DNA from: Nocardia nova SH22a
Lineage (GTDB): Bacteria > Actinomycetota > Actinomycetes > Mycobacteriales > Mycobacteriaceae
Direction of reading: 5' to 3'
Assembly (NCBI RefSeq): GCF_000523235.1
Contig: NZ_CP006850.1
Span: forward strand, 2,728,001 to 2,792,000
DNA length: 64,000 nucleotides
Position numbers and translations under genes: made by a program. This document shows positions 1-64,000 of the stretch, piece after piece. Below the pieces are notes generated by a model. That model was given only the letters and a program-made list of their open reading frames with translations. It made no database searches and was not told the origin of the DNA. Positions within the stretch are counted from its first letter, which is position 1; each line of letters begins with the position of its first letter.

Positions 1-270
1 GGCGTCGCCGGAGCGGTTCAGCCGGGCGATGCGATCGAGCATCGCGGGAAGATCCCGATACGCCACGAACTGCGTGACCGGCTTCCCGACCACCTCGTCC
101 ACTCCGGTGGCGTCGAGCAGCCGGACGATGGCCCGATTCGCGTACACGACGATGCCGTCCTCGTGGACGATCACGCCGTCGGGACTGTGCTCGACGAGGG
201 TGCGGTACCGCTGGGCGAGCACCTCGGCATCGATGACGGCGTCGGGCCGATCCTCACCTGCCTCAACCAC
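1..270 (-). CDS. PAS-domain sensor protein, N-terminal part only
   Basis: This is a partial gene read from the complement; it runs off the left edge, so only the first 90 codons are visible. The start is GTG at 268-270, preceded by an AGGGGG Shine-Dalgarno about seven bases upstream. An in-frame ATG at 286-288 lies six codons earlier but has no good ribosome site. The visible protein has the start of a PAS fold: the stretch HSPDGVIVHEDGIVVYANRA, then a VVGKPVTQFV segment, matching the first half of a PAS domain at about residues 25-80. PAS domains bind small ligands or cofactors and usually precede a signalling output such as GGDEF/EAL, kinase or phosphatase. The output domain lies outside the window, so the function cannot be named. 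It is transcribed away from uvrA. Confidence 0.75.
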   Translation of the reverse strand, partial: MVEAGEDRPDAVIDAEVLAQRYRTLVEHSPDGVIVHEDGIVVYANRAIVRLLDATGVDEVVGKPVTQFVAYRDLPAMLDRIARLNRSGDA

Positions 271-713
271 AGGTAACCCCCTGATCATGGACTGTTCAGG
301 TCGTTCGGTGCACGGAATCACTCTGATCGTGCCCCATGGGGCGACGCGGTATCAGTATGCGTCCGGTCACAATTCCGGTCGTGTCTCGGTCCTGTGAGTG
401 ATCATGGCAGGTTGGGTTCCATGCGTCGCGGGCGGACGGTGTAACGGTCCGGTATGTGGTCACGGCTGGGGGCGCGAAGCCCTGTGATGCCGCTCGACCA
501 GCGGTGAGACGGGGCAGCGCGGTATCCCGGACGCGGCTTCGGTCGCGACCGAAGCGCGTGGGTGGCGCGCTGCCGGGCGACCGTCGTCAGGCCGGTCGGG
601 CGCCGCCGGAGACGGTGTCGTATCGGAGTCGTATCGAACTTGTCGGTGGGTGTGCCTAGCATGGCGGCTGGGGAGGGTCTGGACGCGGAATTTCGATGGA
701 GAAGGGACAACCG
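271..713. other. Divergent intergenic region, PAS gene / uvrA
   Basis: No convincing gene is visible in these 443 bases; the ORFs here are high-GC shadows. The region must hold the promoters for the PAS gene (leftward) and uvrA (rightward). A possible uvrA promoter has TAGCAT at 657-662 as the -10, with TCGAAC at 634-639 seventeen bases upstream. TCGAAC is also one half of the mycobacterial LexA box (TCGAAC-N4-GTTCGA), but the second half is absent, so SOS control is not supported. Confidence 0.35.
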
Positions 714-3671
<2,958 letters not shown>

Positions 3672-3680
3672 GTCGCCTCC

Positions 3681-3710
3681 GCCGTCTGAGCTGGTCTGCT
3701 CAGACGGCGT
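3681..3710. terminator. Bidirectional terminator between uvrA and the 433-aa gene
   Basis: CGCCGTCTGAG (3681-3691) and its exact complement CTCAGACGGCG (3700-3710) form an 11-bp stem with an 8-nt loop. The right arm overlaps the last codons and stop of the convergent minus-strand gene. The left arm repeats the GCCGTCTGAG that ends uvrA at 3664-3673. Confidence 0.7.
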
Positions 3711-5001
3711 CCCAGCTGTCGACCGTGCCGCGGCGGCGCCCGATCTGGCGGCGGCGGAAGAAGACCTCTTCCACCGACACCGAACTGGCGCGAACCGCCG
3801 CGGCCACGGTGGTCAGCCGGGGATCGTCACCGTGTGCGTCCAGGTGCCAGAGCACACCGGCACGGCGCTCCGGCGACAGCATCGCCCAGACGCGGCCGAT
3901 CCGGTTCTGCACCGGATGATCGCCCGCCGCAACGATATCCAGCAGGATGGGCCACAGATCGGCCTCGGTGGCGTGGGAGGGCAGCGCACCGATGATGTCA
4001 TCGGCCTGCTGGGCGAGCGTCCGTGCCAGCATCGGTCGCAGCGCGGGATCCGTCCGCGCCAGCACCGCGAACAATCCCTGCCAGGGCGCCGATTCGTGAC
4101 AGCCGTTCAGAGCCTGGACGAGTGCGGCGACGACGGCGGGATCGGAGTAGACCGGCAGGGCCGCCACGGCCGCCAGCGAGGGTTCCGACAGGGTGCCCAG
4201 GAAGGTCGTGAGCGCGGGCACCGTCCTGCCCTGGATGGCGGTCAGCACCAGATCGCACAGCGCCGCCGGTGTTCCGACGCTGATCGTGATCTCGCCGATC
4301 GCGGAGACGACGTCGGCATCGCAGCGCGCGAAGATCGACAGCGCCGCCAGCCGCAACTCGGGTGATCCGGTCAGCACCGTCCGGATCATGCGTGGCATGC
4401 GCTGCGCCGGACCGTTGAGCAGTTGCCGCAGAACGGAACTCAGCGCGGTCGAGGAGTAGGCGTACGACGCCGAGTAGATCAGCCCCTCGTCGTCGGGTAC
4501 GCCGCGCTCGACCGCCTCCACCAATCGTGATGAGGCATAACCGAGGAACGGCCCGGCCGTGATGTAGTCGTGCCGCCGCAGCACCTCGTTGACGATGTCC
4601 ACGATCGGTCCCGGCGGCGCGATGTCGGCGAGTTCGCCGACCGTGCGTGGGTCCAGATACGGCGCGCAGTCGGCGGCGTAACCGACGCCCAGCAGCGACA
4701 CCGTCTCGGCCGCCTTCCTGGGATGGTCGAGGCCCACCGCACCGGCCGCGCGTCCGGTGAGGGTCGGCGGAACGAGCTTCTGCACCAGCGGCATCGAGAT
4801 GCCGAGCGGAATGACCGGCACCAATCTGCTGATCCGCCGGAAGGTTTCGGCATGCTGATCGAAGATGATCCGCGCCATGCGCTCCTGGAGTTCGTGCAGA
4901 TTGTGCGGGCCCAGCCGCTCGAGATGGGCGATGCGTTCGGGCGATACGTGCAGGGTGCGGGCGAGCAGGATGAGCTGGGCGCGGGTTACCGGATCCGTCA
5001 T
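3700..5001 (-). CDS. Conserved hypothetical protein, 433 aa
   Basis: I do not recognise a named family. The protein is 433 residues, predicted cytoplasmic, and mostly alpha-helical, with many short hydrophobic helices of the type LAALSIFARCDADVV. This gives a superhelical or HEAT-like impression rather than membrane segments. The N-terminus (TRAQLILLARTLHVSPERIAHLERLG) looks like a short helix-turn-helix-like helical bundle but has no clear DNA-binding signature. There is no signal peptide. The ATG at 4999-5001 overlaps the TGA of the upstream 73-codon gene as ATGA, so the two are almost certainly translationally coupled. Codon use matches the surrounding chromosome. The pair may form a complex, but no function can be assigned. 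Confidence 0.8.
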   Translation of the reverse strand: MTDPVTRAQLILLARTLHVSPERIAHLERLGPHNLHELQERMARIIFDQHAETFRRISRLVPVIPLGISMPLVQKLVPPTLTGRAAGAVGLDHPRKAAETVSLLGVGYAADCAPYLDPRTVGELADIAPPGPIVDIVNEVLRRHDYITAGPFLGYASSRLVEAVERGVPDDEGLIYSASYAYSSTALSSVLRQLLNGPAQRMPRMIRTVLTGSPELRLAALSIFARCDADVVSAIGEITISVGTPAALCDLVLTAIQGRTVPALTTFLGTLSEPSLAAVAALPVYSDPAVVAALVQALNGCHESAPWQGLFAVLARTDPALRPMLARTLAQQADDIIGALPSHATEADLWPILLDIVAAGDHPVQNRIGRVWAMLSPERRAGVLWHLDAHGDDPRLTTVAAAVRASSVSVEEVFFRRRQIGRRRGTVDSWDAV

Positions 5002-5222
5002 CAGTCCAGCAGATTCCCGAACATGATCTTCTTGGTGGGCGCGCGAAAGGGCCTGGGCAGCGAGCTGATCATGGCATTCACGGACTGGACCAGTCCCTCG
5101 GCCTCCTGGCGGCGCGCCTCCCGGAACAGGATCAGCAGGTCGGCGTGCTCCTGATCGGTGAGTAGATCCAGAGCGGGCAGCGGCCCGCCGAGTTCGTTGT
5201 CCAGATCGTCTCTGGCGGTCAT
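5001..5222 (-). CDS. Small conserved hypothetical protein, 73 aa
   Basis: This is a 73-residue charged helical protein, beginning TARDDLDNELGGPLPALDLL. The middle is acidic and helical (TDQEHADLLILFREARRQEAEGL) and the end is basic (PRPFRAPTKKIMFGNLLD). No membrane segment or signal peptide is visible. Its TGA shares bases with the ATG of the 433-aa gene (ATGA overlap), marking a two-gene operon in which it comes first. It could act as a partner or regulator of the larger protein; that is inference from coupling only. The promoter should lie in the 150-base gap shared with the divergent nitronate monooxygenase-like gene. Confidence 0.7.
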   Translation of the reverse strand: MTARDDLDNELGGPLPALDLLTDQEHADLLILFREARRQEAEGLVQSVNAMISSLPRPFRAPTKKIMFGNLLD

Positions 5223-5371
5223 TGGTGCACCCCGGTATCGCTCACGTCATCGACAGCTGGAACGGAACGTACCCAAGAAGTCATCCGGTGAATCATAGGA
5301 AGGACGCACCACCGCTGGGGAGGGAATGTGCCGGATTCGGGCGAGGTCACCGAACCTGCGACGATCGGACC

Positions 5372-6340
5372 ATGACCATCGCCACCGCACTCACCGAACT
5401 TCTGCCGATCCGGTATCCGATCGTGTCCGCCGCCATGGGTGGTGAGGCGGGCGGGGCACTGGCCGCCGCAGTGTCCGCCGGAGGCGGTCTCGGACTGATC
5501 GGCGGAGGCCGCGGGGACCGGGAGTGGGCCGAGCGGGAACTGCGGCTGGTGACCGAATCGACCAGCGCCCCTTGGGGAATCGGATTTCTGACCTGGGCGG
5601 TGGACCGGGCGGTGGTGGAACACGCCCTGTCCTACCGCCCGGCCGCGGTACTGCTGTCCTTCGGCGATCCGGCCCCGCTCGCGGAGCCCGTCCGCGCGGC
5701 CGATGCGGTGCTGATCGTCCAGGTCACCGACACCGAGGAGGCGCGGCGGGCTCTCGGCGCGGGCGCGGACGTCCTGGTGGCACAGGGCAGCGACGCCGGT
5801 GGGCACTGCGCGCGGGACGGGATCGGCACCATGTCCTTCGTGCCGACGGTCGTCGACCTGGCCGGTGATGTCCCGGTCCTGGCGGCGGGCGGTATCTCCG
5901 ACGGCCGTGCGGTGGCCGCGGCCCTGGCGCTCGGCGCGGCGGGGGTGGTGATCGGAACCCGTTTCCAGGCCACCCACGAGGCGCTCGTGCCGGCGGAACT
6001 GGGCAAGGCCCTCGTCGACGCGGCCGGAGCCGACACCGAGGTGAACCGGACGCTCGACATCGCCCGCGGCGCCCCGTGGCCCGCGCGTTACCCCGCCCGG
6101 ACGTTGCGCAACGAGTTCCTGGAGCGGTGGCGCGGACGCGACGAGCAGCTGAGCGCCGACGAATCCGCGCTGCGCGAGTATCGCGAGGCCGCCGCCCGGA
6201 CCGATCTCGCCGCTGTACCGGTGTGGGCGGGTCAGGCCGTGGACCGGGTCACCGCCATCGCCTCGGCGCAGGAGTTGGTCGGCGAACTCGCCGCCGAGAC
6301 CGAGGCCGCGTTGCGCCGGATCACCGTGCGCGAGAAGTAG
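5372..6340 (+). CDS. Nitronate monooxygenase-like flavoprotein
   Basis: This is a 322-residue FMN-dependent TIM-barrel protein of the nitronate monooxygenase / 2-nitropropane dioxygenase family, which oxidises alkyl nitronates such as propionate-3-nitronate. Family hallmarks are the N-terminal LLPIRYPIVSAAMGG, the FMN phosphate-binding glycines (LAAGGISDGRAVAAALALGA, near residues 170-190), the catalytic-region QGSDAGGH and the GTRFQATHEA loop. ATG 5372 is chosen because it fits the family's N-terminus; the frame is open for another 50 codons upstream, but that part has no family similarity. There is no Shine-Dalgarno. GACGAT at 5360-5365 lies six bases before the ATG, so the mRNA may be leaderless. 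The physiological substrate is unknown. Confidence 0.85.
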   Translation: MTIATALTELLPIRYPIVSAAMGGEAGGALAAAVSAGGGLGLIGGGRGDREWAERELRLVTESTSAPWGIGFLTWAVDRAVVEHALSYRPAAVLLSFGDPAPLAEPVRAADAVLIVQVTDTEEARRALGAGADVLVAQGSDAGGHCARDGIGTMSFVPTVVDLAGDVPVLAAGGISDGRAVAAALALGAAGVVIGTRFQATHEALVPAELGKALVDAAGADTEVNRTLDIARGAPWPARYPARTLRNEFLERWRGRDEQLSADESALREYREAAARTDLAAVPVWAGQAVDRVTAIASAQELVGELAAETEAALRRITVREK

Positions 6341-6346
6341 AAACAC

Positions 6347-6375
6347 CCCACCCCGTCCGGGCTGGACGGGGTGGG
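6347..6375 (+). terminator. Rho-independent-type terminator after the nitronate monooxygenase gene
   Basis: CCCACCCCGTCC (6347-6358) pairs perfectly with GGACGGGGTGGG (6364-6375), giving a 12-bp stem and a 5-nt loop starting seven bases after the stop codon. There is no U-tract, which is usual in actinomycetes. Confidence 0.75.
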
Positions 6376-6507
6376 TGCGCAGTCGCGAAGTGACCGGAAG
6401 GGCGGATCGGCCGGCGCGCCGGAGGGTCGGGTGCCGGAGGGATCGGCATCCGATCGGCCGGACCGGGCCGGTTCAGGTCCGGCCGACGCGGATGTGTTGC
6501 GCGGCCG

Positions 6508-6951
6508 TCAGTAGACCGGGCCGGTGTATTTCTCGCCCGGCCCCGCACCGGGGGCGTCCGGATGCGCGGAGGACTCGCGGAACGCGCGCTGCAGCGACTG
6601 CAGGCCCTCGCGGATGGGACCGGCGTGCGGACCCAGATATTCCACCGACGATGTCACCAGTCCGGCGAGGGCGGTGATCACGCGGCGGGCCTCGTCCAGA
6701 TCCCGGCGCGGGCTGGTATCGGGGTCCTCGTCGGCGAGGCCGAGTTTCTCGGCGGCCGAACTCATCAGCATCACCGCGGCCCGGCTGATCACCTCGACAG
6801 CGGGGATGTCGGCCAGCTCCCGGACGCTGTCCGGATCCGTGGACTCGACCGGGGCCGACGGGTCGCCGACGTGCTCGCTCATGCCTCCGCTGCGCTCCGG
6901 CACGAGCGAGGGCTCGGCGGTGTCGGTTGTTCGCTCGCTGCGCTCGCTCAT
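6508..6951 (-). CDS. DUF1844-domain protein
   Basis: The C-terminal two thirds (from about ELADIPAVEVISRAAVMLMSS to the glutamate/serine-rich end) match the DUF1844 family. This is a small helical protein of unknown function that is commonly found beside infC in actinobacteria. The helix around VISRAAVMLMSSAAEKLGL is typical. The start is uncertain. ATG 6951 gives 147 residues. ATG 6882 drops the first 23 residues, which are encoded by two GC-rich repeat motifs (see 6883-6951) and are probably not conserved. Neither start has a well-spaced ribosome site. It is transcribed away from infC, so the gap at 6952-7354 holds both promoters. Confidence 0.75.
   Translation of the reverse strand: MSERSERTTDTAEPSLVPERSGGMSEHVGDPSAPVESTDPDSVRELADIPAVEVISRAAVMLMSSAAEKLGLADEDPDTSPRRDLDEARRVITALAGLVTSSVEYLGPHAGPIREGLQSLQRAFRESSAHPDAPGAGPGEKYTGPVY
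6883..6951. repeat. GC-rich repeat motifs inside the 5' end of the DUF1844 gene
   Basis: Two related motifs occur in tandem. On the plus strand, CTCCGCTGCGCTCC at about 6886-6899 and GCTCGCTGCGCTCGC at about 6934-6948 share GCTGCGCTC and flank the word GAGCGAGGGCTCG. Translated on the minus strand they give Ser-Glu-Arg-Ser-Glu-Arg and Pro-Glu-Arg-Ser-Gly-Gly. This looks like a short dispersed repeat that has entered a reading frame. Copies elsewhere in the genome cannot be seen from here. Confidence 0.4.
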
Positions 6952-7002
6952 GCGTCGTAGCATGGCATCGAGTTCGGTCCGAGGGGTTGCGGGGGCCGCC
7001 GA

Positions 7003-7033
7003 TTGGGAGTAGGGAACCCGGCGGTGTTAGAGT
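7003..7033 (+). promoter_or_regulatory. Candidate promoter of the infC operon
   Basis: TTGGGA at 7003-7008 and TAGAGT at 7028-7033 fit the actinobacterial TTGNNN / TANNNT pattern with a rather long 19-base spacer. Transcription would start near 7040, giving a leader of about 315 nt. Confidence 0.35.
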
Positions 7034-7251
7034 GGTCGGCGACGACCGCCCCGTCCGTATGGTGGACCGAATCCATCCGATCGGCTCGGGGCTGTAAGTG
7101 GAGCCCGACTCCCACCATCGGCCGGTCAGTGTGCCAGGTTCGATGGTCCGGTCACTCGCCCGCGGGCGGGTTTCTCGCCCGGATTCGTCCGGGGCGAGGT
7201 CGAGAAGGCAGTTCGCTTCGGCGAGCGCCCACGACGACCGGTCGACATTCG

Positions 7252-7284
7252 GGCCCCGTAGCGGTGAAATACCGCGGCGGGGCT
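7252..7284 (+). promoter_or_regulatory. Attenuator-like hairpin in the infC leader
   Basis: The leader RNA can fold as GCCCCG (7253-7258) with CGGGGC (7278-7283), extended by one G-U pair, enclosing an inner stem GCGGT (7261-7265) / ACCGC (7271-7275) with a GAAAU loop. A short U-rich run (UUUCGUGUU) follows, so the shape resembles an intrinsic terminator. It ends about 70 bases before the infC start. Autoregulation of infC-rpmI-rplT operons by L20 or IF3 is known in other bacteria; that this hairpin does the job here is inference. Confidence 0.45.
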
Positions 7285-7344
7285 TTCGTGTTGGGTATGG
7301 GGTTGCATTGTTGCTCGCGGTCGTTGGACGACACCGCTTGACCT

Positions 7345-7354
7345 AGGAGGCCCC

Positions 7355-7357
<3 letters not shown>
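7345..7357 (+). promoter_or_regulatory. infC: Strong Shine-Dalgarno and AUC initiation codon of infC
   Basis: AGGAGG (7345-7350) is followed by CCCC and then ATC (7355-7357). No ATG, GTG or TTG lies in frame between the upstream stop and 7391, and residues STETRIN after the ATC match the conserved start of actinobacterial IF3. Confidence 0.8.
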
Positions 7358-7999
<642 letters not shown>

Positions 8000-8062
8000 A
8001 CCGATAAACGCCCGGCGGCGTCACACAGTGATGCCGCCGGAACGAGACAGATTGAGGAATCC

Positions 8063-8257
8063 ATGCCGAAGATGAAGAGCCACAGCGGCACCTCGAAGCG
8101 ATTCAAGGTGTCCGGTCGCGGCAAGCTGCTGCGCCAGCAGGCGAACCGTCGCCACCTGCTCGAGCACAAGTCCAGCCGCCGGACTCGTCGTCTGGACGGC
8201 ACGGAGGCCGTCGCGCCCGCCGACGTGCGTCGCGTCAAGAAGCTGCTCGGTATCTGA
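8063..8257 (+). CDS. rpmI: 50S ribosomal protein L35
   Basis: This is the 64-residue basic ribosomal protein L35 of the large subunit, full length for the family. The typical start [20 protein letters not shown] and the [16 protein letters not shown] core are present. The ATG at 8063 follows a GAGG ribosome site. It lies 63 bases after infC and 77 bases before rplT in the conserved operon, and is expected to be co-transcribed with and controlled by the infC leader. Confidence 0.97.
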
Positions 8258-8334
8258 GCGCTCAGGCGCACCGTTCCCTCCTCTTCCCACCCTGTGGGCG
8301 CCCCGGCGCCCCTCGATCGAACAAGGACTGACCA

Positions 8335-8715
8335 GTGGCACGCGTCAAAAGGGCCGTCAACGCTCAGAAGAAGCGCCGTTCCGTGCTCGAGGCCTCCAAG
8401 GGCTACCGCGGGCAGCGCTCGCGGCTGTACCGCAAGGCCAAGGAACAGCAGCTGCACTCGCTCACCTACGCCTACCGGGACCGCCGGGCCCGCAAGGGTG
8501 ATTTCCGCAAGCTGTGGATCGCGCGTATCAACGCCGCGGCACGGCTGAACGACATCACCTACAACCGCTTCATCCAGGGCCTGAAGGCCGCCGGTGTCGA
8601 GGTCGACCGCAAGATCCTCGCCGAGCTCGCGGTCTCCGACGCCGAGGCGTTCGCCGGTCTGGTGGCGGTGGCCAAGGCCGCTCTGCCGGAGGATGTCAAC
8701 GCCCCGGCTGCCTGA
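8335..8715 (+). CDS. rplT: 50S ribosomal protein L20
   Basis: Large-subunit protein L20 binds 23S rRNA early in assembly; in other bacteria it also represses its own operon. The protein is 126 residues from a GTG start with AAGGA eight bases upstream. The basic N-terminal half ([25 protein letters not shown]) and the globular C-terminal half ([22 protein letters not shown]) are both complete. It is the last gene of the infC operon; a strong hairpin follows at 8739-8777. Confidence 0.97.
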
Positions 8716-8738
8716 TCGCGGCCAGGTGAACGAAACCT

Positions 8739-8777
8739 CGAAACGACCCGTGGGGCACGGCTCCACGGGTCGTTTCG
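8739..8777 (+). terminator. Terminator of the infC-rpmI-rplT operon
   Basis: CGAAACGACCCGTGG (8739-8753) and CCACGGGTCGTTTCG (8763-8777) form a perfect 15-bp stem with a 9-nt loop. It lies 24 bases after the rplT stop and ends 19 bases before the next start codon. Confidence 0.85.
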
Positions 8778-8796
8778 TGCTGTCGAACGGGCGGAC

Positions 8797-9639
8797 ATGA
8801 GTGCCGAGGTGATCGACTGGCGTAATCCGCGGATCGTCGCCGCCGCCAAACTGCATCGCGCCGCCGCGCGCCGCAAATCCGGGACCTTCCTGGCCGAGGG
8901 CGCCAATTCCGTTGCCGCGGCCCTGGATACGGGACGGGTCACCGAGCTGTTCTACTCTCCGCGCGCCGCCACGCGCGAACACGAACTGGTGGCCACGGCG
9001 GCGGCACTGGGCGTGCGTACCACGGCGGTGAGCGAGCGGGCGGCCGAACATCTGGGGGAGACGGTCACCCCGCCCGGTCTGGTCGCGATGTGCAGGCTCG
9101 TGGATGTGCCGCTGGCGCAGGTCGTTTCGCGGGCGGCGGATTCCGGCACCTCCGGGTGTTCCCGGCTGCTGGCCGTCCCCGTTCAGATGTCCGATCCCGG
9201 CAATGCCGGAACCCTGATCCGGGTGGCCGACGCGGTGGGCGCCGACGGTGTGGTCCTGGCGGGTGACTCGGTGGATCCGCACAACGGCAAATGTGTGCGC
9301 GCGTGCGCGGGCAGCCTGTTCCACGTGCCGATCGCCCGCGATCGCGATATCGACGCCGTCCTGACGGCATTGCGCGACAACGGCATCACGGTCCTGGCGA
9401 CCACGGCCCGCGGTGAGGTCGATCTCGACGAGGCCGACGAGCTGCTGCGTGATGCCGGTGAATCCGGCGGCACCGCATGGCTTTTCGGTAACGAGGCGCA
9501 CGGCCTGGACCCCGCCGTGGCCGCCCGCGCCGACCACCGCGTCCGCATTCCCATCCACGGCCGCGCCGAGAGCCTGAACCTCGCCGCCGCCGCCGCGATC
9601 TGCCTGTACGCCGACGCGCGCGTACGCCATCGCTCCTGA
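8797..9639 (+). CDS. tsnR: SpoU/TrmH-family rRNA 2'-O-methyltransferase
   Basis: This 280-residue protein is an SPOUT-class (trefoil-knot) RNA ribose methyltransferase using S-adenosylmethionine. The N-terminal RNA-binding part (about 1-110) resembles the L30e-like substrate-binding domain (SGTFLAEGANSVAAAL). The catalytic half carries SpoU motif 1 (DPGNAGTLIRVADA), motif 2 (WLFGNEAHGLDP) and motif 3 (IPIHGRAESLNLAAAAAI). Mycobacteria carry a gene named tsnR at exactly this position, after rplT, and the symbol is taken from that synteny; whether the target is the thiostrepton-site adenosine is not shown by the sequence. It has its own start behind the rplT terminator, with only a weak GGGCGG ribosome site. 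Confidence 0.88.
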   Translation: MSAEVIDWRNPRIVAAAKLHRAAARRKSGTFLAEGANSVAAALDTGRVTELFYSPRAATREHELVATAAALGVRTTAVSERAAEHLGETVTPPGLVAMCRLVDVPLAQVVSRAADSGTSGCSRLLAVPVQMSDPGNAGTLIRVADAVGADGVVLAGDSVDPHNGKCVRACAGSLFHVPIARDRDIDAVLTALRDNGITVLATTARGEVDLDEADELLRDAGESGGTAWLFGNEAHGLDPAVAARADHRVRIPIHGRAESLNLAAAAAICLYADARVRHRS

Positions 9640-9978
9640 GGGAGGCGGAGTTCGCAGCCGGATCAACGAGCAATGGGGGATATTGCGGCGTCACGCCGGT
9701 TCGACGCCGAGCGTCGGCTGGAGAGTCGAACGCCCTATCCGCACACAGCGGGACAACCTCCCCGGACATCCCATCCAGCCGGTGCGGTGTTGCTCGATAT
9801 GTCTGCCAGGCGCTGCCGTCGGCCGAATGCCCCGGGCACGCAGATCCATCTCGGCGGTGCGGCGATCCACGCCGCTGAGGGCATTGTCGGCGGCGCGGAA
9901 ACGGATGCTATCGGCGCAGAGGTGAATTGTGCTGGTACACAGCATCGATGACCGTGCCCGCGGGCCCCGCATACACGA
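9640..9978. other. Gene-free stretch downstream of tsnR
   Basis: Overlapping ORFs of 92 (plus) and 106 (minus) codons cover this stretch, but neither has a ribosome site, a recognisable domain or a plausible composition. I see no gene, tRNA or repeat here. It ends at a strong hairpin serving the convergent exporter gene. Confidence 0.4.
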
Positions 9979-10009
9979 GGTGGGCGCCGGATTCGTTCCG
10001 GCGCCCACC
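9979..10009 (-). terminator. Terminator of the MFS/beta-sandwich exporter gene
   Basis: GGTGGGCGCCGGA (9979-9991) and TCCGGCGCCCACC (9997-10009) form a perfect 13-bp stem with a 5-nt loop, 13 bases past the minus-strand stop. Confidence 0.75.
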
Positions 10010-10022
10010 ACGTTTTCCGTGT

Positions 10023-12440
10023 TCAGTCGCGCGGGTGCGACAACTCGATCACATGGTCGCCACTCGCTCCGGGGACCAGGTTGACCGTGGTCGTCGTGGC
10101 CGGATATCCGGACGCGACCACCGTGTAGTCGCCCAGCGCCAGATTGCTGAAGGCGTAGCCGCCGTCGTGACCGGTGGTGATGGTCTCCACGACCGAACCG
10201 CCACCGTCGACCAGGGTCACCCGGGCATCGCGCAGCGGGCCGCGGGTGTTGTGGACGGTGCCGTGCAGCTGCGCTCCCCGTGACAGCGCCACATCGAGCC
10301 GGGTGATGCCCTGCCCGCCGACCTCGGCCGGCAGCGCGACCGGCTGGAAGGCGGTGGCGTTGACCGCCACGGTCACCGGTCCCGGGACCAGTTCGGTGAG
10401 CGCGTAGTCACCGTCCGGGCCGGACGCTCCGGCCGCGAGCACATCGCCGCGGCTGTCGGTGACGATGACCAGCGCGTCGGCGACCGGCGATCCGTCGTCG
10501 TCGGCGCGCACCGTTCCGGCCAGCCCGCTCATCCCGCTCATCCGCACATCGTGGGCGAGTGGGCGATCACCGATCGCGATCGGGGTGGCCTGCGGCTGGA
10601 AGCCGTCCGCGGAGGCGATCAGGACATAGGACCCGGCCGAGGGCGCGTCCATGGCGTAGCGGCCGTCCTGATGCGCGATGGCCCGCCCGATCTGCCGCCC
10701 GGTGGGGGAGATCAAGGTGAGTGCCGCCCGGGCGACGGGCGCACCGTCACCGGCGCGGACATATCCGTGCACCACGATCGCGTCGTCGACGAATAATTCC
10801 TCCGGGACCAGGCCCGACGCATCCTCGGCCAGCGCCATGGGCGACAGGACCGGTTCGGGCCCGGCGCCGCTGTCCTGAGCCACTGCACCGGAGGTGCGCA
10901 GCGCGACCTCCTTGATGAAGATCGTCAGCAGGAAGGCGATGAACGCGAACGGCGCCGCGTACAGGAACACATCGGCGATGCCGTTGCCATAGGCGCTCTC
11001 GACGACGGTGCGCACCGGCTGGGGCAGCAGCTCCAGCTTGGGGATCTGGCCGCCGCCGCCCAAGGACTGGGCGGCCGCGGGGCCCAGGTGGCGCAGTCCG
11101 TCGCTGATGTAGTCCTTGACCCGCTCGGCCATCACCGCGCCCAGTGCGGACACGCCGATCGCACCACCGAGGCTGCGGAAGAAGGTCACCAGCGAGCTGG
11201 CCGCGCCCAGATCCTGCGGCGCCACCTGATTCTGCGTGCACAGCACCAGGTTCTGCATCGTCATACCGATGCCCACGCCCATCATCGCCATGTAGAGCGC
11301 GACGAGCCAGTAGTTCGTGTCGTAGCTGATGGTGCCCAGCAGCCCCAGCCCGGCGGTCACCAGGAACGCGCCGCTGACCAGGAATGCCTTCCACTTTCCG
11401 GTGCGGGTGATGATCTGGCCGGACAGGGTCGAGGAGATGAACAGGCCACCGATCATCGGGATCGTCATGACGCCCGACATGGTCGGCGACTCACCGCGCG
11501 CCAGCTGGAAGTACTGGCTGAAGAACACCGTGCCCGCGAACATCGCGACACCGATGAACAGTGAGGCCGCCGAGGCCAGGGTGATGGTCCGGTTGGTGAA
11601 CAGCCGCATCGGCACGATCGGTTCGGCGGCGTGCAGTTCGGTGACGACGAACGCCACCGCCAGCACGACGGCTCCGGCGAGCATGGCCAGGGTCTGCCAG
11701 GACATCCAGGCGTACTTGTCACCGGCGAAGGTGACCCAGACCAGCAGCAGGCAGACCGCCGCGGTGACCAGGAAGGCGCCGAGCCAGTCGACCTTCACCT
11801 CGCGCCGGGTGACCGGCAGTTTCAGCGTGCGCTGCAGCACGACCAGGGCGATGACCGCGAAGGGCACGCCCACGTAGAAGCACCAGCGCCAGCCCAGCCA
11901 CGAGGTGTCGGTGATGACACCACCGAGCAGCGGGCCGCCGACCGTCGCGACCGCGAACACCGCGCCCAGATAACCGCTGTAGCGGCCGCGTTCGCGCGGC
12001 GCGATCATCGCGGCCATCACGATCTGGGCCAGCGCGGACAGACCGCCCGCACCGATGCCCTGCACCGCGCGGCAGGCGATGAGCATGCCCGGGTTCTGCG
12101 ACAGTCCGGCCACGACCGAGCCGCCGACGTAGATCAGCAGCGCGATCTGGACCAGGGCCTTCTTACTGAAGAGGTCGGCGAGTTTGCCCCACAGCGGCGT
12201 GGTGGCCGTCATCGCGAGCAGGGAGGCGGTGACCACCCAGGTGTAGGCGGACTGCCCGCCGCCGAGAGTGCCGATGATCTTCGGCAGCGCATTGGTGACG
12301 ATCGTCGAGGAGATGATCGCGACGAACATGCCCAGCAGCAGACCCGACAGGGCCTCCATGATCTGGCGGTGCGTCATCACCGCCGTCTCGTCGGATTCGC
12401 CGGATCTGCGCGCGGTGTCGTTCGCAGAGGTGATTGCCAT
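10023..12440 (-). CDS. DHA2 MFS exporter with three C-terminal beta-sandwich repeats
   Basis: The first roughly 540 residues are a 14-helix drug:proton antiporter of the EmrB/QacA (DHA2) type. Helix 1 has LLGMFVAIISSTIVTNALP, motif A is GKLADLFSKK, and motif C-like glycines (GPLLGGVI) are present. About 245 residues follow, containing three repeats of the carboxypeptidase regulatory-like fold: VHGYVRAGDGAPVARAALTL, LAGTVRADDDGSPVADALVI and LHGTVHNTRGPLRDARVTLV, each with a DGxY turn. The total is 805 residues. ATG 12440 is preferred over the annotatable start 17 codons upstream because a GGAAAGAAG-type ribosome site precedes it and the exporter's N-terminus follows. It is downstream of, and co-oriented with, a TetR gene 215 bases away, which may control it. 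The substrate is unknown. Confidence 0.9.
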   Translation of the reverse strand: MAITSANDTARRSGESDETAVMTHRQIMEALSGLLLGMFVAIISSTIVTNALPKIIGTLGGGQSAYTWVVTASLLAMTATTPLWGKLADLFSKKALVQIALLIYVGGSVVAGLSQNPGMLIACRAVQGIGAGGLSALAQIVMAAMIAPRERGRYSGYLGAVFAVATVGGPLLGGVITDTSWLGWRWCFYVGVPFAVIALVVLQRTLKLPVTRREVKVDWLGAFLVTAAVCLLLVWVTFAGDKYAWMSWQTLAMLAGAVVLAVAFVVTELHAAEPIVPMRLFTNRTITLASAASLFIGVAMFAGTVFFSQYFQLARGESPTMSGVMTIPMIGGLFISSTLSGQIITRTGKWKAFLVSGAFLVTAGLGLLGTISYDTNYWLVALYMAMMGVGIGMTMQNLVLCTQNQVAPQDLGAASSLVTFFRSLGGAIGVSALGAVMAERVKDYISDGLRHLGPAAAQSLGGGGQIPKLELLPQPVRTVVESAYGNGIADVFLYAAPFAFIAFLLTIFIKEVALRTSGAVAQDSGAGPEPVLSPMALAEDASGLVPEELFVDDAIVVHGYVRAGDGAPVARAALTLISPTGRQIGRAIAHQDGRYAMDAPSAGSYVLIASADGFQPQATPIAIGDRPLAHDVRMSGMSGLAGTVRADDDGSPVADALVIVTDSRGDVLAAGASGPDGDYALTELVPGPVTVAVNATAFQPVALPAEVGGQGITRLDVALSRGAQLHGTVHNTRGPLRDARVTLVDGGGSVVETITTGHDGGYAFSNLALGDYTVVASGYPATTTTVNLVPGASGDHVIELSHPRD

Positions 12441-12542
12441 CGTTCTTCTTTCCGGAACCGGTCGATCCGAGCCGGGCGGGGCAACGCCCACGGCATCGGC
12501 GTCGCCGGTGTCAAGAGTGGTTCGGAATCGGTCAAAGAATTT

Positions 12543-12558
12543 GATTACCGAAAGTAAC
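12543..12558. promoter_or_regulatory. AT-rich imperfect palindrome upstream of the MFS gene
   Basis: The 16-mer from 12543 to 12558 contains TTAC-CGAAA-GTAA, within an unusually AT-rich patch (12520-12566) about 100 bases before the exporter start. It has the same length as the palindrome at 13342-13357 and shares its outer GTTA half. It may therefore be a weaker operator for the neighbouring TetR, or part of the promoter. Confidence 0.3.
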
Positions 12559-12655
12559 TATAAACCTGGGAGCCCGCTGGGGAAAGTCGGAATGCCGGGT
12601 GCGTTCCATCACAGCGGGCCGGGAGGGGCGTCCGCCGGGGTGTTTCCTGCTGGGC

Positions 12656-13228
12656 TCAGTCCCTGAGCAGGCAGTCCTTGATTTCCGCCGCCCACGGTGT
12701 GGACACCGCATCGGGGCCGATGACCTGCATGGCGGTCATCACCGTGATGAGCATGCCGGTGGCGATGAACTGCCGGGCGTCGTCCGCGGTGGCGCCGGTC
12801 AGTTCGCGGATGAGGCCGTAGATGCGGCCGAAACGTTCGCGCACATCGTCGCCGATCGCGGGGTCCGCGCTCGCCGAGAAGCCGTGCAACAGGATCAGCG
12901 GGAGTTCGCGTTCGGACAGGAAGCTCTCGTATCCCCCGCCGAGCGCCCGCAACGCGTCCTGCGGTGAGATCTGCGCCGGGGCTGCGGCGCGGGCGGCGCG
13001 GAAGACCTCCTCGATCCGGTCGCAGGCGCGGTTGGTGGCCGCGACGAACAGGCGCTGTTTGGTGCCGAACAATCGGATCACATACGGCTGGGATACTCCG
13101 GCGAGTCGGGCTATCTCATCGGTTCTCGTTGCGGCGTAACCGGTTTCGGCGAACGCGGTGACCGCGGCGGTCAATACCTGCTCACTGCGTTCCGCTGCGG
13201 TCAGGCGGGTGCGGGTCGAGTCCGCCAT
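12656..13228 (-). CDS. TetR-family transcriptional regulator
   Basis: This is a 190-residue repressor. The N-terminal helix-turn-helix (VLTAAVTAFAETGYAATRTDEIARLAGVSQPYVIRLFGTKQRLF, residues about 15-60) is a classical TetR DNA-binding domain. The remainder is a helical ligand-binding and dimerisation domain with no assigned ligand. ATG 13228 has a GAGGAGG site at ideal spacing; the frame's earlier GTG lies inside that site. It is divergent from the MFS exporter at 13373, whose promoter contains two matching palindromes, and precedes a second MFS gene in the same direction. It most likely represses one or both exporters until an exported compound is bound. Confidence 0.92.
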   Translation of the reverse strand: MADSTRTRLTAAERSEQVLTAAVTAFAETGYAATRTDEIARLAGVSQPYVIRLFGTKQRLFVAATNRACDRIEEVFRAARAAAPAQISPQDALRALGGGYESFLSERELPLILLHGFSASADPAIGDDVRERFGRIYGLIRELTGATADDARQFIATGMLITVMTAMQVIGPDAVSTPWAAEIKDCLLRD

Positions 13229-13301
13229 GGTCCTCCTCACGATGGTCCGACGGCAGGGTAGCGCGGTGGGGCCGGAAATCCGGTCTCGGTGGCGGCTCCT
13301 G

Positions 13302-13330
13302 TTGACATGTTATCAGTGGATGCATACTCT
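13302..13330 (+). promoter_or_regulatory. Strong sigma-70-type promoter of the MFS gene at 13373
   Basis: The -35 element TTGACA (13302-13307) and -10 element TACTCT (13325-13330) are separated by exactly 17 bases. It is among the best consensus promoters in the window, as expected for a gene held off by a repressor. Confidence 0.75.
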
Positions 13331-13357
13331 TTCGCCATCAAGTTATCAGTCGATAAC
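13309..13357. promoter_or_regulatory. Paired operators in the divergent tetR-MFS promoter
   Basis: GTTATCAGTCGATAAC (13342-13357) is a palindrome with perfect 6-bp arms, lying just past the expected transcription start. A second copy of its left part, GTTATCAGTGGAT (13309-13321), sits between the -35 and -10 elements. The two copies start 33 bases apart, about three helical turns. The arrangement is that of a TetR repressor site pair. Confidence 0.7.
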
Positions 13358-13372
13358 AACAAAGGAATTGCG

Positions 13373-14794
13373 ATGACCACCACCGTCGACACCGCACTCC
13401 GGGCGGACTCGCCCGGCACTACCCGCAAACCACTCGCGGCGGTCCTGGCCGCCGTCGGCATCCCGATGTTCATGGTCACCCTGGACAATCTCGTCGTGAC
13501 CAACGCCTTACCGGTGATTCGTACCGAACTCGGCGCCTCACTCACGGATCTGCAATGGTTCGTCAACGCCTACACCCTGTCGTTCGCCTCGCTGCTCCTC
13601 ACCGCCTCGGCGCTGGGCGACCGATTCGGGCGGCGCCGGATCTTCCTGGCCGGTATCGCGCTGTTCACTCTCGCCTCGGCCGCCTGCGCGCTGGCCACCG
13701 AGCCGTGGATGCTGGTGGCCGCCCGCGCGGTGCAGGGATTCGGCGGCGCGGCGGTGATGCCGCTGTCGCTCACACTGCTGTCGGAGGCGGTGCCGGAGAA
13801 GACGCGCAATGCCGCGATCGGGATCTGGGGTGGTATCTCCGGACTGGGTATCGCCGTGGGGCCCGTGGTCGGCGGTGCGGTCGTCGGTGGCCTGAGCTGG
13901 CACTGGATCTTCTGGCTGAACGTGCCGTTCGGCCTCGCGGTGCTGCCGTTCGCGGCCCACGTGATCGGTGAATCCTTCGGTGGTGCACGGCGTTTCGACC
14001 CACTGGGGCTGGTGTTGTCGGCAGCCGGGGTACTGGCGCTGGTATGGGCGGTCGTGCACGGCGCCGACGACGGCTGGACTTCGGCGCCGGTGCTGGCCGG
14101 ACTGCTCGGCGGGGCGGTGCTGCTGGCCGCCTTCATCGCCTGGGAGATGCGGACCTCCGCGCCGATGCTGCCGCTGCGGCTGTTCCGGTCCCGTGCCTTC
14201 CGGGGCAGCAACGTCACGAGTTTCACGTTCGCGGTCGGCGTCTTCGGCTCGATCTTCCTGATCTCGCAGTACTTCCAGGTCGTGCGCGGTTACAGCCCAC
14301 TGGAATCCGGTGTCCGCACGCTGCCCTGGACCGCCGCGCCGATGGTCGTGGCTCCGCTGGCCGGACTGCTCGTCGGCCGGATCTCCGCGCGCACGGTACT
14401 GGTGACCGGACAGGCCATGCTGGCGGCGTCACTGGCCTGGATGGCGGCGGTGAGCACGGTCGACGCCGGATACGGTTCGTTCATCGGCGCCATGCTGCTG
14501 GGAGGCGTGGGGATGGGGCTGGCCTTCGCTCCCGGCGCGACGGTTGTCATGGCCAGCGCCGGACCCCAGGATCGGGCGATGGCGTCGGGCACCAACAACA
14601 CCGTCCGTGAGGTGGGTGTCGCGATGGGGGTGGCGATCCTGGCCTCGGTCTTCGCCTCCCACGGGTCGTATCTGAGCCCGCAGGGATTCGTCGACGGGCT
14701 GGTACCGGCGGTCCGGGTCGGCGCGGTGATCGTCGCGATCGGTGCGGTGGCCGGGCTGCTGTGGTTGCCGCGCAAGATCGTTCCGGTCTCGTAG
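13373..14794 (+). CDS. DHA2-family MFS exporter
   Basis: This is a 473-residue integral membrane antiporter with 14 predicted helices. Helix 1 carries MFMVTLDNLVVTNALPVI; motif A is GDRFGRRRIFLAG; motif C-like GISGLGIAVGPVVGGAVVGG follows. The DHA2 signature D in helix 1 (TLDNLVV) is present. ATG 13373 with AAAGGA upstream is chosen; the frame's earlier start lies before the promoter. The family exports drugs, dyes or secondary metabolites against a proton gradient. Expression is very likely controlled by the adjacent TetR protein through the palindromes around the promoter. A strong terminator follows. Confidence 0.93.
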   Translation: MTTTVDTALRADSPGTTRKPLAAVLAAVGIPMFMVTLDNLVVTNALPVIRTELGASLTDLQWFVNAYTLSFASLLLTASALGDRFGRRRIFLAGIALFTLASAACALATEPWMLVAARAVQGFGGAAVMPLSLTLLSEAVPEKTRNAAIGIWGGISGLGIAVGPVVGGAVVGGLSWHWIFWLNVPFGLAVLPFAAHVIGESFGGARRFDPLGLVLSAAGVLALVWAVVHGADDGWTSAPVLAGLLGGAVLLAAFIAWEMRTSAPMLPLRLFRSRAFRGSNVTSFTFAVGVFGSIFLISQYFQVVRGYSPLESGVRTLPWTAAPMVVAPLAGLLVGRISARTVLVTGQAMLAASLAWMAAVSTVDAGYGSFIGAMLLGGVGMGLAFAPGATVVMASAGPQDRAMASGTNNTVREVGVAMGVAILASVFASHGSYLSPQGFVDGLVPAVRVGAVIVAIGAVAGLLWLPRKIVPVS

Positions 14795-14838
14795 TCGCGT
14801 CGCAGACCCTGACCGGGAACAACACGCCGGGTCTCTGA

Positions 14839-16152
<1,314 letters not shown>

Positions 16153-16190
16153 GCCCACCCACCACTTCATACGAGGAAGCGAAACGTCAC

Positions 16191-18692
16191 GTGCGAGTAG
16201 CGCAGTCCTGGCTGACGGAAACCCTGCAGCGGACCACCCCCGGCTGGTCGCTGACCCCCGAGGAGCTCGACGCCGGTTTCGTGCGCGTGGGTCTCGAGGT
16301 CGAGGAACTCGACACCCTGCAGCCGATCACCGGCGACATCGACCATCCGCTGGTGGTGGGCCGCGTCGCCGAGATCACCGAGCTGACCGAGTTCAAGAAG
16401 CCCATCCGCTTCTGCAAGGTCGACATCGGCAAGCCCGAACTGCAGGAGATCATCTGCGGCGCACGCAATTTCGCGGTCGGTGATCTGGTCGTGGTGGTGC
16501 TGCCGGGCGGTGTACTGCCGGGCGGCTTCACCATCACCTCGCGCAAGACCTATGGGCACGTCTCCAACGGGATGATCTGCTCGGTCGCCGAACTCGGTAT
16601 CGGCAAGGATCATTCGGGCATTCTGGTGCTCGAACCCGGCACCGCCGAGCCCGGCGCCGACGCCAACGAACTGCTCGGCCTCGACGACACGGTGATCGAA
16701 CTCAACATCACCCCCGATCGCGGTTACTGCTTCTCGGTGCGCGGCCTGGCCCGCGAACTGGCCTGCGGATTCGATCTCGACTACGCCGATCCGGCGGTGC
16801 GCACACTGCCCGACGACGAGGCCGACGCGCATCCGGTGACCGTCGAACCGGAGTCGGCGTGCACCCGCTTCGCGGTCCGTAAGGTCACCGGAGTGGACCC
16901 GAAGGCGGTGAGTCCCTGGTGGTTACAGCGCCGTCTGCTGCTGGCGGGGGTGCGGCCGATCTCCCCGGCCGTCGACGTCACCAACTACGTGATGCTCGAA
17001 CTCGGCCAGCCGCTGCACGCCTTCGACGCCGCGAAGGTCACCGGCGCGCTGACCGTCCGGCGCGCGCGCACCGGTGAGACCCTGCGCACCCTCGACGAGG
17101 TGGAGCGGGTGCTCGACGCCGAGGACGTCGTGATCACCGACGATTCGGGTGTGGTCTCGCTGGCCGGGATCATGGGCGGTGCGAGCACCGAGGTCGGCGA
17201 GGACACCACCGACATCCTGCTCGAGGCCGCGACCTGGAATCCCCTGGCCGTCTACCGATCCGCGCGCAGGCACAAGCTGGTCTCCGAGGCGGGCAAGCGG
17301 TTCGAGCGCGTCGTCGATCCCGAGGTGAATGTCGCCGCACTCGATCGCGCGGCCACCCTGCTCGCCGAAATCGGCGGTGGCACGGTCGAATCCGCGCTCA
17401 CCGACGTCCGGCTGCCGGTGCCCGCCACCGAGCCGATCCGGATGGACATCGATCTCGCCGATCGCGTCGCCGGAGTCGCGTACCCCACCGGCACCTCGGC
17501 GCGGCGGCTCGCGCAGATCGGCTGCGCGGTCGAGGTGAGCGTCAGTGATACCGGGCACGGTCAGCTGGTGGTGACACCGCCGAGCTGGCGGCCGGATCTG
17601 GCCCAGCCCGCCGACCTGGTCGAGGAGGTGCTGCGGCTCGAGGGCCTGGAACAGATTCCGTCGGTGCTGCCCACGGCTCCGGCCGGGCGCGGACTCACCC
17701 CCGTCCAGCGCCGCCGCCGGGCGGTGAGCCGGGCACTGGCCTTCTCCGGATGTGTGGAGGTGCCCGCGCCGATCTTCATGACCGCGGGCGTCTTCGACAC
17801 CTGGGGCCTGGACGACGACGATCCGCGCCGCGACACCCTGCGGGTGCTCAACCCGCTCGACGTCGAGAAGGCGGAGCTGGCGACCACGTTGCTGCCCGCG
17901 CTGTTCGAGGTGGCCGCGCGCAATATCTCGCGGGGTGAACGGGATCTGTCCATCTACGGCATCGCGCAGGTCGTGCTGCCCGGACCCGATACCCGCCCGG
18001 TGGCCGAACTGCCGGTCGACCGGCGTCCCAGCGACGAGCAGGTCGCCGAGCTGATCGCCTCGCTGCCGGAGCAGCCGGTCCACGTGGCCGCGGTGCTCAC
18101 CGGCCGCCGGGAACCGCGCGGTCCCTGGGGCGCGGGCCGGGCGGCCGAGGCCGCGGACGCCTTCGCCCTCGCCGATGCCGTCGCCGACGCGGCCGGGGTC
18201 ACCCTCGAACGCCGCGCCGCCGCCTACCTGCCGTTCCATCCCGGCCGCTGCGCCGAACTGCTGGTCGACGGCACGGTCGTCGGCCACGCCGGGGAACTGC
18301 ACCCCGCGGTCCTGGAACGCAGCGGACTCCCGCCGCGGACCTGCGCGCTCGAACTGAACCTGGACGCGCTGCCCCTGCGCGAATCCCGGCCCGCCCCGGT
18401 GATTTCCGCGTATCCGGCGGTGCTGCAGGACGTGTCGGTGAGCGTCGAGAAGTCCGTGGGCGCGGCCCAGGTGGAGTCCGCGCTGCGCACGGGCGCCGGT
18501 GACCTGCTCGAGGACATCGCCCTGTTCGACGTCTACGAGGGCGCCCAGGCCGGTGAAGGACGGAAATCCCTCACCTACGCCCTGCGCTTCCGCGCCACCG
18601 ACCGCACCCTCACCGAGGACGAGGCCAGCGCGGCCCGCGACAACGCGGTCGCGGCGGCCACGGACGCGGTCGGAGCCGTACTGCGCGGATAG
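16191..18692 (+). CDS. pheT: Phenylalanyl-tRNA synthetase beta subunit
   Basis: This is the 833-residue beta subunit, of normal length, responsible for tRNA recognition and for editing of mischarged Tyr-tRNA-Phe. In order it shows an N-terminal [10 protein letters not shown], an EMAP-II-like tRNA-binding domain (about 40-155), the B3/B4 editing domain ([30 protein letters not shown]), B5, the catalytic-like module, and the C-terminal FDX-ACB anticodon-binding domain ([23 protein letters not shown] to the end). The start is GTG 16191 with AGGAAGC before it. It is translated from the pheST transcript; a hydrolase gene begins nine bases after its stop. Confidence 0.97.
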
Positions 18693-18701
18693 GAAGGACA
18701 C

Positions 18702-19484
18702 ATGCGACATCCGGCCGAACCCGTGCTGAACGCGCTGGCCTTCCAGCCCGAGCGGCGGATCACCATGACGCCCGGGCGATTCGGGCTCGAGTACGAGGAT
18801 CTGTGGCTCACCGCGGCCGACGGCGCCCGGATCAACGCCTGGTTCGTGCGCGCGGAGAATCCGATCGGCCACGTGCTCTACGCGCACGGCAACGGCGGCA
18901 ATATCGGCGATCGGTCGCCGGTGCTGGCGCTGCTGGCCGCGGCCGGGCTGGATGTGCTCACCTTCGACTACCGCGGATACGGCCGCAGTCCCGGGCGCCC
19001 GCACGAACGCGGGCTCTACCGGGATGCCCGCGCCGCCCGCCAAGCGCTGCTCGAGCATACGGGCGTCGACCCGAAACGGGTTGTCTACCTTGGTAAATCG
19101 CTCGGCGGCGCGGTCGTCACCGAACTGGCGACCGAGTTCCCGCCCGCGGCGATGATCCTCATGTCGACCTTCACCGGCATGCGTGAGGAGGCGCACGCGG
19201 TGTACCCGTTCATTCCGAAACCGTTTGTGCCCGATGTGTTTCCGTCGCTGCGGCGAATCCGGGCGCTGCGGGTGCCGACCTTCGTCATGCACGGCGACGC
19301 CGACGAACTCGTGCCGGTGCGGATGGGCCGGGCGCTGTACGAGGCGGCGGCCGAACCCAAGCGGCTGCTGATCTATCCGGGCGCGGGCCACAACACGCTC
19401 ATCTCGATTCCGGGGTGGTCGGCAACCGTGTCGGCCTGGGTGCGCGAGGTCATGTCCGGGGTGGAGCCGGTGTCCGGCGAATGA
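18702..19484 (+). CDS. Alpha/beta-hydrolase (serine hydrolase)
   Basis: This 260-residue protein has the alpha/beta-hydrolase fold of the ABHD13/Bem46-like group. The oxyanion-hole segment YAHGNGGNIGDRS is near residue 60. The nucleophile elbow is GKSLGG near residue 130, with Ser as nucleophile. The acid is in HGDADELVP, and the histidine is in GAGHNTL near residue 228. No signal peptide or transmembrane helix is evident. ATG 18702 has an AGGAAGGA site at good spacing and starts nine bases after pheT, so it is probably read through from pheST. The substrate is not indicated. Confidence 0.9.
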   Translation: MRHPAEPVLNALAFQPERRITMTPGRFGLEYEDLWLTAADGARINAWFVRAENPIGHVLYAHGNGGNIGDRSPVLALLAAAGLDVLTFDYRGYGRSPGRPHERGLYRDARAARQALLEHTGVDPKRVVYLGKSLGGAVVTELATEFPPAAMILMSTFTGMREEAHAVYPFIPKPFVPDVFPSLRRIRALRVPTFVMHGDADELVPVRMGRALYEAAAEPKRLLIYPGAGHNTLISIPGWSATVSAWVREVMSGVEPVSGE

Positions 19485-19511
19485 AATCCGCCCGGCCACG
19501 GCGGTGATGCG

Positions 19512-19517
19512 TAGCCT
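19512..19517 (+). promoter_or_regulatory. Candidate -10 of a leaderless transcript
   Basis: TAGCCT ends six bases before the ATG at 19524 and no Shine-Dalgarno is present. A start of transcription at or next to the A of ATG would make the mRNA leaderless. Confidence 0.5.
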
Positions 19518-19523
19518 GGGACC

Positions 19524-20018
19524 ATGTCCGAAACCGGTGATATGGCGGCACTGCTCGCCGCGCTGCGCGACGAGGATCTGCTCGAGGTCGTGGTGACCGC
19601 GACGACCGGGCGCCCCGGTCTGGAGAAATTGCACCTGACCGCCCTCGCCCTGGCGGCTCCGCCCGCGCCTGTCGAACCCGAGCCCGATGTGACATCTGCC
19701 ACCCCCGGATCCGCGGCCGCCGTCCCGCCGCCGGTCTCGGGCGGATTCGGGCAGGTCGCGGTGGGCTCGGGCGTGCCGCTGCCGCCGGAGGGGTTCGGTG
19801 TGCCCGGTGGCTACTCCGAATCCGGAGTCCCTACTTTCGAGTCAGTTCGCGATAAGGTCGAGCAGCGCTACGGCACCGCACAGGGGATGGGCGAACTGGA
19901 TCGGCAGACACCGGCGGGCCGCGGCGCCGACGAACAATGGCAGGCGCGGGAGAAGGCCGCGCGCGAACGCCTGGACGAGATCCGGAAGTCGATGCGCGGC
20001 GACGACGCGGGGCACTGA
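19524..20018 (+). CDS. Hypothetical protein, 164 aa
   Basis: I do not recognise a family. The first 50 residues are helical (GDMAALLAALRDEDLLEVVVTA). A Pro/Gly/Val-rich low-complexity middle follows (about 52-100), then a charged helical C-terminus (ESVRDKVEQRYGTAQGMGELDRQ and the EKAARERLDEIRKSMR end). There is no signal peptide or membrane helix. It is probably expressed from its own leaderless mRNA. The next gene starts 45 bases downstream on the same strand. Confidence 0.7.
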   Translation: MSETGDMAALLAALRDEDLLEVVVTATTGRPGLEKLHLTALALAAPPAPVEPEPDVTSATPGSAAAVPPPVSGGFGQVAVGSGVPLPPEGFGVPGGYSESGVPTFESVRDKVEQRYGTAQGMGELDRQTPAGRGADEQWQAREKAARERLDEIRKSMRGDDAGH

Positions 20019-20063
20019 TTCCGGCCGTCCGGGCGGACCGGACAGGTGATAGGGGAATCTCGG

Positions 20064-21104
20064 ATGACCGCACCGCAGGAAATCGCTGCGAAACTGCTGG
20101 ACGCGCAGGTGGAGTTCCTGCTCGCGGAGGTGACCGGTGACCGCTTCGCCGAGGTCGTGGCCCGCGATGTCGACGATGTGCTCGCCGTCGCGGACACCAT
20201 CGTCTTCCGTGACGTGGTGTCGATCGAGCAGGCGCGCCAGACCGTCCGCACCGTGGTGAATCGCATCGGCGGCAGCCCGGTGCTGCAGGATTCGGTGGCG
20301 GTGTTCGCCGACGCCATCTACGACAACATCGCCGCGAACAACGACTACGTCCTCGGTGACGTCGTGGATCGCGAGCCCGTGGAAGCGTTGCTGGAGAAGA
20401 TCTTCGGCATGCATCAGGCCCAGGAGCGCCTGCTCGAGCGGCTGACCGAAAGCCCCCTGGTGGCGACCGCGGCGTCCAAGTTCGTCGACAAGCTCATCGA
20501 CGACTTCATGGAGTCGAATCGTCAGATGGCCAGCAAGGTCCCGGGCGTCGGATCGCTGGTGTCGTTCGGCACCAACGCGGCCAAGTCCGCGCGCAAGGCC
20601 GCGGAGAAGGCCAGTAGCGGCACCTTCATCGGCGATATGGCCGGCAAGGGCGCGATGTTCGCGCTCAAGCGCACCAACAACGCGATCCGCGAAATGCTGC
20701 GCGAGGCGCCGGTGCACGGTGCCGCCATGGAGTTCTGGGATCTGCACGCCGGTGAACCGGTCAGCGGCCTGCGCGACTATCTGACCCAGGCTGACCTGCG
20801 CGAACTCACCCTGCTGGTGCACCGCATCATCGTCACCACCCGCGAAAAGGAGTACGTGGGTGTACTTCTCGACGAATGCGTGGACGTGTTCTTCGTGAAG
20901 TACGGTGATCACACGCTCGGGGAGTTGCTGCCCGAACTGGGCCTGTCCGCCGACGACATCCGCACCGAGATCCTGCGTTACGGTCCCGCGGTGGTCGAGG
21001 CGGCCAAGCGCAACGGCGTACTGGCCGGGCTGATCCGGCAGCGCCTGGAGCCGTTCTACACCTCGGAATCGGTGCTGGCGATTCTCGGCGAGGTGGCGTC
21101 CTAG
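20064..21104 (+). CDS. Conserved hypothetical helical protein, 346 aa
   Basis: No named domain is recognised. The protein is almost entirely alpha-helical and amphipathic. It has a central basic, glycine-containing segment (ASKVPGVGSLVSFGTNAAKSARKAAEKA, about 165-195) and a C-terminal helical bundle. There is no signal peptide; GMAGKGAMFALK-like segments are too short to be firm membrane helices. ATG 20064 with GGGGAA upstream is preferred to GTG 20046. Actinobacterial relatives of such proteins are usually annotated only as hypothetical. It is probably co-transcribed with the preceding 164-aa gene. Confidence 0.75.
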   Translation: MTAPQEIAAKLLDAQVEFLLAEVTGDRFAEVVARDVDDVLAVADTIVFRDVVSIEQARQTVRTVVNRIGGSPVLQDSVAVFADAIYDNIAANNDYVLGDVVDREPVEALLEKIFGMHQAQERLLERLTESPLVATAASKFVDKLIDDFMESNRQMASKVPGVGSLVSFGTNAAKSARKAAEKASSGTFIGDMAGKGAMFALKRTNNAIREMLREAPVHGAAMEFWDLHAGEPVSGLRDYLTQADLRELTLLVHRIIVTTREKEYVGVLLDECVDVFFVKYGDHTLGELLPELGLSADDIRTEILRYGPAVVEAAKRNGVLAGLIRQRLEPFYTSESVLAILGEVAS

Positions 21105-21119
21105 CCGATATCGGTGTTC

Positions 21120-21139
21120 CCGCCGGACGCGCGGCGGGG
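21120..21139 (+). terminator. Possible terminator after the 346-aa gene
   Basis: CCCGCC (21120-21125) pairs with GGCGGG (21134-21139) across an 8-nt loop, 16 bases after the stop. The stem is short, so this is a weak call. Confidence 0.4.
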
Positions 21140-21420
21140 TGTCGAGGGCCGTGCGGCGATTGCCGTCAGGCCCTTTCCCGTCACTGGGAATATGTGCCGC
21201 TGTCGATATGGCGGCAATTTCCGGCGACGTCGGCCCGATGGGTGATCGAAACTATCGTCCGCGAAATCAATTCTGTGTGGAAACAAGAGACGCTTTCCGG
21301 GGCGAATCCGCACGCTGTTCCGATGACCCCGAATCCTTCGGCGCCGAATCTTCGGCTTGTGTCAACGGTTTTCGCCGGTGGTGCATGTGTGACTTCCAAC
21401 CGCTCGGTTTCATTCCGTCG
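21140..21420. other. Gene-free stretch before the amino-acid permease
   Basis: Short ORFs here lack ribosome sites and domains. The stretch is less GC-rich than its surroundings, in keeping with a regulatory region. No riboswitch class is recognised. The permease promoter lies at its right end. Confidence 0.4.
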
Positions 21421-21449
21421 TTGAACGTGCCGCTGGGTAGCGGTACGTT
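21421..21449 (+). promoter_or_regulatory. Candidate promoter of the AnsP-type permease
   Basis: TTGAAC (21421-21426) and TACGTT (21444-21449) are separated by 17 bases. The ATG follows 38 bases after the -10. Confidence 0.55.
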
Positions 21450-21487
21450 ATTTGAAGTTTCAATGTTGTCCACCGGAAGGTCCGGTC

Positions 21488-23026
21488 ATGAGTTCAGACC
21501 ACCGACCCGTCGAAATATCGGCACTCGCCGCGGTCCTGCACACCGAGCAGGACGGATATCGGAAATCGCTGCGCAATCGGCAATTGCAGATGATCGCGAT
21601 CGGCGGTGTGATCGGAACCGGACTGTTTCTCGGTGCGGGCGGGCGCTTGGCGGATGCCGGTCCGGGGCTTTTCCTCGTCTACGCGTTCTGCGGTGTGTTC
21701 GTGTATTTCGTGCTGCGGGCGCTGGGGGAACTGGTCCTGTACCGGCCCTCGTCGGGGTCGTTCGTCTCCTATGCGCGGGAGTTCTACGGTGAGAAGCTCG
21801 CGTTCGCCGTCGGCTGGATGTATTTCTTCCACTGGTGCATGACCGGCATCGTCGACATCACCGCGATCGCGACCTATGTGCGGTACTGGACCGCGATCAC
21901 CGTGATTCCGCAATGGGTGATCGCGCTGATCGCCCTGGTCGTGGTGGTCGGGACGAATTTGATCTCGGTGCGCTGGTTCGGCGAACTCGAATTCTGGGTG
22001 GCGATGGTGAAAGTCGTTGCCCTGACCGGATTTCTGATCGTCGGCACGGTATTTCTCGCGGGCCGATTCGATATCCGAGGGCAGTCCACCGGAATCGGGG
22101 TGATCGGCCACCACGGCGGTCTTTTCCCGGCCGGAGTCCTGCCGCTGGTCACGGTCACGACCGGTGTCGTATTCGCTTATGCCGCCGTAGAATTGGTGGG
22201 AATCGCGGCCGGTGAGGCGGAGCGTCCGGCCGAGATCATGCCGCGCGCGATCAATTCGGTGATCGCCCGGATCGCGGTCTTCTATGTGGGCTCACTCGTC
22301 CTGCTGGGACTACTGCTGCCCTACACCGCGTTCCGTGACGGGGAGAGCCCCTTCGTGACCTTCTTCGCGCGCATCGGTGTGCCCGCCGCCGGATCGGTCA
22401 TGAATGTGATCGTGCTGAGCGCGGCCTTCTCCAGTCTGAACGCGGGCCTGTACTCCACCGGCCGGATCCTGCGGTCGATGTCGGTGAACGGCAGCGCACC
22501 CGCGATGGCCGCCCGGATGTCGCGCGGCGGGGTGCCGTATGTGGGCATCCTCGCCGCCGGTGCGATCGCCTCGATCGGTGTCGGACTCGATGCGGTGGTG
22601 CCGGACAAGGCATTCGAGATCGTGCTCAATGTCTCCGCGCTCGGCACCATCGCGTCCTGGATCGCGGTGCTGCTGTGCCAGCTGCGCCTGTGGCGACGCT
22701 GGTACGACGGTATCTCGCACCGGCCCAGGTATCGCATGCCCGGCTCGCCCTACACGGGCGTCGCGACCCTGCTGTTCCTGTGCGGCGTGATCGTGCTGAT
22801 GGCCTGCAGCAGCGACCCCGTCCAGCGCTGGGCGGTGGTGGCGACGGTCGCGGTCATGGCGCCGATCCTGGTGGGCGGATGGTATCTCGCGCGCCGAAAG
22901 GTGTTGCGTATCGCGGCGATCCGGCACGATCACACCGGACAGTTCCCGGTGGTCGCCGAACGCCCGTGGCCCGGCCGCCCGGCGGAGCCGGAGGTGATCG
23001 TGGAACGGCCGGAGGCGCCGGACTGA
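21488..23026 (+). CDS. ansP: L-asparagine permease (AnsP type), APC superfamily
   Basis: This is a 512-residue, 12-helix amino acid:proton symporter. The amino acid transporter signature is present: an N-terminal [32 protein letters not shown] (residues about 30-60). This is followed by [26 protein letters not shown], very similar to AnsP1/AnsP2 of mycobacteria and enterobacteria. The substrate is therefore most likely L-asparagine, perhaps also related amino acids; this is by similarity only. ATG 21488 with GGAAGG upstream fixes the start. The gene is not next to an asparaginase. It sits alone behind its own promoter. Confidence 0.85.
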
Positions 23027-23245
23027 CCAGCTCACCGAAGCCGGTGCCGAGTGCGGGTGTCCGGTCGAGGGCGCCTCGTCTCCTTCGCGGACCTGCCCCC
23101 CTTCACCGGCCCGATCCGCCGCCACCGGCGTGGAAGCGGTAGTCGCCGGTAGACTCCGTGCCGATCGCGAATCTGTTCATCCGGTAGGGAGCCTCGGCTC
23201 CAGCGACGGCGATACGCCGCCGTGCACAGTGGTGGAGGAGAGCGT

Positions 23246-24982
23246 ATGGCGAAGACGACCGTGGCCGATCAATTCGTGCGTGTTCTCGTGCAGGCCGGGG
23301 TGCGGCGGATCTACGGGGTCGTGGGGGACAGTCTCAATCCGATCGTCGATGCGGTGCGCCGGACGCCCGAGATCGAATGGGTGCATGTGCGCAACGAGGA
23401 GGCTGCCGCGTTCGCGGCGGCGGCTCAGGCTCAGCTGACCGGGCGGCTGGCCGTGTGTGCGGGCAGTTGCGGGCCCGGGAACACGCATCTGATCCAGGGG
23501 CTCTACGACGCCCAGCGCACGGGCGCGCCGGTGCTGGCGCTCGCCTCGCACATCCCGTCCGATCAGATCGGCACCCAGTTCTTCCAGGAAACCCATCCCG
23601 AACGGCTGTTCGTCGAATGCAGTGGTTACTGCGAGATGATCAGCCGTCCCGAGCAGATGCCGCGCATGCTGCGGATCGCGATCCAGCACGCGCTGGCCCG
23701 CCACGAGGTGTCGGTGGTCGTGCTGCCCGGCGATGTCGCTCAACTCGAGGCTCCCCATCCGACGGGGGAGACGAATCTGATCACCGAACTCGGCCGGGTG
23801 ATGCCCGTGTCCGAGCAGGTGCAGGCGCTCGCCGACGCCCTGAACTCGGCGCCCACGGTCACCCTCTTCTGCGGCGCCGGGGTGCGCGACGCACACGCGG
23901 AGGTCATGCGACTCGCCGACCTGCTGAAGGCGCCCATCGGCCACAGCCTGCGCGGTAAGGAATGGATCCAGTTCGACAATCCCTACGACGTGGGCATGAG
24001 CGGTCTGCTCGGCTACGGCGCGTGCTATCAGGCGATGCACGACGCCGACCTGGTCCTGATGCTGGGCACCGACTTTCCCTACGACGAATTCCTGCCGGGC
24101 GCCCGCACCGTGCAGGTCGACCACGACGCGTCCCGGCTGGGCCGCCGCACCCCACTGCAATTGGCCGTGCACGGTGACGTGCGGGAGACCCTGCGCGCCG
24201 TCCTGCCGCTGCTGCGGCCCAAGCCCGACCGGGAATTCCTCGACCGCATGCTCGGCGAGCACTACCGGCTGCTGGAACAGGTGGTCGACGCCTACACCCG
24301 AAATGTGGCCGACCACAAGCCGATTCATCCCGAATACGCCGCCGACATCCTCGACGACCTCGCCGCCGACGACGCGATCTTCACAGTCGACACCGGTATG
24401 TGCAATGTGTGGGCGGCCCGCTATCTGAGCCCGAACGGCCGTCGCCGGGTGATCGGATCGTTCCTGCACGGCACGATGGCCAACGCCCTGCCGCATGCGA
24501 TCGGCGCGCAGTTCGCCTATCCGGACCGGCAGGTGATCTCGATGTCCGGTGACGGCGGCCTGGGCATGCTGCTCGGCGAACTGCTCACGGTGGCACTGCA
24601 TCGGCTGCCGGTGAAGATCATCGTCTTCAACAACTCGTCACTGGGCATGGTGCGGCTGGAAATGCTCGTCGACGGCCTGCCGAACTTCGAAACCGACCAT
24701 GCCCCGGTCGATTTCGCCGCGGTGGCCCGTGCCGCCGGGATACACGGCGTCCGGGTGACCGAACCGGACGGGATCCGTCCCGCGATCGCCGAGGCGCTCG
24801 CTCATCCGGGGCCCGCGCTGGTCGACCTGGTCACCGATCCGAACGCCCTGTCCCTGCCGCCGCACATCACCGCCGCCCAGGTCCGCGGGTTCGCGCTCGC
24901 GGCCAGCAAGATCGTGCTGACCGGCGGGGTGGGCCGCATGATCGACATGGCGCGGTCGAATCTGCGCAATGTGCCGCGCTGA
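23246..24982 (+). CDS. poxB: Thiamine-diphosphate pyruvate dehydrogenase (PoxB-like)
   Basis: The 578-residue protein has the three-domain TPP-enzyme layout. The Pyr domain begins TTVADQFVRVLVQAGVRRIYGVVGD and holds the catalytic glutamate in VRNEEAAAFAA near residue 50. A central FAD-type domain follows. The PP domain has the GDGGLGML...IIVFNNSSLGM motif (about 435-470), where GDG-N-N binds Mg-TPP. The best match is the PoxB group, peripheral membrane flavoenzymes that oxidise pyruvate to acetate and CO2 and pass electrons to quinone. The C-terminal end (RMIDMARSNLRNVPR) resembles the lipid-activation segment. Acetolactate synthase relatives are possible but less likely. ATG 23246 has GGAGGAG upstream. 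It is convergent with the next gene, six bases apart. Confidence 0.88.
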   Translation: MAKTTVADQFVRVLVQAGVRRIYGVVGDSLNPIVDAVRRTPEIEWVHVRNEEAAAFAAAAQAQLTGRLAVCAGSCGPGNTHLIQGLYDAQRTGAPVLALASHIPSDQIGTQFFQETHPERLFVECSGYCEMISRPEQMPRMLRIAIQHALARHEVSVVVLPGDVAQLEAPHPTGETNLITELGRVMPVSEQVQALADALNSAPTVTLFCGAGVRDAHAEVMRLADLLKAPIGHSLRGKEWIQFDNPYDVGMSGLLGYGACYQAMHDADLVLMLGTDFPYDEFLPGARTVQVDHDASRLGRRTPLQLAVHGDVRETLRAVLPLLRPKPDREFLDRMLGEHYRLLEQVVDAYTRNVADHKPIHPEYAADILDDLAADDAIFTVDTGMCNVWAARYLSPNGRRRVIGSFLHGTMANALPHAIGAQFAYPDRQVISMSGDGGLGMLLGELLTVALHRLPVKIIVFNNSSLGMVRLEMLVDGLPNFETDHAPVDFAAVARAAGIHGVRVTEPDGIRPAIAEALAHPGPALVDLVTDPNALSLPPHITAAQVRGFALAASKIVLTGGVGRMIDMARSNLRNVPR

Positions 24983-24988
24983 ACCGGT

Positions 24989-25519
24989 TCAGAACGTCCA
25001 GCGGGTGGCGCCACCGGGCTCGACATTGGTGACCGAGGTCGCCGAGCGCGGCGTGAGACGGTAGACGAACCAGGGCGCCGGACCCTGTGCGGGCGCGGTG
25101 AACGGCGCCGTCAGCCCGACGCCGGTCGGATCGACCTCACACGGCCAGCCGCCCTTCGCCCACACCGCCGCGATCCGGGCGATCGTGGCGGCGTCGGTGA
25201 CCTTCTCCGCGGTGCCCTCGACCACCAGATCGAAATTCGGCGCGGAAACGGCCAGACTGCAGCGCGGATCGCGGGCGAGATTGTGGGACTTGCGGGTCGG
25301 GGCGCCGGTCTGGAACCAGTAGGCGCCATCGACCCAGACCGCCCCGACCGCCGTCGCATGCGGCGACCCGTCGGCGTTGAGTGTCGTGAGCCAGGTGGTG
25401 AACCGATCCGGACCCCCGGACCCGGGCGCCCCGTCGAGCCCACTGTCGAGTACCTGCGTGACCGACGCCCACTCCTGGACAGGTGCTTCGGCCCGGTTGT
25501 CGAGATTCGTCGCATCCAT
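24989..25519 (-). CDS. Pyridoxamine 5'-phosphate oxidase-family (split-barrel) protein
   Basis: This 176-residue protein of the FMN/F420-binding split beta-barrel family carries TWLTTLNADGSPHATAVGAVWVDGAYWF (about 40-70) and TRKSHNLARDPRCSLAVSA (about 75-95), the standard cofactor-binding strands. Members include PNPOx-like FMN enzymes, F420-dependent reductases and heme-binding proteins. The sequence does not decide between FMN and F420; F420 is plausible because actinomycetes make it. The start ATG at 25517-25519 gives a normal length for the family. It is a single gene, convergent with poxB. Confidence 0.85.
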   Translation of the reverse strand: MDATNLDNRAEAPVQEWASVTQVLDSGLDGAPGSGGPDRFTTWLTTLNADGSPHATAVGAVWVDGAYWFQTGAPTRKSHNLARDPRCSLAVSAPNFDLVVEGTAEKVTDAATIARIAAVWAKGGWPCEVDPTGVGLTAPFTAPAQGPAPWFVYRLTPRSATSVTNVEPGGATRWTF

Positions 25520-25697
25520 GTAGTGATAGACGGCGTAGGCACTCGAAATTCATCGGGCAGCGCGCACTGTCGGTATGCGTCCGGCCCGATGAGCCCGCAC
25601 CGCGCGGCGTGACCGCGCTGCCCGATCCACCGCGATCCTCACGGGTCGGCTGATGACATTCGTGACCGGCTGTCGCGCCATTGAGACCGATCCTGTT

Positions 25698-25738
25698 CTG
25701 CGAGACAAGGGATAGTAGTGAAAATCCTTGTCTCGCAG
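25698..25738 (-). terminator. Perfect inverted repeat after the DUF397 gene
   Basis: CTGCGAGACAAGG (25698-25710) and CCTTGTCTCGCAG (25726-25738) form a 13-bp perfect stem with an AT-rich 15-nt loop. It lies four bases past the minus-strand stop and is read as a terminator. Confidence 0.65.
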
Positions 25739-25742
25739 GTGA

Positions 25743-25970
25743 TCAGGCCAGGTCGAACGTGCCGCTTCGCAGATGTGCGGTGAAGGCGTCCCATTCGTCG
25801 GGTGCGAACACGAGGGCGGGCCCGGTGGGATTCTTGGAATCTCGGACGCCGACCGGTGACAGCGTGAGGTTCCGAAACTCATCGCCGAGCGACCATGGTT
25901 CCGGTGCGACGTATTGCCGCGTCAGATCGGTTGACCTGAACCAATATTGAGGTTCTAGCCTTGTGTCCAT
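25743..25970 (-). CDS. DUF397-domain protein, 75 aa
   Basis: The C-terminal half contains the DUF397 signature GVRDSKNPTGPALVFAPDEWDAF. DUF397 proteins are small actinobacterial proteins normally encoded beside an XRE-family regulator of the BldB/WhiJ-linked type. The N-terminal half keeps only part of the family pattern (WFRS instead of WRKSSYS) and is longer than usual between the two motifs. No partner regulator is next to it. The ATG at 25968-25970 lacks a ribosome site and overlaps the ATG of the divergent gene in the palindrome CATG. It may be a decayed or solitary copy, and the real start is uncertain. Confidence 0.6.
   Translation of the reverse strand: MDTRLEPQYWFRSTDLTRQYVAPEPWSLGDEFRNLTLSPVGVRDSKNPTGPALVFAPDEWDAFTAHLRSGTFDLA
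25931..25961 (+). promoter_or_regulatory. Promoter of a probable leaderless NAD(P)H-binding gene
   Basis: TTGACC (25931-25936) and TAGCCT (25956-25961) are 19 bases apart. The -10 ends seven bases before the ATG at 25969, so transcription should begin at or beside the start codon. The promoter lies inside the DUF397 coding region. Confidence 0.5.
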
Positions 25971-26859
25971 GATCAACACGCACACACCGGCGAAGACGAT
26001 TCTGGTGACCGGCGCCACCGGCAACATCGGCAGCGCACTGGTGACACAACTGGCCGAGCGCGCAGACGTCCGCGTGCGAGCGGCCGCACGCAGCGCGACC
26101 TCGGCGGGACTGCCCGCCGGGGCCGAGGCGTTCCGGGCCGATCTACGGCACGTGGACTCACTGCGGCGGGCGCTCGAGGGTGTGACCGCGTTGTTCCTGA
26201 TATCGCGGGTCGGGGACGATGCCGGAATCCTGTCGGCGGCTCGGCGGGCAGGCGTCGAGCACGTCGTGCTGGTGTCGTCGATCACGGTGCAGACACATCC
26301 TCATCTGGGACCGGCGCAGGAGAACGCTGCCGTGGAAAAGCTGGTCGAGACCAGTGGAATGGACTGGACTGTCCTGCGCCCCACGCAATTCGCCTCCAAT
26401 GCCCTGTGGTGGGCGGACTCGATTCGTGAGCGCGGCCGGGTGGAGGTCCCGTTCGCCGACGTCGGTCTGCCCACCGTTCATCCCGGTGACATCGCGTCCG
26501 TGGCCCGGGTGGCGTTGACCGAACCGGGGCATCTCGGACGCGAATACGCCCTGACCGGACCCGAGCTGATAACTCCTCGCAGACAGGTCGAGACCATCGC
26601 CTCGGTCCTCGGGCGGCCGATCGCGGTCGGCGAGATCAGCCGTGTGCAGGCGCGCGAGCGGATGGCTCCGGAGATGGGAGCACAGACGGCCGACGCACTT
26701 CTCGATGTCATGGGCGGCGACGTCAACGACGAACTGCTGGCGGTCCGGGACACGGTCGCCGGGGTGACCCGTTCTCCTGCGCGGCCGTTCCACGACTGGG
26801 TCTCCCGGAACATCGACGCGTTCCGCCAGGCCGGACCGGGTGAGGTCAGCGTGTCGTGA
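25969..26859 (+). CDS. NmrA-like NAD(P)H-binding protein
   Basis: This 296-residue atypical short-chain dehydrogenase has an N-terminal Rossmann fold with the glycine motif TILVTGATGNIGSALV (residues about 9-24). The middle, VVLVSSITVQ..., is typical of NmrA/QOR2-like proteins. The classical YxxxK catalytic pair is missing; such proteins act as NAD(P)-sensing regulators or quinone reductases. ATG 25969 is required, because a later start would remove the dinucleotide motif. No Shine-Dalgarno is present, which agrees with a leaderless mRNA from the TTGACC/TAGCCT promoter. Confidence 0.85.
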   Translation: MINTHTPAKTILVTGATGNIGSALVTQLAERADVRVRAAARSATSAGLPAGAEAFRADLRHVDSLRRALEGVTALFLISRVGDDAGILSAARRAGVEHVVLVSSITVQTHPHLGPAQENAAVEKLVETSGMDWTVLRPTQFASNALWWADSIRERGRVEVPFADVGLPTVHPGDIASVARVALTEPGHLGREYALTGPELITPRRQVETIASVLGRPIAVGEISRVQARERMAPEMGAQTADALLDVMGGDVNDELLAVRDTVAGVTRSPARPFHDWVSRNIDAFRQAGPGEVSVS

Positions 26860-26928
26860 GGAGATCGTCGCTGGTGCCGATCGTCGCGCCCGGCGCGGCA
26901 ACAGCGGGCATATCGGCCGCGCTCGTCC

Positions 26929-28026
26929 TCACCCCTTCGCCAGTAGCGCGTCACGTGTCTCGGTGACGAGTTGCTGGACCGGTTTCGTCTCGGCGGCGGC
27001 CTTTTTCGTTGCGGCCACGGCCTTGCCGAGGAGGTCGGCCTGTTCGATCGTAATGATATGGAACGTATGGCGTTTCTCGAATGCGTCGCTCACGTTTCCG
27101 GCCAGACCGCCTTCGAGGGAGAGCTTGCTGTGCAGGTCGAGTTCGGCGACGCCCGAGCCCTCGCCGAAGTCGAGGTCGTTCAGGTCGATCCACACGATGT
27201 TGGGCGCGGTGGTCGATTCGAAGACGTAGCGCAGGTGGGTCAGGTCGCTGACCGTCTGCCACAGCGTCTGTGAGGCGTCGGGCTTGCCCGGTTCGGGGAC
27301 ACGGAACGGCTGGGCGGCGTTGCGGATGATGCTGAGCATCGCCGCGATGGCTTGCACCTGGGTTTTGGGCTGTTCCTGGTGCTTCACGTAGTACAAGGCG
27401 CGGGCGAACCGGTCTCGCGCATCGCATGTGCCGGGCAACGGATCGTCGCCGCCCAGCCCTTCGATCTTCTCGACCAGCTCGAGTTGTTTGTCGTAGGTCG
27501 GCGAATTCGTCATCACCAGGTAGTCGCGGCTGTGGAAGATGTTCAGTTCGCCGTCGATGTATTCGAAGATCACCGAGTCGCCGGTGGCGTCGTCGAGTGC
27601 GAGGTGGATCGCCGGGTGACTACCGCCGGTCGGATCGCTCATCGGAATTACCTGCGGGTTGTTCTGCCGGGTCCATTCCACGGCCGCGGCGACGGTGGGG
27701 AAGTTGTCCAGGTAGTACTGCAACCACACCGACATCGCGAGCTGAGGGCGGGCGGGATCGGGCTCGCCGTATTCCGATTCGGCCAGCCACAGCACATGCC
27801 CGGCGAGGCCCTTCTCGTTTATGCCGTCCGCGGACAGGATGTCGTAGACGCCGCAGACGACGCTGCCGTATTTCGCTGTCCACCGGAGTGCGCCGTGGAC
27901 GCGATCGTCACGGTCGATGCCGCGTGGCAGTTTCCAGATGTTGGTGTGCAGTTCCTGGTGGAAGTCCATATTGCGGCCGACGACGACCGCTCCGCCGGCG
28001 TCCGGCCAGATCACACGAGTACACAT
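26929..28026 (-). CDS. Linear-amide C-N hydrolase (choloylglycine / penicillin V acylase family)
   Basis: This 365-residue Ntn hydrolase has its nucleophile, Cys2, exposed after removal of the initiator Met (start MCTRVIW). Family residues are visible: VVVGRNMDFH (Arg and Asp of the active site), INEKGLAGHVLWL, MTNSPTYDKQ (Asn) and CDARDRFARA (Arg). The family hydrolyses bile-acid conjugates, penicillin V or N-acyl-homoserine lactones; the sequence does not decide which. No signal peptide is visible. ATG 28026 must be the start because Cys has to be residue 2. A GAGGAG site lies 13 bases upstream, rather far. The C-terminal 40 residues are Lys/Ala-rich and helical, unlike the short tails of most family members. 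Confidence 0.85.
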   Translation of the reverse strand: MCTRVIWPDAGGAVVVGRNMDFHQELHTNIWKLPRGIDRDDRVHGALRWTAKYGSVVCGVYDILSADGINEKGLAGHVLWLAESEYGEPDPARPQLAMSVWLQYYLDNFPTVAAAVEWTRQNNPQVIPMSDPTGGSHPAIHLALDDATGDSVIFEYIDGELNIFHSRDYLVMTNSPTYDKQLELVEKIEGLGGDDPLPGTCDARDRFARALYYVKHQEQPKTQVQAIAAMLSIIRNAAQPFRVPEPGKPDASQTLWQTVSDLTHLRYVFESTTAPNIVWIDLNDLDFGEGSGVAELDLHSKLSLEGGLAGNVSDAFEKRHTFHIITIEQADLLGKAVAATKKAAAETKPVQQLVTETRDALLAKG

Positions 28027-28246
28027 GAATGAATTCACTCTCCTCGACGTGGGTCCATCGCCCGGGAACGGGCCGGCTATCGCAGGGAGAAATCGTCGCA
28101 TCATGATAGATCAGTTCATCCCGGTGGCCGGGGATCACCGACAACCTCGCCGACCTGCCCGCCGCCGTCCGCAATACCGACGAGATGTCGAGACGGTCCC
28201 GACGTAGTGGAAACCATGTTCGAACCATCCGCGCTCGGAATACGGC

Positions 28247-28920
28247 CTAGGCCCGCGTCAGCTCACGAGGATTGATCTTCTTCGCGGGGTCGAGCCGCTC
28301 GACGAGATCGACGAGCAGGTGTTGCAGTTCTCGCAGTCGTCGGCGGCCGGATTCGTCGAGGTTTTCCAGATCTCTGCGCAGGGGTGCGAGCCAGGTGTCC
28401 GTATCACCGGTGGTGTCCAGGAAGGAGCCGTATCCGCGGCATCCGGACTTGCCCTCCTCGGTCGTGATCATCCGCTCGCCGATTCCGCGCTGCTCGACTC
28501 GCCAGATCATGAATTGCTGCCCGTAGTCGTCGGTGGCGAAGGCGCTGGCGATCCGATAGAGGAGCTTGCGACCTCCGCGGTCTCGTCGTCCTCGGCGAAC
28601 TCGAGGTACAGGATTTCGCGGCGGATGATCTCGTTCCAGGCGAAATACTGGGCGATGACATACATCGTCGTTTCGATCGCGGCCTCGCGGCGTTCCGGGG
28701 ACGCGCCTCGGACGTAGGTCTCGACGAAACCCTGCTGCAGAATATTGTGCAATCGTCGCTGCAACTCGTTGCTCGCCGCGGTGAGCGGATCCCGGTACCT
28801 GGACAGCAGTGCCTTCCCGTCCCGTCGCCGTTGCAGCGCCGGTGCTCCGAAAACCGTGGCCAGCGACGTGAATACGGAGACGCAGGCGGATATCAGCGCT
28901 ACCCAGATCGAAGCGTTCAC
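28247..28920 (-). pseudogene. Frameshifted membrane-anchored hypothetical gene
   Basis: Two ORFs in different frames together make one protein of about 220 residues. The 5' part starts at GTG 28920 with a membrane helix (NASIWVALISACVSVFTSL). It continues through a helical region (ASNELQRRLHNILQQGF, AQYFAWNEIIRREILYLEF), then drifts into a Ser/Pro/Thr-rich nonsense tail. In the other frame the natural continuation reads KLLYRIASAFATDDYGQQFMIWRVEQRG and runs to the stop at 28247. The frames meet at about 28562-28572 (minus strand GAGGTCGCAAGCTCC); one extra G there would restore GTC-GCG-AAG-CTC. The arrangement matches a widespread actinobacterial hypothetical membrane protein, recalled from general knowledge of such proteins. 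This is either a real inactivating deletion or a sequencing error. Confidence 0.7.
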
Positions 28921-29048
28921 AGCAGGTATTGTGCCGCTCCCGCGACGTCTTCGCCGCATGGCAGCCGGTCGTACGGATTCCCGCTGGTGCCAGGCGTTTT
29001 CATGCCGACCGGCGGCATCGGCCGCGCACACGCCTCACCCGGTTGCGG

Positions 29049-30581
29049 TCAGGAATACCGTTCGCGCAGCTTGCCCTTGACCAGCTTTCCCGTTGGCGTG
29101 CGGGGCAATTCGCCGGTGAAATCGAAACTGCGCGGCACCTTGTAGTGGGCGATCCGTTCGCGCAGGAATTCGCGGAGCCGGTCGGCGAGTTCAGGACCGG
29201 GCTTGGCGCCGGGGGCCGGTTGCACGACGGCCTTCACCGATTCGCCCATCTCCTCGTCGGGCACGCCGATCACCGCGACATCGAGGACGTCGGGGTGCAG
29301 TGCCAGGGCGTCCTCGATTTCCTGCGGGTAGATGTTCACGCCGCCGGAGATGATCATGAATGCTTTGCGGTCGGTGAGGAACAGGTAGTCGTCGGAGTCG
29401 AGATAGCCGATGTCGCCGGTTGTGGTCCAGGTGGGGTGATCGGGGTGAATTGCCTTGGCGGTCTTGGCCGGATCGTTGTGGTAGTCGAACGGCAGTTCCT
29501 CGCGTTCGAAGTAGATGGTGCCGATCTCACCGGCGGGCAGCTCGCGCCCCTCGTCGTCGCAGATGCGCACGGCGCCCAGTCCCGCCCGGCCCACCGAGCC
29601 CGGTTTGCGCAACCACTGCTCGCTGTCGATGAAGGTGGCGCCGTTGCCCTCGGTCGAGGCGTAGTACTCGTGCAGCACCGGGCCCCACCAGTCGATCATC
29701 GCCTGCTTGACCTCGACCGGGCACGGTGCGGCGGCGTGGACGGCCACCCGCATACTCGACACGTCGTAGCGGTCCCGCACGCTCTGGTCCAGTTTCAGCA
29801 TGCGCACGAACATCGTCGGCACCCACTGGCTGTGGGTGGCGCGATAGCGTTCGATCGCGGCGAGGGCCTGTTCGGCGTCGAACCGCTCCAGCACCACCAC
29901 GGTCCCGCCGAGGGCGTGGACCACACCGCCGAACCGCAGCGGCGCGGCGTGGTAGAGCGGGGCGGGCGAGAGATAGACGGTGTCGGTGTCGAATCCGTAG
30001 AGCGGGCCGAACACGGCGGTGTAGGTGTCGCCCGGCGCGTCGCCGACCTGCCGATCGGGCAGCGGATGCTTGATGCCCTTCGGCCGCCCCGTGGTGCCGG
30101 ACGAATACAGCATGTCGGCGCCGCGCGGCTGATCGGCGAGTGGTTCGGAAGACGATGCGGCCAAAGCCTTTTCGTAGGAATCGAAACCGTCCACGGCGCC
30201 GCCGAAGGCGAGCCGGATCTCGGCGCCCGGCGTCTGTGCGGCGACGCGCCCGGCCACCTCGGCCAACTCGGCGGACACGATCAGCGCGCGGGCCCCGCAG
30301 TCGTCGACGATATAGCTGATCTCCTCCGCCGACAGGTGCCGGTTGACGGCCGTGATGTAAAGCCCGGATCGCAATGCCGCCCAATACGCCTCGTACACCT
30401 CGAGGGTATTGCCGGACAGCAGGGCGATGTGATCGCCCTTGCGGAGCCCCGCCGCGCGCAGGTGCCGGGCCAGGCGAATCGAGTTGTCCTCGAGCTCGCG
30501 ATAGGTCAGCGTCCTACCGCTCCCGGCGAGGACAACCGCCGGTTTGTCGGGGAAACGATCGACATGCGCACCGGGGTACAT
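29049..30581 (-). CDS. Acyl-CoA synthetase (FadD-like AMP-forming ligase)
   Basis: This 510-residue ANL-superfamily enzyme activates a carboxylic acid with ATP to an acyl-adenylate and then to the CoA thioester. The P-loop is DMLYSSGTTGRPKGIKH (near 165), A5 is EYYASTEGNG (near 305), A7 is TTGDIGYLD (near 390), A8 is ISGGVNIYPQEIE (near 420), and A10 is PRTPTGKLVKG with the catalytic lysine. ATG 30581 has GGAGGAG at good spacing. Its frame extends upstream without similarity. The substrate is probably a fatty or related acid. It could serve the terpenoid acyltransferase 4 kb away, but nothing in the sequence links them. Confidence 0.9.
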   Translation of the reverse strand: MYPGAHVDRFPDKPAVVLAGSGRTLTYRELEDNSIRLARHLRAAGLRKGDHIALLSGNTLEVYEAYWAALRSGLYITAVNRHLSAEEISYIVDDCGARALIVSAELAEVAGRVAAQTPGAEIRLAFGGAVDGFDSYEKALAASSSEPLADQPRGADMLYSSGTTGRPKGIKHPLPDRQVGDAPGDTYTAVFGPLYGFDTDTVYLSPAPLYHAAPLRFGGVVHALGGTVVVLERFDAEQALAAIERYRATHSQWVPTMFVRMLKLDQSVRDRYDVSSMRVAVHAAAPCPVEVKQAMIDWWGPVLHEYYASTEGNGATFIDSEQWLRKPGSVGRAGLGAVRICDDEGRELPAGEIGTIYFEREELPFDYHNDPAKTAKAIHPDHPTWTTTGDIGYLDSDDYLFLTDRKAFMIISGGVNIYPQEIEDALALHPDVLDVAVIGVPDEEMGESVKAVVQPAPGAKPGPELADRLREFLRERIAHYKVPRSFDFTGELPRTPTGKLVKGKLRERYS

Positions 30582-30741
30582 CCTGCTCCTCCACAACACC
30601 GCCGGCGGTCCTGCCGCGATCGCCGGTCGCGAGAGACCGCCACGACCACGGCCCCGCCGGAACACTGTCCCGGCCAGCGCGACGATAGTCGAAAGTGAAC
30701 GACGGTTCTCTGATAATCGGCAAAGAACATCCACTGGGCGG

Positions 30742-32283
30742 TCACCGCGCGCACGGGTCGGCGCCGACCCGCTCCTCCTGAGCGCGGACGCTCTCTCCGG
30801 CACGATCCGGCATGGCCGTGTCGTCGGTGAGCGGCCCGTCGGTGCCGGGCTGGTTCTCGGCTGCCGGACGTTGCGTGGGGGATCGCAGCACCGTGGCGGC
30901 GAGCAGGACCGCGACGGCGACGAGGCCAGCGCCCACGCGGAAAGCGAGCTGGTAGCCGCCGGTGAGTGCCGAACCGGTGCTCGCCCCGGCGCCGAGCAGG
31001 ACATCGGTACGTGACGTGGCGAGCGTGGTCAGGACCGCGAGGCCGAAGGCACTGCCGATCTGCTGCATCGTGTTGAACAGGCCGGAGGCGGTTCCGGAGT
31101 CCTGCGGTGTGGCCGCCGACATCGCGAGCGTGGCCAGCGCCGGCATCGCGAGGCCGAAGCCGATGCCGAGCGGCAGCAGCGCGGGCAGGACGTCCACGAC
31201 ATAGCTCCCGTCGGCCGGTATGCGGCCGAGTACGGCGAGACCCGCCGCGATCAGCGAGAGTCCCGGCAGCAGTACGGCACGTGCGCCGAAGCGCGCGATC
31301 AGCCTGGGGGACAGGGCGAGCGACAGCGCGCCGATCGCGACGGAGACCGGGAATATGCCCAGGCCGGTGTGTATCTCGTCGAAACCGCGCACCTTCTGCA
31401 GGTACAGCACGCACAGGAATTGGAAGCTGAACATCCCGGCCACCATCAGGGCCTGGATGCCCATGGCCCCGGATACGTTGCGGGAGCGGAACATACGCAG
31501 TGGCAGCAGCGGCTGGGTGCCCTTCGCCTGGCGGGCGAGGAATCCCAGGAGCAGGGCGAGTGCCACCGCGCCGAAGCTCAGCGTGTGCGCGGAAGTCCAG
31601 CCGTGGCCGGTGGTTTCGACGATCGTGTAGACGCCGAGCATCAGGCCGGAGGTGGCCAGGACCGCGCCCGCGACATCGATCCCCCGGTCCGATCGGGCAC
31701 CTCGCTCGGATGCGAGCACGCGCCCGGCCAGCAGCGCGGCCACGATGCCGATCGGGACGTTGACGACGAAGATCCAGTGCCAGCCGATGGTCTGTGTCAG
31801 GACGCCGCCCGCGAGCAGACCGAGCGAGCCCCCGGCGGACTGGACGAAGCTGTAGACGCCGATGGCCTTGGCTCGTTCTCCCGGCCGCGGGAACAGGGTC
31901 ACGACCATGCCGAGGGTGACGGCGGAGGTCACCGCGCCGCCGACGCCCTGCGCGAACCGGGAGACGAGCAGCATCACCGGATCCTGGGATATACCGCACA
32001 GCAGTGACGCGGCCGTGAAAAGGCCCAGGCCGGTGATGAACACACGCTTGCGCCCGATGAGGTCACCGAGCCGCCCGGACAGGAGCAGGAGCCCGCCGAA
32101 GGGGACCAGATAGGCGTTGACGACCCAGGCCAGATTCGATGCGGAGAATCCGAGGTCCTGCTGGATGGACGGCAGCGCCACGTTCACGATCGTCCCGTCG
32201 AGGATGACCATCAACTGCCCGGCGCACAGCACGGCCAGTGCCGACCACGGTGATATCTGTGCTGACGCGTTACTTCTCCGCAC
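30742..32283 (-). CDS. DHA2-family MFS exporter, HxlR-linked
   Basis: This is a 513-residue, 14-helix exporter of the EmrB/QacA group. Helix 1 is LMVILDGTIVNVALPSI (typical DHA2), motif A is GRLGDLIGRKRVFITG, and a motif-C-like stretch is GGSLGLLAGGVLTQTIGW. The charged tail of about 45 residues is cytoplasmic. GTG 32283 is the start because GGAGG stands five bases before it. The open frame continues upstream to 32325, but that part contains the operator and ribosome site. It is divergent from an HxlR regulator, and the shared region carries a GTTACAG-N10-CTGTAAC palindrome. This is a standard redox- or aldehyde-type HxlR-efflux pair; the exported compound is unknown. Confidence 0.92.
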   Translation of the reverse strand: MRRSNASAQISPWSALAVLCAGQLMVILDGTIVNVALPSIQQDLGFSASNLAWVVNAYLVPFGGLLLLSGRLGDLIGRKRVFITGLGLFTAASLLCGISQDPVMLLVSRFAQGVGGAVTSAVTLGMVVTLFPRPGERAKAIGVYSFVQSAGGSLGLLAGGVLTQTIGWHWIFVVNVPIGIVAALLAGRVLASERGARSDRGIDVAGAVLATSGLMLGVYTIVETTGHGWTSAHTLSFGAVALALLLGFLARQAKGTQPLLPLRMFRSRNVSGAMGIQALMVAGMFSFQFLCVLYLQKVRGFDEIHTGLGIFPVSVAIGALSLALSPRLIARFGARAVLLPGLSLIAAGLAVLGRIPADGSYVVDVLPALLPLGIGFGLAMPALATLAMSAATPQDSGTASGLFNTMQQIGSAFGLAVLTTLATSRTDVLLGAGASTGSALTGGYQLAFRVGAGLVAVAVLLAATVLRSPTQRPAAENQPGTDGPLTDDTAMPDRAGESVRAQEERVGADPCAR

Positions 32284-32308
32284 GGTTTCCTCCAATAGTG
32301 CACGCTTT

Positions 32309-32332
32309 GTTACAGCAGTCATCATCTGTAAC
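32309..32332. promoter_or_regulatory. HxlR operator between the MFS and regulator genes
   Basis: GTTACAG (32309-32315) and CTGTAAC (32326-32332) are perfect 7-bp inverted arms separated by 10 bases. The site lies 25 bases upstream of the MFS start and 29 bases upstream of the regulator start, so one bound dimer could control both. Confidence 0.75.
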
Positions 32333-32361
32333 CATGGAGCGTGGCGGAAGGAGGCACTTTC

Positions 32362-32751
32362 ATGTCACACAGTCACACCGATGTGTCCGAGCAGGTCAGC
32401 AACGAGGCGTGCCCGCTCACCGAGGTCATCGACCACGTCGCGGGCAAGTGGAGTATCGGAATCCTCGTCGCCGCCGCACAGCGGCCGGTCCGATTCACCG
32501 AGCTGGAACGGACCATCACGGGTATCAGCCGACGCATGCTCACGTTGAACCTGCGCAAACTGGAACGCGACGGCCTGCTCGTCCGGACCGTCTATCCCAC
32601 CGTCCCGCCCAAAGTGGAATACAGCCTCACGCCGATGGCCCACGAACTGCACGCGACCCTCGCCGGTCTCGTGGGCTGGGCCGAGCGCCATCGCGCCGAC
32701 ATCACCGCCGCCCGCGCCGGCTACGACGCCGGTGCGGCATCGGCTTCCTGA
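32362..32751 (+). CDS. HxlR-family transcriptional regulator
   Basis: This 129-residue winged-helix protein has the HxlR (DUF24) signature. It starts CPLTEVIDHVAGKWSIGILV, with Cys at about residue 17 and the conserved GKW, then RFTELERTITGISRRMLTLNLRKLERDGLLVRTVYPTVPPKVEYSLTP. The near-N-terminal Cys is the one that senses electrophiles or oxidants in several members (YodB, HypR). The start is ATG 32362 with GAAGGAGG nine bases upstream. It probably autoregulates and controls the divergent MFS exporter through the palindrome between them. Confidence 0.93.
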   Translation: MSHSHTDVSEQVSNEACPLTEVIDHVAGKWSIGILVAAAQRPVRFTELERTITGISRRMLTLNLRKLERDGLLVRTVYPTVPPKVEYSLTPMAHELHATLAGLVGWAERHRADITAARAGYDAGAASAS

Positions 32752-32787
32752 CTCCCGTGCGGGCCGGGCATGCGTTGAACGTGCCGG

Positions 32788-33951
32788 TCAATTCGTGGCG
32801 AACGACAGTTCGGCGAGTGAGTAGGTGAGCCAGGTCGGCCGCAGCCGATAGTCGGTGCGCGGCTTGACCGGGTGCAGGACCGGATATCTGCGCAGGATCG
32901 CGCGCACGATGTGCACGGTCTGCATCTCGGCGAGGGTGGCGCCGAGGCAGTAGTGGCGGCCGTGACCGAACACCAGGTCGGGGCGGCCGTGCCCGGCCGG
33001 GTCCAGATGCGCCGAGCGCAGCGACAGCATCACGGTGTGGCCCTTGGGAATCCGGACGCCGTTCACCTCCAGGTCGGTCAGCGGGAAGCGGCGCACCGCG
33101 TAGTTCATCGGCGCGACCTCCCGCATGATCTCGCGCACCATCCGGCCGAACTCCGCCGGTGAATCCAGGAGTTCGCGCGCCCGGGTTTCGCGGGTGCGGA
33201 TCACCTCGTCCAGCACGATCGAGCACAGGGCGGTGACGATCTCGAATCCGCCGACGATCATGGCGAAGGCGAGGCCGATCAGTTCCTCGTCGGTGAGGCG
33301 GTCCTCGCCGTCGCGGGCCCGCACCCACTGGGAGAGCAGGTCGTCGGCGGGATTGTTCCGCTTGTCCTCGATCACCGAGGCGACCAGCATCAGCATGGTG
33401 GCCGTCGAGGTCCGCAGGGTGTCCTCGGGTTGCGCGTCGTCGATCACGAACATCGGCTGCGCGGCCTTGCGGAAGGCGTCGAGTTCGTCCGCGGGCAATC
33501 CCAGCAGCGTGCCGATGATCCGCGGCGGCAGTGGTTCGCACACGCCGGACATCACATCGATGGTGCCGGTCGCGGGCAGCGCGTCGACCAGTTCGGTGAC
33601 CGCGGCGGCGATGAGGCGTTCCTGCGCCGGATGCTGTGCGGGAGCGAAGGATTCCGCCGCGAGCCTGCGCACCCGGCGATGCTGGTCACCGTCGATGTTG
33701 AGCAGATTGGCATCCAGTGCCGGGGGCAGGTTCTGACCGGTGAATCCGGTGGTGGACGCGGTTTTCGACGCCGACACCCGCGGATCGGCCAGCAGCTTGG
33801 TGACCGCCGACCAGCCCGTCACCAGCCACACCGGTGAGCCGTCCGGCAGCTGCGCCCGGTGCACGCCCGGTGCGCTAGTCCGCAGATCCTCGTGGATCTC
33901 GGCGACCTCGTGCACCCCCGCCGCGAACGGGCACTGGCCCACATCCCTCAC
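32788..33951 (-). CDS. Atypical cytochrome P450 (last gene of terpenoid operon)
   Basis: This 387-residue P450 has the heme motif FGHGRHYCLG (about 327-336, Cys ligand present) and the K-helix ExxR as REIMREVAP. Two things are odd. The I-helix reads IVGGFEIVTAL (about 229-239) where most P450s have AGxET(T), so the O2-activating threonine is replaced by Ile/Val. The stretch from ExxR to the heme motif is also shortened, and the usual FxPxRF meander is missing. The enzyme may still hydroxylate, use a substrate-assisted route, or do unusual chemistry. The start GTG at 33949-33951 overlaps the acyltransferase stop (GTGA), so it is coupled. No ferredoxin or reductase is encoded in the operon. Confidence 0.88.
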   Translation of the reverse strand: MRDVGQCPFAAGVHEVAEIHEDLRTSAPGVHRAQLPDGSPVWLVTGWSAVTKLLADPRVSASKTASTTGFTGQNLPPALDANLLNIDGDQHRRVRRLAAESFAPAQHPAQERLIAAAVTELVDALPATGTIDVMSGVCEPLPPRIIGTLLGLPADELDAFRKAAQPMFVIDDAQPEDTLRTSTATMLMLVASVIEDKRNNPADDLLSQWVRARDGEDRLTDEELIGLAFAMIVGGFEIVTALCSIVLDEVIRTRETRARELLDSPAEFGRMVREIMREVAPMNYAVRRFPLTDLEVNGVRIPKGHTVMLSLRSAHLDPAGHGRPDLVFGHGRHYCLGATLAEMQTVHIVRAILRRYPVLHPVKPRTDYRLRPTWLTYSLAELSFATN

Positions 33952-35150
33952 GAATCATCCCTTCCCGCTTCGGAATTGCTCCGATGCCGCGTGGCACCAC
34001 CGTCGAAGGTACCTTCGATGCGATCGAGCAGAATCTCGAGCCGTCCGGCGATCCCGCGCCCGTTGCGCGCGGCCACCGAAAGCTCGGTGCGACCCCCGGC
34101 CTCGACCATCGTGAACAACAGCGGAGTCACCACATCGTGCTGCGGAAACACTTGCACCGCGGTCGGTTTCCAGCCCGGGACCGCCCAGTCGTCGAGATCG
34201 ACCCGGCCCAGGTGGGAGATGGTCGCGGAGGTCAGATTGCGCCCGCGCCGCGCACCGATCCGGTTGCCGGTGCGCAGCAGTGTCCGCATGACGGGTGCGG
34301 GAATGTTCGCGATGGCAGGCGAAGCGAGCTGGTCGAGTTCGCGGTCCTCGCTCAGCTTCTCCCACATCGCCGCGTAGACGGCCTGCCACGGCTGGCCGGG
34401 CGCGATATCGAGCAGCAGTGGCAGCGCGAGATTCGCGGTGGAGCGCACGTTCTCGTCGTGGCGGCGCAGATCGACCGGCACCATGATGCGGGCCGGTGTG
34501 CCCGCGTGATCGGCGAGCAGTGCCGCCAGCCGCGCCACCGCCCGCGTCGAGACGCCCGCAATGCTGCGGTGCCGCAACAGATGCCGGGGCTCGCCGCGTT
34601 CCTGACGCCCGTGCCCGGCCGCGGACCGGTAGTGCGCGGGCATCTTCGGCGCCGCCCGTCCGGGGCGTCCCACCCGCTGTATCAGCTGCTCGTCGGCGAC
34701 GGGATCGGTGAGGACGTGCGGTTGCTCGCCGCGCAGGACAGCGAACACGCTGCGCGCCCACAGCATCATCCCGCCGCCGTCCATCACACCGTGGAAGACC
34801 CGGAAGATCACTGTGACCGGATCGCCGGTCAGCAGCACGACCTCGCAGGTCGCGTCCGGCAGCGGGCTGCCGAGCAGTGAATCCTGTTCCAGGCGCGCGT
34901 AATCGAGCACATGTCCGGCGACCTCCCGGACCGGCGGCGGTGTCTCGGTGTCGACCCAGAACCGTCCTTCGCGCCGCAACCGCGCACCGGGACACACCGA
35001 CGCCGCCACCCGCACCGCCTCGCGGAGCCGGTCGGCGGTGAGCTGTCCACTGCCCGGCACCACCATCTGCATGAGGAACGGCGGCGCCAGATCCCGCATC
35101 GGGAAATACATGTACTCCGTCGGCGACAGTGGCCGGAACACCGTGCCCAT
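33948..35150 (-). CDS. Condensation/PapA-like acyltransferase
   Basis: This 400-residue protein resembles the alcohol acyltransferase / nonribosomal-peptide condensation superfamily. The catalytic HxxxD motif is FHGVMDGGGM, His near residue 117 and Asp near 121. A C-terminal latch-like region is present (SAVQVFPQHDVVTPLLFTMVEAGG). PapA5-type enzymes in mycobacteria esterify lipids with acyl groups. Here it probably transfers an acyl group from CoA to a hydroxyl put on the terpene by the operon's P450s (inference). ATG 35150 overlaps the TGA of the prenyl synthase gene (ATGA); its own stop overlaps the next start. The frame continues upstream, but that part is antisense-like to the preceding gene. 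Confidence 0.8.
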   Translation of the reverse strand: MGTVFRPLSPTEYMYFPMRDLAPPFLMQMVVPGSGQLTADRLREAVRVAASVCPGARLRREGRFWVDTETPPPVREVAGHVLDYARLEQDSLLGSPLPDATCEVVLLTGDPVTVIFRVFHGVMDGGGMMLWARSVFAVLRGEQPHVLTDPVADEQLIQRVGRPGRAAPKMPAHYRSAAGHGRQERGEPRHLLRHRSIAGVSTRAVARLAALLADHAGTPARIMVPVDLRRHDENVRSTANLALPLLLDIAPGQPWQAVYAAMWEKLSEDRELDQLASPAIANIPAPVMRTLLRTGNRIGARRGRNLTSATISHLGRVDLDDWAVPGWKPTAVQVFPQHDVVTPLLFTMVEAGGRTELSVAARNGRGIAGRLEILLDRIEGTFDGGATRHRSNSEAGRDDS

Positions 35151-36193
35151 CAACAGATCCCGTCCGCCGCGAACTCCGCACCCAGCATGGCGGCGACCAG
35201 ATCCGCCAGTTCCGCGCGGGCGGCCGGAACCAGGTCGATGTCCTTGAGCTCGCGCCACGCGGCCTCGACCCGGCGGATGATCTCGGCGCGCGTCCATTCC
35301 CGGGCGCCGGTGCCGGTGATCAGATCCGCCAGCAGAGCGGTGTCGATATCGTCGAATTCGGCTTCACCCGCGTACATCTCACGTATCCGGGCCGCCACCG
35401 CACTGTCGGCGGTGAGTGCGAACGTCACCGGTGCGCTCTTGCGGCGGGCCCGCAGATCCGATCCCGCGGGTCTGCCGGTGAGTGCCGTATCGCCCCAGAT
35501 GTCGAGCAGATCGTCCACGAGCTGGAACGCCACTCCGAGCTGGGTGCCGAAGCGGTCGAAGCGGTCGCCGAGATCGGTTGCGGCCGAACCGAAGTGCACG
35601 CCCAACCGGCAGGCGCAACCGAACAGGGTTCCGGTTTTGCCGGTGAGGGTGTCCAGGCAGTCTGCCACACTCACCTGTGCCCGGGCGCTGGCCGACAGGT
35701 CGCTGTCCTGTCCGTGACCGAGACGGCGCAGCGTGGCCGCCAGTTGCGCCAGCGCGCGCCCGGCCGCCGGATGCGGCTGGCTGCCGAGTACCTCGAATCC
35801 CAGGCCGATCATGGCGTCACCGGCGAGGATGGCCTCTGGAATCCCGAATCGCGCCCACACCGTGGGCCGATGGCGGCGCTCCCGATCACCGTCCATGATG
35901 TCGTCGTGGATGAGAGAGGCGTTGTGCAGCAACTCGATTGCCGTCGCCGACGGGATCGCGTCGCGCGGCCGCACACCGGCGGCCTCGGCGCACAGCAGGG
36001 TGAACGCGGGTCTGAGCAGCTTTCCGCCGACCACGCCGGTCGGCGTCCCGTCCGGATCGGTCATGCCCAGCTGGTATCCGCACATGTGCCGCAGGCGGCC
36101 GTCGAGCCTGCCGATCCATTCGTCCAGGACCGGCAGCAGGTGCGTGCGCGTTCGTGACAGCACCGGCAGTGCCGTGGGGGAGGTGACGGTCAC
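35150..36193 (-). CDS. Polyprenyl diphosphate synthase (probably geranylgeranyl type)
   Basis: This 347-residue trans-isoprenyl diphosphate synthase has a first aspartate-rich motif DDIMD (about 96-100) and a second DDLLD (about 226-230), both complete. The lysine and arginines for IPP binding (GGKLLRP) are near residue 58. The residues four and five before the first motif are Ser and Ala, both small, which in this family permits chains beyond C15; GGPP is the likely product, with farnesylgeranyl not excluded. GTG 36193 overlaps the terpene synthase TGA (GTGA). It should supply the substrate of the neighbouring cyclase. It differs from the GPP needed by the 2-methylisoborneol pathway at 58-62 kb. 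Confidence 0.9.
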   Translation of the reverse strand: MTVTSPTALPVLSRTRTHLLPVLDEWIGRLDGRLRHMCGYQLGMTDPDGTPTGVVGGKLLRPAFTLLCAEAAGVRPRDAIPSATAIELLHNASLIHDDIMDGDRERRHRPTVWARFGIPEAILAGDAMIGLGFEVLGSQPHPAAGRALAQLAATLRRLGHGQDSDLSASARAQVSVADCLDTLTGKTGTLFGCACRLGVHFGSAATDLGDRFDRFGTQLGVAFQLVDDLLDIWGDTALTGRPAGSDLRARRKSAPVTFALTADSAVAARIREMYAGEAEFDDIDTALLADLITGTGAREWTRAEIIRRVEAAWRELKDIDLVPAARAELADLVAAMLGAEFAADGIC

Positions 36194-37218
36194 CGGCTCA
36201 CCTTTCGCCCGGCCACCGCGTCCACCAGCGCCGATTCCAGATACTGCGCCGGAGTGCCGCTGCCGCCCAGGGTATCCCGGTATCGCCGGGTCTCCGCCGA
36301 CCAATCGAGATTGCCGCGCATCCACGACCGCATTCCCGCCAGATATCCGGCCAGTTCCTCCGCGTGCTCGGGCCATGCCGCCAGGACACGGGGCTGCAGT
36401 TCCGTGAACTCCGCGAGCCGGTCGACGATCCGGGTCATGGTCGTCTCGAGGGCGGCGGTCCGGCTCACCCGGTCCCAATGTTCGTGCAGCGACACCAGAT
36501 TGTGGTATTCGCCGAGTGCCGCCTCCTTGTCCACCGAGAACACGTCGTTGGTCCAGCACACGACATCGCAGGCGGCATCGAGTGTCCGGGTGAACAGCTC
36601 ACCGGTGTAGACACCGTCGGGAAGTTCGATGCGCTCGACGATTTCGATGAGATCCATACACGGATAGATCGCGCCGGTGTGCCTGCGCTGCGTCACATAC
36701 TCCGCGTCGGACGGCACGGTCGCGTGCACGCGATTGTCGGCCTCCCACACCGCCGCCAGCGCACACCGGGTGGCATGGTCGATGAAGCGGCGCCGCCAGA
36801 CCGGGCCGGTGACCGGTGTGGTGCGCTCCCACAGATCGGCCAGGGCCCGCACGATCATCGGGGCATCCGGTTCGATCGGCCGGTCGCCCACCACGTCCAG
36901 AATCGACGCCATCAGGGCCGCCAGCCGCTCCGGCGCGTGGCCGATCACACCGTCGTCGAGCTGATCGTCGAGCAGGAAGAACCAGGCGAACCAGTCCGCG
37001 GTGAGGTCGAGGGCCGCGGCGTCGGCGGTGGGGTACACCAGGGCCGCGAAGGCGCCGAAATCGGCGCGCGCGAACCGATCCCGGGCCGCCTCGCGCACCA
37101 CCAGGCCCTGGGCGGCGACCCAGTCGTTCACATGCCGGATCGCGGTGACGGCGTGTGGATTCTGCTGTGGCGCCAGGGCGTCGAACGCCGCGGCGAAGGT
37201 GTCGGGGGTGAGGGTCAT
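36190..37218 (-). CDS. Class I terpene synthase
   Basis: This 342-residue bacterial class I terpene cyclase has a first metal motif LLDDQLDDG (DDxxD type, about 82-87). The pyrophosphate-sensing arginine pair is in QRRHTGAI. The NSE triad is NDVFSVDKE (about 223-231), and the C-terminal RY pair is in ETRRYRDTL. All catalytic residues for Mg-dependent ionisation are present. An adjacent GGPP-type synthase points to a diterpene product, though sesquiterpene or sesterterpene are possible. The sequence does not resemble geosmin or 2-methylisoborneol synthases. ATG 37218 overlaps the TGA of the P450 gene (ATGA). Confidence 0.92.
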   Translation of the reverse strand: MTLTPDTFAAAFDALAPQQNPHAVTAIRHVNDWVAAQGLVVREAARDRFARADFGAFAALVYPTADAAALDLTADWFAWFFLLDDQLDDGVIGHAPERLAALMASILDVVGDRPIEPDAPMIVRALADLWERTTPVTGPVWRRRFIDHATRCALAAVWEADNRVHATVPSDAEYVTQRRHTGAIYPCMDLIEIVERIELPDGVYTGELFTRTLDAACDVVCWTNDVFSVDKEAALGEYHNLVSLHEHWDRVSRTAALETTMTRIVDRLAEFTELQPRVLAAWPEHAEELAGYLAGMRSWMRGNLDWSAETRRYRDTLGGSGTPAQYLESALVDAVAGRKVSR

Positions 37219-38585
37219 CGGCGCTCCAGACGCAGTCGCAGCCCGTGTTTGGGACGCAGGGTGATCAGCTGGTCGAATTCGATCGGCGGCTCGTCGTCCG
37301 CGACACTCATTCGGAACGACCGCAGGATCATCGACACGATGATCATCAATTCCGTGACGGCGAAATGCTTTCCGATGCAATGGCGCGGACCGCTCGCGAA
37401 CGGCACGTAGGCGTTCTTCGGCCGGGCGGCGACGGCATCGGGCCGGAATCGCTCCGGATCGAACCGGTCGGGATCCGGCCAGAAGTCCGGATGCCGGTGC
37501 AGGGTATGGAAATTGATGTAGATGTCGGTTCCGGCGGGAATCCGGTAGTCGCCCACCAGATCCTCGCGCACCGCGTGCCGCATGGTCTGCCAGGCCGGGC
37601 TGTAGAGCCGCAGCACCTCGTCCACGACCATGCGGGTGTAGGTCAGCCGGTGCAGATCCTCGAAAGCGGGTGTGCGCCCGCCCAATTCGGTAGCGAGTTC
37701 GGCGGCCATCCGCTCCTGGACATCGCCGCGGCGGGCCAGCACCTGGAGCATGAAGGCGACCGAATTCGCGGTGGTCTCGTAACCGCCGACCATCACATTG
37801 CCCACTTCGTCGCGCAACTGCAGGGCCGACATCGGCTCGCCGGTCTCCACATCGACCGCCTCGGCCAGGATATTGAGCAGTGTCATCTCACCGTCGCGGC
37901 GCTCCTCGATCTGACGGGCCACGAAATCCTGCACCCCGACGATCAGCCGCATCAACCGGCGGTTGCGCGGTGTCGGAAAGTTCAAGGGCGGGAACGGGAA
38001 ACGGAAATAGTTGCCCATGATCTCGTTGGTGAGCGTGAAATCCCGCTCCATCTGCTCGGTGTCGCGGATGTCGAGTCCGAACACCGTGCGCATGACGATG
38101 CGCAACACCACGCGGGTGAGGTCCGGCAGCAGATCGGTGACCTCGCCGTCGGTGTGCCGATCGGACCAGCGCTCCACCATCGTCGCGGTCTCCTCGACCA
38201 TGCCCGTGGTGAACTTGGCGATCTTGGGCCGGTGGAACGACGGCTGCATGAGCCGGCGATGCCGTTGCCACAGCTCCCCGCCGATCGCCCCGATCAGCCC
38301 GTCCCGCAACGCCGGTCGCACGGTCTTGTAGATCAGCGAATTCTTGTTGTAGTTCTCGCGATTCTCGACCAGCACCCGCTGCACGTAGTCGGGATGGTTG
38401 ACCACGACGATCGGATATCCCAGCACCCGGATCCGAAAGATGTCCCCGTGCCGGTCGATCGCACGCTTCAAACAGGCGAGCTGATCCCGCTGGAACGATC
38501 GGAACTCCACGATCTGCTCCAGTGGACTCTGCCCCGGAATCCGGCGTGCCGATACCGCCGGGTTGGTCAGGCTGACGGCCCCCAT
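37215..38585 (-). CDS. Cytochrome P450 (first gene of terpenoid operon)
   Basis: This 456-residue P450 has canonical motifs throughout. The I-helix is VMVGGYETTANS (about 264-275), the K-helix is ExxR in VVDEVLRLYSP, the meander is FDPERFRPD, and the heme loop is FASGPRHCIGK (about 395-405). The layout resembles bacterial CYP102/CYP4-like monooxygenases that oxidise fatty acids or terpenes. It is therefore the conventional oxygenase of the pathway, in contrast with the atypical P450 at the operon's end. ATG 38585 has GGAGAGGA upstream at good spacing; a TTG two codons earlier lies inside the spacer. An iron-box-like site is 29-48 bases upstream. Confidence 0.95.
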   Translation of the reverse strand: MGAVSLTNPAVSARRIPGQSPLEQIVEFRSFQRDQLACLKRAIDRHGDIFRIRVLGYPIVVVNHPDYVQRVLVENRENYNKNSLIYKTVRPALRDGLIGAIGGELWQRHRRLMQPSFHRPKIAKFTTGMVEETATMVERWSDRHTDGEVTDLLPDLTRVVLRIVMRTVFGLDIRDTEQMERDFTLTNEIMGNYFRFPFPPLNFPTPRNRRLMRLIVGVQDFVARQIEERRDGEMTLLNILAEAVDVETGEPMSALQLRDEVGNVMVGGYETTANSVAFMLQVLARRGDVQERMAAELATELGGRTPAFEDLHRLTYTRMVVDEVLRLYSPAWQTMRHAVREDLVGDYRIPAGTDIYINFHTLHRHPDFWPDPDRFDPERFRPDAVAARPKNAYVPFASGPRHCIGKHFAVTELMIIVSMILRSFRMSVADDEPPIEFDQLITLRPKHGLRLRLERR

Positions 38586-38614
38586 AGCCAATCCTCTCCG
38601 TACGCATACAGAGA

Positions 38615-38633
38615 AGAGGTTAGCCTATCCTTA
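38615..38633 (-). promoter_or_regulatory. IdeR/DtxR-type iron box upstream of the terpenoid operon
   Basis: The 19 bases match 15 of 19 positions of the IdeR/DtxR consensus TTAGGTTAGSCTAACCTAA, including the complete central core GGTTAGCCTA on the plus strand. On the minus strand a TAGGCT -10-like element falls inside it. The position, 29-48 bases before the P450 start, fits promoter blocking. Iron-replete repression and low-iron expression are predicted. Confidence 0.65.
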
Positions 38634-38736
38634 GCTCTGATGGGGTTCGGAAAGTGGCCCGGTGCACTTCGACGGGAACCCGCTCGCTCCCGCGCCTAGG
38701 GTGAAGCACAAGCATTGCGACAAGGAGCTTCGATCG

Positions 38737-39588
38737 ATGGTCAACCCGTATCAGCCCGGATATCCCGCCGCGCCACCGCCTCCGGGCCCGGCATGGGGCG
38801 CGCCGCCGAATTTCGCGGGGGCGCAACCATTTCCGCGACCGGGCGGCGGCCGCGCCACCGTCGACATCGTGGCGGGAATCGCCCTCGTGCTGGCCGCGGT
38901 CCTCGCCATCGCGCAGTCGTTGTGGGCGGGAGGCTTTTCCGGATTCTGGCGTTACGGATCCGGTGTCGCCACGATCATCTTCTGGGTCGTCGCGGTCTTC
39001 GCTCTGGTGGGCGGGATCCTCGTGATCGCCAAGGGAGCCGCTGACCCTTGCGTCCGGACGGTGGCGTCGCTGGGGGCGGGCGCCTTGTTCCTGCCCTTCG
39101 CGCAACACATCGCCCGGATCTTCTTTTCGTCCTATACGAGGGTGTCCGAGGACGGGAACTTTCTGTCCTTCCCGATCGTGATCGCGGTCGTCGTCGCGGC
39201 CGGAGCGCTGATCGCCGGAACGACGGGTGCGTCCGCGTCACCGGCGTCTCCGCCGGGCGGCCAGTTCCCGGCGGCGTATCCGGGCGGTAATCCGGGATAT
39301 CCGGCAGGCGCTCCCTTCGGAGCGAGCACGCCCGGATTCGTTCCGGGTGCGCCCGCTCCGGCTCCGTATTGGCAGCCACCGGGCGCGATGGCCGCGCCTG
39401 CCGGTTACGCGCCGGGATATCCGGGTGGCGCACCGGGCGTGCCCGGCTATTCGCCCTTCCCGGCGGCCCAGCCGCCGGTGGCGCCGGGAGCGGTTCCCAC
39501 CGGTGGCGCATCATCCGGACCGATACCGACCGGCGGTCCGGGTACCGGCCCGGATGCGCAGCCCACGGTGACGCTCGGAGACAAGTAG
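38737..39588 (+). CDS. Proline/glycine-rich membrane protein
   Basis: This is a 283-residue protein of unknown function. It has a Pro/Gly/Ala-rich N-terminus (about 1-40). Three or four hydrophobic segments follow between about 42 and 165: TVDIVAGIALVLAAVLAIAQ, IIFWVVAVFALVGGILVIA, LGAGALFLPFAQHIARIFF and IVIAVVVAAGALIAG. A long, repetitive C-terminal tail comes last (GYPAGAPFGA, PGYPGGAPGVPGY and similar). Such proteins are common in mycolata and are often annotated as proline-rich membrane proteins. ATG 38737 follows AAGGAG. It is divergent from the terpenoid operon; the iron box lies 104 bases upstream of this start and could affect it too. Confidence 0.75.
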   Translation: MVNPYQPGYPAAPPPPGPAWGAPPNFAGAQPFPRPGGGRATVDIVAGIALVLAAVLAIAQSLWAGGFSGFWRYGSGVATIIFWVVAVFALVGGILVIAKGAADPCVRTVASLGAGALFLPFAQHIARIFFSSYTRVSEDGNFLSFPIVIAVVVAAGALIAGTTGASASPASPPGGQFPAAYPGGNPGYPAGAPFGASTPGFVPGAPAPAPYWQPPGAMAAPAGYAPGYPGGAPGVPGYSPFPAAQPPVAPGAVPTGGASSGPIPTGGPGTGPDAQPTVTLGDK

Positions 39589-39687
39589 GTCGCGGATCCT
39601 CGCCGATCGGTATGTGCTGAGAGGTCCCCATGATGGGCGGTGACCTGCCATAACGCGAGCTCCGTCGAGAATCCGCCAACCCGCCCG

Positions 39688-42029
<2,342 letters not shown>

Positions 42030-42033
<4 letters not shown>

Positions 42034-42961
42034 GTACCGAAGCGACACCGGAGATTCCGGTGACCACCGCGGACTTGTCGGCACTGGACAAGGCACATGT
42101 GCTGGCCGGTGCGCTGCCGTGGTTGCAGAAGTTCCGCGACAAGATCGTGGTCGTCAAATACGGCGGCAACGCCATGATCGACGACACCCTCAAGCACGCC
42201 TTCGCCGCCGATATGGCGTTCCTGCGCACCGTCGGCGTGCATCCGGTGGTGGTGCACGGCGGCGGCCCGCAGATCAGCGCCATGCTGAAAAGGCTGGGGC
42301 TGCAAGGGGAATTCCGCGGCGGCTTCCGCGTCACCACCCCCGAGGTGATGGATGTGGTGCGGATGGTGCTGTTCGGTCAGGTCGGCCGCGAACTGGTCGG
42401 GTTGATCAACGCGCACGGCCCGTACGCGGTCGGCATCTCCGGTGAGGACGCGCGACTGTTCACCGCGACCCGCCGGACCGTGACCGTCGACGGCGAAGCG
42501 ACCGATATCGGCCTGGTCGGTGATGTCACCGCGGTCGACCCGGACGCGGTGCTGGATCTGATCAGCGCCGGGCGTATCCCGGTCGTCTCGACCATCGCGC
42601 CCGATGCCGACGGCGTGGTGCACAACATCAACGCCGACACCGCGGCCGCGGCCCTGGCCCAGGGGATCGGCGCGGAGAAATTGGTGGTCCTCACCGATGT
42701 CGAAGGCCTGTACACGAATTGGCCCGATCGCTCGTCGCTGACCACGCACATCGACACCGACGCCCTGGCCGCACTGCTGCCGAGCCTGGACGCCGGGATG
42801 GTGCCGAAGATGGAGGCCTGTCTGCGCGCCGTGCGGGCGGGTGTCCCGACCGCGCACGTGATCGACGGCCGGGTGCCGCACGCGGTGCTGCTGGAACTGT
42901 TCACCGGGGAAGGTATCGGAACGATGGTGACCCCTCCCGAGACGGCAGGAACGACAACATC

Positions 42962-42965
<4 letters not shown>
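42030..42965 (+). CDS. argB: Acetylglutamate kinase
   Basis: This is an amino-acid kinase, 311 residues, phosphorylating N-acetylglutamate in the second step of the pathway and usually the feedback-controlled one. Motifs are [12 protein letters not shown] (ATP site, near 39), [16 protein letters not shown] (near 75), [12 protein letters not shown] (near 197) and the C-terminal [12 protein letters not shown]. The long N-terminal helix before the kinase core is the type that forms the arginine-sensitive hexamer, so arginine inhibition is likely. ATG 42030 overlaps the argJ stop, and the stop overlaps argD. Confidence 0.97.
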
Positions 42966-45623
<2,658 letters not shown>

Positions 45624-45684
45624 GAACGTCGGCACAGTCCTGCGGCCGTTGGTGGTGGGTGTACCGCGCAACTCCGGCTGTGTG

Positions 45685-45699
45685 GTGATCGGCGATCAC
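45685..45699. terminator. Small perfect palindrome between argR and a convergent TetR gene
   Basis: GTGATC (45685-45690) and GATCAC (45694-45699) pair with a GGC loop. It is weak as a terminator, but it is the only hairpin in the 77-base gap. Confidence 0.35.
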
Positions 45700-45700
45700 G

Positions 45701-46309
45701 TCACGGGTGTGCGGGCAACCCCAGTGCCGCGCGCAGTGCCGCTCGTCCCCGATCGGCCGCGCTGCGATCGCCCAATAGTTGAATTTCCTGGTTGACCGCC
45801 ATCGTGATGCCGACGACCGTGGTGACCAGTTCGTCCGGCGGAGGGTGTGGTACGTCCGATTCCGCCTGCGCGGCAACGATTTCGGCCCGTAGAGCGGCAC
45901 GCGCGTTCGCGACATCCGTGCGCAGGCGCTCGCGCAGTACCCCCGGCCTGCCATCGAGTTCGGTGGAGGCCGCGGTGACGAAACAGCCTCCGGGGAACGG
46001 GCATTCGGTCAGATAATCGATCCAGTTGTCCACCAGCCGGGCCAGCCGTTCGGTGCCCGGCGCCATGCCGTCCAGCGGTGCGATCACCGCCGCTCGAAAG
46101 ATCTCACCGGCCTGTTCCAGGGCGGCCAGTTGCAACTGCTCGCGCGAGCCGAACGGACCGACGACTCCGGCCTTGCTCATCTCCAGGCTCTCGGCGAGCG
46201 AGCCGATCGTCATCCCTTCCAGGCCGATCCTCGACGCCTGTTCGATCGCCACCGAGACGATCCGATCCCGGGTGTGGGCCGCGTCGGCGGCGGAACGACG
46301 AGGTGACAT
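45701..46309 (-). CDS. TetR-family transcriptional regulator
   Basis: This 202-residue repressor has the N-terminal helix-turn-helix IVSVAIEQASRIGLEGMTIGSLAESLEMSKAGVVGPFGSREQL (residues about 17-60). The C-terminal domain is of the TetR_C_33-like kind with the conserved CPFPGGCFVTAASTELDGRPG (about 104-125); the two cysteines there recur in relatives. The start ATG at 46307-46309 lies ten bases from a palindrome. It is divergent from a TIGR03086-family gene, which it probably represses. Confidence 0.9.
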   Translation of the reverse strand: MSPRRSAADAAHTRDRIVSVAIEQASRIGLEGMTIGSLAESLEMSKAGVVGPFGSREQLQLAALEQAGEIFRAAVIAPLDGMAPGTERLARLVDNWIDYLTECPFPGGCFVTAASTELDGRPGVLRERLRTDVANARAALRAEIVAAQAESDVPHPPPDELVTTVVGITMAVNQEIQLLGDRSAADRGRAALRAALGLPAHP

Positions 46310-46318
46310 ACGCCAAGC

Positions 46319-46356
46319 ATAGCGTCCGATCGTTCGCTATAGTCATTTGGCGAACG
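46319..46356. promoter_or_regulatory. TetR operator region, two overlapping inverted repeats
   Basis: ATAGCG (46319-46324) pairs with CGCTAT (46335-46340) across ten bases that include CGATCG. CGTTCGC (46331-46337) also pairs with GCGAACG (46350-46356). Both lie between the divergent start codons. Confidence 0.6.
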
Positions 46357-46387
46357 ACCGTAAGGTAAATATTCGGAAGGTGTTGTG

Positions 46388-46945
46388 ATGAGCGAACTTC
46401 TGCGGCTGGACGCGATGGCGCTGGCGCTGATCGGCGGGGATGTGGCCGCACTCGACGATGCGGATCTGGCCGCGCCGACGCCGTGCGCCGGATGGAATGT
46501 CGCCGATCTGATCGCGCACATGAACGAGCGACACGAGGCGGTCAACGTCTCGGTGCTGGGGACCTCGGTCGAATCGGTGGACGACCCGCGTGAGGCATTC
46601 GCGCACATCACCGCCCGGTGGATCGCCGCGATGGAGCGATCCGGCGGGACCGTGGTCCTGCCGCGATCCGGCCCGCTCGCCACGGAGAAGGTACTGGGCG
46701 TGCATCTGGTGGATATGCTCACCCACCGCTGGGACCTCGCGCGTGCGCTGGATCGCCCCTGTCCGGTCCCCGCGAGATTGCTGACCGCGGCACTGCCTGT
46801 CGCGCGCGCGATCACCGCGCCGGGCAGTTCGTTCAACGGCCCCGGTGGGGTCTACCGTCCGTCGCTGGCCGAGGACGACGCCCGCCCGGCGCTGGACAAT
46901 ATCGTCGCCCTCCTGGGCCGCGACCCGGATTGGCGGGCGGCGTGA
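46388..46945 (+). CDS. TIGR03086-family metal-binding protein (DinB-like)
   Basis: This 185-residue four-helix-bundle protein is related to mycothiol-dependent maleylpyruvate isomerase. The N-terminal CAGWNVADLIAHMNERHEAVN carries the first His ligand (near 42), and LGVHLVDMLTHRWDLARAL (near 105-123) the others. Members are thought to be mycothiol-linked thiol transferases, including mycothiol S-transferase; the substrate is not evident. ATG 46388 has GGAAGG upstream. It is divergent from and probably regulated by the TetR gene through the palindromes between them. Confidence 0.85.
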   Translation: MSELLRLDAMALALIGGDVAALDDADLAAPTPCAGWNVADLIAHMNERHEAVNVSVLGTSVESVDDPREAFAHITARWIAAMERSGGTVVLPRSGPLATEKVLGVHLVDMLTHRWDLARALDRPCPVPARLLTAALPVARAITAPGSSFNGPGGVYRPSLAEDDARPALDNIVALLGRDPDWRAA

Positions 46946-46954
46946 CTCGCGAAC

Positions 46955-47764
46955 TCAGGGTTTGCGGGCCACCGCGCCGTAGCAGTTGACCTGGGCGTCG
47001 AGCCAGGACGGCGGTTCGATGCCGGGACGCCAGCGGTTGACCGTGACGATTCCCGGATCCAAGAGTTCGAGCCCGTCGAAGAAGGTGGTGAACTCCTCGC
47101 GAGTGCGGGCCTGGACGTGGACCGCGTTCTGCCGGTACATCTCGAATGCCCGATCCATGGCCTCCGGCTCGAGATCGGAGGTGATGTGCGAGGCGACGAC
47201 GAACGATCCGGGAGCCAGGCCCGCGAGCAGGGTCTTCAGCACCCCGGCCGGGTCCTGCGCATCGGTGAGGAAGTGCAGGACCGCGACCAGGCTCAATGCC
47301 ACCGGACTGGACAGATCGAGCGTGTCGTGCAGGGGCTGTGCGGCGAGGATCGCCTCCGGATCGTTGAGATCGGCGGCGACGAAGGCGGTGCGGCCCTCGG
47401 GGGACCCGGCCAGCAGTGCGCGCGCATGCGCCAGAACCACCGGGTCGTTGTCGACGTAGACCACGCGCGCTTCCGGCGAATGCCGTTGTGCCACCTGGTG
47501 CAGATTGGGCTCGGTCGGGATGCCCGTGCCGATATCGAGGAACTGCCGCACACCGGCCTCGGCGAGTACGCCGATCGCCCGATGCATGAACTGCCGGTTG
47601 TGCCGTGCCGCGATCCGGACCGTGGGGAAGGCCTCCATGACCTTCTCGAGTGCGGTCCGGTCGATCTCGTAATTGTCCTTGCCGCCCAGTGCGTAATCGT
47701 AGATGCGAGCACTGCTGGGCGCCTCCGCGTCGGAGGTCGCACTGGCGTCGGGCGCGGTGGTCAT
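46955..47764 (-). CDS. SAM-dependent methyltransferase, DUF574 family
   Basis: This 269-residue member of the actinobacterial S-adenosyl methyltransferase family (Methyltransf_19/DUF574) has the recognisable N-terminus ARIYDYALGGKDNYEIDR (about 20-37). SAM-binding motif I is FLDIGTGIPTEPNLHQVA (near 75), motif II is VVYVDNDPVVLAHARALL, and the C-terminus is typical (WRPGIEPP, CYGAVARKP). Genomes of Nocardia and Streptomyces often have many copies; substrates are unknown. ATG 47764 is preferred over GTG 47767. The upstream gap carries CCTATTC (47802-47808) and GAATAGG (47845-47851), a possible operator. Confidence 0.9.
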   Translation of the reverse strand: MTTAPDASATSDAEAPSSARIYDYALGGKDNYEIDRTALEKVMEAFPTVRIAARHNRQFMHRAIGVLAEAGVRQFLDIGTGIPTEPNLHQVAQRHSPEARVVYVDNDPVVLAHARALLAGSPEGRTAFVAADLNDPEAILAAQPLHDTLDLSSPVALSLVAVLHFLTDAQDPAGVLKTLLAGLAPGSFVVASHITSDLEPEAMDRAFEMYRQNAVHVQARTREEFTTFFDGLELLDPGIVTVNRWRPGIEPPSWLDAQVNCYGAVARKP

Positions 47765-47882
47765 CACAGTCCTGTCGAATGCGAGGTGGTTGTCGATGCA
47801 TCCTATTCGATGCCGCGCCGCCCTGCACGGATTCGATTAAAGTGGAATAGGTTGAGAACAAAGGAGATTGGCAGCTCCGGGG

Positions 47883-48752
47883 TCATGCGCGCAGCGCCGG
47901 TGCGAGCACCTCCCGTGTCCACTGCCGAAAGCTGGTGGGGGAGGAGGACTCCGGCGTGCGGGCGGTGTCGTAGAGACCCCCGTCGACGGCATTCGCCATA
48001 TCGACCAGCCCTTGGGCCCAGGCCGCGCTCATACCGTGCGCGGTGAGCGCCGCCTTGTGATCTGCTGCGGAAATCCGCTGGTAGTGAACCGGGCGGTCCA
48101 GCACCTCGGACATGATGCGCGCCATATCGTTGTGCGAGAGGTCTTCCGGCCCGCGGATCTCGACGCTGTCCTGCCCGGTCCAGGACGGATCGAGCAGCAG
48201 GCGCGCCGCCGTCGAGGCGATGTCGCGGGTGGCGCACGAGGGGAGCCGGTGGTCGCCGGAGATGGTGCCGAAGAAGGTTCCGGAGTTCCGGATCGGCTCG
48301 ACCTGCCACAGCAGATTGTCCATGAATCCGGGCGGGCACAGCGACCGGTAGTGCGCCCCGCTGCTCTCGATCAGAGCGTCCATGGCGAAGATCGCCGAGA
48401 TCTGGCCCGCCCGACGGGCGTTCGCGCGGCCGAGACTCGAGACGGCGACGATCCGGCCGATGCCGTCGAGCGCCTCGCACAGCGGGGTCACGAATTCCAG
48501 GACGTGGCCGGGCACGCTGGGGGCCGACGTATTCGGCGGAACCACCCAGAACACGGTGTCGGCGCCTTTCGTCGCCGCGGCGACGACCTCGCGGTCGGCG
48601 GTCGACCCCCGCACGACCTCGACGCGGTCGCGCAGGTGCGGGGCCAGGCGGGCGGGGTCGCGGGCGATCACCCGGATGGGCTGGTCGCTACCGGCGAGGA
48701 GATCGAGTACCTGGTGTCCGATACTGCCAGTGGGTGTGGTCACGACGATCAT
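47883..48752 (-). CDS. NmrA-like NAD(P)-binding protein
   Basis: This 289-residue atypical SDR / NmrA-family protein has an N-terminal IVVTTPTGSIGHQVLDLL (Rossmann glycines, about 3-20) and no YxxxK. It is similar in plan to the gene at 25969. The start ATG is at 48750-48752 with GGGAGC before it. It is divergent from a TetR-family regulator; the 27-nt palindrome at 48777-48803 should control one or both. It could be a quinone oxidoreductase or a redox-sensing partner. Confidence 0.85.
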   Translation of the reverse strand: MIVVTTPTGSIGHQVLDLLAGSDQPIRVIARDPARLAPHLRDRVEVVRGSTADREVVAAATKGADTVFWVVPPNTSAPSVPGHVLEFVTPLCEALDGIGRIVAVSSLGRANARRAGQISAIFAMDALIESSGAHYRSLCPPGFMDNLLWQVEPIRNSGTFFGTISGDHRLPSCATRDIASTAARLLLDPSWTGQDSVEIRGPEDLSHNDMARIMSEVLDRPVHYQRISAADHKAALTAHGMSAAWAQGLVDMANAVDGGLYDTARTPESSSPTSFRQWTREVLAPALRA

Positions 48753-48776
48753 GAACTGCTCCCGAACGAGTGCGAT

Positions 48777-48803
48777 AAGTAAACTAGACCGTACCGTTTA
48801 CTT
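48777..48803. promoter_or_regulatory. TetR operator between the NmrA-like gene and its regulator
   Basis: AAGTAAAC (48777-48784) and GTTTACTT (48796-48803) are perfect 8-bp arms with an 11-base centre. It lies 24 bases from one start codon and 19 from the other. Confidence 0.75.
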
Positions 48804-48822
48804 TGACGGAAGGGAAGACCAC

Positions 48823-49440
48823 ATGGCGAGGCGCGGCGATCAACTGCGCGAACACATCCTGTGGACGGCCAAGGACGTCTTCCTGGAAATGGGTTTCGAA
48901 CGGGCGTCGATGGATGTGCTGGCAGCGCGCGCCGAGACCTCGAAGCGAACCCTGTACGCCCATTTCGACAACAAGGACACGCTGTTCCTCGCCGTGGTCG
49001 GCTTCGTGCGCGAACTGCATCTGGGCCGGATGGGGCAGCCGCGGGACTACGGGGACGATCCGATCGAGGCGGTGACGCTGTATTGCCTCCGGTTCCAGCA
49101 GCAACTGGTGTGGGTGCAGTCGGTGCGGACCTGCCGGCTCGTGGTCGCCGAGGCGGAGCGGCTGCCCCGCGCCGCGTCGGACTATTACGACGCCGTCTTC
49201 GCCACGGCCCGGCGCGATCTCGCCGCGTTCGCGGCCGCGCACTGGGAGCTGGCGGAGTCGGCCGCGCTCGGCGTCTCGGACGAAATCCTCACCGGTGCGG
49301 TCTATTCGCGCTTCGTCGCGGTGTTGTTCGGGGTCGCGGAGCCGACCGCCGAGCGCATCGACGCGGCGCCGTCGGCCGCGGATCCCGACTACGAGCGGAT
49401 TCGGCGGATCGTTGCCACGGTGCTCGACTCCCGCGGCTGA
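48823..49440 (+). CDS. TetR-family transcriptional regulator
   Basis: This 205-residue repressor has the N-terminal helix-turn-helix LREHILWTAKDVFLEMGFERASMDVLAARAETSKRTLYAHFDNKDTLF (about 8-55), a very standard AcrR-type recognition helix. The C-terminal part is the TetR_C_7/AefR-like type (VWVQSVRTCRLVVAEAERLP). ATG 48823 has a GGAAGGGAAG site. It is divergent from the NmrA-like gene with a perfect palindrome in between; autoregulation is likely. Confidence 0.9.
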   Translation: MARRGDQLREHILWTAKDVFLEMGFERASMDVLAARAETSKRTLYAHFDNKDTLFLAVVGFVRELHLGRMGQPRDYGDDPIEAVTLYCLRFQQQLVWVQSVRTCRLVVAEAERLPRAASDYYDAVFATARRDLAAFAAAHWELAESAALGVSDEILTGAVYSRFVAVLFGVAEPTAERIDAAPSAADPDYERIRRIVATVLDSRG

Positions 49441-49463
49441 GTGCCGGCCCTCGGGCGGAGGTG

Positions 49464-49628
49464 TCAGGCCAGGGGATATTGTCCCGGCGGGTAGGTTCCG
49501 CCGAACCCGCCGGGCGTACTCGAGCTGCCCGCGCCGATGAGGTCGGAAACGAGGGTGATCACCGCCTGGCCGAGCGAGAGGATGTCGGATCCGATCGCGC
49601 CGAAATAACCGGAGAATGTGGAGAGCAT
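49464..49628 (-). CDS. Small amphipathic/hydrophobic peptide, 54 aa
   Basis: This is a 54-codon gene with ATG at 49626-49628 and a GGGAAAGG ribosome site at good spacing. Residues 1-35 (LSTFSGYFGAIGSDILSLGQ, then AVITLVSDLIGAG) form an amphipathic, nearly uncharged helix. The C-terminus is GGTYPPGQYPLA. The composition resembles the short cell-wall channel or amphipathic peptides known from mycolic-acid bacteria, but I cannot match it to a named family. It is surrounded by normal codon use. The downstream end lies 23 bases from the convergent TetR gene's stop. Confidence 0.6.
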   Translation of the reverse strand: MLSTFSGYFGAIGSDILSLGQAVITLVSDLIGAGSSSTPGGFGGTYPPGQYPLA

Positions 49629-49813
49629 GGGTCTGCCTTTCCCGGGGCATCTGGTGTCGTTCGCTCTCAGGGTGACACATCGGCGCCACCCGGTTGTGGC
49701 AAACACCTTGACCCCCAGGGGTTTCGGGATGAATGTGTGCGGTTGTCCGATCTGTGGACCGTCCCGGCCGGGGCGTTCCGGCGCCCGGAATCCGGCGTCC
49801 CCACCCCCGGTTA
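49629..49813. other. Divergent intergenic region, small-peptide gene / argG
   Basis: No gene is visible. The stretch contains CCTTGACCCCCAGGGG at about 49708-49723, with a small CCCC/GGGG palindrome, and then the ArgR-type box. Confidence 0.35.
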
Positions 49814-49844
49814 TGAATGGGATTGCATCATCATGCATAATCAT
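49814..49844 (+). promoter_or_regulatory. ArgR-type box upstream of argG
   Basis: This is the second copy of the 31-nt element found before argC; 27 of 31 bases are identical and the spacing between its TGAATG and TTGCAT parts is the same. It lies about 103 bases before the argG start. Confidence 0.8.
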
Positions 49845-49946
49845 TTGCAGTTGATGTGAGCCGTCCGAGGGCGGGTAGCGGCGCCGCATCCACGCCGGTG
49901 ACATCGCGCACCCCACGCACACGCACGAACCTGAGGAGCATTTGAT

Positions 49947-51149
49947 ATGGCCGATCGCGTCGTACTCGCCTATTCCGGCGGGTTGGACACCTCCGTTGCC
50001 ATCAGCTGGATCGGCAAGGAGACCGGGGCCGAGGTGGTCGCCGTCGCGATCGATCTGGGCCAGGGCGGCGAGGACATGAACCTGGTGCGCCAGCGCGCAC
50101 TGGACTGCGGCGCGGTCGAGGCCATCGTGGTCGACGCCCGCGACGAATTCGCCGACGAGTACTGCCTGCCGACCGTGCAGGCCAACGCCCTCTACATGGG
50201 CCGCTACCCGCTCGTGTCGGCCATCAGCCGCCCGCTGATCGTCAAGCACCTGGTCGAGGCCGCCGAGTACCACGGCGCCTCCACCGTCGCCCACGGCTGC
50301 ACCGGCAAGGGCAACGACCAGGTCCGCTTCGAGGTGGGTATCGGCGCGCTGGCCCCCGATCTGAACGTCATCGCGCCCGTGCGCGACTACGCCTGGACCC
50401 GCGAGAAGGCCATCGCCTTCGCCGAGGAGAACGCGCTGCCCATCACGGTGAGCAAGAAGTCGCCGTTCTCGATCGACCAGAACCTGTGGGGCCGCGCGGT
50501 CGAGACCGGCTTCCTCGAGGATCTGTGGAACGCCCCGACCAAGGACGTCTACGACTACACCGTGGACCCGACCGTCAACTTCGAGGCGCCCGACGAGCTC
50601 ATCGTCACCTTCGACAAGGGTGTGCCGATCGCCATCGACGGCCGTCCGGTCACCGTGCTCGAGGCCATCACCGAGCTGAACAAGCGCGCGGGCCGTCAGG
50701 GCGTGGGCCGCCTGGACATGGTCGAGGACCGGCTCGTCGGCATCAAGAGCCGCGAGATCTACGAGGCGCCCGGCGCGATCGCGCTGATCACCGCGCATCA
50801 GGAGCTCGAGGCCGTCACCGTCGAGCGCGAGCTGGGCCGCTACAAGCGCCAGGTCGAGCAGCGCTGGGGCGAGCTGGTCTACGACGGTCTGTGGTTCTCC
50901 CCGCTCAAGCGCGCTCTGGACGCGTTCGTGCGCGACACCCAGCAGCACGTCTCCGGTGAGGTCCGCATGGTGCTGCACGGCGGCAACGTCGTGGTCAACG
51001 GCCGCCGCAGCGAGGAGTCGCTCTACGACTTCAACCTCGCCACCTACGACGAGGGCGACAGCTTCGACCAGTCGCTGGCCAAGGGCTTCGTGCAGATCCA
51101 CGGCCTGTCCTCCAAGGTCGCCGCGCGCCGGGACCTGTTCAAGAAGTAG
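49947..51149 (+). CDS. argG: Argininosuccinate synthase
   Basis: The 400-residue protein joins citrulline and aspartate using ATP. The ATP-pyrophosphatase loop [12 protein letters not shown] is near residue 8. Further family blocks are [18 protein letters not shown] (near 112), [11 protein letters not shown] and [13 protein letters not shown]. The length is normal. ATG 49947 has GAGGAG 12 bases upstream. It is separated from argR by 4.3 kb but carries its own ArgR-type box, so it belongs to the same regulon. A terminator follows. Confidence 0.97.
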
Positions 51150-51158
51150 GCCGCCGTC

Positions 51159-51186
51159 CGGTCCGGCCGAAAGCCCGGCCGGACCG
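51159..51186 (+). terminator. Terminator after argG
   Basis: CGGTCCGGCC (51159-51168) and GGCCGGACCG (51177-51186) form a perfect 10-bp stem with an 8-nt loop, nine bases past the stop. Confidence 0.8.
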
Positions 51187-51536
51187 CGTGCGCCGGTGCC
51201 CCGGCAGAGCCGTCCGTCCCGCGAGTTGGGCGCGGGGGAGTCGGTCTCCGGTGGACCGGACGCGGCGCGATCGGAGCCCCGCGCCGCACATCGGCCCGTC
51301 CGGTGCAGGGCCACCGCACGGGAGACGCGGTCGGATCGGGTGGTTGTCCGTCACCGTGGAACCTGATGAGCGTGGCCCTGTCGCGGAGTCCGGGGCCCGC
51401 TGTCGTGTCGGTCCCCGGGCCGTCTGCCGGGAGGGGTTCCCAGGGACGCGGAGTAGCCTGCGACCGAGCCGGCCGCGGACCGCGTCGGTCGTATCGACAG
51501 CCGATTCGAAGACAGGCCGTAATCAAGGAGGCGTCC
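51187..51536. other. Gene-free stretch between argG and the methyltransferase
   Basis: ORFs here are GC shadows without ribosome sites. The promoter for the methyltransferase-argH pair must lie here, but I cannot place it. No ArgR-type box is visible. Confidence 0.4.
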
Positions 51537-53917
<2,381 letters not shown>

Positions 53918-54307
53918 CCGCGGCCCGGAGCTCGGTCTCCCGATGCTGACCGAATAGGGACCGGACACGATCGCAGCGACACGGCGGTGACCGCCTCGTC
54001 CCGAGGCGCTCGGACTCCGCGATCGGCACGCGCGCTGCGCGCCGGCCGAGACGATCAGCGCCCCGGTATCCGAGCCGCGGGGGCGGGGGTGGCGGGGCCC
54101 TGTCGGCGGGTGGACAACGGATGCCGGCGTCACCGGATGCCGACCGTGGCCCAGTGCCGGTGTGGCCGGGTTGCCGGGGTGATCGAGTGGTCGGCGGGGC
54201 CGACGCGGCTGGCGAAGGCCGACCGGTGTGGCGTAGCGGTCGGCGGAATCCAGCGGCTGGCGTGGCGGGGCGGCCGAGTCGTCGGCGAACGCGGTCGCGC
54301 GGCCCGT
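53918..54307. other. Gene-free GC-rich stretch after argH
   Basis: Open frames exist on both strands, but none has a ribosome site or a recognisable protein. I see no RNA gene. It precedes the SMR gene's promoter. Confidence 0.4.
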
Positions 54308-54313
54308 TATCGT
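54308..54313 (+). promoter_or_regulatory. Candidate -10 of a leaderless SMR mRNA
   Basis: TATCGT ends six bases before ATG 54320, and no ribosome site is present. A transcript starting at the A of ATG would be leaderless. A -35 is not obvious. Confidence 0.5.
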
Positions 54314-54319
54314 GCGCCC

Positions 54320-54643
54320 ATGATGTTCGTATTGCTCGGTTTGGCCATCGTGTCCGAGGTGTCGGCGACGGTGTCGCTCAAGCTGTCGGAGGGGTTCACC
54401 AAACTGGTTCCCTCGATCGTGGTGGTGATCGGGTATGTCGCCGCGTTCGCCTTTCTGTCCCAGGCATTGAAGCGGGGCATGTCGGTCGGCGTGGCGTATG
54501 GGGTGTGGTCGGCGATCGGAGTCGCACTGGTGGCCGCCATCGGTGCGCTGTTTCTCGACGAGCGGCTGTCGGCGATCCAGATCGGCGGTATCGGACTGCT
54601 GATCATCGGTGTGCTCGCCCTGGAGCTGGGGGGAGCGCACTGA
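54320..54643 (+). CDS. Small multidrug resistance (SMR) exporter
   Basis: This 107-residue, four-helix proton antiporter is of the EmrE/Mmr type. The essential glutamate is in helix 1 (LGLAIVSEVSATVSLKLSEGF, Glu13-14). Helix 3 has YGVWSAIGVALVAAIGALFLDE and helix 4 IGGIGLLIIGVLALEL, all typical. SMR pairs and single dimers both exist; here it is alone. The ATG at 54320 is followed directly by another ATG. It exports cationic compounds, quaternary amines or guanidinium, to be decided by experiment. It converges on ilvA, four bases apart. Confidence 0.92.
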   Translation: MMFVLLGLAIVSEVSATVSLKLSEGFTKLVPSIVVVIGYVAAFAFLSQALKRGMSVGVAYGVWSAIGVALVAAIGALFLDERLSAIQIGGIGLLIIGVLALELGGAH

Positions 54644-54647
54644 CCGC

Positions 54648-55859
54648 TCAGTCCTGAACGCGCACCGCGTAATCCGCGATCCGCAGGGCCTCGAGCACAT
54701 CGTCGCGATGCGTCGGTGCGCGGGTCTCCAGCGTGAGCAGGACCTCCACCTCGTCGATGGCCAGTGTCGCGGCCGTGCGCGCGTGCACGACATCGAGCAC
54801 ATTCGCCCCGGTGGCCGCCACCGTGTCCAGGAGGCGGCTCAGGCTGCCCGGCCGGTCCGAGATGGTGATCCGCACCGCCAGATAACGCCCGCCGGAGCTG
54901 AGCCCGTGGCCCACGATGCGGGTCAGCAGAATCGGGTCCACATTGCCGCCCGATACGATGGCGCACACCGGCCCGCGCAGCCGTAACTGCTCGCCGAGCA
55001 GCGCCGCCACCGCCGCCGCGCCCGCCGGTTCCACCACGAGTTTCGCCCGCTCCAGGCACAACAGCACCGCCGCGGACAACGCGTCCTCGTCCACCGTGAC
55101 GATCGCCGGATGATGGGCGATGACATGAGCGAAGGGCACCTGACCGGGCCGTCCCACCGCGATACCGTCGGCGATGGTCGACATGCGCTGCAATGCCACC
55201 GGTTCGCCGTGGCGCAGCGAGTCGGGCCAGGCCGCGGCGAGCGCCGCCTGCACGCCGACCACCCGCACCTGCGGAGCGACCGGGTGCAGCGCGGCGGCCA
55301 CCCCGGCGAGCAGACCGCCGCCGCCGGTCGGCACCAGCACCGTGCCGACGTCCGGGAACTGTTCCAGCAGTTCCAGCGCGACCGTCGCCTGACCGGCGAC
55401 GATATCGGGATGGTCGAACGGATGGATCAGGGTCGCACCCGTGCGCTCGGCGAAATCCTGTGCGGCGACCAGGGTTTCGTCCACCGTCTCACCGGACTGA
55501 TGCACGGTGGCGCCGTAGGCGCGGGTGGCGACGAGTTTGGGCAGCGGTGCGCCCACCGGCATGAACACCGTCGAGGACAGGCCGAGAGTCGTTGCGGCCC
55601 AGGCGACTCCCTGTCCGTGATTGCCCGCACTGGCCGCCACCACACCGTGCGCGCGTTCGGCCGGGGTGAGATTGGCGATCCGGAAATACGCCCCGCGCGG
55701 TTTGAACGATCCGGTGCGCTGCAGATTCTCGCATTTGAGCCGCACATCGGTACCGGTGCGCTCCGACAGCACCCGCGAGGCGATCAGGGGTGTGCGGCGC
55801 ATGACCGGTGCGAGCATGTCCCGCGCCGCGCTGATGCGATCGAGTCCGATCAGCTCCAT
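54648..55859 (-). CDS. ilvA: Threonine ammonia-lyase (dehydratase)
   Basis: This 403-residue PLP enzyme converts threonine to 2-oxobutyrate. The PLP lysine is in RTGSFKPRGAYF (near 51), and AASAGNHGQGVAWA and the glycine-rich PTGGGGLLAGVAAAL loop (near 170) bind the phosphate. The last 80 residues (YLAVRITISDRPGSLSRLLDTVAATGANVLDV) form a single ACT domain, the arrangement of the shorter catabolic-like/biosynthetic IlvA group. The start ATG is at 55857-55859; no good ribosome site is visible, so it is only moderately certain. It is divergent from the NsrR gene. Confidence 0.92.
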   Translation of the reverse strand: MELIGLDRISAARDMLAPVMRRTPLIASRVLSERTGTDVRLKCENLQRTGSFKPRGAYFRIANLTPAERAHGVVAASAGNHGQGVAWAATTLGLSSTVFMPVGAPLPKLVATRAYGATVHQSGETVDETLVAAQDFAERTGATLIHPFDHPDIVAGQATVALELLEQFPDVGTVLVPTGGGGLLAGVAAALHPVAPQVRVVGVQAALAAAWPDSLRHGEPVALQRMSTIADGIAVGRPGQVPFAHVIAHHPAIVTVDEDALSAAVLLCLERAKLVVEPAGAAAVAALLGEQLRLRGPVCAIVSGGNVDPILLTRIVGHGLSSGGRYLAVRITISDRPGSLSRLLDTVAATGANVLDVVHARTAATLAIDEVEVLLTLETRAPTHRDDVLEALRIADYAVRVQD

Positions 55860-56008
55860 GCGGCCATGTTGCCAGAGGATCGCCGAAATTCCGTGCAGGT
55901 CCGCACCGGTTCCGCGACCGGCCGCCGGGCCGGAGGCCGCAAAATCCGCCCGTGTGCGGGTAATTGAGGCCACACCCGCCTGAATACGCTTTTCGGAGGC
56001 GGAATAAG

Positions 56009-56014
56009 TAGCCT
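56009..56014 (+). promoter_or_regulatory. Candidate -10 of a leaderless nsrR mRNA
   Basis: TAGCCT ends six bases before ATG 56021, the same spacing as at 19512 and 54308. A GGAGCA lies between, too close to the ATG to act as a normal ribosome site. Confidence 0.45.
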
Positions 56015-56020
56015 GGAGCA

Positions 56021-56491
56021 ATGCAGTTGTCGCGGTTCACCGATCTCGGGCTGCGGGCGATGATGCGGCTCGCGGTGAGCAGTGGCGCCGAGGAGCGGGT
56101 GACCGCGAAACTGATCGCCCGCCAGGTCAACGCCTCCGAGCACTATGTGGCCAAGGCCGTGACCAAGCTGTCCGACCTGGGATTGGTCGCCTCGCAGCGA
56201 GGCCGTGCGGGCGGGATCTTCCTCACCGACGCGGGCCGCGCCGCGACCGTCGGGCAGATCGTGCGGGGACTCGAGGGCTCGGCCGAGGTGGTCGACTGTG
56301 TCGGTGACCATCCCTGCCCGCTGGCGGGAGCCTGCCGTCTGCGGCGAATCCTCGCGCAGGCGCAGGAATCGTTCTATCTCGAACTCGACCGCTACACTCT
56401 CCGCGATCTCGTCGACCGGAGAACTCAGCAATTACTGCATCTGTCGGCCTCGCCGGAATTGCCTTTCGGCGGGCATCCCGGTGATATCTGA
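56021..56491 (+). CDS. nsrR: Nitric-oxide-sensing Rrf2 repressor
   Basis: This 156-residue Rrf2-family protein carries the NsrR cluster-binding pattern. Three cysteines are spaced C-x5-C-x5-C in VVDCVGDHPCPLAGAC (about residues 92-104), and Asp8 (RFTDLGLR) completes a [4Fe-4S] site as in Streptomyces NsrR. The winged helix is VTAKLIARQVNASEHYVAKAVTKLSDLGLV (about 26-55). NO destroys the cluster and releases DNA. The flavohemoglobin gene follows 228 bases downstream with a matching palindrome, the expected target. It is divergent from ilvA. Confidence 0.92.
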   Translation: MQLSRFTDLGLRAMMRLAVSSGAEERVTAKLIARQVNASEHYVAKAVTKLSDLGLVASQRGRAGGIFLTDAGRAATVGQIVRGLEGSAEVVDCVGDHPCPLAGACRLRRILAQAQESFYLELDRYTLRDLVDRRTQQLLHLSASPELPFGGHPGDI

Positions 56492-56520
56492 GAAATCCCG
56501 TCCTCGGTAGGGTCTTTCGT

Positions 56521-56543
56521 AACATGCTGCGCCGCAGTCTGTT
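56521..56543 (+). promoter_or_regulatory. Probable NsrR operator upstream of hmp
   Basis: The 23 bases have the 11-1-11 layout of NsrR sites: AACA..CTGCG on the left (56521-56531), one central C, and CGCAG..TGTT on the right (56533-56543). Nine of eleven arm positions are complementary. A possible -10, CTATAT, lies at 56564-56569, so the site would cover the -35. Confidence 0.6.
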
Positions 56544-56719
56544 CCGTGCATCAGCGGGTCCGGCTATATGCGGCGGAAAATGTGGTGCGGGCAACATAAA
56601 CCGCATTCGGAACCGTAATTGAACGCACGGCCGCGGAAATGGATTCGGCGCCGCAGGAATGGTTACCGTGGGATTCGTCCGGTGATTCACCGGAATCAAT
56701 GCTCGAAGAGGAGTTTCCC

Positions 56720-57952
56720 ATGACGACCGCGTCGACCTCGGCCCTGGACACCGTTGCCGAACTCGAACCACAGCACACCGACACCGTGCGCGCGACCCTG
56801 CCGGTGATCGCGGCGCGGATCGACGACATCACCGCCGAGTTCTACCGCCGCCTCTTCGCCGCACACCCCGATCTGCTGCGCAACACCTTCAATCGCGGCA
56901 ATCAGGCCCAGGGCGAGCAGCAGCGCGCGCTGGCCGCCTCGATCGCCACCTTCGCCACCCACCTGGTCGATCCGGCCCTGCCGCACCCGCGGCAGCTGCT
57001 CTCGCGGATCGGGCACAAACACGCCTCCCTGGGCGTGGTCCCCGAACAGTATCCGGTGGTCCACGAACACCTGTTCGCGGCGATCGTGCACGTCCTCGGC
57101 GAGGCCGTGACACCCGAGGTGGCCGCCGCGTGGGACCGCGTCTACTGGCTGATGGCCGACACCCTCATGGGATTCGAGCGCGAACTCTACGACGGCGCGG
57201 GCGTCGCGCCGGGCGCGGTCTTCCGGGAGGTCCGGGTCGTCGACCGGATCGACGATCCCGCCGCCACCGCGACCTTCGTCGTCGAGGCGACCGGCGATGA
57301 TCCGCTGCCGGATTTCGTTCCGGGGCAATATGTCTCGGTGGGCGCGGACCTTCCCGACGGCGCCCGGCAGCTGCGTCAGTACAGCCTGGTCAACGCGCCC
57401 GGCGCCGGTCGGCTGGCCTTCGCGGTGCGCCGCGTGACCGGTGTGGACGGCCGCCCGGACGGGGAGGTGTCGTCGTGGTTGCACGACGACGTGGCCGTGG
57501 GCGACCGCCTGCAGATCACGCTGCCGTTCGGCGATCTGACCATCGACAACGCCGCGAGCACGCCGCTGGTCCTGATCTCCGCGGGCATCGGCGCCACCCC
57601 GATGGTGGGCATCCTCGAATATCTGGCCGCCACCGGATCACAGCGGCAGGTACTGGCATTGCACGCCGACCGGTCCGCGGCGACCCACCCGCTGCGGGCG
57701 CTGCAGGCCGAGCTGGTGTCCGCGCTCCCACGGGCCGGCCTGCAGGTCTGGTACGAGGAGGGCGCGGCGCCCGCGCACACCGGCCTGCTGTCGCTGACCG
57801 GTGTGGACCTGCCCGCCGACGCCGATGTGTACCTGTGCGGCGGCACCGGCTTCCTGCAGGCCGCCCGCGCCCAGGTGCGGGCCGCGGGCATCGCCGACGA
57901 GCGGATCCATTTCGAGCTGTTCGCACCCAACGACTGGTTGCTCGACGCCTGA
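56720..57952 (+). CDS. hmp: Flavohemoglobin (nitric oxide dioxygenase)
   Basis: This 410-residue three-domain NO dioxygenase has a globin domain (about 1-150). Tyr B10 is in FYRRLF, and the proximal His is in SRIGHKHASLG near 98. An FAD domain holds RQYSL (near 218), and an NAD(P)H domain has SAGIGATPMVGIL (near 290) and the C-terminal FELFAPNDWL. It turns NO and O2 into nitrate. ATG 56720 has AGAGGAG at good spacing; earlier in-frame starts lie in the promoter region. It is regulated by the upstream nsrR gene very probably through the palindrome at 56521-56543. It converges on idi four bases on. Confidence 0.96.
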   Translation: MTTASTSALDTVAELEPQHTDTVRATLPVIAARIDDITAEFYRRLFAAHPDLLRNTFNRGNQAQGEQQRALAASIATFATHLVDPALPHPRQLLSRIGHKHASLGVVPEQYPVVHEHLFAAIVHVLGEAVTPEVAAAWDRVYWLMADTLMGFERELYDGAGVAPGAVFREVRVVDRIDDPAATATFVVEATGDDPLPDFVPGQYVSVGADLPDGARQLRQYSLVNAPGAGRLAFAVRRVTGVDGRPDGEVSSWLHDDVAVGDRLQITLPFGDLTIDNAASTPLVLISAGIGATPMVGILEYLAATGSQRQVLALHADRSAATHPLRALQAELVSALPRAGLQVWYEEGAAPAHTGLLSLTGVDLPADADVYLCGGTGFLQAARAQVRAAGIADERIHFELFAPNDWLLDA

Positions 57953-57956
57953 CCGA

Positions 57957-58520
57957 TCAGCCGCCGGAGCGCGCCGTGGCCAGAACGCCCTGCAGCCACG
58001 GCGTGAAATCCTCAGGGGCCGAGGCGATATCGGTGGCGAGCCGATCCGGATCCACCCATCGCAGCCCGCCCACCTCCGCGGCGTCCGGATCGGCGGGCAG
58101 GCCCTCGAATCCGCCGATCAGAACGTGGTCCCATTCGTCCTCGACCCGTCCGGTCGCCGGATCGGCGGCCCGGTAGCGGTACACACCGACCTCGCGCAGT
58201 TCCGCCCGCACCCGCAGCTCCTCACCCAGCCGCACGGCCGCGGCCTCGGTGACGGGCTGTCCCGGCGCCGGATGCCCGCAACAGGTGTTGGACCAGCGCA
58301 GCGGGAACCGCGTCTTGACCGCGGCACGCTGCTGCAACAGGACCCGGCCGTCCGGCCCGAACAGCAGGACGGAGAAGGCGCGATGCAGGCGTCCCGGGGC
58401 GGTGTGTGCGTCGGACACCGCGAGGGCGCCGATCGCGCCTCCCTGCTCGTCGACGAGTTCGACGGGCAGGGATTCGCGGTCGGCGGTGATATCGGGGGAG
58501 GTGGTGTGGGTGCCGGTCAC
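57957..58520 (-). CDS. idi: Isopentenyl-diphosphate isomerase, type 1
   Basis: This 187-residue Nudix-fold enzyme interconverts IPP and DMAPP. The catalytic Cys is in WSNTCCGHP (near 80), and the Glu is in VEDEWDHVLIGG (near 126). The Nudix-like helix (AAAVRLGEELRV) is present. GTG 58520 overlaps the methyltransferase stop (GTGA), which makes it the last gene of the encapsulin / 2-methylisoborneol operon. It should keep up DMAPP supply for geranyl diphosphate formation. The N-terminal 15 residues are a Thr/Ser-rich extension. Confidence 0.95.
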   Translation of the reverse strand: MTGTHTTSPDITADRESLPVELVDEQGGAIGALAVSDAHTAPGRLHRAFSVLLFGPDGRVLLQQRAAVKTRFPLRWSNTCCGHPAPGQPVTEAAAVRLGEELRVRAELREVGVYRYRAADPATGRVEDEWDHVLIGGFEGLPADPDAAEVGGLRWVDPDRLATDIASAPEDFTPWLQGVLATARSGG

Positions 58521-59389
58521 CTCCCTACCTTATCGGCGGCGATCAGCAGGTATTGGAAACTGCCCTCGCGGTAGGAGGTCAGGAACGGTTCCTCCACCCC
58601 CGTCGCGAGCTCGCATTCGGTGCGCAACTCCCAGTACGGAATGGTCGCCGGAGTGAGATCGGTGACCGTGATGGGGATCAGCCCATTGGCGGTCATCGCC
58701 CGGAAGTACTCGCCGCGCGGGTGGATCATGCAGCCGTAGTGGGCGTCGATCCAGCTCACCGCCGCCGCCCGGCCACCGGTCACATCGTTGGAGCAGCCGG
58801 TGACGCAGACGTAGCGCCCGCCGGGTTCCAGCAGCCGCGAGAATTCGGCGAACAGATCCGGCAGGTCGACGTACATGTCGGTCTCGTTGGTCCAGATACC
58901 GCGCATGGATCCGGAGTCGAATCCGGTGTCGAGCATATTGCGGTAGTGGAATTCCACCTGATCGCTCACACCCCGCTCGGCGGCCTGATCGTTGGCGAAT
59001 CCGACCTGGTATTCGGAGATGCTCACCCCGTCGACCCGGCAGCCGAAGCGCGCGTTGGCCATGAAACTGGTGCCGCCGCGACCGGAACCGGCGTCCAGGA
59101 GCCGGTCCCCGGGACCCACATCGCCGAGATGGTCCAGCAGGAAATCGGCCTGCGCGGTCTCGAGCCGGTGCAGTTCGGCGACGATCCGCTCCTGACGGGT
59201 CTCCTCGGGACCCTCGAGGACCGACCAGTCGGGCTCGCCGATGCCGTAGTGATGGTGGTACAGCCCGTCGACCGCGCCCAGTTCGGTATTGACGCGGTCG
59301 TCGTTGGGATTGTCGTTCCAGTAGGCGGCGACGGACCGCTGATAATTCGTGTGCAGGACACCGTCGGTCTCGGGCTGAAGTACGGTCAT
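58517..59389 (-). CDS. Geranyl diphosphate 2-C-methyltransferase
   Basis: This 290-residue SAM enzyme methylates C2 of geranyl diphosphate, the first dedicated step to 2-methylisoborneol. It has HTNYQRSVAAYWNDNPNDDRVN at the start, SAM motif I RLLDAGSGRGGTSFMANA (near 93), MYVDLPDLFAEFSRLLEPGG, and a C-terminal substrate pocket with WELRTECELATG. The best-known relative is SCO7701 of Streptomyces coelicolor. ATG 59389 has GGAGAGG upstream. It lies 52 bases after the synthase gene in one operon with idi, whose start overlaps its stop. Confidence 0.93.
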   Translation of the reverse strand: MTVLQPETDGVLHTNYQRSVAAYWNDNPNDDRVNTELGAVDGLYHHHYGIGEPDWSVLEGPEETRQERIVAELHRLETAQADFLLDHLGDVGPGDRLLDAGSGRGGTSFMANARFGCRVDGVSISEYQVGFANDQAAERGVSDQVEFHYRNMLDTGFDSGSMRGIWTNETDMYVDLPDLFAEFSRLLEPGGRYVCVTGCSNDVTGGRAAAVSWIDAHYGCMIHPRGEYFRAMTANGLIPITVTDLTPATIPYWELRTECELATGVEEPFLTSYREGSFQYLLIAADKVGR

Positions 59390-59441
59390 CGCAGATCATC
59401 CTCTCCATCGGTCGGTACTGCTGGTGGAACGCAACTCGGTG

Positions 59442-60722
59442 TCAGGTGTGATCGTGGTAGCGGCGGCTGTCGGCGTGCCAGGCGCGATTGCCGCCCATCC
59501 ACGCCCACAACCCTTCGAGGAATCGGCGCTGCGGCGGTGACGCGGTCGCCACCCAGGCCGCCGCCTCGGCCTCGAAGCGATGGACCAGCTCGTCGTGGAC
59601 GGCCGCGGTGCGCTGCACGGCCTCGCGCCGGGAACAGCCCTCCTCCGCCGCGAGGACCGTCGGCAGATTGAATTCCCTTCCGCCGGAAAGGTCTTCGCGC
59701 GCCATCGAATACAGATCGTTGACCATCTGCGCGGCCAGGGCGGCGGTGGTGACCGCGCGCCGCATGCGGGGATCACAGTAGCCGTCCGCGTCGAGGCGGT
59801 AGCCGCCGACCGCGTCGATCGGCGCCATACACGGCAGGAAGCTGTGCGGCTGGCGGTTGGCCAGATACTCCCAGACCGGGGGCATCCGCCCGGCCGCCCG
59901 CCAGCCCGCCTCGGCGCCCAGCGCGATGAACCAGCCGCCGATCTCGGTGCGCAGCCGGGCCAGTTGCGTGGGATCGGCGTAGTGCGCGAGGTGTTCGAAG
60001 GAGGTGCGGAAGGCCCGCAGGATCGGATCGGCGCCCAGAGCGCGGTCCAGCTGGATCTGGTACCGCGCCGGAAGTTCGACGGGATCCATTGTGGCCATGG
60101 CCAATTCGAGACGGGGGCCCAGCTCCGCCTCCGCACTCGACTCGGTGCCGTCGGGTGCGTGATCGTCGGCGTCCTCCTCGCAGTAGTAGTCGTCCACCGA
60201 CCATTCCGAGACAGCGCACTTCGCCGCCGCCAGTAATCGGTCGGCATCGTCGCAATCGGGATGGGCGAGCATGATCAGGCGTCCGAAACCCGCCTTGGCC
60301 AGCTCGTCCAACCGGCCCTCGTAGAGTCCGATCTCGGTGGCCCACTGCAGGATTCCCTCGTCGACCGCCGCCGCGAGCCCGGGATCGTCGCGAGCCGGTG
60401 GCGGGCAGTACAGCGGCGGGATATCCGATCGGCTGCCACCGGCGGGCGCTGACTCGGAGGTGTCCGGACCGGCCGGAACGGCGGACACGGCCGGGGGACC
60501 GGGCAGCCGATGTGGCAGTCGCAGTCCCGAGGTGCCGAGTCCGGTCGGGCCGAGCAGTCCCCGCGGAACCACACCCGTGACCATGGTGTGGACGGTGACC
60601 GGAGCGCCCGGCACCGGCATCCGGGCCGGGGGAGCGTGGTCGAAGGTGCCGAGCAGTGCGGCGATCACACCGGCCAGATCATCACCGGACGGTGGCGCCG
60701 CGGCACGCGAAAGTACCGACAT
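59442..60722 (-). CDS. 2-Methylisoborneol synthase, probable encapsulin cargo
   Basis: This 426-residue class I terpene cyclase turns 2-methyl-GPP into 2-methylisoborneol. The metal motif DDYYCEED (about 177-184) has the Cys/Glu form typical of 2-methylisoborneol synthases rather than DDxxD. The NSE motif is NDLYSMARE (about 335-343), and the RY pair is in SRRYHD. Before the cyclase domain lie about 110 residues of Pro/Gly/Ala-rich, disordered sequence containing GPTGLGTSGLRLP (about 58-70). This matches the conserved TGLGTS-type motif regarded as the cargo-loading peptide for family 2B encapsulins. ATG 60722 lies 14 bases after the shell gene. The enzyme should therefore sit inside the compartment. 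Confidence 0.93.
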   Translation of the reverse strand: MSVLSRAAAPPSGDDLAGVIAALLGTFDHAPPARMPVPGAPVTVHTMVTGVVPRGLLGPTGLGTSGLRLPHRLPGPPAVSAVPAGPDTSESAPAGGSRSDIPPLYCPPPARDDPGLAAAVDEGILQWATEIGLYEGRLDELAKAGFGRLIMLAHPDCDDADRLLAAAKCAVSEWSVDDYYCEEDADDHAPDGTESSAEAELGPRLELAMATMDPVELPARYQIQLDRALGADPILRAFRTSFEHLAHYADPTQLARLRTEIGGWFIALGAEAGWRAAGRMPPVWEYLANRQPHSFLPCMAPIDAVGGYRLDADGYCDPRMRRAVTTAALAAQMVNDLYSMAREDLSGGREFNLPTVLAAEEGCSRREAVQRTAAVHDELVHRFEAEAAAWVATASPPQRRFLEGLWAWMGGNRAWHADSRRYHDHT

Positions 60723-60736
60723 CCGTGCTCACCCCG

Positions 60737-62143
60737 TCAATCGCTCTGCCGCGCGACGGCCACATTGTCCAGAATTCCCAGCGCGTCCGGAACGAGGACG
60801 GCGGCGGAGTAGTAACAGCTGACCAGATACGAGATGATCGATTGATCGTCGATTCCCTTGAATCGCACGTTCAGGCTCGGCTCGAATTCGTCCGGAATGC
60901 CGGTCTGATGCAGGCCGACCACGCCCTGTTCCTTCTCCCCGACCCGCATCGCGAGAATGGATGTGGTCTGCGTTTCGCTGACCGGAATCTTTCCGCACGG
61001 CAGGATCGGCACGCCGCGCCATGCCGGTATCCGGCGGCCGTCGATATCGACCGGATCGGGATACAGGCCGAGTTTGTTGCATTCCCGGCCGAATGCGGCG
61101 ATCGCCTTCGGGTGTGCGAGAAAGAATTTGGTGCTGCGCCGCATGCTCAGCAGCTCGTCGAGATCGTCCGGGGTGGGCGGACCGGACTCGGTGTAGATGC
61201 GCTGTTTGAGATCGCAATTGTTCAGCAGTCCGAAGTCGGGGCTGTTGACCAGGTCGTATTCGCGGCGCTCGTGCAGCGCCTCGACGGTGAGCCGCAGTTG
61301 CTGTTCGATCTGGTTGTGCGGATCGTTGAACAGGTCGGCGACGCGGGTGTGCACCCGCAGCACACTCTGTGCCGCGCCGAGTTCGTATTCGCGCGGTGAG
61401 CTGTCGTAATCGACGAAGGTGCCGTCCAGTAGCGGTTCACCGGCGTGCCCGGAGGTGATCTCGATATTCGCCTCACCGTATTTGTTCTGCGGCCGGACCG
61501 GTGAATCCGCGAGCCGGGACAGATGATCACCCAGAATCGGCGCCTGTTCCACCAGCCGGTCGAATGCGGTGCGCGGCAGCGTCAGCAGGGTCACCGGGGT
61601 GAGGGTTTTGACGGTGACCGGCCAGATGGCATCGCGATCGGTGAGCATGGCATCGCCGAAATAGTCACCGTCGCCGAGCATGCCGAGTTTGGTGGACTCG
61701 CCGTATTCGCCGGTGCCGATCTTGCCGAGTTTCCCGTGCACGATCAGCATCAGCTGATCCATCGGATTCCCGAATTCGGCGATCACCGATCCCGGTTCGA
61801 GATCGCGCTGGACGAACTGCCGCGCCATCGCCGCCAGGACCTCCTCGTCCTCGACCTCGCGCAGCGCGGGCAGTTCCCGCAGCTCCAGCGGTATGACGTG
61901 GGCGTGCGCGCCGTCGATCACGAATTCCACCTCGCCGTTGCCGACGGTGTGGGTGAGGCGGCGGTTGACCCGGTAGACACCGCCCTCGACCTGCGTCCAC
62001 GGCAGCATCCGGGTGAGCCAGCGCGAGGAGATGCCCTGCATCTGGGGCTCGGATTTGGTGGTGTGCGCGAGCTGATGGGCGGCGGTGGTGGACAGGGACT
62101 TGCGGACGTGGTTGTCGGTCTGGACGGGGAGTTCGAGTGTCAT
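60737..62143 (-). CDS. eshA: Family 2B encapsulin shell protein with cyclic-nucleotide-binding-type domain (EshA-like)
   Basis: This 468-residue HK97-fold shell protein of the EshA/SrpI-related family 2B has an N-terminal arm ([20 protein letters not shown]). An inserted CNB domain follows (about 110-200, [29 protein letters not shown]). The E-loop/P-domain comes next ([59 protein letters not shown]), and the C-terminal strand ends [12 protein letters not shown]. In the CNB domain the phosphate-binding cassette reads [15 protein letters not shown] (about 160-174). The usual Glu is Asp and the usual Arg is Ile, so cyclic nucleotide binding may be weak or lost. It is first in the operon and directly followed by the synthase. 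It self-assembles into an icosahedral shell in relatives. Confidence 0.92.
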
Positions 62144-62552
62144 CTGCGGTCCTCATCTCGAGGTTGGCGATGGATGCGGACAGCGCCGAGCCACGCTCGG
62201 CACAGGGACGCGCGGACACGAACCGTTCGAGTGAGCGGTCGCGCCACCGGAGCAAGAGCTTGGGAAGAACTCGAGTGAAGCTGGCGAAGGGATGGGGCCT
62301 GGCGAACTAGACATCTGATCGAATAGTCATGCGCTACAACGGCGTTCCGCATTCGATGGTACGTGGTTCGCGGGGGATCCGCCGCCGCATTCGGCGAATC
62401 CCCGGCGAAATCGGCGGAACGGCCGCTCGCGGCGCGGTATGCGGATGGGACCGATCACAACGGCCGCGCAGTAGGCTGTCGATGTGGCAGGTTCGACCCG
62501 CGCGCAGGGGGCGTGCCGGTGTCGGGCGCAGGGCAAGGGCTGGGAGTGAGCG
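62144..62552. other. Divergent intergenic region, eshA / hydrolase-ligase gene
   Basis: These 409 bases hold no visible gene. On the minus strand TTGTAG near 62335-62340 and AGATGT about 17 bases on could be an eshA promoter, giving a leader of about 165 nt. CGAACCGTTCG (62219-62229) is a small palindrome. The region should contain both promoters and whatever turns on the compartment operon. Confidence 0.35.
62185..62201 (-). promoter_or_regulatory. Hairpin in the eshA leader
   Basis: GCCGAGC (62185-62191) and GCTCGGC (62195-62201) form a perfect 7-bp stem with a 3-nt loop, 41 bases upstream of the eshA start codon. Confidence 0.4.
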
Positions 62553-64000
62553 TTGAAATTCGATACGAGAGCCCTCACCGGGCCCGCGCGGCGGTTGATG
62601 GCGACCGCGCAGAACGGCCTGGAGGTCATCCGGTTCGGCGGTCTGGCCCACGATGTGGAGTCCTCGCCCTACGAGGTCACCGAACGCAAGCGCATGTACC
62701 GGCTGCGGCACTACTTCCCGGACGATCCCGCGCCCGGCCGCCCGGTGGCCCTGCTGGTGCCGCCGCTGATGGTCAATGCCGACATCTACGACGTCAATGC
62801 CGAGGGCGGTGCGGTCGGCATCCTGCACCGCGCCGGAATCGATTGCTGGGTCCTGGATTTCGGATCCCCGGCCACCGAGGAGGGCGGGTGGCAGCGTGAT
62901 CTGGCCGATCACATCCTGGCCCTGTCGAGCGCGATCGACACCGTCAACGAACTGACCGGCCACGCGGTCCACCTGATGGGCTACTCACAGGGCGGCATGT
63001 TCGCCTATCAGACCACCGCCTTCCGCTACGGCAAGGGCGTGCAGAGCATCGTCACCTTCGGCAGTCCGGTCGACATCGTGGCGGGGCTGCCGTTCGGGCT
63101 GCCCTACGGACTGGTGTCGGAGGTCGCCGACTTCGTCGCCGATCACGTCCTCAACCGCCTGCCGATCACCGACTCCATGGTGCGGGTCGGTTTCCAGATG
63201 CTCGATCCGGTGAAGACGGCCAAGGCGCGCATCGACTTCCTGCGCCAGCTGCACGACCGGGAGGCGTTGCTGCCCAAGGAACGTCAGCGCCGGTTCCTCG
63301 AACGCGACGGCTGGGTGGGCTATTCCGGCCCGGCCGCCGCCGATCTGCTCAAGCAGTTCGTCGCGCACAACCGGATGATGTCCGGCGGCTTCGTCATTCG
63401 CGATCAGCCGGTGTCGCTGGCCGAACTCAAATGCCCGATTCTCGCGTTCGTCGGCGAGGTCGACGATATCGGCCAGCCCGCGGCGGTGCGCGGTATCGTG
63501 CGTGCCGCCCCCAATGCCGAGGTCTACGAGGCATCCGTGGTGGCCGGGCATTTCGGCCTGGTGGCCGGAAGTACGGCGACGAATCAGACCTGGCCCCTGG
63601 TCCGGGACTGGGTGAACTGGCAGGACGGCAACGCGGCGCTGCCGGAACAGATCGCCCCCATGCGCGAACATGTCGCCACCGACCGGCAGACCACCGCGGC
63701 CACCCGGGTCGTGCACACCGCGGCCTCCCTCGCCGAGGCCGGCGCCGGAATCGGCGCCGCACTGGGCGGGCTGGCCGGTAACGCGCTGCGCGGATCGAGG
63801 GAGCTCACCGGCGAGGCCGCGCGTGCGCTGCCCCGGCTGACCCGGCTCGGCATGATCCAGCCGCACACCCGGATCTCACTGGGCCGCCTGCTAGCCGAAC
63901 AGCAGCGCAACGCGCCGCTGCGGGATCTGTTCCTGTTCGACGACCGGGTGCATTCGCACGCCGCGGTCGGCGCCCGGATCGACAATGTGGTGCGCGGGCT
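62553..64000 (+). CDS. Alpha/beta-hydrolase (PhaC-like) fused to an acyl-CoA synthetase-like domain, partial
   Basis: The gene begins with TTG 62553 preceded by GGGAG, and runs off the right edge after 482 codons. Residues about 1-385 are an alpha/beta-hydrolase of the PhaC-like class, with the nucleophile elbow HLMGYSQGGMFAY (near 143), the acid in VGEVDDIGQPA (near 300) and His in VAGHFGLV. The last visible residues (RISLGRLLAEQQRN, FLFDDRVHSHAAVGARIDNVV) resemble the start of an AMP-forming acyl-CoA synthetase. A fused hydrolase-ligase of about 1,000 residues, as seen in some mycolata FadD proteins, is expected. The second half is outside the window, so the fusion is an inference. Confidence 0.75.
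   Translation, partial: MKFDTRALTGPARRLMATAQNGLEVIRFGGLAHDVESSPYEVTERKRMYRLRHYFPDDPAPGRPVALLVPPLMVNADIYDVNAEGGAVGILHRAGIDCWVLDFGSPATEEGGWQRDLADHILALSSAIDTVNELTGHAVHLMGYSQGGMFAYQTTAFRYGKGVQSIVTFGSPVDIVAGLPFGLPYGLVSEVADFVADHVLNRLPITDSMVRVGFQMLDPVKTAKARIDFLRQLHDREALLPKERQRRFLERDGWVGYSGPAAADLLKQFVAHNRMMSGGFVIRDQPVSLAELKCPILAFVGEVDDIGQPAAVRGIVRAAPNAEVYEASVVAGHFGLVAGSTATNQTWPLVRDWVNWQDGNAALPEQIAPMREHVATDRQTTAATRVVHTAASLAEAGAGIGAALGGLAGNALRGSRELTGEAARALPRLTRLGMIQPHTRISLGRLLAEQQRNAPLRDLFLFDDRVHSHAAVGARIDNVVRG

Follow-up and report, generated by a model that had tools for sequence, protein, structure and literature searches.

EshA of Streptomyces griseus is reportedly a family 2B encapsulin with a 2-methylisoborneol (2-MIB) synthase as its cargo, and the structures PDB 9bhu, 9bix and 9bje are, we take it, Streptomyces family 2B shells of this EshA system. 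An excerpt of PMC8346489 gives a GPTGLGT leader consensus, with a possible targeting role, and an enrichment of isopentenyl-diphosphate isomerase (Idi) in terpene-cyclase operons. Excerpts of two other papers report that, in the S. coelicolor 2-MIB synthase, the leader lowers activity and aids long-term solubility (PMC10520479), and that the cNMP-type insertion of the S. lydicus shell binds no cyclic nucleotide (PMC12407261). The Nocardia operon described here belongs to this known kind, as indicated by the published motif, the published Idi enrichment and the many named Nocardia relatives of its terpene synthase that are already annotated as encapsulin cargo; among its kind the locus is unexceptional.

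The operon and its conservation in Nocardia

The window, that is the whole stretch of 64,000 nucleotides that was analysed, comes from a genome of 8.35 Mb in one contig, assigned to Nocardia by the relatives of its terpene synthase. Four minus-strand genes run from 62143 down to 57957 in the order shell, terpene synthase, geranyl diphosphate (GPP) 2-C-methyltransferase and idi (Table 1); gaps of 14 bases (60723-60736) and 52 bases (59390-59441) are followed by an overlap of 4 bases (58517-58520), in agreement with the layout given in the original prediction. The gene families proposed there stood as well, each NCBIfam score exceeding its cut-off (400 for NF041163, NF041167 and NF041943, 127 for NF002995). 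Idi just misses a further model, TIGR02150 (104.7 against 105.8), and contains NTCCGHP and DEWDHV, presumably the catalytic motifs of type 1 Idi. The divergent neighbour gene, hereafter HYD, is a marker of the site and lies outside the pathway; over the half that falls within the window it scores 800.2 bits, below the cut-off of 925. Past idi come two genes that face it, one flavohemoprotein-like and one for a regulator of the Rrf2 family (the best models, flavohemoprotein and NsrR, both stay below cut-off), followed by ilvA.

Table 1. Features of the operon and its neighbour (positions in the window).
Feature	Coordinates	Strand	Basis
Family 2B encapsulin shell protein, 468 aa	60737..62143	-	NF041163 731.5 bits; PDB 9bje, 9bix, 9bhu 595-610 bits
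Shell cNMP-binding-type domain, residues 113-200	61544..61807	-	PF00027
Shell SrpI-like (HK97-type) domain, residues 216-464	60752..61498	-	PF19307 440.7 bits
2-MIB-synthase-type terpene cyclase, predicted cargo, 426 aa	59442..60722	-	NF041167 542.6 bits; 3v1v 198.8 bits; model nearest 4zq8 and 2-MIB synthase structures
Candidate loading motif GPTGLGTS, synthase residues 58-65, disordered leader	60528..60551	-	Sequence; low pLDDT; motif counts; published consensus
Short predicted leader helix, synthase residues 16-25	60648..60677	-	AlphaFold model
Asp-rich metal motif DDYYCEED, synthase residues 177-184	60171..60194	-	Sequence
NSE-type metal triad NDLYSMARE, synthase residues 335-343	59694..59720	-	Sequence
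Geranyl diphosphate 2-C-methyltransferase, 290 aa	58517..59389	-	NF041943 483.5 bits
Type 1 isopentenyl-diphosphate isomerase, 187 aa, GTG start, apparently a resident gene of the site	57957..58520	-	NF002995 180.1 bits; single copy found; retained in relatives without this shell
HYD: best model acyl-CoA synthetase PRK07868, PHA-synthase-like N-terminal half; runs off the window	62553..64000	+	NF005898

The shell has the make-up of family 2B: an HK97-type (SrpI-like) domain with an inserted domain of cNMP-binding type, residues 12-463 aligning with PDB 9bje, and next to it a cargo-type enzyme (NF041167) whose terminal region is disordered judging from the pLDDT of its leader. A two-component family 2B system was considered and discarded, no second shell gene being found nearby and no second full-length copy in the whole genome, where the other match is confined to the cNMP part.

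A scan of named genomes for relatives of the synthase gave 61 loci, 60 of them from Nocardia. The shell is present in 59 of these 60, the exception (L005) lying on a contig that begins at the synthase, and idi follows the methyltransferase in 56; the operon is thus no chance arrangement. The four named loci that lack idi, from N. caishijiensis, N. rosealba, N. ignorata and N. coubleae, form one clade on the HYD tree. Among the matches listed for 148 Nocardia genomes, a MIB-type shell (a listed match of at least 69% identity, a few copies having a stop or break) occurs in 99; an intact methyltransferase occurs in 95 of the 148. For the 49 genomes that have no MIB-type shell, the matches listed include no intact methyltransferase, no operon-type synthase and no leader-bearing unlinked synthase; at least eight of these genomes possess other family 2B shells (44-58% identity).

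The leader, its motif and the product

In the AlphaFold model of the synthase (33 sequences), pLDDT falls below 50 at residues 1-13 and 40-98, on either side of the short helix, and the cyclase domain is well modelled. All 33 aligned Nocardia sequences share M1, S2, R6, L23 and L24. The motif GPTGLGTS lies within the second disordered stretch, which bears out the claim, made from the letters alone, of a disordered leader with a TGLGTS-type loading motif; the same motif was already in print. In its form P.GLG[TSA] it is found in 50/55 operon leaders of the named Nocardia loci (0.5 expected by shuffling), the other five having GIG (four) or GVG (one) for GLG, and in 17/17 leader-bearing unlinked synthases of Nocardia (0.04 expected by shuffling). 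The leader starts were set by a script, with a possible error of some residues, and these counts leave out five incomplete leaders (L005, L058, L059, L060 and L062). Relatives of the synthase were also sought in 394 genomes of the class, and 37 regions were retrieved. Two genera matter here: g52, which is probably Streptomyces since L057, a named Streptomyces locus, has a synthase that groups with one from g52, and g67, from another family. Leaders from other actinobacteria, L057 included, carry the motif in 20 of 21 cases, those of g67 in 4 of 8, and the leaderless relatives in none of 10.

The leader may be read differently, as a solubility or gatekeeper domain whose linkage to a shell is regulatory or accidental. 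The effects on activity and solubility described for S. coelicolor in the excerpt of PMC10520479 are in line with this, and so are leaderless synthases beside shells: eight short family members (~350 aa) in g52 genomes have no leader, seven of them lying beside both a methyltransferase and a shell of 52-55% identity, so that loading through a leader is not common to all operons of this kind. Several observations nevertheless make this reading quite improbable: (i), the motif is kept in every leader-bearing unlinked synthase of Nocardia; (ii), such synthases occur, among the matches listed, only in genomes with a MIB-type shell; (iii), four motif-bearing synthases from outside Nocardia (L214, L217, L225 and L229) have no intact shell adjacent or in the retrieved stretch and full-length 2B shells elsewhere in the genome; and (iv), the synthase of G654, a genome with no shell match, is leaderless.

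We thus favour loading through the leader, as part of a reading of the locus to which, as a whole, we give a probability of about 0.8: a family 2B operon with one shell, a cytosolic methyltransferase, a leader-loaded synthase, a resident Idi and a methylated C11 product. The methyltransferase would methylate GPP in the cytosol. The synthase would be packed into the shell via its disordered leader, of which GPxGLGT may be the key element, and would cyclise 2-methyl-GPP inside. Idi, read from the operon end, would raise the supply of dimethylallyl diphosphate (DMAPP) that goes into GPP, the C5 units coming from the MEP pathway.

The product is most likely 2-MIB, as predicted from a GPP 2-C-methyltransferase next to a cyclase of 2-MIB synthase type in which both metal motifs are intact. 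The best Foldseek match of the synthase model is 4zq8 (TM-score 0.91 by target length, 34% identity); the S. coelicolor 2-MIB synthase structures follow at 35-36% identity (TM-score 0.89 by target length for 3v1v). That the enzyme makes another methylated monoterpene, for example 2-methylenebornane, seems rather unlikely to us. Its low identity to the S. coelicolor enzyme (36%) and to 4zq8 and the long branch between the Nocardia operon synthases and the clade that holds 14 g52 enzymes leave room for such a product, and according to an excerpt of PMC5908152 the 2-MIB and 2-methylenebornane synthases share 2-methyl-GPP as substrate. The intact metal motifs are compatible with either product; on the side of 2-MIB, excerpts of PMC9007811 and PMC13391507 report 2-MIB clusters in other Nocardia, predicted by cluster matching.

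Idi, resident or dedicated

The presence of idi at the operon end had been taken to suggest that the compartment has its own isomerase and that C5 supply is tied to compartment production. Some of the evidence agrees with this. The 4-base overlap makes co-transcription of idi with the methyltransferase likely, idi follows the methyltransferase in nearly all named Nocardia loci, and Idi enrichment in terpene-cyclase operons is stated in the excerpt of PMC8346489. In g67, the order shell, synthase, methyltransferase, idi is found in 8/8 loci, and a further idi is present elsewhere in seven of the eight genomes. A dedicated isomerase would be expected to be an additional copy that comes and goes with the operon; in the Nocardia genome studied here idi is a single copy, no further type 1 gene being found there and no type 2 isomerase matching above cut-off, and it is separable from the shell. 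Among the matches listed, type 1 idi is present in 141/148 Nocardia genomes (seven have no match) and is kept in 46 of the 49 without a MIB-type shell; as for the 99 shell genomes, again among the matches listed, it lies within 8 kb of the shell in 91, far away or on another contig in four, and is absent from four.

Of the 46 genomes that keep idi without a MIB-type shell, 17 had their neighbourhoods retrieved; in all 17, idi adjoins HYD (162-588 bases between the aligned parts), so the block of shell, synthase and methyltransferase, when present, sits between HYD and idi. At three loci (L113, L114 and L116) the block has been lost and the 3' end of the methyltransferase gene is still found beside idi. 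On the HYD tree (99 rows, some of them near-duplicates) the state of the shell changes 10 times, at least six of these changes being forced by supported branches; with a basal lineage that lacks the shell, the tree fits both a single insertion followed by repeated losses and an ancestral block. Operon and non-operon copies of Nocardia interleave on the idi tree, which also speaks against idi as a mobile part moving with the operon between genera. We therefore regard a dedicated Idi as unlikely, and idi looks like a resident chromosomal gene of the site. Idi is helpful but not essential in cells with the MEP pathway, which the genome has, judging from two IspH genes over cut-off.

The g67 operon ends in a different idi. 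On the idi tree it groups with idi genes of g52 and g16, apart from those of Nocardia, and a topology that forces the Nocardia and g67-operon genes into one clade is rejected, at a cost of 119.6 in lnL (p-AU 2.7e-115; some branches are long). No idi match is found in the 27 g52 regions. That this operon ends in unrelated idi genes in the two genera suggests that it profits from a supply of isomerase, and this fits the chemistry: GPP needs one DMAPP per isopentenyl diphosphate, the highest share of DMAPP among the usual prenyl diphosphates. C5 supply may thus help the pathway, although not as a compartment-specific part. From the original prediction, the idea that C5 supply helps the pathway finds some support in the g67 case, and the notion of the operon's "own" isomerase is not supported, idi being the sole copy found and kept without the shell. 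The comparison of gene neighbourhoods that it proposed is divided in the same way: idi follows the methyltransferase in 56/60 Nocardia and 8/8 g67 loci, and it is missing from the g52 regions and present where there is no shell. These results are a caution against equating operon membership with dedication; beside a terpene encapsulin operon, idi can be a resident gene that was kept, as in one genus, or a gene added separately, as in another.

Loss and possible replacement of the cargo in relatives

Among the matches listed, the operon synthase is lost or fragmentary in 16 of the 95 Nocardia genomes with an intact methyltransferase. Three others (G025, G027 and G127) have it in two pieces, possibly through assembly or sequence error, and no unlinked synthase among the matches listed. 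An unlinked synthase (35-43% identical) is found in 16/16 genomes with a broken operon synthase as against 1/76 with an intact one; the Fisher test, which ignores kinship, gives p = 5.4e-17, or 2.9e-14 when the two-piece cases are taken as broken. A leaderless relative in G106, where the operon synthase is intact, was left out of this count. On the methyltransferase tree (59 Nocardia genomes of the 95, G103 with its truncated gene left out), loss of the synthase takes nine changes on the best tree, and at least five are forced by well-supported branches. Independent pairs for synthase loss and unlinked synthase agree in direction in 4.5 of 5 cases on average and are never opposed, with a median sign-test p of 0.0625 (five pairs on supported branches; five pairs cannot reach 0.05).

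The unlinked synthases form one clade, apart from the operon synthases, which includes two rows from outside Nocardia and is joined on a long branch by the leaderless L209. All five that were tested score above the encapsulin-cargo cut-off. They have no N-terminal MSxLSR segment, unlike the operon synthases, and all 16 replacement synthases carry the GPxGLGT-type leader motif. Their metal motifs are kept: a first reading that 12 of the 17 had no NSE triad was dropped, the alignment showing a conservative E-to-D change in those 12. No intact shell or methyltransferase is present near the 17 genes in the retrieved stretches (shell fragments are found in L200), and their neighbourhoods are alike only within close subgroups.

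What remains of the broken operons is well preserved. Shell and methyltransferase match over nearly their full length in 16/16, and dN/dS of the methyltransferase between two such operons is 0.10, a strong constraint. Nine of the 16 have an open reading frame for a leader only, which starts 15-20 bases past the shell stop, holds no whole cyclase domain and has the motif intact or changed; the other seven have none. Between L097 and L101, dN/dS of this frame reaches 0.57 (73 codons), where the methyltransferase gives 0.10; the value is weakly informative and compatible with decay and function alike.

We infer that the unlinked synthase may replace the lost cargo in trans through its leader. Tentatively, and with somewhat less than even odds, we propose that shell and methyltransferase are a stable chassis for an exchangeable synthase, which has been lost repeatedly, is supplied in trans in 16/16 cases and would be recognised via its GPxGLGT leader, the leader-only frames being perhaps plugs or competitors. 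In the literature searched, most subscription papers and preprints being outside its scope, we found no description of a family 2B cargo being replaced in trans. A simpler view, which we hold to be possible at appreciable odds, is that shell and methyltransferase without a synthase are mere remnants, or that the unlinked synthase is unpackaged or packed into another shell. Among the matches listed, a second MIB-type shell elsewhere in five of the 16 genomes (G008, G048, G059, G066 and G077) could be its partner, while the other 11 show only the operon's MIB-type shell; the leader-only frames resemble decay products, and yet remnants would sit poorly with the near-complete shells and methyltransferases, the constraint on the latter and the motif kept in all replacement synthases. 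These Nocardia are in effect a natural experiment on family 2B cargo choice. Strains with a shell, a methyltransferase and an unlinked motif-bearing synthase permit a direct test of GPxGLGT as a loading signal, and they bear on whether shells are reusable chassis.

Comparison with known systems

The Streptomyces system of family 2B shell and 2-MIB synthase is the closest described relative: the shell matches the three EshA-system structures strongly (Table 1), most g52 regions have the order shell, synthase, methyltransferase, and the GPTGLGT leader motif is shared (excerpt of PMC8346489). The Nocardia operon differs in the idi at its end, which the g52 regions do not have, and in its synthase, which shares just 36% identity with the S. 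coelicolor enzyme. The latter (3v1v) has the same fold, the same metal motifs and, in the excerpt of PMC10520479, a Pro-rich disordered leader, whereas at this identity the Nocardia product is predicted from sequence. Likeness to the S. lydicus terpene synthase 4zq8 is one of structure, at 34% identity. The two-component shell of S. lydicus also belongs to family 2B and carries an E-loop insertion of cNMP type (excerpt of PMC12407261), but a single full-length shell gene was found in the Nocardia genome. For the exchange of cargo, the nearest parallel is BfrB of Mycobacterium tuberculosis, a secondary cargo encoded outside a family 1 operon and recruited in trans by a tag (excerpt of PMC8346489); in contrast, the Nocardia relatives appear to replace the main operon cargo, and in family 2B.

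Leader-only, truncated and leaderless variants among relatives

Nine loci of relatives (L097, L099, L100, L101, L103, L104, L105, L107 and L210) carry, between the shell and methyltransferase genes, an ORF that encodes the leader alone, in which the loading motif is intact in some loci and altered in others. These ORFs appear to be remnants that followed loss of the cyclase domain. In L003 (N. veterana) the methyltransferase is truncated at its start while the terpene synthase is intact; L007 (N. africana) and L120 show the same pattern and have a broken shell as well. The three loci represent operon decay, with idi retained. Terpene synthases of about 350 residues without a leader occur at L238, L239, L241-L243 and L245-L247, and a family 2B shell and a methyltransferase adjoin seven of these eight.

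Additional shells and neighbouring genes

A second MIB-type shell (70-80% identity) lies elsewhere in the genomes of at least 10 Nocardia among the matches listed (G008, G036, G041, G048, G059, G066, G073, G077, G094 and G122). A search of the window genome found no full shell other than 60737-62143. Within the window, a polyprenyl diphosphate synthase adjoins a second terpene synthase (pair, 35150-37380), and each scores below the cut-off of its best model. The Rrf2-family regulator and flavohemoprotein-like gene, perhaps a nitric-oxide response pair, are neighbours of idi in some relatives but not in all.

Further features of the window
Feature	Position	Strand	Best model	Bits (cut-off)	Remark
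Polyprenyl diphosphate synthase	35150-36559	-	family 2 encapsulin polyprenyl cargo	356.2 (450)	
Second terpene synthase	36190-37380	-	isoafricanol synthase (NCBIfam)	197.5 (500)	
Rrf2-family regulator and flavohemoprotein-like gene	56021-57952	+	NsrR (regulator)		convergent with idi
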